NCBI RefSeq assembly: GCF_003671715.1
Contig: NZ_RAIF01000006.1
Span: 461,868-499,479 of the forward strand
DNA: 37,612 nucleotides
DNA from: Streptomyces sp. E2N166
GTDB taxonomy: Bacteria > Actinomycetota > Actinomycetes > Streptomycetales > Streptomycetaceae
Direction of reading: 5' to 3'
Shown here: piece after piece, positions 1 through 37,612 of the stretch
How positions within the stretch are numbered: position 1 is the stretch's first letter
How the letters are laid out: the number at the start of each line of letters is the position of its first letter
Translations under genes and position numbers: made by a program
The notes under the pieces: generated by a model
The model's database searches: none
What the model was told of the DNA's origin: nothing
The model's input: the letters and a program-made list of their open reading frames with translations, nothing else

Positions 1-723
1 GGGGACGTGGAGGCCACCGTGCGCGAGCCCGGGGCCGACGGCGTCGCCGAGCGGCTGCGCCGGACGGGGTGGCGGCAGACCGCGCCGGGCGGCGAGGACG
101 GCTTCGCCGCCGGCCAGCCGCGCTACGTGTGCCAGGTACCGCTGGCCGGGCGGTCACTGGAACAGATCCAGAACGGCTTCAACCAGCAGTGGCGCCGCAA
201 CATCAAGAAGTCCGAGAAGGCCGGCGTCAAAGTCGTCCGGGCTGACCAGGAGGACCTCCCGGCCTTCTACGAGCTCTACGTCGAGACCGCCGAACGGGAC
301 CGGTTCGTCCCGCGCCCCCTCGCCTACTTCCAGCGCATGTGGACCGCGCTGACGGCCGAGGACCCGGACCGCATGCGCCTCTACCTCGCCCATCACGACG
401 GCGAGGTGCTCGCCGGTGCCACGATGCTGACCGTCGGCGAGCACGTCTGGTACTCCTACGGCGCTTCCACGAGCCGCCGGCGCGAGGTGCAGCCCAACAA
501 CGCGCTCCAGTGGCGGATGATGTGCGACGCCCATGAACTCGGCGCGGCGGTCTACGACTTCCGCGGCATCACCGACACCCTTGACGAGGACGACCACCTG
601 CTGGGGCTGCTGCGGTTCAAGGTCGGAGCGGGCGGTGAGGCCGTGGAGTACCTCGGCGAGTGGGACTACCCGCTCAACAAGCTGCTGCACAAGGCCCTGG
701 GCCTGTACCTGGCGCGGCGCTGA
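1..723 (+). CDS. FemX/FemAB-type aminoacyltransferase, 5'-truncated by window edge
   Basis: This is the C-terminal part of a FemABX-family (GNAT-fold) enzyme. The family transfers an amino acid from aminoacyl-tRNA to the peptide side chain of lipid II, building the peptidoglycan cross-bridge at the cytoplasmic face of the membrane; in Streptomyces the residue is usually glycine. The motif WRRNIKKSEKAGV, then RPLAYFQRMW, VWYSYGAS and the closing LGEWDYPLNKLLHKAL are typical of actinobacterial FemX paralogues. The frame is open to base 1 and family members are about 370 residues, so roughly 130 residues lie outside the window; the GTG at 7 is probably not the true start. It converges with the next gene. 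The subfamily is clear; whether this paralogue is the main bridge-forming enzyme or a resistance-linked copy cannot be told. Confidence 0.85.
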   Translation, partial: GDVEATVREPGADGVAERLRRTGWRQTAPGGEDGFAAGQPRYVCQVPLAGRSLEQIQNGFNQQWRRNIKKSEKAGVKVVRADQEDLPAFYELYVETAERDRFVPRPLAYFQRMWTALTAEDPDRMRLYLAHHDGEVLAGATMLTVGEHVWYSYGASTSRRREVQPNNALQWRMMCDAHELGAAVYDFRGITDTLDEDDHLLGLLRFKVGAGGEAVEYLGEWDYPLNKLLHKALGLYLARR

Positions 724-779
724 GCCGTTCCGGACCGGCCAGGACCATACCGGACCGGAGCGGCCCGGACCCCGGCCGG

Positions 780-1520
780 TCAGTCGGCGGGCTTCTCCCA
801 GACCGACACGTGGCCGCCGCTCTCGTGGGTGAACGGCTTCCGGGTCCATCCCTCCCACCGGTCGCGCAGCCGCAGTCCGGCGAGCCGGGCCATCAGGTCG
901 AGTTCGGAGGGCCACACGTACCGGAAGGGGTAGTACTCGTACTCGGGGCGTCCGTCCACGAGGGTGACGTAGTGCGAACTCATCGCCTGGGTGGCGGTGT
1001 CGTAGGTGTCGAACGCCCACCCGGCCGGGCCGATGCGGAACGGCACGGCGGTCTGTCCCGGGGGCAGCCGGCGCAGCTCCGGCACGCCCACCTCGATGAC
1101 GAAGCAGCCGCCGGGTTCCAGATGGTCGGCGGCGTTGCGGAAGCAGTCGACCTGGGCGTCCTGCGTCGTCAGGTTGTTGATGGTGTTGAAGACGAGGTAG
1201 GCGACCGTGAAGGTGCCCGGCACCCGGGTCGTCGCGAAGTCGCCGATGGTCACCCCGACGGCGTCGCCGCCCGGCTTGGCACTCAGCCGGGAGGTCATGG
1301 CCCGGGACATGTCGATACCGTGCACCGGGACTCCGCGCCCCGCCAGGGGCAGTGCGATCCGGCCGGTGCCGACGCCGAACTCGAGTGCCCGGCCGGTGCC
1401 CGCCAGTTCGGTCAGCAGGTCGACGGCGGGATCCACCGCCTCGGGTGTGAACCGGTCCGCCGCCGACTCGTCGTAGTGCGCCGCGACGCTTTCCCCGAAG
1501 TAGCCGTCCTCATCAGACAT
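780..1520 (-). CDS. class I SAM-dependent methyltransferase
   Basis: A 246-residue soluble methyltransferase. The glycine-rich SAM-binding loop LEFGVGTGRIALPLA lies at about residues 43-57, followed by an acidic residue after strand 2 (HGIDMS) and a post-loop NTINNL segment. The substrate is not predictable; small molecules or proteins are both possible. The ATG at 1520 was chosen because the domain begins right after it and longer in-frame extensions look non-coding. There is no convincing Shine-Dalgarno sequence. A TACGGT box ends 7 nt before this ATG, so transcription may start at the start codon (leaderless), which is inference. It is divergent from the amidotransferase at 1737 and convergent with the FemX gene. 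Confidence 0.85.
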   Translation of the reverse strand: MSDEDGYFGESVAAHYDESAADRFTPEAVDPAVDLLTELAGTGRALEFGVGTGRIALPLAGRGVPVHGIDMSRAMTSRLSAKPGGDAVGVTIGDFATTRVPGTFTVAYLVFNTINNLTTQDAQVDCFRNAADHLEPGGCFVIEVGVPELRRLPPGQTAVPFRIGPAGWAFDTYDTATQAMSSHYVTLVDGRPEYEYYPFRYVWPSELDLMARLAGLRLRDRWEGWTRKPFTHESGGHVSVWEKPAD

Positions 1521-1736
1521 GCGAGCGACCGTACCGCTCGTCAGGCCGCCGACGCCCGTGCTTTTCCGCCGCTGGTCAGGACCTCGTACAGCAGCGAGGG
1601 TGCCGGTGTCGTCGGCCGTCCTCGACGGCGACCCGACGCATCGCGCCGCGAGTCCGTGGTCCGGCCGGAGGGTTGCGGCCCTCCCCGTCCTGGGCAGTGG
1701 GACGGTGTCCGAGCGGTGTGAAGCGGGGAGTGGGCG

Positions 1737-2435
1737 ATGTCGCGGCTGCTGGTGGTGCAGAACGGTCCGGACGGCGGGCCGGGCCGGTTCGGTGACTGGC
1801 TGACCTCGGACGGGCCGGCACTGGACGTGGTCCACGCGTACGCCGGTGCGCCGCTCCCCCGGCGCCTGGCGCACGAGGGCGTCATGGTGCTCGGTGGCGG
1901 CTATCTGCCCGACGACGACGTCCGCGCGCCCTGGCTCGCGCCCACCCGGGCGCTGGTCGCCGAGGCGGTGGAGCGAGGCGCCCCCGTGTTCGGGATCTGC
2001 CTCGGCGGACAGCTCCTCGCCCATGTCGCGGGAGGAACGGTCCGGGCCGACCACGGCGAACCGGAGTTCGGCAGCACGCCGCTCACCCTACGGGCGGAGG
2101 CCGGGAGCGATCCGCTCTTCCGGGATCTGCCGGAGCGGGTGACGGCGGTCGAGCACCATGTGGACGCCGTCACCGCCCTGCCGCCGGGCGCCGCCTGGCT
2201 GATGGAGAGCGAGCGGTGCCCGTACCAGGCGTTCCGGGTCGGCGACCGGGCGTGGGGGGTGCAGTTCCACCCCGAGGCGGGCGCGGACCGGGCCCGGTCG
2301 TGGGCTCCGGAGCGGATACGGGCCAAGGGCCTGGACCCGGCGGAACTCTCCCGTCAAGCGGAACGCGACGAGACCGCGGCCGAGGTGGTCTGGCGCGAGG
2401 TCGCCCGGCGCTTCGCCGCGGTCGTCGGCACATGA
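1737..2435 (+). CDS. class I glutamine amidotransferase (GATase1)
   Basis: A 232-residue single-domain protein of the type 1 glutamine amidotransferase superfamily, resembling GMP-synthase-like stand-alone amidotransferases. The nucleophile motif GICLGGQ places Cys at residue 88 and FHPEA places the catalytic His at 178 and Glu at 180, completing the triad. Such enzymes release ammonia from glutamine for a synthase partner or act as gamma-glutamyl hydrolases; no synthase subunit is adjacent, so the acceptor is unknown. The ATG start is supported by a GGGGAG ribosome-binding site six bases upstream. It is transcribed away from the methyltransferase, with a 216-bp shared promoter region. Confidence 0.88.
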   Translation: MSRLLVVQNGPDGGPGRFGDWLTSDGPALDVVHAYAGAPLPRRLAHEGVMVLGGGYLPDDDVRAPWLAPTRALVAEAVERGAPVFGICLGGQLLAHVAGGTVRADHGEPEFGSTPLTLRAEAGSDPLFRDLPERVTAVEHHVDAVTALPPGAAWLMESERCPYQAFRVGDRAWGVQFHPEAGADRARSWAPERIRAKGLDPAELSRQAERDETAAEVVWREVARRFAAVVGT

Positions 2436-2481
2436 GCGGCCGGGAGCGTCGGAGGGCCGGGAGGCACACCAGGGTTGTGGG

Positions 2482-3657
2482 TCAGCCCGTGAAGGCGCCG
2501 CGGTCGGTGAAGACCAGCTTGGCGAAGCGTTCGCCGATGCGGCGGTGGGTGGCCGCGTCCGGGTGGAGGTCGTCGGGCAGGGGCAGTTCGGCGGAGTCGG
2601 CCTCGCCGTAGAGGTCACGGCCGTCGAGGTAGTGCAGGTTCGGGTCGTCGGCCGCCCGCTGCCCGACGATACGGGCCAGCTCGTCCCGGACGACGTTCAG
2701 GGTCAGTTTGCCGCTCGCGCGTTCCGCCGGGTCGCCCATGGCCGTGAAGCGCAGTCGCCCCTCGGGGAGACGGGAGAAGTCGGGCGCGCTGGGGCCGGGG
2801 GTGTCCTCGTGGATGGGGCACAGGATGGGCGAGACGACCAGCAGCGGGGTGGTGGGGTGGCCGTCGCGGACGGTGTCCAGGAAGCCGTGGACGGCGGGGC
2901 CGAAGGCACGCAGGCGCATGAGGTCCGCGTTGACGACGTTGATGCCGATCTTGAGGCTGATCAGGTCGGCGGGGGTGTCGCGCAAGGCCTGCGCGGTGAA
3001 GGGGTCGAGCAGGGCGCTGCCGGCCAGGCCCAGATTGACGAGTTCGACGCCGCCGAGGGAGGCCGCGAGCGCGGGCCAGGTGGTGGTGGGGCTCGCGGCG
3101 TCGGAGCCGTGGCTGATCGAGCTGCCGTGGTGCAGCCAGACCCTGCGGCCCGGGTCCGGGGCGGGCTCGACGGGGGCGTTCGTCCGCAGGGCGACGAGTT
3201 CGGTGGTCTCGTTGTGCGGCAGCCAGATCTCGATGTCCTTGCCGCCCTCGGGCAGGCCCGCGAAGCGGAGGGTGCCGACGGGGCCGGGTTCGACGCCCGT
3301 CGTGCCGGTGGTCATGTCGATGGTCAGGGTGTTGCCGCCCGCGACACTGCCCCGGCCCGCCGGGCGGCCGTCGACGAGCAGCTCGTACACGCCGTCCGGG
3401 CGCGGCGGTACGCCGGCGTAGACCCGCTTGGTGGGCAGGGTGTCCAGTTCGAGGGCGGTGGCCCGGGTGCGCAGGGCCAGGCGTACGCCGGAGGGCTGGG
3501 ACTCGGCCATGGCCAGCTGTCCGTCGGTGTTCCGGGCGCGGGCCCGGGCAGGCAGCCGGTGCGGCAGCAGGCCCTGCTCGGTGCGCTCGAGGTCGAGGGC
3601 ACCACGCAGGAGGTCCATGGTGATCGGCGTGGTGATCCAGTCGTCCGTGGTGTGCAT
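2482..3657 (-). CDS. SGNH/GDSL-type hydrolase with N-terminal beta domain
   Basis: A 391-residue protein. The C-terminal half is an SGNH hydrolase: block I reads GSSISHGSD with the nucleophile Ser, the block II glycine is in NLGLAGSA, the third conserved block reads KIGINVVN in place of the usual GxND, and block V is DDLHPD, giving the Asp/His pair. The N-terminal ~180 residues (VYAGVPPRPDGVYELLVDG, DIEIWLPHNETTELVALRTN) form the jelly-roll-like domain often found in front of carbohydrate-acting SGNH esterases. No signal peptide is visible. The ATG at 3657 has GGAG five bases upstream. The TetR gene lies 47 bp upstream on the same strand, so the two are probably cotranscribed. The substrate is unknown; an acyl or acetyl ester is likely. 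Confidence 0.85.
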   Translation of the reverse strand: MHTTDDWITTPITMDLLRGALDLERTEQGLLPHRLPARARARNTDGQLAMAESQPSGVRLALRTRATALELDTLPTKRVYAGVPPRPDGVYELLVDGRPAGRGSVAGGNTLTIDMTTGTTGVEPGPVGTLRFAGLPEGGKDIEIWLPHNETTELVALRTNAPVEPAPDPGRRVWLHHGSSISHGSDAASPTTTWPALAASLGGVELVNLGLAGSALLDPFTAQALRDTPADLISLKIGINVVNADLMRLRAFGPAVHGFLDTVRDGHPTTPLLVVSPILCPIHEDTPGPSAPDFSRLPEGRLRFTAMGDPAERASGKLTLNVVRDELARIVGQRAADDPNLHYLDGRDLYGEADSAELPLPDDLHPDAATHRRIGERFAKLVFTDRGAFTG

Positions 3658-3704
3658 GTCGTCTCCGGCTGTGGGGGTGGGTTCGGCCGCGGGGGCGGAG
3701 TGGT

Positions 3705-4274
3705 TCAGGCCGCGGGCCAGTTGCGCAGCAGGGCGTCGAGGGCGTCCACGACCCGCGTCCACGTCTCCTGGGTGTCCGGGGCGCTGTGGCTGAAGCCGCC
3801 GCCCATCTCCAGACTGACGTAGCCGTGGAAGACGCTGCCCAGGAGTCGGACGGCGTGGGTCTGGTCGGGTTCCGCCAGGTCGTAGCCGCGCAGGATGGCC
3901 CGGGTCATCTGTGCGTGGCGGACGCCCGCGCTGGCCGCCGCCGTCTCCGGGTCGAGCCGCAGCTGGGCCGCGGCGTACCGGCCGGGGTGTTCCCGGGCGT
4001 AGTCGCGGTAGACGTTCGCGAAGGCGGCGAGGGCGTCCTTGCCGGCCCGGCCGGCCAGCGCCGTGGCGCCCCGGTCGGCGAGTTCGGCGAGGGCCAGCAG
4101 GGCGATCCGGGTCTTGAGATCGTGGGAGTTCCTCACGTGCGAGTACAGACTCGCGACCTTGACGTCGAAGTGTCTGGCCAGCGCGGAAACCGTCACCTCG
4201 TCGAAGCCGACCTCGTCGGCCAGTTCCGCGCCCGCCCGGACCAGGCGTTCCGTGGTCAGCCCCACCCGCACCAT
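3705..4274 (-). CDS. TetR/AcrR-family repressor (WHG-type C-terminal domain)
   Basis: A 189-residue regulator. The N-terminal helix-turn-helix is clear (AGAELADEVGFDEVTVSALA, then VKVASLYSHVRNSHDL), and the C-terminal part carries the GYVSLEMGGGFSH segment typical of TetR proteins with a WHG-type ligand-binding domain. The ATG at 4274 is preferred over the one at 4280 because a GGAAGG ribosome-binding site sits six bases before it. A perfect inverted repeat at 4310-4330 lies between this gene and the divergent FBP gene and is the obvious operator. The likely regulon is itself, the downstream SGNH hydrolase and the FBP gene. The ligand is unknown. Confidence 0.9.
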   Translation of the reverse strand: MVRVGLTTERLVRAGAELADEVGFDEVTVSALARHFDVKVASLYSHVRNSHDLKTRIALLALAELADRGATALAGRAGKDALAAFANVYRDYAREHPGRYAAAQLRLDPETAAASAGVRHAQMTRAILRGYDLAEPDQTHAVRLLGSVFHGYVSLEMGGGFSHSAPDTQETWTRVVDALDALLRNWPAA

Positions 4275-4309
4275 AGTCATCCTTCCGTCGGCCTGAACTC
4301 ATTATGCAG

Positions 4310-4330
4310 TTGCCTAAAGCATTTAGGCAA
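4310..4330. promoter_or_regulatory. perfect palindromic operator in the TetR/FBP divergent promoter
   Basis: Two 9-bp arms, TTGCCTAAA and TTTAGGCAA, are perfect reverse complements around a 3-bp GCA spacer. The site sits in an unusually AT-rich patch between the TetR gene (start 4274) and the FBP gene (start 4346). TetR dimers typically bind operators of this size, so autoregulation and control of both directions is the natural reading. The identity of the binding protein is inference. Confidence 0.75.
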
Positions 4331-4345
4331 ATTAGCCTCATGTGC

Positions 4346-4837
4346 ATGAAACCGTTGACCGACAAAGAGATCCGTTCCGCCTTCGTGAACTGCACCAAGG
4401 GCGCGGCCAAGCGCCTGTCCATACCCCACGACCTGGCCGACCGCCCGTGGGGCGACCTGGACTACTTCGGCTGGCGGGATCTCCAGGCGCCGGACCGCGC
4501 CTACCTGGTGACCGAAGTGGGCGGCCGTCCGACGGCACTCGCGCTGCGCTCCTCCGGCGCCGCCTCCGGGCAGGCGCGCCGCAGCATGTGCTCGATGTGC
4601 CTGACCACCCACTCCGGCGGCGTCTCCCTGATGGTCGCGCCGAAGGCGGGCAAGGCCGGGCAGCAGGGCAACTCGGTGGGCGCCTACATATGCAGCGACC
4701 TGGCCTGTTCGCTGTATGTGCGGGGCAAGCGGGAGGCGGGCGCCGGCGCGCGACTGCACGAAACGATCACGCAGGAGGAGAAGATCCGCCGGACCGTGGC
4801 GAACCTCGCGGCATTCGTCGACAAGGTGATCGCCTGA
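4346..4837 (+). CDS. FBP-domain treble-clef zinc-finger protein (EF-G-binding type)
   Basis: A 163-residue protein beginning MKPLTDKEIRSAF, as Streptomyces members of the FBP (PF07299-like) family do. The C-terminal half holds a likely treble-clef zinc finger: a CSMC pair near residue 80 and a CSDLAC pair about 40 residues later. Relatives of the FusB type bind elongation factor G and rescue ribosomes from fusidic acid; whether this actinobacterial branch does so is not established. Starting further upstream, at 4304, would put the palindromic operator inside the gene, so the ATG at 4346 (or 4340) is preferred. There is no good ribosome-binding site, suggesting a very short or absent leader. 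Divergent from the TetR gene. Confidence 0.78.
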   Translation: MKPLTDKEIRSAFVNCTKGAAKRLSIPHDLADRPWGDLDYFGWRDLQAPDRAYLVTEVGGRPTALALRSSGAASGQARRSMCSMCLTTHSGGVSLMVAPKAGKAGQQGNSVGAYICSDLACSLYVRGKREAGAGARLHETITQEEKIRRTVANLAAFVDKVIA

Positions 4838-4867
4838 CGGGCGTTCCGCGCCCCCCGGGACCCGGTA

Positions 4868-5413
4868 ATGATCAAAGGCAGGTTGACGAGGTCGCGCGCG
4901 CTGCGTGCGGAGGACGCGGCGCGTCATCTCCGGTGGCGCAACGATCCCCTGGCGCGCTGGGCGACTGCCGGCGACCCCTGTTTCGACCCCGTGACGGCGA
5001 AGGCGATCACGCTCGCCTTCGACACCATGCCGCGGCTCAGCCCGAGGGAGTCGGCCGTGTTCACGGTAGAGGACACGGCCGGCGGCGGGGTGATCGGCAT
5101 GGCCGACTACCGCGACCTGGACCCGTACGCCGGGGTGGCCACCCTGGGTATCACCATCGGCGAGAGGGAGTCTGGGGGCGCGGCCACGGGTCGGAGGCGC
5201 TGCGGCTGCTAGTGGACCACCTGTTCGGCGCGTACGGTCTCAACCGGCTGGAGCTGGACACCTGGAGCGGCAACGAGCGTGCCGTGCGTTCCTTCACGAA
5301 GCCGGGCTTCCGCGAGGAGGGCCGGCTGCGCTCCGCCGTCCTGATGGAGGGGCGGCGCTAGGACCGGGTGCCGTTCGGCATCCTGCGCGAGGAGTGGTCG
5401 CGGGCCGGGAGCC
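4868..5413 (+). pseudogene. GNAT N-acetyltransferase, frameshifted and with an internal TAG
   Basis: The first frame (4868 to about 5170) reads a RimJ-like GNAT: LRWRNDPLARWAT, then VFTVEDTAGGGVIGMADYRDLDPYAGVATLGITIGERE. The acetyl-CoA loop continues in another frame as WGRGHGSEALRLLVDHLFGAYGLNRLELDTW. One base appears to be missing near 5170, where GAG-TGC-TGG would be expected. The second frame then meets TAG at 5359-5361, after which the usual family ending continues (DRVPFGILREEWS), so a Tyr codon (TAC) has probably become TAG. Two independent lesions make a dead gene likely. The FBP gene lies 30 bp upstream. A single sequencing error could explain one lesion but less easily both. Confidence 0.8.
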
Positions 5414-5586
5414 TCGGCGACCAGGTTCCTTGGGCGGAGGGAGCCCGGACGGTGCCGGGACCGTCCGAATGCGGGGACCGTCCAAATCGGCCGTCGCCCG
5501 CACGAGGCCCGTCCCCGGGTCGCGGGGCGGTCCGCGTGGCCGTACACAGGAGGCATGAGCGCAGGCAGCGAGGGGACTCCGACGAC

Positions 5587-6159
5587 ATGCCCCAGCCTCA
5601 CCTGGTCACGTTCGGGCACGGCACCGCGGGCCGCGCCGCGCTTGCCGAACTGCTGCGTGGTGCCGGCGTCGCCGCCGTGGTCGACGTCAGGACGGCGCCC
5701 GGCAGCCGCCGCGACCCCGACCTGCTGCGGGACCGGCTCGCCGGGTGGATGCCCGAGGAGGGCCTCGCCTACCGGTGGGAGCAGCGCCTGGGCGGCTTCC
5801 GCAAGCCGGTGCCGGACTCGCCCGACGTCGTCTGGCGCAACACCTCGTTCCGCGGGTACGCCGGCCACACCCGCACGCCGGAGTTCGTCGCCGCCATGGA
5901 CGAGCTACTGGAGCAGGCGGCGCGGGAACGCACCGCGGTCATGTGCGGCGAAGCGGTGTGGTGGCGGTGCCACCGGCGCGTCATCGCCGACTTCGCCGTC
6001 CTGGCCCGCCGAACGCCCGTGGACCACCTCATGCACGACGGCCGCCTGACGGCCCACTCCCCCACCCCTGGCGCACGACTGCGGACGGACGGCCTCCTCG
6101 TCTACGACGACGAGGAGGCCGCGGCGAAGCCGGCCGCGTCGAGGTCGGGACGGTCGTAG
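5587..6159 (+). CDS. DUF488 domain protein
   Basis: A 190-residue DUF488-family protein. It opens with LVTFGHGTAGRAALAELL and VVDVRTAPGSRRDPD, has the central WRNTSFRGYAGHTRTPEF, and ends with the conserved Cys/His motif MCGEAVWWRCHRRVIADF. The biochemical role of DUF488 is unknown; the conserved Cys, Arg and His residues suggest a binding or catalytic pocket. The frame is open upstream to 5362 because the tail of the broken GNAT gene runs in the same frame, so longer starts are possible on paper. The ATG at 5587 matches the start of the conserved domain, with an AGGGG element about 11 bases upstream. Confidence 0.82.
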   Translation: MPQPHLVTFGHGTAGRAALAELLRGAGVAAVVDVRTAPGSRRDPDLLRDRLAGWMPEEGLAYRWEQRLGGFRKPVPDSPDVVWRNTSFRGYAGHTRTPEFVAAMDELLEQAARERTAVMCGEAVWWRCHRRVIADFAVLARRTPVDHLMHDGRLTAHSPTPGARLRTDGLLVYDDEEAAAKPAASRSGRS

Positions 6160-6181
6160 CGGCGAGGCGGAGGCAGCGGAC

Positions 6182-7126
6182 ATGCAGCACAAGGGCGGGC
6201 GCCGTCGGGAGAACGGCGATCACGACGTCGAGCCGGTCGAGGCGGTCCTCGACCAGCTCTACGCGACGCCGCCGTCCGAATTCGTCGCCCGTCGTGAGGA
6301 ACACGCCGCGGCCGCCAGAACGGCCGGCCGCAAGGAGGACGCCCGACGCATCCACGCCGCCCGTCGGCCCACGCTGGCGGCCTGGGCGGCGAACCTGCTG
6401 AGGCGCTCCCGACCGGAGGAGAGCCGGCGGTTCCTGGAGTTGGGGCAGGCGCTGCGCGAGGCACACCGCACCCTGGACGCGACCGGCCTCAAGGAGCTCT
6501 CCGCGCAGCGTCGGCACATCGTCTCCGCCCTGTCCCGGCAGGCCGCCCAGCTCTCCCGCGAGGCCGGACACCAACTGTCGCAAGCGGCGCAGCGGGAGGT
6601 CGAGTCGACCCTGCGCGCGGTCCTCGCGAACCCGGACGCGGCCGGCCAGTGGGCAGCCGGACGCCTGGAGGCCGCCCTCGCCCCGCCGTCGGAGTTCCCC
6701 GCGGGCACCGCGCCGGCCGAACCCGCACCGCGCGAGCGGCCCCGGCCGGACACCCGTCGGCGCGCGCCCGCGGGCCGGTCGCGGGACGAACTCGCCGAGC
6801 GGCGCCGCAGACGGCAGGAAGAGCTCGCCCAGGCCGAACAGGCGGCGGAGAAGGCCGGCCGGCGGCTGAGTGACAGACGCGCGGAAGAAGCCGACGCCAA
6901 GGCGGCCCTACGGCGGTCCGGCGAGGAACACGAGCGGGCACGCGCGGAGGTGTCCGCCGCGGAGCGACGACTGAGGCAGGCACACGAACAGCTCGACCGG
7001 GCCGAGCGGGAGCGGCGCGATGCCGAGGAGCGAAGGCGTACGGCCGCCGACGCGCTCTCCCGGGCCGAGCGGGAGGCACATGAGACCGCGCGCGAGGCTG
7101 ACCGTTTGGCCGGCCGTGTCAGGTAG
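6182..7126 (+). CDS. coiled-coil protein of unknown function
   Basis: A 314-residue hydrophilic protein with no signal peptide or membrane segment. Residues ~15-145 form an alpha-helical domain with the recognisable stretch RRPTLAAWAANLLRR, a pattern I associate with uncharacterised actinobacterial proteins. A Pro/Ala/Arg-rich linker (about 160-200) follows, and then a roughly 110-residue region extremely rich in Glu, Arg and Ala (ELAERRRRRQEELAQAEQAAE onward) that should form a long coiled coil. A GGAGG ribosome-binding site lies 8 bases before the ATG. It follows the DUF488 gene by 22 bp and is probably cotranscribed. A scaffold or nucleoid-associated role is possible but not shown. Confidence 0.75.
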   Translation: MQHKGGRRRENGDHDVEPVEAVLDQLYATPPSEFVARREEHAAAARTAGRKEDARRIHAARRPTLAAWAANLLRRSRPEESRRFLELGQALREAHRTLDATGLKELSAQRRHIVSALSRQAAQLSREAGHQLSQAAQREVESTLRAVLANPDAAGQWAAGRLEAALAPPSEFPAGTAPAEPAPRERPRPDTRRRAPAGRSRDELAERRRRRQEELAQAEQAAEKAGRRLSDRRAEEADAKAALRRSGEEHERARAEVSAAERRLRQAHEQLDRAERERRDAEERRRTAADALSRAEREAHETAREADRLAGRVR

Positions 7127-7141
7127 TACGGCCCTCCCGAT

Positions 7142-7157
7142 TGAGTACTCGTACTCA
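7142..7157. promoter_or_regulatory. 16-bp inverted repeat upstream of lipoprotein gene
   Basis: TGAGTAC and GTACTCA are perfect arms around a 2-bp spacer, 60 bp upstream of the lipoprotein start. A second small hairpin (CCCCC/GGGGG, 7168-7180) follows. The first repeat is compact and symmetric enough to be a dimeric repressor site; the binding protein is unknown. Confidence 0.45.
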
Positions 7158-7216
7158 TGAGGAGTTTCCCCCGCCGGGGGAGGCTTGCCGTACCAGCCAC
7201 CCAGAGGGAGCCAACC

Positions 7217-7555
7217 GTGCGCACCACCGGCCGAGTTCACCGCCCGTCGCTCCCGCGCGTCAACCGCGCGACGCGGTCCGCCCCGGGGTTCGCCCTGGTC
7301 TGCGTGACCGTCGTCGCGATCCTGACCGGCTGCTCCATGCGGGAGGCGACCTGCGGCGGCGGCGAGTACCCCGTCATGGCCATCGGCAGCACCGGCAGTG
7401 CCTGCGTTCCCGACGGCGAGGAGCCGCCCCGGGGTTACACCCGTTACCCCGAGGGCAAGGTCCCCGAGCACGTCGGCGACGAGTGGGACACCTACTGGCA
7501 GACTCACACCGTCGACGAGGACGGAAACATCGTCGAGGTGCCCGACGGCGAGTGA
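7217..7555 (+). CDS. small lipoprotein (SCO0607-like)
   Basis: A 112-residue lipoprotein. The GTG at 7217 is preferred over the upstream ATG at 7157 because GGGAG sits seven bases before it and it gives a normal signal: basic N-terminus, hydrophobic segment FALVCVTVVAILTGC with lipobox LTGC near residue 38. The mature part is short and acidic, with CGGGEYPV, a second Cys pair (ATCGG, SACVPDG) and a Trp/Tyr-rich motif DEWDTYWQTHTVDEDGN. It is exported and anchored to the outer face of the membrane. I recall a Streptomyces family named after SCO0607 with this layout; the function is unknown. Confidence 0.75.
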   Translation: MRTTGRVHRPSLPRVNRATRSAPGFALVCVTVVAILTGCSMREATCGGGEYPVMAIGSTGSACVPDGEEPPRGYTRYPEGKVPEHVGDEWDTYWQTHTVDEDGNIVEVPDGE

Positions 7556-7603
7556 GTGCCGGGTGTCGACGCTCCGAACAAGTGCGCGAGGAACTCGCGG
7601 CAC

Positions 7604-7631
7604 ATACCACGTTGGCGGCCATACGTGGTAT
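7604..7631. promoter_or_regulatory. 9-bp-arm inverted repeat upstream of H1-like gene
   Basis: ATACCACGT and ACGTGGTAT form perfect arms separated by 10 bp, located 190 bp upstream of the H1-like gene and 48 bp after the lipoprotein stop. There is no T-run, so an operator is more likely than a terminator. A GGAAC element at 7653-7657 followed 18 bp later by GTAC resembles an ECF-type promoter; that part is weak inference. Confidence 0.45.
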
Positions 7632-7821
7632 ACCGGCCCGGCAGCAAACAGGGGAACAACAGGCGCCGTCCGTCCGTACTATCTGTGTGTCAGCACAGCC
7701 GGTGGCAGTCTCCAGTTCTCCGCTGCCGGGCGCCGGTCGGACCTGGTTCCCATGTCCCGCGCCTGACGTCCCGCCGTTCCTCACGAGCCTTCACGGCCGC
7801 GAATCGAGGAGAGTCAACACC

Positions 7822-8595
7822 ATGTCCGAGAGCACGATGCAGGCCGCCACCCAACTGGCATCGCAGTACAGCGTCCAGGTCACCGACGACCTGGAGCGCA
7901 ACATCAAGGAGCAGGAACGCATCAGTGCGGAGATCACCGCTCTGCAACAGCAGCTGGCCGCACTGCAGCACGACCACGCCCTGCTGGTGAACATGCAGCA
8001 GGCGCTCGGCATCACCGCCCCGCCGGCCCAGCCCGCGACCGCCACGGAGCCCGCCGCCGCGACCGACACGGCCGCGGTCCCCGCCCCCCGGGACAGTGCC
8101 GCCACGGAGTCGGCCGCCGGAAAGCGGACGCGGAGCAGGAAGGCCGCCACCACTCCCAAGCGCGCCGCCGCCCCGAAGCCGGGCGCCAAGCCGGCCTCGA
8201 AGACCGACACGGCGCCTGCCACCAAGTCGGCCGCCAAGCCGACCGCCAAGTCGTCCACCAAGGCCGCCAAGAAGCCGGCGGCGAAGAAGACGTCGACGCC
8301 GGTCGCCGACCGGCCCACGCTGGTCGAGCTGGTGCGCAACCACCTCGCCGAACAGAGTGAGCCGCGCTCCGCCGCCGAGGTCACCACGGCGCTCGGTCAG
8401 GCCAACTCCGGACGCACCATCAAGACCACGGTCGTCCGTACCACCCTCGAGGGACTCGTCGCCAAGAACCAGGCCCAGCGTTCGAAGCAGGGCACCTCGG
8501 TCTACTACACCGCCACCGAGACGCCGGAGGCGAAGCAGAAGCAGGAGAAGCAGGACGCGGGCGCGGAGAAGCCGTCCGCACAGAGCGACAACTGA
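7822..8595 (+). CDS. histone H1-like protein with coiled coil and winged-helix end
   Basis: A 257-residue protein in three parts. Residues 1-65 form an amphipathic coiled coil (DDLERNIKEQERISAEITAL, then QQLAALQHDHALL). Residues ~70-165 are a low-complexity Ala/Lys/Pro/Thr linker with repeated AAK, KPA and KKPAAKKT units, like eukaryotic H1 tails and bacterial Hc1-like proteins. Residues ~167-230 (PTLVELVRNHLAEQSEPRSA, then the TTVVRTTLEGLVAKNQ helix) look like a winged helix. The end is charged. It is probably an oligomeric DNA-binding or chromatin-like protein. A GAGGAGAG ribosome-binding site precedes the ATG. Related Streptomyces proteins are annotated only as regulatory. Confidence 0.75.
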   Translation: MSESTMQAATQLASQYSVQVTDDLERNIKEQERISAEITALQQQLAALQHDHALLVNMQQALGITAPPAQPATATEPAAATDTAAVPAPRDSAATESAAGKRTRSRKAATTPKRAAAPKPGAKPASKTDTAPATKSAAKPTAKSSTKAAKKPAAKKTSTPVADRPTLVELVRNHLAEQSEPRSAAEVTTALGQANSGRTIKTTVVRTTLEGLVAKNQAQRSKQGTSVYYTATETPEAKQKQEKQDAGAEKPSAQSDN

Positions 8596-8688
8596 CGGCG
8601 CCCGTGCCCGGCACCGCCCACGGTCGCACCGTCCTCCCCCGTCGCGGCGCGGCGCGCGGTCGGGGGGACACGGGGTGAGGATCGGTGG

Positions 8689-9552
8689 ATGGGTGTTGTA
8701 CTGCCGGTGCTCTTCGCACTCCTCGCCGCGTTCAGCAACGCGCTGGCCACCGTGCTCCAGCGGCGTGCCGCGCTGAGTGTGCCGCAGACCCAGGGCTTCC
8801 GCCCGGGGCTGGTGCTCGACCTGCTACGGCGGCCGGTCTGGATCGGCGGCATGCTGGCCGTCGTCGTCGCCGGTGTGGCGCAGGCGGTGGCTCTGGCGAC
8901 GGGGCCGCTGTCACTCGTACAGCCGTTGTTCGTGCTGGAGCTTCCCCTGGCCCTGCTGCTGGCCTCGCTGATGACCGGCCGCCACATGAGTCACGTCATG
9001 TGGCTCGCCGTCGGCGCGGTGGTCGTCGGGCTCGGTGTCGCGCTGGCGTCGGCCGCGCCGGGCGGCGGCGAGGCCGACGTGCCCCTGGACCGGTGGGTGC
9101 CCGCGCTGGTGGCCTGCGCCGTGGCGGCCGTGCTGCTGACCGCGGCCGGTCTGAAGCGCCCCGTCGGCAAGGCCCGCGCCGGTTGCCTCGGTGCGGCCAC
9201 CGCGGTGTGCTACGCCCTGACGGCCGCTCTGATGAAGGACTCCATGCGCGTCCTGGACACCGACGGCCTGGTCGGCTTCCTGACCACGTGGCAGACGTAC
9301 GGCTTCGCCGCGGCCGGTGTGGGTGCCGTGCTCCTGCTGGAGCACGCCATGCAGGGCGGCCCCCTCGTCGCCTCCCAGCCCGCCCTCACCCTGGGGGACG
9401 CCGCGGTGAGCCTCCTGCTCGGCGTCGTCCTCTACCAGGAGGACGTGCGCGCCGGCTGGTGGGTCGTGCCGCAGTTGATCGGCGTCGCCATGATCGTCAT
9501 GGGTGTACTGACCCTCGCCCGGCGCGGCATCGACCTGCGCACCGGGCAATGA
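8689..9552 (+). CDS. EamA/DMT-superfamily membrane transporter
   Basis: A 287-residue integral membrane protein with about nine to ten hydrophobic segments, beginning VVLPVLFALLAAFSNALATV and including MLAVVVAGVAQAVALATGPL and SLVQPLFVLELPLALLLASL. The pattern matches drug/metabolite transporter (EamA-like) proteins of Streptomyces, which export small metabolites; the substrate is unknown. GAGG about seven bases before the ATG supports the start. It lies 93 bp after the H1-like gene and 99 bp before the permease gene. No regulatory site was recognised. Confidence 0.82.
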   Translation: MGVVLPVLFALLAAFSNALATVLQRRAALSVPQTQGFRPGLVLDLLRRPVWIGGMLAVVVAGVAQAVALATGPLSLVQPLFVLELPLALLLASLMTGRHMSHVMWLAVGAVVVGLGVALASAAPGGGEADVPLDRWVPALVACAVAAVLLTAAGLKRPVGKARAGCLGAATAVCYALTAALMKDSMRVLDTDGLVGFLTTWQTYGFAAAGVGAVLLLEHAMQGGPLVASQPALTLGDAAVSLLLGVVLYQEDVRAGWWVVPQLIGVAMIVMGVLTLARRGIDLRTGQ

Positions 9553-9651
9553 GCGCGCCATGCTGAGCCGGGTGGCGGAGTTGAACAAGATGCCCGGAGC
9601 CACCATGTGATGCACAGTGGTCGCAATCGCTCGGCGACCCAGAGGGACGGC

Positions 9652-11106
9652 ATGTCACAGGCCGCTGCTTCCGACACCGACGGGGAGTCCCCGCCGGCCG
9701 CCAAGCTGCCGCTGTTCACCCTGACGGCCATGGTCGTCGGCTCGATGGTGGGCGCCGGGGTGTTCTCGCTGCCGGGGCGGTTCGCCGAGGAGACCGGCGT
9801 CGCGGGCGCGCTGATCGCCTGGGCCATCGCCGGCACGGGCATGCTGATGCTGGCCTTCGTCTTCCAGTCGCTCGCCGTACGCAGACCCGACCTCGACGCC
9901 GGTGTGTACGCCTACGCCAAGGCCGGCTTCGGTGAGTACCTGGGCTTCTTCGCCGCATTCGGCTACTGGGCCAGCACCTGTGTCGGCAACGTGACGTACT
10001 GGGTCCTCATCATGTCGACCATCGGCTCGATCTGGCCGGGCCTCGGCGACGGGGACACCGCCCTCGCGGTCGTCCTGTCCTCGATCGGCCTCTGGGCGTT
10101 CTTCTGGATGATCCGACGCGGCGTGAAGGAAGCGACCGCCATCAACAAGGTCGTCACGGTGGCCAAGCTCGTACCCATCGTGATCTTCGTCATCCTGGCC
10201 CTGGTGTACTTCCGGCCGAGTGTGTTCGCCGACAACTTCGGCGGCGCGGACTACGCCGGTTCCCTGTTCTCACAGGTGCGCGGCACCATGCTGGCCACCG
10301 TGTTCGTCTTCCTCGGCGTGGAGGGCGCCAGCGTCTACTCCCGGCACGCCAAGCGCCGGTCGGACGTGGGCAGGGCGACGGTGCTCGGCTTCCTCAGCGT
10401 GTTCGCCGTCTTCGCGTCGGTGACCATCGTGTCGTACGGCATCATGCCGATGGCCGAGATCGCCGAACTGCGCCAGCCGTCCATGGCGGGCGTTCTGGAG
10501 GAGGCCGTCGGCACCTGGGGCCGGGTGTTCATCAGTGTCGGCCTGATCGTGTCGGTGCTGGGCGCCTATCTGGCGTGGACGCTGATGGCGGCGGAGGTGC
10601 TCTTCGTCGCGGCCAAGGACGACGACATGCCGCGCTTTCTGCGCCGAGCCAACGCCGTCGACGTGCCCGTGCCGGCGCTGCTGATGACCTCGCTGCTCAC
10701 CCAGGTGGTGCTGATCGCCACCAGTTTCTCGGACGACGCCTTCAACTTCGCGCTCAACCTGACCAGCGCGCTCTCGTTGATCCCGTATCTGCTGGCGGCG
10801 GGGTTCGCGGTGCGGATCGGTGCCCGTGCCGACCCGCTCACGGCGGGCGGCCGCACCTCCCGGCGCGAGTTGGTCGTCGGTGTCGTCGCCACGCTGTACA
10901 CCGCGTTCCTCCTGTACGCGGCCGGCCTGAAGTTCGTGCTGGTCTCCTTCATCCTCTACGCCCCGGCGACCGCCCTGTTCGTGATGGCCCGCCGCGAACA
11001 GGGCCGACGGCTGTTCTCGCCCGGGGAACTCGTCGTGCTGGCCGTCTCCGTGGTCGGCGCGGTGCTCGGCATCGTGGCCCTGGCGGCCGGATGGATCAGC
11101 CTGTGA
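9652..11106 (+). CDS. APC-family basic amino acid antiporter, ArcD-like
   Basis: A 484-residue permease of the basic amino acid/polyamine antiporter branch of the APC superfamily, with about 12 membrane segments. The signature [21 protein letters not shown] in the first helix and [23 protein letters not shown] are typical of arginine/ornithine antiporters. It sits 61 bp upstream of arginine deiminase, so arginine import in exchange for ornithine or citrulline is the likely role. The ATG at 9652 is chosen because AGAGGG lies five bases before it; the frame is open to a GTG at 9607. The antiporter family call is firm and the exact exchange is inferred. Confidence 0.88.
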
Positions 11107-11167
11107 GCCGGGTCCCCGTCGTTTTCCCCCTCCCCCCGCCTCGTCCCGCATCCTTCAAGGAGGCCGT

Positions 11168-12430
11168 GTGAACAGCAACGAGAGCGCCGCTATGCCCGCG
11201 CTCGGCGTCCACTCCGAGGTCGGCAGGCTGCGCAAGGTCCTGGTGTGCTCCCCCGGCCTGGCGCACCGGCGGCTCACCCCGACCAACTCCGACGACCTGC
11301 TCTTCGACGACGTGATGTGGGTGGAGAACGCCCAGCGCGATCATGCCGCGTTCGTCGGCGAGCTGCGCCGGCGCGGGGTGGAGGTGGTGGAGCTGCACGA
11401 TCTGCTGGCGCAGATCATGGCGATCCCGGAGGCGAAGACATGGCTCCTGGACCGGAAGATCACCGCCAACCAGGTCGGCGTCGGCCTCATCGACGCGACC
11501 CGCGCCTACCTGGAGACCGTGTCCCCCAGGGAACTGGCCGAGTACCTCGTCGGCGGGCTCGCCACCGGCGACCTGCCCGAGGACTTCCGCTCCCCCCACC
11601 TCACGCTGGCCCGCGAATCCACCGGTGCGCGCGAGTACCTGATGCCACCCCTGCCCAACACCCTGTACACCCGCGACACGACCTGCTGGCTGTACGGCGG
11701 GCTCACCCTCAACCCGCTGTACTGGCCCGCGCGGCACGACGAGACGCTGCTGATGAAGGCGATCTACACGTTCCACCCAGACTTCAGGGGATCGACGGTG
11801 TGGTGGGGCGATCCCGAGCTCGACTGGGGCGAGGCCACCTTCGAGGGTGGCGACATCATGCCGGTGGGCAACGGCGTCGTCCTCATGGGCATGAGCGAGC
11901 GCACCTCGCGTCAGGCCATCACCCAGGTGGCCGCCGCGCTGTTCCGCAACGGCGCCGCGCGGCACGTCGTGGTCGCCGGGATGCCGAAGCTGCGGTCCGC
12001 CATGCACCTGGACACGGTGTTCACCTTCGCCGACCGGGACGTGGTCACCCTCTACCCCCGGATCATGGACGGGGTGCACACCTTCTCCCTGCGTCCCGGC
12101 GACCGCGCGCCCGGCTTCGACATCATCGACGAGGGCACCACTCCCTTCGTGGACGTAGTCGCCAAGGCGCTCGGGCTGTCCTCGCTGCGGGTGGTGGAGA
12201 CGGGCGGCGACGCCTACGCCTCCGAACGCCAGCAGTGGGACAGCGGCAACAACGCCGTCGCCGTCGAGCCCGGCGTGGTGTTCACCTATGACCGCAACAC
12301 CCTCACCAACGCCCTGCTGCGTGAGGCCCGCATCGAGGTCGTCACCATCGTGGGCGCGGAACTGGGCCGGGGCCGCGGTGGGGGGCACTGCATGACATGC
12401 CCGTTGGTACGGGACCCCGTCGACTTCTGA
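11168..12430 (+). CDS. arcA: arginine deiminase
   Basis: A 420-residue arginine deiminase, hydrolysing arginine to citrulline and ammonia in the cytoplasm. Hallmarks are [17 protein letters not shown] at the start, [16 protein letters not shown], the EGGDIMP substrate loop, HLDTVFT, and the C-terminal [14 protein letters not shown] with nucleophile Cys408. The GTG start has a strong AAGGAGG ribosome-binding site four bases upstream. It is preceded by the ArcD-like antiporter. No ornithine carbamoyltransferase (arcB) or carbamate kinase (arcC) lies within the window, so the ATP-yielding steps would have to be encoded elsewhere; alternatively the pair may serve acid tolerance or nitrogen supply. 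Full length with all key residues present. Confidence 0.96.
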
Positions 12431-12475
12431 GCGCGAGCCCCGCGGGCGCCGCACATCACCGCACGCCACCGCACC

Positions 12476-12760
12476 TCACCGGCAGAAACCGTACGCCTGC
12501 TCCAGCCACCGGTGCAGTGCCGTGTGCACGCTGCCCGGCAGCTCGCTGAGCTGGGCGATGGCGGCACGGTCCCCGGCGGAGGGCGCGATGCCCGCCGCGG
12601 TCAGGATGGCGAGCAGGTCCAGGCGGCGCAGGTCGACGGGGTCGATGCGGCCGGGGACTCGTTCGGCCGGGTTGGGCGGCTGGAGCAGGAAGTCGCCCTG
12701 GGCGTCGCGGGAGCGCGAGCGCGCCGGGTCTGGGGCAGCCGGGGCAGTCATCGTGTGCAC
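12476..12760 (-). CDS. small protein of unknown function (94 aa)
   Basis: A 94-residue protein convergent with arcA, 45 bp away. The GTG at 12760 is favoured because a GGAGGA ribosome-binding site lies seven bases upstream; an ATG three codons inside is the alternative. The sequence is charged at the N-terminus (DPARSRSRDAQGDFLLQPPN) and has a helical C-terminal half: IDPVDLRRLDLLAILTAAGI, then AQLSELPGSVHTALHRWLEQ. There is no signal peptide or membrane segment. I do not recognise the family. Its helical, acidic layout would suit a small DNA- or protein-binding partner, but that is a guess. Confidence 0.6.
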   Translation of the reverse strand: MHTMTAPAAPDPARSRSRDAQGDFLLQPPNPAERVPGRIDPVDLRRLDLLAILTAAGIAPSAGDRAAIAQLSELPGSVHTALHRWLEQAYGFCR

Positions 12761-12773
12761 AGCGCGGTCCTCC

Positions 12774-13131
12774 ACTTGATGGGTCGCCGTTCTTGACGGC
12801 ATGAGACACCGGGGCGGCGACGGTGGTTGCGGACCGCCCCGAGGACCACACGGTGGATGCAATCGGCGCCTTATCGCACCAACCGGCCCGGCACGGGCGC
12901 CGGCCGGCAGGCGTCCCACGTCCCCCGTGGCCGACGGCACGGCCCGCGGTGGGCGGCGGGAAGCGGGTGCCCAGCACCAGGGTGCCCCGTTCGGCGCACC
13001 GGAGCAGCGCCCGTGCGGTCTCCCGGCCCGCGTTGCTCCGTACGAGTGGTGGGTTTCCGGACACGGCCGTACGGTCGGTACGGGGAGACGGAGAGCGGAG
13101 ACAAGCGACGCCGAGACGGCCGGGAGCAGAC
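12774..13131. other. gene-free stretch between divergent genes
   Basis: About 360 bp separate the small minus-strand gene from the secreted-protein gene. Only non-coding-looking frames cross it on either strand. It should contain the promoters of both neighbours, but no clear -10/-35 pair, operator or terminator was recognised. The minus-strand reading shows a short protein-like patch (PPLVRSNAGRETARALL) that could be a very old gene remnant, too weak to annotate. Confidence 0.4.
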
Positions 13132-13590
13132 ATGGGCAGGAACCCGATGAGAGCAGCGGTCACGCTCTGTGCCGCCGCCGCGCTCGCAGTACCCCTGGGC
13201 ACGGCCTCCGCCGCACTGTCGGCGGAACCCGCGGCATCGACACAGCAGACGCGGGACCCCGTGCTGGTCGACTGCTCATGGCAGCCGGAGGTACGGCCCG
13301 AGGCGTTCCTGCTGGCCTGCGGTGACGGCAACAGCCGCCTGGTGTCGCTGCACTGGTTCCGGTGGGACGCGAACGCCGCGGTGGGCCGGGGCAGCAACGC
13401 CATCAACGACTGCGACCCGTACTGCGCCGCGGGCACGTTCCACTCGTATCCCGTGACCGTCCGCCTCGACCAGCCGCGGGTCTGGGAGAAGGACCCGGGC
13501 GAGCGGCACTACACCCGGATGACGCTGACCTACACCGACGGCAGGCCGGACGGAGCCCCTCGTGTCGTGACCTACTCCCTGTGGGCCTGA
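13132..13590 (+). CDS. secreted protein of unknown function
   Basis: A 152-residue protein with a classical Sec signal: MGRNPMRAAV, a hydrophobic core TLCAAAALAVPLGTASAA and a likely cleavage after an ASA-type site near residue 26-28. The mature region begins with a Thr/Ala-rich stretch and continues VDCSWQPEVRPEAFLLACGD and INDCDPYCAAGTFHSYPV. Its four Cys residues probably form two disulfides, and it ends in a beta-rich segment, MTLTYTDGRPDG, then RVVTYSLWA. Small secreted Streptomyces proteins of this type are common and uncharacterised. A GGGAG ribosome-binding site lies upstream of the ATG. It converges with the GH65 gene 14 bp away. Confidence 0.8.
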   Translation: MGRNPMRAAVTLCAAAALAVPLGTASAALSAEPAASTQQTRDPVLVDCSWQPEVRPEAFLLACGDGNSRLVSLHWFRWDANAAVGRGSNAINDCDPYCAAGTFHSYPVTVRLDQPRVWEKDPGERHYTRMTLTYTDGRPDGAPRVVTYSLWA

Positions 13591-13603
13591 CGGGACGGAG
13601 CGG

Positions 13604-15988
13604 TCAGTCCGGGAGCGCGAGGCGGCAGGTGTCGCCCGGCTGGAGGCGCACCGCGCGGTCCGGCAGCCGGACGTCGAACGGCAGGCTGCTGGACGTCGGC
13701 ACGGCGATCTCCAGACTGCCGTGCTCCAGCCGGAGCCGTACGCCCCAGTGGCCCTGGTAGCGGATGGAGAACCCGTACGACGACAGCTCCGGCAGCGGCA
13801 CCGGGTCCAGCCACAGGGCGCCCGCGCGGGTCTCCAGACCGGTCAGGCCGCGCTGGACGAGGTCGAGGGTGCCGGCCATGGCGCCGAGGTGGATGCCCTC
13901 GCCGGTGGTGCCGCCCTGGAGGTCGGCGACATCGCCCTTGAGGGCCTCCTGACAGAACGTCCAGGCCTCGGCGCGCCGGGCCCGGGCCAGGATCCAGCCG
14001 TGGACGAGCCCGCTGAGGGTGGAGCCGTGGCTGGTGCGGGCCAGGTAGTAGTCGACGGTGCGCTGCCAGGTCGCCTCGTCGAGGCGGCACCCCAGCCGCT
14101 CGAAGAGGGAACGGAGTTCGGCCGGTGAGAAGAGGTAGCCCAGCATCAGTACGTCGGCCTGCTTGGACACCTGGTAGTTGTTGACGCTGTCGTCCTCGGC
14201 CTCCAGGACGCGGTCGAGGCGCCGGATGTCGCCGTACCGCTCGCGCAGGCCCTCCCAGTCGAGTTCGGCGAGGTCGCCGTACCCGTCGAACTGACTCACG
14301 ACGCCCTCGTGGAAGGGGACATGGAGGGTGCGGGAGACGTCCTCCCACTGTTCCAGTTCGCCGCCGTCCAGGGCGGTGCGCTCGACGAGTTCCCGGCGGC
14401 GGGGCTCGGGCAGGTCCGCCAGGACCTCCAGAGTGCGGGACAGGACCCAGGCGGCGGTGACGTTGGTGTACGCGTTGTCGTCGAGGCCCGGTTCCACGGC
14501 ACCGGGGTAGGCCTCGTGGTACTCGTCGGGGCCGACGACGCCCCTGATGCGGTGCCTTCCCAGGTGCTCGTCCCAGGTGGCGGAGTCCGCCCAGAAGCGC
14601 GCGATCTGCAGCAGCATCTCGGCGCCCTTGGTGTGCAGGAACTCCTCGTCGCCGCTCGCCTCGCAGTACTGCCACACGTTGTAGGCGATCGCCGACCCCA
14701 CATGGTGCTGGAGGTGCGAGTGGTCCGGCAGCCAGCGGCCCGAGTGCGGGTTGAGGTGGAGCTGCTGGGTCTCCTCGCGTCCGTCGCTGCCGCTCTGCCA
14801 CGGGTACAGCGCGCCGCGCCTGCCGATCGCCCGGGCCGCGGCGCGGGCCCGTTCCAGGCGGCGGTGCCGGTAGTGGAGCAGGGCCCGGGACACCTCGGGG
14901 AAGTGCAGGTTGAGGTAGGGCAGGACGAACAGCTCGTCCCAGAAGACATGTCCCCGGTACGCCTCCCCGTGCAGCCCGCGCGCCGGTACGCCCACGTCGA
15001 GGTCGGCGGTGTGCGGGGAGAGGGTCTGCAGCACGTGGAAGAGGTGCAGCCGCAGGATGCTGCCCGCCTCGCCGGGTACGTCGAGTTCGGCGCGGCGCCA
15101 CAGCTGGCCCCAGGCCGTCCGGTGCGACACCAGCAGTTCGTCGAAACCGGGGGCGTCGGCCACCCGGTCGACGGCGGCCTGCAGCGGGTCGCTGATCGCC
15201 GGGTCGCGTGAGGTGTGCAGGGCCACGACCTTGTCGACGGTGACGGTGCGGCCCGGCTGCGCACGCACGGTCGTGCGCTGGGTGACCCGCAGGTGTTCCC
15301 GAGCCGGGCTGACGGGCGCGTCGGCCGTCGTACGGGCCGCCATGCCGACCCGGATGTCCGAGGTGCGGGTGCGGCAGCGCAGCCATACCGTGCCGTCGTC
15401 GGCGCTGCCGGTGTGCACGTGGGTCAGGTGACGGCCCTCCAGGTCCCGGTAGCGCGGCACCCCGGAGTTGGTGACGCCGCCGTCGAGGGCCGCCTCCACG
15501 TCGAGGTCCGCCGTACCCGCGTCGACCGTGAACTCCGTGCGCATCGCGGCGAGGTGGGGGTCGGCCATGTGCACCAGACGCAGCTGGCGCACGGACAGCG
15601 CGCGTCCCTGCCCGATCCCGAAACGGGTACGGCGCTCCAGTACTCCCGAGTCCAGGTGCACGGTCTGGCGGTGGTCGAGCACGTCGGCGGTGTCCGGAGT
15701 GAGCCAGTCCCCGCCGGCGACCCGGAAGCGCAGTGGCAGCCAGTTCGGGAGGTTGACCATGTCCTCGTTGTCCACTTGCCCCACCTCTCGTCCGGCGACG
15801 GTGGAGGTGAGCCGGTTGTAGCAGCCGGCCACGTAGGTGCCCGGGTAGTGCACGTCGTCCGCGACGCACTCGGGCAGCGCTCCGCGGGTGGCGAAGTAGC
15901 CGTTGCCGAGTGTGCACAGCGACTCGCGCAGCCGCTCCTCAGCGGGGTCGTAGTGATCGTAGTCCCAGGTCGTGGGTGTCGCCGTCAC
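13604..15988 (-). CDS. glycoside hydrolase family 65 disaccharide phosphorylase
   Basis: A 794-residue GH65 enzyme of full length. Members phosphorolyse maltose, trehalose, kojibiose or similar alpha-glucosides to beta-glucose-1-phosphate plus glucose. The N-terminal beta-sandwich ([14 protein letters not shown]) leads into the (alpha/alpha)6 barrel ([29 protein letters not shown]). The general-acid motif GPDEYHE places Glu at residue 488, matching the position known in maltose phosphorylase. [16 protein letters not shown] and the C-terminal LPFDVRL domain are also family-typical. There is no signal peptide, so it acts inside the cell. The GTG start overlaps the phosphoketolase TGA by four bases, implying translational coupling. 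Exact substrate specificity cannot be read from the motifs. Confidence 0.92.
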
Positions 15989-18375
15989 CGCGAGCCCGCC
16001 CAGGACCAGTCGGCGACCTCGGGCAGGTCCACTCCGTGTTCGCGGATCCAGTCGTGGTGGCGCAGCCTGGTGTCCTCCATGCGCTGCCGTACGGCCGCCG
16101 CGCGCACGGCGAGGCCGGGCACGCGGTCGATGACGTCCATGACCAGGCGGTAGCGGTCCATGTCGTTGCCGACCACCATGTCGAAGGGTGTGGTCGTGGT
16201 TCCGATCTCCTTGTAGCCGCGCACGTGCAGATGTGCGTGGCCGGTGCGCCGGTAGGAGAGGCGGTGGATCAGCCAGGGGTAGCCGTGGTACGCGAAGATG
16301 ACCGGCTTGTCGGCGGTGAACAGACCGTCGTACTCGAAGTCGCTCATGCCGTGCGGGTGTTCCCCGCTGGGCAGCAGCCGGGCGAGGTCGACGACGTTGA
16401 CCACGCGTACGGCGAGGTCGGGCAGGTGGCGGCGGATCAGCTGGGCGGCGGCCAGTACCTCCTGGGTCGGGACGTCGCCCGCGCAGGCGAGCACCACGTC
16501 GGGGTCGCGGCTGCCGTCCTCGGTGCCGGCCCAGTCCCAGATGCCGGCGCCCCGGGCGCAGTGCACCTTCGCCTGTTCCATGGACAGCCAGTCGAAGCAG
16601 GGCTGCTTGCCGGCGACGATGACGTTGACGTAGTCGCGGCTGCGCAGGGCGTGGTCGGCGACGGAGATCAGGGTGTTGGCGTCCGGCGGCAGGTAGACCC
16701 GCACGGCCTCGGGGCTCTTGTTGAGGATGTGGTCGACGAAGCCGGGATCCTGGTGGGAGAAGCCGTTGTGGTCCTGGCGCCACACATGGGAGGTGAGCAG
16801 GTAGTTGAGGGAGGCGATGGGGGCGCGCCAGGGCAGGCGGCGGGTCACGCGCAGCCACTTGACGTGCTGGTTGACCATCGAGTCGACGATGTGGACGAAC
16901 GCCTCGTAGCAGGAGAAGAGTCCGTGCCGGCCGGTGAGGAGATAGCCCTCCAGCCAACCCTGGCAGGTGTGTTCGGAGAGGATCTCCATCACGCGGCCGT
17001 GCCGGTCGAGGTCCTCGTCGACGGGCAGCGTCCGTTCCTGCCATGCCTTGCCGCTGGCGGCGTAGACGGCCTGGAGGCGGTTGGAGGCGGTCTCGTCGGG
17101 GCCGACGAGGCGGAAGTCGCGCCGGCCGGCGGTGGCGGCCATGACGTCCGCCAGCAGGTCGCCCAGGACCCGGGTGGGTTCGTGCGTGCTCGCGCCGGGT
17201 TCGTCGACGGGGACGGCGTACTTCTCCAGTGGCGGCAGGGGCAGCTCACGCAGCAGGAGTCCGCCGTTGGCGAAGGGGGTGGCGCCCAGTCGGCGTGCCC
17301 CCTGCGGGACGGTGGCGAGGACCGCGGACCGCGGTGCCCCGGCGTCGTCGAACAGTTCCTCGGGCCGGTAGGAGCGCAGCCACTGCTCCAGCTGCGCGAG
17401 GTGCTCCGGATTGGTCCGTACGGCGGACAGCGGCACCTGGTGGGAGCGCCAGGTGTTCTCCACGGGCAGGCCGTCGACCTCGGCCGGGCCGGTCCAGCCC
17501 TTGGGGGTGCGCAGTACGATCACCGGCCAGCGGGGACGGTCGCCGGCGCCGTCCTCGCGGGCGGCGCGCTGGATGGCGGCGATGCGGTCCAGGGCGGTGT
17601 CCATGGCGTGGGCCATCGTGCGGTGGACGGCGGCCGGTTCGTCGCCGGTGACGTGGATCGGGTCGTGTCCGTAGCCGCGCAGGAGTTCGTCGAGTTCGGC
17701 CTCGGGGAGGCGGGCGAGCACCGTCGGGTTGGCGATCTTGTAGCCGTTGAGGTGCAGGATCGGCAGTACGGCGCCGTCGTTGACGGGATCGAGGAACTTG
17801 TTGGAGTGCCAGGAGGCCGCCAGCGGGCCGGTCTCCGCCTCGCCGTCGCCGATCACGCAGGCGACCACCAGGCCGGGGTGGTCGAAGGCGGCGCCGTAGG
17901 CGTGCGAGAGCGAGTAGCCGAGCTCGCCGCCCTCGTGGATCGAGCCCGGCGTCTCGGGTGCGACATGGCTCGGCACGCCGCCGGGGAACGAGAACTGCTT
18001 GAACAGCCGGCCCATTCCGCTCGCGTCCCGGGTGATGTCCGGGTAGGTCTCGGTGTACGAGCCCTCCAGCCACGAGTTGGCCAGGACGGCGGGCCCGCCG
18101 TGGCCGGGGCCCCAGACGCACAGGGCGTCGAGGTCCCGGGCCTTGATCACCCGGTTGAGGTGGGTGTGGACCAGGTTGAGACCGGGTGAGGTGCCCCAGT
18201 GGCCGAGCAGCCGGGGCTTGACGTGTTCGGGGCGCAGTGGCTCGGTCAGCAGGGGATTGCCCATCAGATAGATCTGGCCGACGGAGAGGTAGTTCGCGGC
18301 GCGCCAGTGGGCGTCCAGACCGGCGATCTCCTCGTCCGTGAGCCCGGAGGGCGCCTGCTGCGTGTCGGCGGACAT
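15985..18375 (-). CDS. phosphoketolase (xylulose-5-P/fructose-6-P)
   Basis: A 796-residue thiamine-diphosphate enzyme that splits xylulose-5-phosphate or fructose-6-phosphate with inorganic phosphate to acetyl phosphate plus glyceraldehyde-3-P or erythrose-4-P. Family motifs are all present: [48 protein letters not shown], the ThDP/Mg loop GDGEAETGP (about residues 175-183), [20 protein letters not shown] and [13 protein letters not shown]. The length matches the family. An AAAGGA ribosome-binding site lies six bases before the ATG. It is the first gene of an operon with GH65. Three inverted repeats stand just upstream, suggesting tight transcriptional or leader-based control. Confidence 0.95.
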
Positions 18376-18411
18376 CGGTGGTCCTTTCCGTGTCGGGACA
18401 GCGGTCGGGCC

Positions 18412-18440
18412 GGATGGGCACGGTCGTCCCGTGCCCATCC
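18412..18440. promoter_or_regulatory. 12-bp-arm inverted repeat upstream of phosphoketolase
   Basis: GGATGGGCACGG and CCGTGCCCATCC are perfect arms around a 5-nt loop, 37 bp before the phosphoketolase start. If transcription begins upstream of it, it forms a strong leader hairpin; otherwise it may be an operator. No T-run follows on either strand, so a terminator is less likely. Confidence 0.6.
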
Positions 18441-18457
18441 CAACCCTGCGCAGACCG

Positions 18458-18471
18458 GTCGGGTACCCGAC
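18458..18471. promoter_or_regulatory. perfect 14-bp palindrome upstream of phosphoketolase
   Basis: GTCGGGTACCCGAC is a perfect 14-bp palindrome with no spacer, lying between two other inverted repeats. Its size suits a LacI- or GntR-type operator. The binding protein is unknown. Confidence 0.5.
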
Positions 18472-18475
18472 AGGG

Positions 18476-18504
18476 CCGTTCGGGTCACGTCGGTTTCCGA
18501 ACGG
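18476..18504. promoter_or_regulatory. 8-bp-arm inverted repeat upstream of phosphoketolase
   Basis: CCGTTCGG and CCGAACGG are perfect arms separated by 13 bp. It is the third symmetric element within 95 bp in this promoter region, which makes chance less likely even at high GC. Confidence 0.45.
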
Positions 18505-18669
18505 GGGCCGGGCCGGCCCCGTACCGGGAGGTGGTGCGTGACACGAGCAGCACGGCCGTCACCGGCGCCGACCCCGGTGCCGACCGTGCCGATGCACCGT
18601 GTACCCCAACTTCTGTGCCACACACAGGAGTTGCCTCGCACGGACGGAACCCACGCTTCCGTCTGGCCA

Positions 18670-18930
18670 ATACCCGGCGGCGGCTTCCCGGCGGTGCCCG
18701 CGCTGGTGACGGTGCCGGCCGTGCCGATGAGCGCGGCTGTGGGCACGAGCCCGGTGGTGGCCATGGCCAACGCGCTGGTGGTCCTCGCGGCCCGGGGCCC
18801 GGCCTTCTCGGGCGTGACCATCATCTGCGGCCTGGCCGCCGCGCCGGCCAGGCTGCCGCACAACCGGCCCACGGGGGACGACATCCCGTTCACCGAGACG
18901 CCGGCGCGCCTGGAGGGCCGAGAAGCCTAA
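18670..18930 (+). pseudogene. remnant of a TauE/SafE (TSUP) membrane transporter
   Basis: The frame ending at the TAA at 18928-18930 reads PGGGFPAVPALVTVPAVPMS, then AAVGTSPVVAMANALVVLAARG. This matches the conserved repeat of TSUP/TauE-SafE exporters, usually of the form GVGGGFLVVPALVLxLGxPM followed by AVGTSLLVIAxNS. Helix-breaking Pro replacements and the lack of flanking helices show decay. No start codon, ribosome-binding site or complete N-terminal half is visible; upstream sequence in the frame is not protein-like. Intact family members are about 250-260 residues. The TetR gene at 18968 follows directly. Confidence 0.5.
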
Positions 18931-18933
18931 TTT

Positions 18934-18964
18934 TGCATGACGTGCATCTTTGCATACCATGCAA
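18934..18964. promoter_or_regulatory. two tandem operator-like palindromes before TetR gene
   Basis: Two similar symmetric sites lie side by side. One (18934-18946) has TGCA arms with a near-perfect centre, and the other (18950-18964) is TTGCAT/ATGCAA around ACC. Their centres are 17 bp apart. The second ends three bases before the ATG at 18968, so binding there would block transcription start or elongation. Autoregulation by the adjacent TetR protein is likely. Confidence 0.65.
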
Positions 18965-18967
18965 CTT

Positions 18968-19636
18968 ATGTCGGAGAAGAGTGCCGCGGGAGGCGGTCTG
19001 CGGGAGCGGAAGAAGCGGGCCACGCGTGCCGCCCTCACCGAGGCCGCGGTACGCCTCGCCGCCGAACACGGAGCGGAGAAGGTCACCGTCGAGGCGATCA
19101 GCGCCGCGGCCGGCGTGTCGGTGCGAACCTTCTTCAACTACTTCGACACCCGCGACGACGCCTTCGTCGTCATCGACGCCGACGCGGGCGTACGCCTGCG
19201 GCACGCCGTAATCGACGCACCGGCCGGTCTCTCCCCGCTGGAAGCCCTGCGCGAAGCCATGGCGGCCGAGCTCGCGGAGGCGGAGCAACACCACGAGCTG
19301 TGGCGGCTGCACGCCGAGGTGCTGCATGCCTCACCGCACCTCCTGGCACGCGGCGTCGGGGCGCACATGGCGGCCGAGGCGGACCTGGCGGAAGCCATCG
19401 CCGAACGCCTCCACGGCGCCGGGGGCGGCGATCGCCCCGGTTCCGGGCCCGGAGGAGGCGAGGAACGGCGCGCGGCGCCGGGCCTCTACCCGCGACTGCT
19501 GGCCTCGGTGGCGAACGCCGCGGTGCGGACCAGCATGGACCATTGGTCCGCCCATCAGGAGGACGCCGCCTTCCTCGACGTGTTCCACGAGGTGTTCGCC
19601 CTCCTCGCCGCCGGTCTCCCGGCACCTCCCGCGTAG
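18968..19636 (+). CDS. TetR-family repressor of the adjacent MFS efflux gene
   Basis: A 222-residue TetR protein. The N-terminal HTH is standard: LRERKKRATRAALTEAAVRL, VTVEAISAAAGVSVRTFFNY and FDTRDDAFV. The C-terminal ligand domain is divergent, with a Gly/Pro-rich insert (about residues 155-175). The ATG at 18968 was chosen because the earlier in-frame TTG and ATG lie inside the operator palindromes. There is no clear ribosome-binding site, consistent with a leaderless message. The MFS gene begins 51 bp after the stop on the same strand, the common layout of a self-regulated efflux operon. The inducer is unknown. Confidence 0.88.
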   Translation: MSEKSAAGGGLRERKKRATRAALTEAAVRLAAEHGAEKVTVEAISAAAGVSVRTFFNYFDTRDDAFVVIDADAGVRLRHAVIDAPAGLSPLEALREAMAAELAEAEQHHELWRLHAEVLHASPHLLARGVGAHMAAEADLAEAIAERLHGAGGGDRPGSGPGGGEERRAAPGLYPRLLASVANAAVRTSMDHWSAHQEDAAFLDVFHEVFALLAAGLPAPPA

Positions 19637-19687
19637 CCTCCGCGCCGGACTCGCGCGACCTATCAGACCACCACCGAAAGAGATGCT

Positions 19688-21304
19688 GTGACCGCATCCC
19701 AGGCGCCCGCCGACGCGCCTTCCACCTCCATGACCCCACGTCAGATACTCCAGGCCATGTCCGGCCTGATGGCCGGCATGTTCGTCGCCATCCTGGCCGG
19801 CACCGTCGTCTCCAACGCGCTGCCCACGATCATCGCCGACCTGGGTGCCAGCCAGTCCTCCTACACCTGGGTCGTCACCTCCGAACTGCTGGCGATGACC
19901 GCGACGGTGCCCCTGTGGGGCAAGCTGTCCGACCTCTTCAACAAGAAGCTCCTGCTGCAGCTCTCGCTGGCCATGTTCGTGGTCGGCTCGCTGCTGGCCG
20001 GCTTCTCCCACGGTGTGGGGCTGCTGATCTTCAGCCGCGTCGTGCAGGGCATCGGCGCGGGCGGTCTGACCGCCCTCGCGCAGGTCGTGATGGCCTCCGT
20101 CATCCCGCCCCGCCAACTGGGCAAGTACGCCGGCATCTTCGGTGCCGTCTTCGCCGTGGGCACCGTGGCCGGTCCGCTGATCGGCGGTGTCCTGGTGGAC
20201 ACCTCGTGGCTGGGCTGGCGCTGGTGCTTCTTCATCGGCGTGCCGTTCGCGCTGCTCGCCATCGCGCTGCTGCAGCGCACGCTGCGGCTGCCCACCGTGT
20301 CGCGCAAGGTGCGCATCGACTGGCTCGGCGCCTTCCTGATCGTCGCCGGTGTCTGCGCGCTGCTCATCTGGGTGTCGCTGGCCGGCAACGAGTTCGACTG
20401 GGCGTCCTGGCAGACCGGTGCGCTCGCCGGCGGTGGCGTGCTGCTGCTGGTCGCCGCGGTCATCGTCGAAGGCCGCACTCCCGAGCCGGTCATCCCGCTC
20501 GGCATCTTCCGCAACCGCACGGTCACGCTGACCACCGTCGCCAGCCTCCTGGTCGGTGTCGCCATGTTCGGCGGAACCGTCTTCCTCTCGCAGTACTTCC
20601 AGGTCTCCCTGGGCAAGTCACCGACCGTCGCGGGTCTGATGAGCCTGCCCATGATCCTCGGCCTGCTGGTGTCGTCCACCGTCGCCGGGCAGGTGATCAG
20701 CCGGACCGGCAAGTGGAAGCGGTACCTGGTGGCGGGCGCGGCCCTCATGGCCGTCGGCCTCGCGCTGCTCGCCACCATCGACGCCCAGACGCACTTCGGT
20801 CTGCTCAGCCTCTACATGGCGATCCTCGGCGTCGGCGTCGGCATGCTGATGCAGAATCTGGTGCTGGCCGCGCAGAACGACGTGCCCGCCGCCGACCTGG
20901 GCGCCGCGACCTCCGTACTGTCCTTCTTCCGCAGTATGGGCGGCACCATCGGCGTCAGCGTCCTCGGCGCGATCCTCGCCAACCGGGTCGCCAGTGAGAT
21001 GACCAAGGGGCTCAGCAGCGCGGGCATCACCGTGCCCGGCGGTGAAGGCTCGGGCGAGGGCAGCGTCCCGGACATGTCCACGCTGCCCGCGCCGATGCGG
21101 TCCGTCGTCGAGCACGCCTACGGTGTCGCCACGGCCGACCTGTTCCTCGTCGCCACGCCGTTCGCGCTGCTGGCGCTGGTCGCCGTCGTGTTCCTGAAGG
21201 AGAAGCCGCTCAAGACCACCAGCGGCATGGAGCGCCTCGCCGAGGAGTCCGGCGAAGCGGCCGCCGTTCCGGCCGAGAAGGGGCCGGCGGCGCCGGTCGG
21301 CTGA
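19688..21304 (+). CDS. DHA2-type 14-TM MFS multidrug exporter
   Basis: A 538-residue drug:proton antiporter of the EmrB/QacA subfamily with about 14 membrane helices. Motif A appears as GKLSDLFNKK after helix 2, the helix-4 region as FSRVVQGIGAGGLTALAQVV, and motif C as GPLIGGVLVDT in helix 5. The cytoplasmic tail is Glu/Ala-rich. The GTG at 19688 has an AAAGAG ribosome-binding site seven bases before it. It is probably cotranscribed with the TetR gene upstream. It exports lipophilic compounds; no biosynthetic cluster is adjacent, so the substrate cannot be inferred. Confidence 0.92.
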   Translation: MTASQAPADAPSTSMTPRQILQAMSGLMAGMFVAILAGTVVSNALPTIIADLGASQSSYTWVVTSELLAMTATVPLWGKLSDLFNKKLLLQLSLAMFVVGSLLAGFSHGVGLLIFSRVVQGIGAGGLTALAQVVMASVIPPRQLGKYAGIFGAVFAVGTVAGPLIGGVLVDTSWLGWRWCFFIGVPFALLAIALLQRTLRLPTVSRKVRIDWLGAFLIVAGVCALLIWVSLAGNEFDWASWQTGALAGGGVLLLVAAVIVEGRTPEPVIPLGIFRNRTVTLTTVASLLVGVAMFGGTVFLSQYFQVSLGKSPTVAGLMSLPMILGLLVSSTVAGQVISRTGKWKRYLVAGAALMAVGLALLATIDAQTHFGLLSLYMAILGVGVGMLMQNLVLAAQNDVPAADLGAATSVLSFFRSMGGTIGVSVLGAILANRVASEMTKGLSSAGITVPGGEGSGEGSVPDMSTLPAPMRSVVEHAYGVATADLFLVATPFALLALVAVVFLKEKPLKTTSGMERLAEESGEAAAVPAEKGPAAPVG

Positions 21305-21513
21305 CCGCCGGCGGGCAGGGTGCGCACCATGACCTGTTGCGGGCCGGCGCCCGCGTACTGGGCCGCCCACACGGTCCGGGTGCTGGTCGGGCCGGCGACG
21401 CCGAAGACCTGGTTGTACTGGGTGGCGATGCCGAGAACGGCGACGGCCGGGTAGATGCCGGTGGCGATCCGAGGGGCCGGGCGCGTCGGGTCAAGGCTTT
21501 GGGCCAAGGAGAG

Positions 21514-21556
21514 CGCCGCACGGGCGGCGGGAGGACGTCCCGCCGCCCGTGCGGCG
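21514..21556. terminator. strong bidirectional hairpin terminator
   Basis: Two 19-nt arms (21514-21532 and 21538-21556) are perfect complements with a 5-nt loop; they begin CGCCGCACGG and end CCGTGCGGCG. The hairpin sits 16 nt past the stop of the minus-strand chimeric GNAT frame and about 210 bp past the MFS stop. There is no T-run, as is usual in Streptomyces. Confidence 0.8.
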
Positions 21557-21572
21557 TGGTGGGTCCGGTGCC

Positions 21573-22181
21573 TCAGATGCCGAACGGTGCCGCGTAGCGG
21601 ACGGTGCCGGCGGGCAGCGGGTGGGCGGCATCCAGGGTGAGGACCATGAGGGCCTCGTCCGGGACGTCGATGGTCAGGCCGATGCCGTGGGCGGAGGCCC
21701 GGCCGAAGCCGAACCGCGGGTAGTACTCCGGGTGTCCGAGGACGACGACATGGTGCTCGCCCAGACGCCCGGCCGCGGCGAGCGCCGCCCGGACGGCCGC
21801 CGCGCCGGCGCCGCCCTTCTGCTGATCGGGCCGGACGGCTACGGGCGCCAGGCGGGTTCGGGTCATGACGGAGTGAGGATCCGTTTCCGGGTTGCGTTCG
21901 ACTGGGTCAGGCCATGGCCCGGGACGCGAGAAAGACCCGGGCGCCGCGCGGAGCGGCTCGGTCTTGTCGCCCTCGTTCATCAGCCAGACGTAGGCCGGCA
22001 CGTCGTCACCGGGCTGCCACGGGTCTCCCTCGGGCTCCGCCACGTGGGCGTAGCGGATCAGGACGGGGCCGACGCTCGCGTTCTGGCCGGGCGCGTGCCA
22101 GTCCCGTGGTCCCAAACCGTCGTCCCCGCCGCAGCCACTCAGCGAAAGAGCCGTCGCGGCGCTGGCGAGTGACCGCGTCTG
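21573..22181 (-). pseudogene. chimera of a truncated lipoprotein and a truncated GNAT
   Basis: One open minus-strand frame joins two unrelated pieces. The 5' part (about 22181-21900) reads a lipoprotein end-of-signal LASAATALSLSGCGGDDG, then GPVLIRYAHVAEPEGDPWQP and DDVPAYVWLMNEGDKTEPLR. This resembles Streptomyces PCu(A)C/DUF461-like copper-chaperone lipoproteins. The 3' part (about 21868-21573) is the C-terminal half of a YhbS-like GNAT: LAPVAVRPDQQKGGAGAAAV, LGHPEYYPRFGFGRA, then AGTVRYAAPFGI. The lipoprotein lacks a start codon, because TAA precedes the signal at 22182-22184. The GNAT lacks its N-terminal half. A deletion joining two minus-strand genes is the simplest cause. An internal ATG (21868) could still start the GNAT half alone. 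Confidence 0.7.
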
Positions 22182-22182
22182 T

Positions 22183-22246
22183 TAAGATCCTCAGCGAACT
22201 GACGCCTTCCCGGGCTCGGACACGTATCCGCCGGGGAGGCTTTTTT
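22183..22246 (+). promoter_or_regulatory. promoter-like box and terminator hairpin: attenuator or small RNA
   Basis: A TAAGAT -10-like box (22183-22188) is followed by a stem whose outer arms GCCTTCCCGG and CCGGGGAGGC (22204-22213, 22231-22240) enclose an inner CGGA/TCCG stem, then six T residues (22241-22246). An intrinsic terminator with a real T-run is unusual in this window. No complete plus-strand gene lies upstream, so the hairpin should act on a leader transcript of the GNAT gene at 22291, or end a roughly 55-nt RNA. The -35 is weak. The regulated signal is unknown. Confidence 0.55.
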
Positions 22247-22290
22247 CATGCCCTGGAGGGCCAGTCGATCAGTCCCCGCGAAGGAGTCCC

Positions 22291-22790
22291 ATGTCAGTCG
22301 TTGTGCGCCCCGCGACCGCTGCCGACCGTCCGACGGTGGAACGGTTGTGGCTGATGTTCCGCCATGACATGTCGGAGACGGACGGCCGGCTGCCAGGCCC
22401 GGACGGAACCTTCCGCGCCGATCGGCTCCGGGCGGCCTTCACCGACGCCGACTGGGCGCCGTACCTGTTGTCGAGTGGGAACCGCCCCGCCGGTTTCGCG
22501 TTCGTGCGCAACCTGACCGCCGCGTACTGAACAGCTTCTTCGTCGTCCGCGGAGGGCGCAGGAGAGGGATCGGGCTGCGGGCCGTCCAGGAGATCGTGGC
22601 CAGGCACCCGGGGCGGTGGGAAGTCGCCTTCCAGGACGCCAACCAGGCCGCGGTTCGCTTCTGGCGCCACGTAGCCGCCGAGATCGCGGGCGAGGCATGG
22701 GCCGAGGAGCGCAGGCCGGTACCCCATCGTCCGGACCTGCCACCGGACGTCTGGATCTCCTTCGGCGTGAACTCTACGGCCACGAGTTGA
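22291..22790 (+). pseudogene. GNAT N-acetyltransferase with one frameshift
   Basis: The first frame (22291 to about 22520) reads VVVRPATAADRPTVERLWLM and ends FAFVRNLTAAY-stop. The conserved remainder continues in another frame: LNSFFVVRGGRRRGIGLRAV, QEIVARHPGRWEVAFQDANQ, FWRHVAAEI and PDLPPDVWISF, ending at 22790. The GRRRGIGLRAV stretch is the acetyl-CoA loop. Restoring one C near 22519-22522 (ACC-GCC-CGC-GTA-CTG) would rejoin the frames into a normal GNAT of about 166 residues. AAGGAG precedes the ATG, and the terminator-like leader at 22204-22246 lies upstream. Either a recent pseudogene or a sequencing error. Confidence 0.78.
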
Positions 22791-22820
22791 GCCGGCCGGC
22801 CGACCGGCCGTAGCCCGGGC

Positions 22821-24056
22821 TCACAGGAACCGGCGGATGGGCCGGACGGCGACCTCACGCACCCGCTGGACGGCGGAGCGTCTCTTCCACCGGCCCGCCC
22901 TGATCAGGGTGCTGGCCGCGATGTCCGCCTCGAAGTGATCGTCCAGTGTCGCGGTGAACTCCGGGTTCAGCACGGCCAGCATGACCTCCTCGTCGTGGTC
23001 GAGAGAGCGGCGGTTGAAGTTGGTCGAGCCGATCAGGGCGGCGACGCCGTCCACGGTGATGACTTTGGCGTGCATCATCGTCGGCTGGTACTGGTAGATC
23101 TTCACCCCGCACGCGGTGAGGTCCTCGTAGTAGTGCTGCCCGGCCAACTGGCAGACCCGTTTGTCGGTGTGCGGCCCGGGCAGCACGATCTCCACCTCGA
23201 CCCCGCGGCGAGCGGTGGCGCACAGCAGCTCGACGAAGTACTCGTCCGGTGAGAAGTACGCGGTGGCCAGGCGGACGCGTTCCTCGGCCGACTCCAGCAT
23301 CACGCGGATCAGGGTCTGCATGTCCTGCCAGCCGAAGCTCGCCGAACCGCGCACCACCTGAACGATCGCGTCGCCCTGGCGCGGGTGCGTGACGAACCGG
23401 TCCCGGTCGTCGAAGAGTTCGTCGTGGCACTCCGCCCAGTTCTGCGCGAAGGCCGCGGCGACGCCGTCCACCGCGGGGCCCCGGACCTCGACGTGGGTGT
23501 CACGCCACTCGTTCGGGTTGCGCGCGTCACCGCACCACTCCTCGGCGATCCCCACCCCGCCGGTGAAGGCGGTCTCCTCGTCGACGACGAGGACCTTGCG
23601 GTGACAGCGGTGGTTCTGCTTGAGCGGCGACAGGTACAGCGGCTTGCGGAACCACGCCACCTGCACCCCCGCCCGCTCCATCGTCCGCAGCTGCTCGGCC
23701 TCGATCAGCCTGCTGCCGAACCCGTCCAGCAGCAGCCGGACCCGAACCCCGGCACGGGCCCGCTCCGCGAGGGCCTCGGCGAAGCGGCGGGCGATGTCGC
23801 CCTTCCAGTACACGAACGTCATCATGTCCACCGTGTGCTCGGCACGGCGGATACCGGCCAGCATCGCGGCGAAGATCTCGTCCCCGTTGCGCAGGACGGT
23901 GAGCGCGTTGCCCTCGGTGGCCGCGATCCCGATCAGCCGCTCCAGACGCCGCCGTATCGGCGTGACGCGGGCGTCGACCGAGGCAGTGGCGGCGCCCGTC
24001 CCCGGCGCCTTCGGGGCCGGCGGAGTCAGTCCGGGCGGTTCCTGCGTGCTGGTCAT
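22821..24056 (-). CDS. phospholipase D-like cardiolipin synthase family protein
   Basis: A 411-residue PLD-superfamily protein with two HKD motifs: HRKVLVVD starting at His152 and HAKVITVD starting at His329, each followed by the usual GG/GSTNFNRRS segment. The layout (DMMTFVYWKGDIARRFAEAL, RVRLLLDGFGS, RVRLATAYFSPDEYFVELL) matches bacterial cardiolipin synthases and related phosphatidyltransferases. These join two phosphatidylglycerols or swap head groups at the membrane. No transmembrane helix is visible at the N-terminus, unlike classical Cls. The ATG at 24056 has an AGGGA element five bases upstream. It is transcribed alone, convergent with the GNAT pseudogene. Confidence 0.88.
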   Translation of the reverse strand: MTSTQEPPGLTPPAPKAPGTGAATASVDARVTPIRRRLERLIGIAATEGNALTVLRNGDEIFAAMLAGIRRAEHTVDMMTFVYWKGDIARRFAEALAERARAGVRVRLLLDGFGSRLIEAEQLRTMERAGVQVAWFRKPLYLSPLKQNHRCHRKVLVVDEETAFTGGVGIAEEWCGDARNPNEWRDTHVEVRGPAVDGVAAAFAQNWAECHDELFDDRDRFVTHPRQGDAIVQVVRGSASFGWQDMQTLIRVMLESAEERVRLATAYFSPDEYFVELLCATARRGVEVEIVLPGPHTDKRVCQLAGQHYYEDLTACGVKIYQYQPTMMHAKVITVDGVAALIGSTNFNRRSLDHDEEVMLAVLNPEFTATLDDHFEADIAASTLIRAGRWKRRSAVQRVREVAVRPIRRFL

Positions 24057-24307
24057 GGCATTCCCTGGCCGGATCACGACGAGGAAACATCGGGCCGCGG
24101 CGCCCGGTCCGGCACGGGCTGAGCGGCGAGCCGACTGTACCTCCGGCCACCGGGCCCGCGCGGACCTGCCCACTCGCCCGGGCGCCTGGGCGGGGCGGCC
24201 GGCATGCCGGCCGGCCCGGCGCCCGTCGGACGCCGCCGGCCGCTGCTCCACCCCGGCCCGGTGATGCTTCTTGCGGCCGGTGGGTGCCGGACGGCAGGCT
24301 TCGGGGT

Positions 24308-24760
24308 GTGGCCACTTTGCTTATCGTGCATCACACGCCGTCGCCGAACTGCCAGGCGATGCTGGAAGCCGTCGTGTCCGGGGCGACCGCGCCGGAGATC
24401 GAGGGGGTGCGGGTGGTCCGGCGCGCGGCGCTGGCGGCCACCGCCGTCGACGTGCTGGAGGCCGACGGATACCTGCTGGGCACCCCGGCGAACCTCGGCT
24501 ACATGTCCGGGGCTCTGAAGCACTTCTTCGACCAGGTCTACTACCCCTGCCTGGACCAGACCCGGGGCCGGCCCTTCGGCTACTACGTGCACGGCGGCAG
24601 CGACACCACCGGCGCGGTGCGCGCCGTCGAGTCGGTCACGACGGGGCTCGCCTGGCAGCGCGCGGCGCCGGTGGTGAGCGTGGCCGGCGGGCCCGGCAAG
24701 GCCGATCTGGAGGCCTGCTGGGAACTGGGGGCCACGCTCGCCGCCGGGCTGATGGACTGA
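24308..24760 (+). CDS. flavodoxin-like/NAD(P)H-dependent FMN reductase family protein
   Basis: A 150-residue flavodoxin-fold protein. TLLIVHHTPSPNCQAMLEAV gives the phosphate-binding first loop, GYLLGTPANLGYMSGALKHFFDQ gives the second FMN-contacting loop, and FGYYVHGGSDTTGAVRAVES the third. Such proteins bind FMN and move electrons to unknown acceptors. The GTG at 24308 is chosen because Streptomyces relatives begin at this point; the ATG-less extension to 24284 is unlikely. The ribosome-binding site is weak. It is divergent from the PLD gene. Confidence 0.78.
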   Translation: MATLLIVHHTPSPNCQAMLEAVVSGATAPEIEGVRVVRRAALAATAVDVLEADGYLLGTPANLGYMSGALKHFFDQVYYPCLDQTRGRPFGYYVHGGSDTTGAVRAVESVTTGLAWQRAAPVVSVAGGPGKADLEACWELGATLAAGLMD

Positions 24761-24965
24761 CCGGCGCGGATCGGAGCGGGTCGATGGCCCCGGACGCGGG
24801 GAGGCGGGCCGGGGCTCGTCAGCCCGGTTCCAGTGACTTCACCCACTCGGGCCGTCGCTCGCGTTACTCCAGCCACGCGGCCTTTCTCGGCCGGCGGTCG
24901 TTCTCCGCCACGCCGACGGGCCGGGGCCGGCCGTCTGCCTGACCGTCCCCGGTGCCGCCCGCCCG

Positions 24966-25591
24966 TCAGCTCTTGGGCATCAGGACGGTGTCGATGATGT
25001 ACCCGTTGGCGTTGGCGGTCCTGACGTTGCCGCAGGCGACCTTGGCCGAGTCGTTGACCGTGTAGGACTCGTCCGAGCCGGACGTGGTCAGCTTGGACTT
25101 CTGCAGCGTCTCGAAGGAGCCGTTCTCCAGGTCAGTGTGGGAGCAAGCTTCCGGCCCACGACGTGGTAGGTCAGGATGTCGGTGAGCATCGCCTTGTCGT
25201 CGAGGACCTTGTCCAGGTCGGCCTTCGGGATCTTCGCGAAGGCGTCGTTGGTCGGCGCGAACACCGTGATGTTCTCGGCGCTGTTCAGCGTGTCGACCAG
25301 GCCGGCCTTCTTCACCGCCGTGACCAGCGTGGACAGCGCCGGGTTGTTCGAGGCGGCGGTGGCCACCGGGTCCTTGGCCATGCCGTCGAAGGAACCGGCA
25401 CCGTCCTTCGGCACCGACGAACACGCCGGACCGAACGGCTCGACCGTGCCGGCCATGTCGCCGCCGGTGCCGGCGGACTGGTCTTCGCCGGCCGAGGAGG
25501 CCGCGGGGGCCGAGGAGGCCGCCTGGGCGGAGTCCGGCGAGTCGCCGCCGCCGCCGTCGGAGCAGGCGACCAGGGCCAGGGGAAAAGGCGC
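24966..25591 (-). pseudogene. fasciclin (FAS1) lipoprotein, 5'-truncated and frameshifted
   Basis: The first segment reads PLALVACSDGGGGDSPDSAQ (lipobox LVAC), an Ser/Ala-rich spacer, FGPACSSVPKDGAGSFDGMA and the FAS1 core ALSTLVTAVKKAGLVDTLNS, ENITVFAPTNDAFAKIPKAD, LTDILTYHVVGRKLAP. The rest lies in another frame: DLENGSFETLQKSKLTTSGS and ANGYIIDTVLMPKS. The shift coincides with a doubled AC dinucleotide (GTGT on the plus strand at 25135-25138), a +2 insertion. The start is also missing: the signal peptide begins right after, and in frame with, the TGA of the M56 gene (25592-25594). Intact relatives are secreted adhesion-type lipoproteins of about 220 residues. Confidence 0.85.
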
Positions 25592-26524
25592 TCAGAGGGA
25601 CGTCGCGGCGCGCAGGATGAGGAACATCGTGACGGCGGCGTTCGCGGAGGACATCGCCGACACGGCGGTTCCGGCGGCCGCGGCCCATGCCGCCAGGCCC
25701 ACCGAGGTGAAGACCGAGGGCCAGGTGCGGACGGCGGGAGCCGGGCCCAGCAGGGCCGCCACCCGGCGTGGTACCGGACCGGGTGCCGCCAGGCCGGCGA
25801 GGGTGGCGACCGGGGTGCCCCGGGAGACGAGGGCCGCCTTGCCGATCGCGGTCGCCACCACGCGGCGGCTGCCGACCGCCCGCGCGGCCGCCTCGTCCGC
25901 CCACCGCTCCGCCGTGTAGGACACGGCGGTACGCAGCGGCCGCAGGAACGGGTTGGCCAGGGCGGCGAGCCGGACGGCGAGCAGGAAGCGATGGTGCCGG
26001 CCGGTCAGGTGGGCCCGCTCGTGGGCGAACAGCGCGCGCCGCTCGGCCGGTGCGAGGCAGTCGAGCAGGGCCGTGGTCACCACCACCCGGTCCCGGCGTC
26101 CGCCGGGCAGCGCGTACGCGTAGGGCACGTCGTCCGGCAGTACGGCCACCGAGGTGCCCGGCAGGCCGGCCAGCGCGCGGTGGGCACCGCGACGCACCCT
26201 GCCGTGCCGCCACAGGGCTCGCGCCGAGGCCACGACCACCGCGCACAGCGCGGGGATCGCCGCCTTGCCGACGACCTCGTCGTACGGCACCGCCGCCCGC
26301 ACCTCCGGGTCGGACCAGCCGTCCGGCAGGGGGTTGCCCGGCAGCTGCGCGGTGCCGACCACCATCACCAGGGCCAGGCACACCGTGCTGCACAGGGCCA
26401 TCACCGCGGCCACGGCGGTGAGGAGCCGGGTCGCGGTACGCGGGTGCAGACGCTGTTCCGCCAGCCGGGCGACCGGCCACGCCGTCAACGGCAGGACCAG
26501 CGGCAGAAAGACGAATACCCCCAT
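25592..26524 (-). CDS. M56-family membrane metallopeptidase (BlaR1-like)
   Basis: A 310-residue integral membrane zinc protease of family M56. There are about four hydrophobic segments (FLPLVLPLTAWPVA, LLTAVAAVMALCSTVCLALV, AIPALCAVVVASA, and a final helix near the C-terminus). The zinc motif HERAH is at residues 168-172 in the cytoplasmic domain, with the downstream ADEAAARAV supplying the usual third ligand region. It lacks the extracellular penicillin-binding sensor of true BlaR1, as is common in actinobacteria. It starts six bases after the blaI-like stop, so the two are an operon. By analogy it cleaves the BlaI-type repressor on sensing a signal. No beta-lactamase gene is adjacent. Confidence 0.9.
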   Translation of the reverse strand: MGVFVFLPLVLPLTAWPVARLAEQRLHPRTATRLLTAVAAVMALCSTVCLALVMVVGTAQLPGNPLPDGWSDPEVRAAVPYDEVVGKAAIPALCAVVVASARALWRHGRVRRGAHRALAGLPGTSVAVLPDDVPYAYALPGGRRDRVVVTTALLDCLAPAERRALFAHERAHLTGRHHRFLLAVRLAALANPFLRPLRTAVSYTAERWADEAAARAVGSRRVVATAIGKAALVSRGTPVATLAGLAAPGPVPRRVAALLGPAPAVRTWPSVFTSVGLAAWAAAAGTAVSAMSSANAAVTMFLILRAATSL

Positions 26525-26530
26525 GCGGCG

Positions 26531-26917
26531 TCAGCCGTCCCCCGCGTCGGGTAGGTGACCCAGCAGTTCGCGCAGCAGCCGTTCGTCGTCCGGGTCGAGG
26601 CCGGTGACGAAGCTGGCCAGTACCGCTTCCCGGTCGCTCTCGGCGTCCAGGACCTTGCGCATCTTCCGCGCGGCCAGGCCCGCCTGGTCCGAGGCCGGTG
26701 TCCAGGCGAAGGAACGGCCCGCGCGCTCGCGGCCCACCGCGCCCTTCTCCAGCAGCCGGGTCAGGATCGTGATCACCGTGGTGTAGGCGAGGTCGCCGCC
26801 CAGTCGCTCCTGCACCCAGCCGGCCGTCGCGGGTCCGTCCGCCTCGCGCAGTGCCGACAGCACCAGCGCCTCCAGCTCGCCCTGCCCCCGCCGCCGCGGA
26901 CGCCGGTGATCGCTCAC
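26531..26917 (-). CDS. BlaI/MecI/CopY-type winged-helix repressor
   Basis: A 128-residue dimeric repressor. GELEALVLSALREADGPATA, then GWVQERLGGDLAYTTVITIL and TRLLEKGAVGRERAGRSFAW, form the winged helix. The C-terminal helix bundle (LASFVTGLDPDDERLLRELL) mediates dimerisation and contains the region normally cut by the partner protease. The GTG at 26917 is preferred over upstream starts because AAGGAGA lies six bases before it. It is followed immediately by the M56 gene. An inverted repeat at 26953-26976 over a TATACGAT box is a plausible self-operator. Confidence 0.9.
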   Translation of the reverse strand: MSDHRRPRRRGQGELEALVLSALREADGPATAGWVQERLGGDLAYTTVITILTRLLEKGAVGRERAGRSFAWTPASDQAGLAARKMRKVLDAESDREAVLASFVTGLDPDDERLLRELLGHLPDAGDG

Positions 26918-26945
26918 GGCCCGTCTCCTTCCGCCGCAGTGCCAC

Positions 26946-26976
26946 GTCTGTCCGATGTCTGTCCGAGCCGACATCG
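26946..26976. promoter_or_regulatory. candidate BlaI-type operator and promoter
   Basis: CGATGTC (26953-26959) and GACATCG (26970-26976) are perfect inverted arms. They overlap a direct repeat of GTCTGTCCGA (26946-26955 and 26957-26966, 11-bp period) and a minus-strand TATACGAT box at 26973-26980. The position, about 35-60 bp before the repressor start, is right for autoregulation. That BlaI binds it is inferred. Confidence 0.5.
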
Positions 26977-27099
26977 TATAGACGCGCCGACCCCGTCAGC
27001 CGCCCAGGCGCCTGGCGTACGTCACGAAACCGGCCACCGTGCCGTCCCGGACAGCGACCAGTTCGTCGGGAACATGCCGGACATCACCCGTGGTACCGG

Positions 27100-28803
27100 T
27101 CAGTGGTCCGCGGCGCAGCAGCCGCCCGCGCCGTCACCGGTGGCCGGCGCGGTGCCGAGGCGGCAGTAGCAGGAGGCCTCGACCGGTACGTCCGCCAGGG
27201 CGGTGGCGAGCTTCAGTTGCTGTGCCACGATCCCCGCCTCACCCTCCTTGCCCAGGCGCACCAGGCACTCGTGGAGCCCGTGCAGGGCCCAGACGTTGCC
27301 CGGGTGCTGCAGGGCGCGGGGCAGGGTGTCGTCCAGGCCCAGATCGGCCCGGTAGACCGCTTCGGCCTCCGCGACCCGGCCCTGTTCCAGGAGCAGGGCA
27401 CCGTAGGCGTGCCGGGTGGGCTGCATCCAGCCCCACGGTTCGTCGTAGGGGAGACCGTCGTCCAGTTCGATCGACCGCTCCAGGGCGGCGAAGGCGGCGG
27501 CGTGGTCGCCCTTGCGGTACTCCAGTTCGCCGTCGAGCATGGCGGAGGCGATGGCGAGGATGTCGGCGCAGGTGTTGTTGAACAGCGTGCGCGTCTCCGG
27601 CACCCGGGCGACCGCCTCGCGGAACAGGACGCGTTCGCCCTCCGCCTCGGCGACCTTGCCGGTGGCGGAGAGGGCGACCCCGCGGGCGTAGTGGAGCATC
27701 GCGGTCGTCACGCAGTACAGGCGCGAGTCGGCGGGCAGCGGCAGCCCGAGGACGTCCGCCCAGCGGCCGAACCGGATCAGGACGTGCACCCGCATGGCCA
27801 CGAAACCCTCCAGCCAGTCGGCCATCGGCGGGCTTTCGACGCGCAGCAACTCCTCGGGGACGGACGCCTCCAGCTGCGCGGCGGTCTCCAGTGCCACTTG
27901 GTACTGGCCGAGGAACATCGCGCCGTAGATCCTGAAGTGGTAGTTGTGCGAGCGGTAGAGGGTGTAGAAGTTCATCGCCCCGGCCCGCGCGCGGTACTTC
28001 TCGTCGGCGGCGATCGCGGCAGTGTTGTCCGACACGACGCGCCGGTAGTCGCCGCACAGCACTTCGAGGTGGGACGGCATGTGGTTGAGGTGCCCGGCGT
28101 CGGGGACCAGGCCGCGCAGCCGGTCGGCGACGTCGAGGGCCGCCTCGGGGGTGGCGGACATCTCCATCAGGTGGACGTACATGTGCAGGACGCCGGGGTG
28201 CTCGCGTCCGCCCTCGGTGGCCAGGGCCCGGTCGAGGACTCCCTTCGCCTCCAGGGTGCGGGCGCCCTCGGCCGGCAGTCCGGTGCGCAGGTCCCAGAGC
28301 TGCCAGGGCGTCAGGTTCATGAGCGCGTCGGCGTAGAGGGTGGTCACGTCCAGGTCGTCGGGGGCGGCTTCGTGGACGGCCCGCATGCTCTCGGCGTACG
28401 GCTCGTTCCACACCGAGCAGTCCTCGACGGCGCGCGCCTGCGGGTAACGGGCGCGCAGGGCGCCGATCAGGGCGCGTTCGAGCGGGGTGGCGGAGTGGGC
28501 CGCCTTCTCGTGGGCGAGTTCGACGGCGGCGTGGGTGCGGTCGACGGTGCGCGTCAGCTCCGCGGTGTCGAAGGCCTCCCACGGCTTGTTGTAGTTCGGG
28601 CCGAGGGCGTAGGCGATGCCCCAGTGGGCCATGGCGCAGTCCGGGTCCGCCGCGGCGGCGGCCTCGAAGCAGGCGACGGCCTCCTCGTGGTGGAAGGCGT
28701 ACGTCCACACCAGCCCGCGGTCGAACCACCGCTGGGCCTCGGGGGACGAGGTCGTCACCGGACGGCCGTGGGTGCCGAGGTCGTAGTAGTCCATGGGGTC
28801 CAT
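27100..28803 (-). CDS. tetratricopeptide repeat protein
   Basis: A 567-residue soluble helical-repeat protein. TPR-like units are visible throughout: WFDRGLVWTYAFHHEEAVAC, then FEAAAAADPDCAMAHWGIAY, ALGPNYNKPW near the N-terminus, and EYRKGDHAAAFAALERSIEL and LLEQGRVAEAEAVYRADLGL near the C-terminus. This matches a widespread family of long TPR proteins of unknown function (TTC38-like in eukaryotes). They act as scaffolds. The ATG at 28803 (MDPMDYYDLG) is favoured; an ATG three codons later is possible. A TATACG box ends seven bases before 28803 and there is no ribosome-binding site, so the message may be leaderless. It stands alone between LPMO and blaI. Confidence 0.82.
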   Translation of the reverse strand: MDPMDYYDLGTHGRPVTTSSPEAQRWFDRGLVWTYAFHHEEAVACFEAAAAADPDCAMAHWGIAYALGPNYNKPWEAFDTAELTRTVDRTHAAVELAHEKAAHSATPLERALIGALRARYPQARAVEDCSVWNEPYAESMRAVHEAAPDDLDVTTLYADALMNLTPWQLWDLRTGLPAEGARTLEAKGVLDRALATEGGREHPGVLHMYVHLMEMSATPEAALDVADRLRGLVPDAGHLNHMPSHLEVLCGDYRRVVSDNTAAIAADEKYRARAGAMNFYTLYRSHNYHFRIYGAMFLGQYQVALETAAQLEASVPEELLRVESPPMADWLEGFVAMRVHVLIRFGRWADVLGLPLPADSRLYCVTTAMLHYARGVALSATGKVAEAEGERVLFREAVARVPETRTLFNNTCADILAIASAMLDGELEYRKGDHAAAFAALERSIELDDGLPYDEPWGWMQPTRHAYGALLLEQGRVAEAEAVYRADLGLDDTLPRALQHPGNVWALHGLHECLVRLGKEGEAGIVAQQLKLATALADVPVEASCYCRLGTAPATGDGAGGCCAADH

Positions 28804-28871
28804 GAGGGGACGTATACCGCACTCCGGTACGGCCACGGAGTACTTCGCGGGACGGACACACCGACCGGTGT

Positions 28872-28900
28872 CCCCGCCGGGCGCGGTGCGCCCGGCGGGG
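28872..28900. terminator. terminator hairpin after the LPMO gene
   Basis: CCCCGCCGGGCGC and GCGCCCGGCGGGG form a perfect 13-bp stem with a 3-nt loop, 34 nt past the LPMO stop. It should stop LPMO transcription before the TPR gene. A G-rich run (28897-28916) overlaps its far side. Confidence 0.75.
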
Positions 28901-28933
28901 GGGGTGGGGGGCGGGGTGTCGCGGATCAGCGGA

Positions 28934-29605
28934 TCAGCCGAAGTCGACGTCGCTGCACAGGAAGTACGTCTGGTCCATGTGCGACGCCTGCCAGATCGTG
29001 TACACGACGTGCCGGCCGCTCAGACCCGAGGTGCTCACCGGGATCTCGTAGTTCTGGCTGGGGGCGTAGCTGCCGGTGGTCGCGACCAGTTGGAGGTCGT
29101 CCCAGCCGAGGGACTGCGTGGCGGGGTCGAAGCCCTGCTGGGTGACGTAGACCTTGAAGTAGTCGGCGCCGTGGCTGGCCTGGTCGTACAGCTTGACGGT
29201 GAAGTTGTCGGTGACGTCCGTGGTCTGCCAGGCGCCAACGGTGTCCAGGGAGTTGTAGCGCCCGCCCTCGGTCCGGCCGCCGCTGCACAGCTGGCCGTCG
29301 GGCACGACCGCCTCGAAGTTGCCCGCGGAGCCGTTGCGGTACAGGCCGTTCCAGTTCCACATGGCGTTGGGGTTGTCCTGCCAGGCCTGCCAGCACATGG
29401 GGTCTTCCTGCGCCATGGCGGGGTTCTGGAAGTCGTCGCCCCAGCGCTGCCAGCAGCCGTAGTTCCGGGAGGCGGGGTCGACGACCGAGCCATGGGCGAC
29501 GGCGGTGCCGCTCCAGGGGATCAGGGTGAGCAGTGCCGCGGTCACGGTGCCGAGGGCCACGGTCGACGCATGCCGGATTCGCTTGTTGCGATCATGACAA
29601 GTCAT
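28934..29605 (-). CDS. AA10 lytic polysaccharide monooxygenase
   Basis: A 223-residue secreted copper enzyme that oxidatively cuts crystalline chitin or cellulose. The signal peptide ends at AVA, exposing His38 as the mature N-terminus (AHGSVVDPASRNYGCWQRW). His145 (QASHGADYF) completes the histidine brace, and the C-terminal YTIWQASHMDQTYFLCSDVDF is typical of AA10. Cys pairs should form disulfides. There is no extra binding module. An AAGAAGGA ribosome-binding site lies before the ATG. A CebR-type operator 62 bp upstream suggests induction by cello-oligosaccharides. The domain call is firm; chitin versus cellulose preference is uncertain. Confidence 0.94.
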   Translation of the reverse strand: MTCHDRNKRIRHASTVALGTVTAALLTLIPWSGTAVAHGSVVDPASRNYGCWQRWGDDFQNPAMAQEDPMCWQAWQDNPNAMWNWNGLYRNGSAGNFEAVVPDGQLCSGGRTEGGRYNSLDTVGAWQTTDVTDNFTVKLYDQASHGADYFKVYVTQQGFDPATQSLGWDDLQLVATTGSYAPSQNYEIPVSTSGLSGRHVVYTIWQASHMDQTYFLCSDVDFG

Positions 29606-29666
29606 GACGTCCTTCTTTCGCGTGGGGGGACAGGTGATGGGGGGGGTCGCACACCGGAAGCATCAG

Positions 29667-29680
29667 TGGGAGCGCTCCCA
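29667..29680. promoter_or_regulatory. CebR-type operator upstream of LPMO
   Basis: TGGGAGCGCTCCCA is a perfect 14-bp palindrome identical to the consensus bound by the LacI-family repressor CebR of Streptomyces, which releases DNA on binding cellobiose or cellotriose. Its place 62 bp before the LPMO start fits repression of that gene. The cebR gene itself is not in this window. Confidence 0.85.
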
Positions 29681-29780
29681 AAGCCTCTCGGAGAACAGGC
29701 TGCGCCCGGACAAACGGAATGGCAATAGTTGAAATGCGCCAGTTCCCGCCCGGCGATGGCGTGTTCGATGCGGTCGCGAC

Positions 29781-29815
29781 GACGGGCGGACGGGGCCCGG
29801 CCCTGTCCGCCCGTC
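29781..29815. terminator. terminator hairpin after the DUF1996 gene
   Basis: GACGGGCGGAC and GTCCGCCCGTC form a perfect 11-bp stem that extends with three more G-C pairs and one wobble to about 15 bp. It lies 24 nt past the DUF1996 stop on the minus strand and separates that gene from the LPMO promoter. Confidence 0.75.
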
Positions 29816-29838
29816 GTCACGACGGCGTCATGCCGGTG

Positions 29839-31995
29839 TCACAGTGAGCGCCGCCTGGAGCGGATCAGCAGCACACAGCCACCGGCGAAGAGGACGCCTC
29901 CGGCGGCCGCGGGCCACAGGCCCAGGCCGGAGCCCGTCTCCGCGAGGCCGCCCTGCGTCGCCTGCGGTTCGGTCGCCGACCCGGCCGCGGCGTCGTCAGC
30001 GCCGCCCGTGCCCTGCGTCGCCCCGGGTGTGGGCGCGGCGCCGCTCGCGGCGTCCGGTGTGTCGTCGGCTGTGCCGTCGGCGGGTGTCGTCGCGGCCCTG
30101 GGCTCGGCACGCGGGGAGGCGTCGTCGTCCCTTTCCTGGGCCGGGGGCGCGGGCGCCTCCTCGTCGTTCTGCCCGGTGCCGCTCCCCGCGCCCTTCCCCT
30201 CGTCCGCTCCGGCGCCCCGGCCGTCCTGCCCGGGGTCCACGGGCGCCGGGGCCGTGGCGGTCTGCTCGGCCGGGGGCTCGGAGGCGTCGGGATTCTCGGT
30301 CGGCTGCTGCTGCGGGTCCTCCGTGGGGCCCTCCGTGGGGTCCTTCGTGGGGTTCTCGGTCGGCTGCTCCTGCGGGTCCTCCGCGGGGTCCCCGGTCGGC
30401 TGCTCCTGCGGGTCCTCGCCCTGGCCGGGCTCCGATCCCGGGGGCGTGTCCGGACCGCAGTCGCGGCCGCTGTTGATGCAGTCGGCCATCTCCCGCATCA
30501 GGTCCTCGTCGAAGACGTTGATGAAGTCGCTGTGGTCCGTCACCGGCTTGTGCAGCTGCTCGGGGAAGGAGTCCACGGCGAACAGCGGCACGGTCCTGCC
30601 GCCGTCCTGGAGGCTGGGCGCGTCCACGTCGTACACGACGCGCTGGACCAGCCGGGGGATGGCCCGGAATCCCTCGGGGCAGCTGCCGTCGGCGGCGGCG
30701 AAGGCCACGTGGGTGCGGTGGTTGGCGCTGTCGATGTTGCGGCCGTCCCAGCAACTCTGGAAGGTGAAGGTGCGCACCACGTCACTGCCGGACGGACAGA
30801 GCGGGTACTTGTCCTTCAGCTGCCGGTCCTCGAAACCGGTGCAGCTCCAGGAGGCGTTCGCGTTGGTGTTGCCGTTGACGAACGCCTTCGCGTCACCGGT
30901 GATGATGCGCAGCAGCCGCGGCATCTCCGTGACCTCGCCGCGCTCGTTGCCCACGAACGTCAGTGTCACCTCGGCGGGCGTGACGATCTCGCCGGCGTTG
31001 CCCTCGATGCCGCCGCCGGGTGACTCGGCGTCCTGTTCGACGGTGCCGTTCTGGAGCCTGAGCACGGGCCAGTAGTACGAGGACTTGTCGCCCTGGTCGG
31101 CGCAGCTCGTGCCGGCGGCGGCCAGGTCCTCGTCGCTGGAGAAGGCGTCGTTGGCCTGATTGCCGACGTAGTCGTGGAAGTGGTGGGCCCCGTTGCTGAC
31201 GCCGGGGGCGGCGATCAGGTTGTCCGAGTTGAAGAGTCCCTCGGCGTTGACGCCGCAGCTGGTGGCGAAGGAGCCGGTCGAGGCGTTCTTCTGCCGGGGT
31301 GCCCGCACGGCGTTCGGCTCAACGGAGTCGATGTCGACGTAGTCCGCGGCCACGGGGCCGTTGCCCGCCTGTCCGCCGTTGCCGGGCTGCTGCCCGTCAC
31401 CGGCCTGTCCGTCGTCGCCGCCGTTCCCGTCGTTTCCGGGGTCCTCACCCTTGCCGTTGGGCTGCTGGTCGGGGCTGCCGCCAGGTGCGTCCGCCGCGGC
31501 GGCCTCGGTGCGGCGCAGTGTGCACTCCGCCAGGGTGTCCAGGCCCTCGGGGCGATCGCCGGCCTTGCCGATGGCGGCGGCGATGCGCTCGATCGTCCCG
31601 GCCCGGTCCTTCTTCAACGGGTCGAGGATGGCGCCCTCGTCGAGCCTGCCGTCGTCCGCGGTGCGGGCGGCCTCCTGGAGTTGCCGGTACGCCGCGGCGA
31701 TCTGCTCGTCGAGCCGGGCGAGTTCCGTGTCGACGTCCGGCCTCGCCTGCTCCGGCACCGTCGTCAGCCGCTCGCTCAGATCGGGGCAGTCGACGGTGGC
31801 CGCCACACCGGAACTGCCCAGGGGAACAGCGGTGTCGCCGGCTTCGGTCGCGGAGGCGAACACGTTCACGGCCACCAGGCCGCCGCCTCCCAGTATCAGC
31901 GCGAATGCTCCGAAGGTCGCGCGGCGCGCCCCGGTCGGGCGTCTGCGCCTGTTGTGTCCCAAGGCGTGCTCCTGTGTCGTGGCGGACTCGGACAT
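29839..31995 (-). CDS. DUF1996 sortase-anchored surface protein (LAETG)
   Basis: A 718-residue exported protein. An N-terminal membrane/signal segment (FGAFALILGGGGLVAVNVFA) is followed by a helical region with Cys-containing DCPDLSERL and ECTLRRTE, a Gly/Asp/Gln-rich spacer, and the DUF1996 domain (FATSCGVNAEGLFNSDNLIA, NGAHHFHDYVGN, SCWDGRNID, HRTHVAF). A wall-spanning region of Pro/Thr/Glu repeats (EQPTENPTKDPTEGPTEDPQ) then leads to LAETG, a hydrophobic helix and RSRRRSL. LAETG is the Streptomyces class E sortase signal, so the protein is covalently attached to peptidoglycan. The ATG at 31995 was chosen; a TTG at 32040 is possible. DUF1996 function is unknown. No sortase gene is adjacent. 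Confidence 0.88.
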   Translation of the reverse strand: MSESATTQEHALGHNRRRRPTGARRATFGAFALILGGGGLVAVNVFASATEAGDTAVPLGSSGVAATVDCPDLSERLTTVPEQARPDVDTELARLDEQIAAAYRQLQEAARTADDGRLDEGAILDPLKKDRAGTIERIAAAIGKAGDRPEGLDTLAECTLRRTEAAAADAPGGSPDQQPNGKGEDPGNDGNGGDDGQAGDGQQPGNGGQAGNGPVAADYVDIDSVEPNAVRAPRQKNASTGSFATSCGVNAEGLFNSDNLIAAPGVSNGAHHFHDYVGNQANDAFSSDEDLAAAGTSCADQGDKSSYYWPVLRLQNGTVEQDAESPGGGIEGNAGEIVTPAEVTLTFVGNERGEVTEMPRLLRIITGDAKAFVNGNTNANASWSCTGFEDRQLKDKYPLCPSGSDVVRTFTFQSCWDGRNIDSANHRTHVAFAAADGSCPEGFRAIPRLVQRVVYDVDAPSLQDGGRTVPLFAVDSFPEQLHKPVTDHSDFINVFDEDLMREMADCINSGRDCGPDTPPGSEPGQGEDPQEQPTGDPAEDPQEQPTENPTKDPTEGPTEDPQQQPTENPDASEPPAEQTATAPAPVDPGQDGRGAGADEGKGAGSGTGQNDEEAPAPPAQERDDDASPRAEPRAATTPADGTADDTPDAASGAAPTPGATQGTGGADDAAAGSATEPQATQGGLAETGSGLGLWPAAAGGVLFAGGCVLLIRSRRRSL

Positions 31996-32000
31996 GGAAT

Positions 32001-32028
32001 GCCCCCGGCTCCATACGGAGTCGGGGGC
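32001..32028 (-). promoter_or_regulatory. stem-loop abutting the DUF1996 start codon
   Basis: On the minus strand, GCCCCCG and CTCC pair with GGAG and CGGGGGC around a 4-nt loop, with one mismatch, to make an 11-bp stem ending 5 nt before the ATG at 31995. The G-run in the stem is the only ribosome-binding candidate, so folding would hide it. A second small repeat (GGATTC/GAATCC, 32050-32065) lies just upstream. If the TTG at 32040 is the real start, this stem is coding. Confidence 0.45.
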
Positions 32029-32071
32029 CGGAGCGTTCAAACGCCTCGCGGATTCTCAGGAATCCCTCACC

Positions 32072-32475
32072 TCACGGGCGCAGGATCAGCCGGACCGGGG
32101 CGCCCTCCTTCGTCTCCAGCCGTGCGACCGCCTCGGCGGCCTCCGCCAGCGGCAGCACCCCGCTGATCGAGGCGGAGAAGTCCAGCCGGCCGCCCTGGAT
32201 CAGCCGCAGTAGCTGCGGCAGCGCCACCGGCATGTCGGAGCCGTAGTGGCCGAGGACGCGCTGCTGGAGGTAGCTGAAGCGGGTCCCGTCGGTGACCGTG
32301 AGCGGCTTGTCGGTCAGGCGCACCAGGACCAGCCGTCCCTTGGGCGCGAGGACGGAGACCGCCTGCTCCCGCACGGGCGGCACGCCCGCGAAGTCGAAGG
32401 CGGCGGCCAGGCCCGCCCCGCCGGTCGCCGCTCGGACGGCCTTGCGCAGGTCCGGCGCGGCGTCGAGCGGGGCGA
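32072..32475 (-). pseudogene. C-terminal half of a zinc-type alcohol dehydrogenase
   Basis: The frame reads DAAPDLRKAVRAATGGAGLA, then AAFDFAGVPPVREQAVSVLA, PKGRLVLVRL, LPQLLRLIQGGRLDF and LPLAEAAEAVARLETKEG, ending LILRP-stop. This is the NAD(P)-binding and C-terminal part of a medium-chain ADH. The catalytic zinc domain and the first Rossmann strands are absent: upstream of about 32475 the frame becomes non-homologous Pro/Arg-rich sequence antisense to a TetR fragment. About 130 of the usual 340-350 residues remain. Clearly non-functional as an ADH. Confidence 0.8.
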
Positions 32476-32629
32476 GTTGGCAGCGGGCACCGATCCCGGG
32501 CTGCTCATCGAGGCCGCCGGCGGCCCGCTGTTCGTCCGGGTGCTGCTCAGCGGGGCGCCGCTGGACGACGCGCTCGTGCGGCGGCTGGTCGACCTGGCCC
32601 TGGACGGGGCCCGGCCCCGCGCCCGGTGA
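32468..32629 (+). pseudogene. C-terminal end of a TetR-family regulator
   Basis: The frame RGELAAGTDPGLLIEAAGGP, then LFVRVLLSGAPLDDALVRRL and VDLALDGARPRAR-stop, matches the last ~50 residues of TetR proteins with the common C-terminal domain (pattern GELxxxTDPxLLxxxLxGPLxxRxLxxGxPLD). The HTH domain and start are missing. It abuts, head to head, the truncated ADH on the other strand, so a single deletion probably removed both 5' ends and the shared promoter. Confidence 0.7.
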
Positions 32630-32805
32630 GTCGGCCCCGCCGCGAGAACGGTCGCTGTCACCGCCCAGGGGCGGTCGCAGGGGCCGAGAGGGCCGGGGGA
32701 TCGGCTCGGGGCGCATCGGAAGCTCTGTTAAGGGCCGGGGTTCGGGGAACCCGGGGCCCGCCGTGCCCACCCGCGCGCCAGCGCCCACGCCGAGGGAGTT
32801 ACCGG

Positions 32806-33255
32806 ATGTCACTGACCAAAGGCCTCGTCGCCGGAGCGGCCGGCACCGTCGCGCTGAACCTCACCACGTACGGCGACATGCTGCTGCGCGGCCGGGGGTC
32901 CAGTGGCGTGCCGGCCCAGGTCGCGGACCGGTTCGTCAACCGGGCCGGCGTCGATCTGGGGGACGAGGAGACCACGGCCAACCGTGAGCAGGCGGCCGGA
33001 GCCCTCCTCGGCTACGTCACCGGCCTCGGGGTCGGGGCGGCCTACGGGCTGCTGCGAAGCGGGCGCGGCGCGCTGCCCGACTGGGTGGCCGGTCCGCTGC
33101 TCGGCGCGGCCGCCATGGCGGGCAGCGATCTGCCGGCCACGGTGCTCGGAGTGACCGACCCGGCCTCGTGGGACCGGACGTCATGGGTGTCGGACCTCGT
33201 GCCGCATCTGGTGTACGGCTTCACCACGGCATCGGTCTACCAGGCACTGCGCTGA
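32806..33255 (+). CDS. small membrane protein of unknown function
   Basis: A 149-residue protein with an N-terminal hydrophobic stretch (GLVAGAAGTVALNLTTYGDM) and Gly/Ala-rich hydrophobic helices (GALLGYVTGLGVGAAYGLL, WVAGPLLGAAAMAGSDLPA), suggesting two to four membrane passes. A conserved-looking end VPHLVYGFTTASVYQALR follows. Similar short proteins are common in actinobacteria with no known role. GGAG seven bases before the ATG supports the start. The SDR gene begins 11 bp after its stop with its own ribosome-binding site, so the two are probably an operon. Confidence 0.75.
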   Translation: MSLTKGLVAGAAGTVALNLTTYGDMLLRGRGSSGVPAQVADRFVNRAGVDLGDEETTANREQAAGALLGYVTGLGVGAAYGLLRSGRGALPDWVAGPLLGAAAMAGSDLPATVLGVTDPASWDRTSWVSDLVPHLVYGFTTASVYQALR

Positions 33256-33266
33256 GCGGAGGGATC

Positions 33267-34067
33267 ATGACCGGCAGCAGGCCGCTCGCCCTGGTCACCG
33301 GGGCGTCCAGCGGAATCGGGTACGAACTCGCCGCACTGTTCGCGGAACACGGCTACGACCTGGTGGTCAACGCCGAGGACGACCGGCTGGAGCACGCCGC
33401 CCAGCGGCTGCGGGAGACCGGCGCCGAGGTACGGGCCGTGCGCGCGGATCTGCGTACCGCCGAGGGCGTGAACCGGCTGGTCGCCGCCCTGACCGGGCTC
33501 ACCGTGGACGTCGCGGCGCTCAACGCGGGTGTGGGGCAGGGCGGCGCCTTCGTCGACACCGACCCGGCCGACGACCAGTCCGTCATCGACCTCAACGTGA
33601 CGTCGACCGTTCGGCTCGCCAAGCCGCTGCTGCGGGACATGGTGGCGCGCGGGGTGGGCCGGCTGATGTTCACGTCGTCGGTGGCCGCGACGATGCCGGG
33701 GTCCTTCCAGTCGGTGTACAACGCCTCCAAGTCGTTCGTGCAGTCCTTCGCCCAGGCGTTGCAGGAGGAGGTCGGGGACACCGGGGTCACGGTCACCTCC
33801 TTCATGCCGGGCCCGACGGAGACCGACTTCTTCCGGCGGGCCGGGATGCAGGACACCAAGGTCGGCACCATGGACAAGGACGACCCCGCACAGGTCGCCC
33901 GGCAGGCGTACGACGCCGTCATGAAGGGCCGCGGGAAACTGGTCACCGGCTCGACGAAGACCAAGGCGCAGGGCGTGGCCGACAAGGTCCTGCCGGACCG
34001 CGTCAAGGCCGCCGTGCACCGCCGGATGGCGGAGCCGGGGACGGCGCCGGACGACGACGGCCGGTAG
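33267..34067 (+). CDS. short-chain dehydrogenase/reductase (SDR)
   Basis: A 266-residue classical SDR. The cofactor motif TGASSGIG is at residues 11-18, the NAG motif is in LNAGVGQGG, and the catalytic Ser-Tyr-Lys set is in MFTSSVAATMPG and YNASK (Tyr151, Lys155). NAEDD after strand 2 leaves the NAD/NADP preference open. The substrate is unknown; the fold resembles ketoacyl reductase-like and DltE-type SDRs. GGAGGG stands directly before the ATG. It follows the small membrane protein gene closely. The stop codon lies at the edge of a short repeat. Confidence 0.9.
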   Translation: MTGSRPLALVTGASSGIGYELAALFAEHGYDLVVNAEDDRLEHAAQRLRETGAEVRAVRADLRTAEGVNRLVAALTGLTVDVAALNAGVGQGGAFVDTDPADDQSVIDLNVTSTVRLAKPLLRDMVARGVGRLMFTSSVAATMPGSFQSVYNASKSFVQSFAQALQEEVGDTGVTVTSFMPGPTETDFFRRAGMQDTKVGTMDKDDPAQVARQAYDAVMKGRGKLVTGSTKTKAQGVADKVLPDRVKAAVHRRMAEPGTAPDDDGR

Positions 34068-34145
34068 GACGGGTGGAGGCCGACAGGACCGCGGGGCGGC
34101 CGGTAGAACCGCGGGTGGAGGCCGGCAGGACCGCTGGCGGGTGGC
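34065..34145. repeat. two imperfect copies of a ~42-bp tandem repeat
   Basis: GGGTGGAGGCCGACAGGACC (from 34071) recurs as GGGTGGAGGCCGGCAGGACC (from 34113) with a 42-bp period; flanking GGCCGGTAG also repeats. The first copy begins at the SDR stop codon. It lies in the 175-bp gap before the methyltransferase gene. No function is evident; slipped-strand duplication is likely. Confidence 0.6.
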
Positions 34146-34242
34146 CGGTCGCTCGGCGGGCCCCTTGTCGGTGGCTCGCTCCCGGTGGAACGATGCCCAC
34201 CGCACCGGCTCACCCACGGGCTCACCCAGCGAAGGGACCGTC

Positions 34243-34902
34243 GTGACCGACGAGCAGCAACGGCCGCAGGCCGCCGCCGCGTTCGACGCGCTGGGCGCCG
34301 AGTACGAGAAGGCGTTCGCCGGCTCGAAGACGCACCGGCGCTCGCTGGAGTGGCTGCTCGGGCGGCTCGCGCCGGGCAGCAAGGTGCTGGACGTCGGCAG
34401 CGGCACGGGCCGGCCCACCGCCGAGACGCTCGCGGGCGCCGGGCACGACGTGCTGGGCGTCGACGTCTCCCCCGTGATGGTGGACCTGGCGACACGGCAG
34501 GTGCCGGCCGCGACCTTCAAGCGCGCCGACGTGCGTGACGTACCGCTCGCGGACGGCTCGTTCGACGCTGTCTGCGTGTACTTCTCGCTGCTCCAGCTGG
34601 ACCGGCGGGAGCAGGCGGACCTGATCCGGCTCCTGGTGCGGGCGCTGAGGCCGGCGGGGTACATGGTCCTGGCCACCGTGCCGTTGGACGTCGAGGGCGT
34701 CGACGCCGTCTTCATGGGCCAGCCGGTGCGCGTGTCCAGCTTCACCGCGCAGGACCTCACCGCCGTGGCCGAGGAGGCCGGCCTGGAGGTGCTGGCGCAG
34801 GAGGCGTCCCTGTTCACCCCGGCCCACCCGGACGCGCGGCCGGAGCCGCACCTGTTCCTGCACTGCCGACGCCGGGGCGCCACCTCACCCCGGATGGGGT
34901 AA
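34243..34902 (+). CDS. class I SAM-dependent methyltransferase
   Basis: A 219-residue methyltransferase. Motif I is VLDVGSGTGRPTAETLAGAG (about residues 50-69), followed by the acidic GVDVSP, then RADVRDVPLADGSFDAVCVY and the post-core LVRALRPAGYMVLATV, a typical methyltransf_11/25 layout. The substrate is not predictable. The GTG at 34243 has AAGGGA five bases upstream and begins just before the conserved AFDALGAEYEKAF. It precedes the gas-vesicle operon by 42 bp on the same strand; no functional link is known. Confidence 0.87.
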   Translation: MTDEQQRPQAAAAFDALGAEYEKAFAGSKTHRRSLEWLLGRLAPGSKVLDVGSGTGRPTAETLAGAGHDVLGVDVSPVMVDLATRQVPAATFKRADVRDVPLADGSFDAVCVYFSLLQLDRREQADLIRLLVRALRPAGYMVLATVPLDVEGVDAVFMGQPVRVSSFTAQDLTAVAEEAGLEVLAQEASLFTPAHPDARPEPHLFLHCRRRGATSPRMG

Positions 34903-34944
34903 CTGCGCACGCGCCGCCCCGGGACCGCGGCCAGAGTGGGCAGC

Positions 34945-35262
34945 ATGACAGAACCTGGCGAGCGACGGCGCGGCACGACTTCCACGAAAACGCGTGAGCG
35001 TTCCGTGCGGGGCGCTCGGGACGCCGCCCAGCGCGCCGCGGACGCCCTGTCCGAGCTGATCCGGCACCACCTGGAGGGGGTCTCCGCGGTGTGCCGGAGC
35101 GAGGACGACGGCTGGATCGTCAACGTGGACGTGCTGGAGGTGGCCCGTATCCCCGACACCACCAGCCTGCTCGCCACCTACGAGGTCGAGCTGGATTCGG
35201 CGGGCGACCTGCTCCAGTACCGCAGGGTCGCCCGTTACCGGCGCGGTGCCCAGGACCAGTGA
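34945..35262 (+). CDS. gvpO: gas vesicle protein GvpO
   Basis: A 105-residue GvpO-family protein. A basic Thr/Arg-rich N-terminus is followed by AARDAAQ-type helix, SELIRHHLEGVSAVCRSEDD and GWIVNVDVLEVARIPDTTSL, LATYEVELD and LQYRRVARYRRG. GvpO is an accessory protein of actinobacterial and haloarchaeal gas vesicles of uncertain molecular role. As the first gene of the run it starts the order gvpO-A-F-G-Y-Z known from Streptomyces. The ATG at 34945 is chosen over a GTG at 34936; the ribosome-binding site is weak. Confidence 0.88.
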   Translation: MTEPGERRRGTTSTKTRERSVRGARDAAQRAADALSELIRHHLEGVSAVCRSEDDGWIVNVDVLEVARIPDTTSLLATYEVELDSAGDLLQYRRVARYRRGAQDQ

Positions 35263-35298
35263 CCGGGCCGTGCGGCCCGCACCCGGAAGGACCACCGC

Positions 35299-35817
35299 AT
35301 GATCACCTACGACGACGAGGTCGTCTGCGCGCCTCGCGCCGGAACCCTCTACGACGTCCTCGAACTCATCCTCGACCGCGGCATGGTGATCGACGTCTTC
35401 GTTCGCGTCTCGCTGGTCGGCATCGAGATCCTGAAGGTGGACGCCCGCATCGTGGTCGCGAGCGTCGACACGTACCTGCGGTTCGCCGAGGCGTGCAACC
35501 GCCTGGACCTGGAGCACGACGTGCGCTCCAAGACCGTTCCCGAGCTGTTCGGCGGGCCGGTCGCCACGACCATAGGCAGGGCGGGCGCCAAGCGGACGGC
35601 GCGCTCACTGACCGACAAGGTGCGGGACATCCTCACACCCGAGGAGGAGACGGCGGCGGAAGAGGAGGCGACCCGGCCTCGCGATCACACCCGCGAGCGC
35701 GCGGCACGCGGCCGGAGCCCTCAGCGGCCCCGTAGCCGGCCGGCCGCACGCCCCCGCGACGAGGACGACCGCCCGCGCAGCCGCCCCCGCCGGCGCACGG
35801 AGACGGAGGACGAATGA
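35299..35817 (+). CDS. gvpA: gas vesicle structural protein GvpA with long charged tail
   Basis: A 172-residue protein. Residues ~15-75 are the GvpA core that assembles the vesicle ribs: LYDVLELILDRGMVIDVFVR, VSLVGIEILKVDARIVVASV, DTYLRFAEA. A tail of about 95 residues follows, first acidic (PEEETAAEEEATRP) and then very Arg/Pro-rich (RSPQRPRSRPAARPRDEDDR). Classical GvpA is about 70-75 residues and lacks this. AAGGA seven bases before the ATG marks the start. The stop overlaps the GvpF start (ATGA). The tail could sit on the vesicle surface or hinder assembly; Streptomyces vesicles have been hard to observe. Confidence 0.92.
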   Translation: MITYDDEVVCAPRAGTLYDVLELILDRGMVIDVFVRVSLVGIEILKVDARIVVASVDTYLRFAEACNRLDLEHDVRSKTVPELFGGPVATTIGRAGAKRTARSLTDKVRDILTPEEETAAEEEATRPRDHTRERAARGRSPQRPRSRPAARPRDEDDRPRSRPRRRTETEDE

Positions 35818-36599
35818 CCGCGCCCACCACCACCGGCACCACCGCAGGCACCACCGGCACCACCGCCTCCGCCCCGGAGGCCCTGTACGTCTACGGCATC
35901 GCCCCCGCCGGGGTCCGCGCTCCCCGCTTCCCCGGGGTCGACGGTGCCCCCGTACGGCTGCTGACCGAGTCCGGCCTGTGCGCGGCGGTGTCGGCCGCTC
36001 CCGCACGGATCCGGCCCCGACGCCGCGACCTGCTGGCCCACCAGGCCGTACTGGACGAACTGGCGGGACAGGGACCGCTGCTGCCCATGCGGTTCGCGGT
36101 GCTCAGTCCCCGGCCGGATGCCCTGCTCTCCCAACTGCGTACCGACGCGGCCCACTTGTCACGGCAGCTCGACGAAGTCCGTGGGTGCGTCGAACTCAAC
36201 GTCAAGGGAACGGTGGTACCCGGCCACTTCGCCGATCTGGTGCGCCGGGACGAGAACCTGCGGAACCTGGCCCTGCGGACGCGGCGCCGTCCGGACTACG
36301 AGGCCAACGTCCGGCTGGGTGAGGCGATCGCCCGCGGGGTCCGCCGCGAGGCGCGGCGCGCGGCCCGGGAGGTCCTCGGCCACCTGGCCCCGCTCGCCGT
36401 TCGCACGATGCAGGGTGCGACCGACGACGAACAGGTGCTGAGCGCGTCGTTCCTGCTGCGCTCCACCGACGAGCGGCGATTCCGGCAGGCGGTCGACGTA
36501 CGGGCACGTGACTGCGGGGACCGGCTGGCACTCAGCGTGACCGGGCCCCTGCCGTGCTACAGCTTCGTCGACCCCCGTCCCACGCCGGCCGGGCGGTGA
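35814..36599 (+). CDS. gvpF: gas vesicle protein GvpF/GvpL family
   Basis: A 261-residue GvpL/GvpF protein. After a Thr/Gly-rich start comes LYVYGIAPAGVRAPRFPGVD, then RPRRRDLLAHQAVLDELAGQ, LLPMRFAVLSPRPDALLSQL, VELNVKGTVVP and a C-terminal RLALSVTGPLPCYSFVD ending, all family-typical. It binds GvpA during early assembly, probably as chaperone or nucleator. The ATG overlaps the GvpA stop by four bases, so translation is coupled. The call as GvpF rather than GvpL rests on its position right after gvpA. Confidence 0.92.
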   Translation: MTAPTTTGTTAGTTGTTASAPEALYVYGIAPAGVRAPRFPGVDGAPVRLLTESGLCAAVSAAPARIRPRRRDLLAHQAVLDELAGQGPLLPMRFAVLSPRPDALLSQLRTDAAHLSRQLDEVRGCVELNVKGTVVPGHFADLVRRDENLRNLALRTRRRPDYEANVRLGEAIARGVRREARRAAREVLGHLAPLAVRTMQGATDDEQVLSASFLLRSTDERRFRQAVDVRARDCGDRLALSVTGPLPCYSFVDPRPTPAGR

Positions 36600-36603
36600 C
36601 GCG

Positions 36604-36885
36604 GTGGGCATCGTGAGCGGTCTCCTGCTGCTGCCCCTCGCCCCGGTGCGCGGCACTGCGTGGATCGCCGACCACCTGCTCCAGGAGGCCCGGCGCCAGA
36701 CCCACGACCCACGCGCCGTCCAGGCGCGTCTGGCCGCCCTCAACCGGGCCCTGGACGAGGGCGCCATCGACGAGGCGGCCTTCGAGCGGGAGGAGGAGCG
36801 TCTGCTCACCCTCCTCGAACGGCCGTACCGGCCCACCGGCCGCACCACAACAACCATGGACCGAGCGCAGAGAAGGCACGTATGA
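36604..36885 (+). CDS. gvpG: gas vesicle protein GvpG
   Basis: A 93-residue GvpG-family protein. It starts GIVSGLLLLPLAPVRGTAWI and continues QARLAALNRALDEGAIDEAA and FEREEERLLTLLER, the usual short helical layout with a hydrophobic N-terminus. GvpG is an assembly factor. The GTG start is four bases after the GvpF stop, and its TGA overlaps the ATG of gvpY (ATGA). Both spacings point to one coupled operon. Confidence 0.9.
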   Translation: MGIVSGLLLLPLAPVRGTAWIADHLLQEARRQTHDPRAVQARLAALNRALDEGAIDEAAFEREEERLLTLLERPYRPTGRTTTTMDRAQRRHV

Positions 36886-37466
36886 GCGACAGCAAGGCGA
36901 CCATGGCTGCGGCCGTGGCGGGCGGGTATCTCCTGGGCCGCACGAAGAAGGCGAAACTCGCCTTGATGGTGGGCTCGTATCTCATGGGCCGGCGCATCGG
37001 CCTGTCCCCCGGCCAGGTGCTGTCCCAGGGCCTGGCCGGTCTCCAGCGGACACCGCAGCTCCAGGAGCTGACGGACCAGGTGCGCGGCGAGCTGCTGACC
37101 GCCGGGCGCACCGCCGTCACCGCCGCGGCGAACCGCGGGCTCACCGGCCTGGCGGACACCCTTCGCGACCGTACCGACGCGCTCACCGGCGCGGGCCGAG
37201 GGGACGACGGCGGCTACGAGGACGACGACGGGGACGACGACGGCCCAAAGGAGGACGCCTACTTCGGCGAGGAGGACCGGGAGGAGGCGCGGCGGGCCGC
37301 GCCGGCGCCGCCCCGGAAAGCGGCCAAGAAGGCTCCCCCGCGCAAGGCGGCACCTCCCCCGAAGGCTGCGAGGAAAACCGTGAAGACCGCGAAGAAGTCG
37401 GCCAGGAAGACCGTGCCGGCGAAGAAGACCATGGGGTCGGGCCGGCCCGGAGGTGAGCGCCGATGA
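36882..37466 (+). CDS. gvpY: GvpY-type protein with H1-like lysine tail
   Basis: A 194-residue protein in the gvpY position. The N-terminal ~100 residues are hydrophobic helices (ATMAAAVAGGYLLGRTKKAK, LALMVGSYLMGRRIGLSPGQ) and amphipathic helix TPQLQELTDQVRGELL. An acidic run (YEDDDGDDDGPKEDAYFGEE) is followed by a Lys/Ala/Pro tail (KAAKKAPPRKAAPPPKAARK) like histone H1. Such proteins were once labelled DNA primase in Streptomyces genomes, without support from this sequence. Both ends overlap neighbours by 4 nt. Its exact role in vesicles is unknown. Confidence 0.8.
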   Translation: MSDSKATMAAAVAGGYLLGRTKKAKLALMVGSYLMGRRIGLSPGQVLSQGLAGLQRTPQLQELTDQVRGELLTAGRTAVTAAANRGLTGLADTLRDRTDALTGAGRGDDGGYEDDDGDDDGPKEDAYFGEEDREEARRAAPAPPRKAAKKAPPRKAAPPPKAARKTVKTAKKSARKTVPAKKTMGSGRPGGERR

Positions 37467-37612
37467 CCCCCGACCGGCAGGGCAACGACAGGCCCTCACC
37501 CTTCGGCGATCTCAAGGACGCTCTCGGCGGCTACCTCTCCGCCACGGGGCACAGCCTCGTCGGCAAGGCGGGGGAACGGATCGAGGGCCTGACGGGCCGT
37601 CTGACCGAATCC
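37463..37612 (+). CDS. gvpZ: GvpZ-position protein, truncated by window end
   Basis: The first 50 residues are present: MTPDRQGNDRPSPFGDLKDA and GHSLVGKAGERIEGLTGRLT. The ATG overlaps the gvpY stop (ATGA). In the Streptomyces order gvpOAFGYZ-J-L-S-K the next gene is gvpZ, often annotated as an SRPBCC-like protein; only the position supports that here, because the recognisable domain lies beyond the window. Confidence 0.65.
   Translation, partial: MTPDRQGNDRPSPFGDLKDALGGYLSATGHSLVGKAGERIEGLTGRLTES

Follow-up and report, generated by a model that had tools for sequence, protein, structure and literature searches.

The 37.6-kb window (the whole stretch of DNA that was analyzed; 72% G+C) carries a GNAT acetyltransferase gene on the plus strand at 22291-22791, assigned from profile matches and translations, whose reading frame shifts near codons 78-80. 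The first frame stops at 22528-22530 and coding continues in another frame as far as 22791, with two profile matches in different frames (profile positions 2-79 and 78-163). Either the gene is broken or the sequence contains an error; intact copies are present in many relatives. The earlier note had not noticed this break. Both GNATs tested in a family search belonged to PF00583. The structural model showed the general GNAT fold (pLDDT 86.6), with identities of 9-18% among the 50 PDB matches listed, and a profile search of PDB sequences returned just two weak matches (AAC(3)-XI, E = 0.005; a GNAT, E = 0.007). At such identities, and with profile matches so weak, no substrate could reasonably be named from either.

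On the upstream side, 18950-21304 of the plus strand has the usual regulator-pump layout, a TetR regulator and then an MFS gene. An open reading frame on the minus strand (21573-22180) is, by eye, lipoprotein-like in its first part (LSGC, without a start codon) and GNAT-like in its later part; 180 of its residues gave no match in Pfam, and it likely consists of fused remnants.

The interval between these genes holds a compact cassette (22180-22250, plus strand). It begins with the extended -10 promoter element TGTTAAGAT (22180-22188), composed of the hexamer TAAGAT (22183-22188) and the upstream TG (22180-22181). No -35 element was visible here or in the logo of 73 GNAT leaders. A start at about 7 nt past the hexamer would give the transcript a 5′ tail of approximately 9 nt (22195-22203) that contains no leader ORF. 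The stem begins 15 nt past the hexamer, with a compound terminator hairpin of 14 pairs (22204-22240), 10 in the outer arms (22204-22213 and 22231-22240) and 4 in the inner stem (22217-22220 and 22227-22230). Its predicted energy was -24.9 kcal/mol, against a mean of -15.9 for shuffled sequences (z = -3.40; 1 of 200 shuffles equally good). The whole interval 22183-22290 as a single fold was less striking (z = -1.93; 7 of 200 shuffles equally good). Six T residues follow (22241-22246). Neither strand of the window has another tract of at least five T, and the GC-rich hairpin directly abutting the T6 has, by sequence and folding, the layout of an intrinsic (Rho-independent) terminator. The earlier note had described this box, stem and T run ahead of the GNAT start with no upstream plus-strand gene. 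The box, stem and T run were confirmed; the nearest plus-strand gene identified upstream was the MFS gene that ends at 21304. A simple terminator scan of 20000-25000 listed one terminator other than the module, against 1.4 expected from shuffles and thus without excess. The module was presumably missed because the scan rule accepts just a continuous stem closed by a loop of 3-8.

The end of the hairpin and its downstream flank read GGAGGC-T6-CATG. The 3′ arm contains a Shine-Dalgarno-like GGAGG (22235-22239), predicted to be paired, and an ATG lies at Shine-Dalgarno spacing past the T tract (22248-22250); its frame differs from that of the GNAT gene, which starts at 22291. The GNAT start has a separate Shine-Dalgarno sequence, AAGGAG (22281-22286), and similar separate sites were found in other leaders whose gene starts farther off. 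The string CATGCC(C/T)NGG past the T tract (22248-22260 in the window) recurs in GNAT and reductase leaders whose gene starts elsewhere. The ORFs that begin at its ATG in GNAT leaders were not coding-like.

Conservation of the leader upstream of GNAT genes

GNAT loci were taken from a DNA search (61 genomes), a profile search (295 genomes; matches in 52 of them, at least 30 loci) and a named-contig scan (80 of 196 confirmed loci used), and together they formed a set of 108 distinct upstream regions. A terminator-like hairpin was present within 400 nt upstream in 86 of the 108. With a strict cut-off that we chose (score ≥11.5 within 300 nt), terminators were found in 73 of the 108 GNAT loci. 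None of the 44 control loci, which belong to more distant homologues (reductases below 73% identity, 25 loci; MFS at 45-49%, 19 loci), had one; weaker candidates (score 7.5-10.5) were present in nine of these controls. At least 15 of the 35 GNAT loci below the strict cut-off show the motif by pattern or by reading, and it was not seen in the remainder. Six of 11 close MFS orthologues passed the same cut-off; the other five scored 11 or less, and the motif was present in all five (L194 as L143/L160). Among the reductases, 7 of 34 rows passed, with two duplicates among the rows (L132 = L214, L164 = L218).

The promoter element was conserved at a nearly fixed distance from the stem. For this analysis 79 of the 86 terminator-bearing loci were used, seven hairpins having been judged misplaced or not the module. 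TANNNT began 15-28 nt upstream of the stem CCT in 72 of these 79 leaders, compared with 1.1% when positions were drawn at random from those loci. In the logo (73 leaders, best hexamer starting with T), 97% had G at -2 and 60% had T at -3. The gap between hexamer and stem was 15-17 nt in 55 of 78 GNAT leaders; in 61 modules of three gene families, chosen by a pattern that itself restricts this gap, it peaked at 10 and 16. Given the usual start 7 nt past the hexamer, the RNA should begin a few to approximately 10 bases upstream of the stem.

An alignment was made of 76 of the 86 loci (ten hairpins judged misplaced or not the module). Among the leaders the base of the stem was conserved in sequence, and the 5′ tail and loop were not. 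The aligned relatives likewise had a T tract next to the stem, though some of these tracts were interrupted or reduced in length. The earlier note had named lack of conservation of the stem in relatives as a refutation; on being checked, the stem proved conserved. By reading, a peroxiredoxin-like gene lies downstream of the GNAT gene in three of the loci (L022, L024, L033), in two of which (L024, L033) an RdgB-like gene lies upstream.

Pairing within the hairpin and the Shine-Dalgarno sequence

The arms paired more often than shuffled arms did. Three of the 76 aligned leaders had no arms; the other 73 gave 45 distinct arm pairs, in which 89.1% of cells pair (mean of 1000 shuffles 83.1%, maximum 86.7%). 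An alignment of 47 sequences from the three families showed 92.3% of cells pairing (shuffled mean 84.4), 29 cells with two-sided change (shuffled 13.2) and a covariation score of 0.267 (shuffled 0.137), and each of these values was reached by none of 500 shuffles, which leave the relatedness of the sequences in place. When partners were slid by one column, pairing fell to 60-75%. Two further measures in the 47-sequence alignment were not above the shuffles, there being hardly any variation in the six outer pairs: pairs with two-sided change numbered 2 (reached by 491 of 500 shuffles) and further pair types 12 (reached by 192 of 500). The covariation evidence resides in two inner pairs, formed by columns 34-68 (CG 27, GC 9, UA 4, UG 3, AU 1, other 3) and columns 35-67 (CG 12, GC 12, UG 5, GU 3, other 15). 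RNAalifold recovered the same helix of 8 pairs from the 76 GNAT leaders, 4 of them with two-sided changes and with a small covariation term (-0.42).

The conserved part of the stem reads GCCUYC/GGAGGC. In column 70 of the 3′ arm, G was kept opposite U in 31 of the 47 module sequences, which fits a constraint on GGAGG itself. An [AG]TG lay within 14 nt of the stem in 66 of the 76 aligned GNAT leaders (the other ten were left out of the start-codon analysis), and in 40 of these 66 it was in frame and is the start of the GNAT gene. In the other 26 it was not the GNAT start, and the ORFs beginning there had a G+C content of 69, 68 and 69% at the three codon positions (583 codons), i.e., no codon bias. 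Twelve MFS proteins were read directly from the ATG past the stem, one of them broken farther on. In the 61 modules, a start codon past the stem was present in 56, a proportion biased upward since CATG was a requirement of the searches that supplied most of the MFS and reductase members.

In the predicted fold of the read-through RNA, GGAGG was paired with a mean probability of 0.98 in 50 leaders with a near start and 0.99 in 29 with a far start. By prediction, then, those 40 GNAT leaders and 12 MFS genes have the layout of an attenuator that sequesters the Shine-Dalgarno sequence, and where the ATG past the stem begins the gene one hairpin should both terminate transcription and hide the ribosome-binding site. 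The GNAT gene of the window, with its separate Shine-Dalgarno sequence, has a different layout, and there the transcriptional lock alone would apply. In two loci (L089, L090) the U tract is broken and the hairpin, Shine-Dalgarno sequence and ATG are retained, and in the 29 far-start leaders the T tract is retained although the gene starts elsewhere. Each output thus appears to have been kept without the other in places, in these few cases.

Recurrence ahead of three gene families

The cassette was found upstream of GNAT, MFS transporter and aldo/keto reductase genes. A search with GGAGGCTTTTTTCATG gave 22 matches in 150 genomes of the genus and none with the reversed string; by translation and homology, 7 lay upstream of GNAT genes, 12 upstream of MFS genes and 3 upstream of reductases. 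Scanning 394 genomes of the class with a looser pattern ending in CATG gave 14 matches, against none for the reversed control; they lay upstream of 6 GNAT, 5 MFS and 3 reductase genes (8 contexts read, the others assigned by cross-identification). A different pattern, without CATG, gave 16 matches in 61 genomes (reversed-pattern control 1), consisting of 6 GNAT, 6 MFS, 1 reductase, 1 orphan (L155 = L257), 1 terminator after a tRNA-like sequence (L158) and 1 unexplained (L167).

A covariance model, R1, was built from the GNAT, MFS and reductase families, so its searches were not blind; the genome samples of these searches and of the pattern scans all overlap. With E ≤ 0.05 it gave 29 matches in 101 Streptomyces genomes, 26 of them upstream of one of the three families (12 GNAT, 9 MFS and 5 reductase, assigned by position against the earlier family loci); the others were 2 orphans and 1 weak match to a tRNA-side terminator (E = 0.035). 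With E ≤ 0.001, 296 genomes of the class gave 10 matches (5 GNAT, 2 MFS, 2 reductase and 1 orphan), of which two, both upstream of GNAT genes, were outside the genus; the search filters lose weak matches above 40 genomes. Of the module proteins, one MFS transporter was placed in PF07690 by a family search, which also gave a match to TIGR00900 (H+ antiporter) that fell well short of the cut-off; one reductase was placed in PF00248. To judge from the family names, the GNAT, MFS and reductase genes would be of the resistance or detoxification type.

Two orphan cassettes, L257 (in G080) and L271 (in G098), have no GNAT, MFS or reductase gene behind them. By reading, L271 has a decayed -10 element and lies ahead of a perfect palindrome and a TetR-like start.

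Proposed attenuation and its alternatives

The terminator lies between the gene and the gene's own promoter, recognized by sequence only, and it is conserved with the gene, as in the layout of a transcription attenuator. The earlier note had proposed such a layout, and the comparative evidence (conserved terminator, fixed promoter spacing, three gene families) backs it. We consider with moderate confidence that the cassette is a promoter-proximal transcription attenuator that is off by default. Conservation, covariation of the inner pairs, fixed promoter spacing, use by three unrelated families and predicted occlusion of the Shine-Dalgarno sequence emerged from the computations; the start site in vivo, termination, regulated read-through and its signal are inferred. 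RNA polymerase would initiate at the extended -10 promoter and make a 5′ tail of a few to approximately 10 bases. The strong hairpin and U tract would be transcribed at once, and most transcripts would end at approximately 50 nt. In relatives with a near start (many GNAT and the MFS genes), RNA that reads through would hold its ribosome-binding site in the same hairpin, a double lock. Genes with their own downstream start, such as that of the window and the reductases, would be subject to the transcriptional lock only. Opening would be brought about by a factor that blocks or melts the hairpin, with neither leader peptide nor aptamer; candidates are an RNA-binding antiterminator, a cold-shock-type or helicase protein, or an altered elongation state of RNA polymerase.

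Several observations count against this reading: the outer pairs show little covariation, 35 of the GNAT loci and five close MFS orthologues fall below the terminator cut-off, weaker candidates are present among the controls, in some leaders a same-strand gene ends close to the stem, and the GNAT gene of the window itself is frame-shifted. Folding of a loose alignment also showed no antiterminator or second conserved structure in the spacer of the 29 far-start leaders. A small hairpin past the T tract was at most weakly favored there (mean z = -0.44, SE 0.19), compared with a mean z of +0.22 (SE 0.16) in the 50 near-start leaders. A broader and more tentative proposal is that a sensor-less double-lock cassette moves among unrelated resistance-type genes of actinomycetes, the hairpin opening once a drug or stress has altered either polymerase elongation or the proteins that melt hairpins, such that the expression machinery itself would be the sensor.

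Alternatively, the cassette may be a constitutive damper that never switches and keeps expression low, without regulation, for genes that could be costly. Apart from the stem, the leaders yielded neither an antiterminator nor a sensor domain nor any conserved binding sequence, in keeping with a damper, but the same unit stands ahead of three unrelated gene families and a weaker promoter would presumably achieve the same effect more cheaply; we hold this reading to be possible, if rather improbable.

We regard it as unlikely that the hairpin is the 3′ terminator of the upstream gene, or an insulator against read-through, with an incidental -10 box. With a rough gene finder based on codon composition, 32 of 79 leaders had as nearest upstream gene one that lies within 400 nt and shares their strand, and in 21 of the 79 a same-strand gene ended within 80 nt of the stem, where ordinary termination is possible. 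However, the nearest gene was on the opposite strand in 15, farther away in 23 and not called in 9, the promoter element keeps its spacing in nearly all of these leaders, and the module tracks the downstream gene families. An equally low probability is given to the terminated RNA acting in trans as a small RNA. A discrete RNA of approximately 50 nt with a 5′ hairpin is the expected product, and the base of its stem is conserved in sequence, whereas the tail and loop, where a seed would be, are not. The short RNA of the earlier note thus survives as the terminated product, and the unconserved parts argue against it as the purpose of the element.

A ligand-binding riboswitch, which like the cassette can stand ahead of several unrelated genes, is very improbable. 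The conserved domain is one hairpin only, with a variable loop and no conserved aptamer separate from the terminator, and Rfam gave no match in the window (gathering scores), in 22050-22420 (E ≤ 1) or in six module loci (gathering scores). The earlier suggestion of a response to a ligand is disfavored by this result and by the lack of room for an aptamer. Least credible is an attenuator driven by ribosome stalling on a leader peptide, also suggested earlier; efflux genes such as mef/mel are under attenuation control (PMC4335068), but stalling in its classical form is not supported here. The short gap between hexamer and stem in most GNAT leaders and the rarity of start codons before the stem (of 61 modules, 2 have ATG and 9 have GTG there) led us to reject a peptide upstream of the stem, and the lack of codon bias in the 26 leaders described above led us to reject one that begins past the T tract.

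The closest published parallel to the attenuator that we favor is the rimP-leader, likewise a short attenuator with little beyond a terminator stem, for which the relevant passages of Naville and Gautheret (2010; PMC2965389) describe a sequence-conserved stem and U tract, mostly without a visible antiterminator. It lies 4-130 nt from the gene and may include the ribosome-binding site, and a termination or antitermination protein was inferred by its authors. In the same passages the rimP-leader stem is GGGc/gCCC, the genes are rimP-nusA-infB and the leader of B. subtilis is 180 nt long, whereas the cassette has the stem given above, precedes GNAT, MFS and aldo/keto reductase genes and would yield an RNA of approximately 50 nt. 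Identity of the two was ruled out by the stem, the downstream genes and the absence of an Rfam match.

Ribosome-mediated attenuation with a translated leader controls vmlR and mef/mel. Passages on vmlR (PMC9226507), bmrC/bmrD (PMC4191407) and mef/mel (PMC4335068) likewise place a regulatory terminator in the leader of a resistance-type gene, and those on vmlR name both transcription and translation attenuation (PMC9226507). The bmrC/bmrD attenuator is described as ribosome-mediated (PMC4191407), whereas the cassette has no room for a leader ORF before the stem. The rifampicin-associated element, compared here by its description in part of PMC12802891, likewise lies in the 5′ UTR, as a palindrome ahead of drug-protection genes of actinobacteria, with a mechanism given as unsolved, but it is 19 bp long, overlaps a promoter and may bind a factor.

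The start-then-stop cassette looks like an undescribed on/off switch. No description of the leader was found in the titles and openings of abstracts searched, mostly outside the subscription literature, or in passages of PMC3765725 and PMC11109978. The cassette may have been overlooked because simple terminator scans look for a single continuous stem. A second reason may be that a Streptomyces 3′-end survey counts from 70 bp: in the sections consulted on Term-seq of S. clavuligerus (PMC8269248), 96 novel premature transcription units in leaders are reported, three of them suggested to be antibiotic-responsive, and premature ends are tallied only at 70 bp or more past the start site, so that a product of approximately 50 nt falls outside the class. 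If the proposed switch is real, three unrelated gene families of resistance or detoxification type in Streptomyces and relatives would share a small portable attenuator that has neither leader peptide nor aptamer. Attenuators that hop between genes were mentioned in passages of Naville and Gautheret (PMC2965389), where it was considered in 2010 that a single terminator hairpin might attenuate transcription and translation jointly, a case then still undemonstrated (PMC2965389). The double-lock leaders would provide ready test cases for it.
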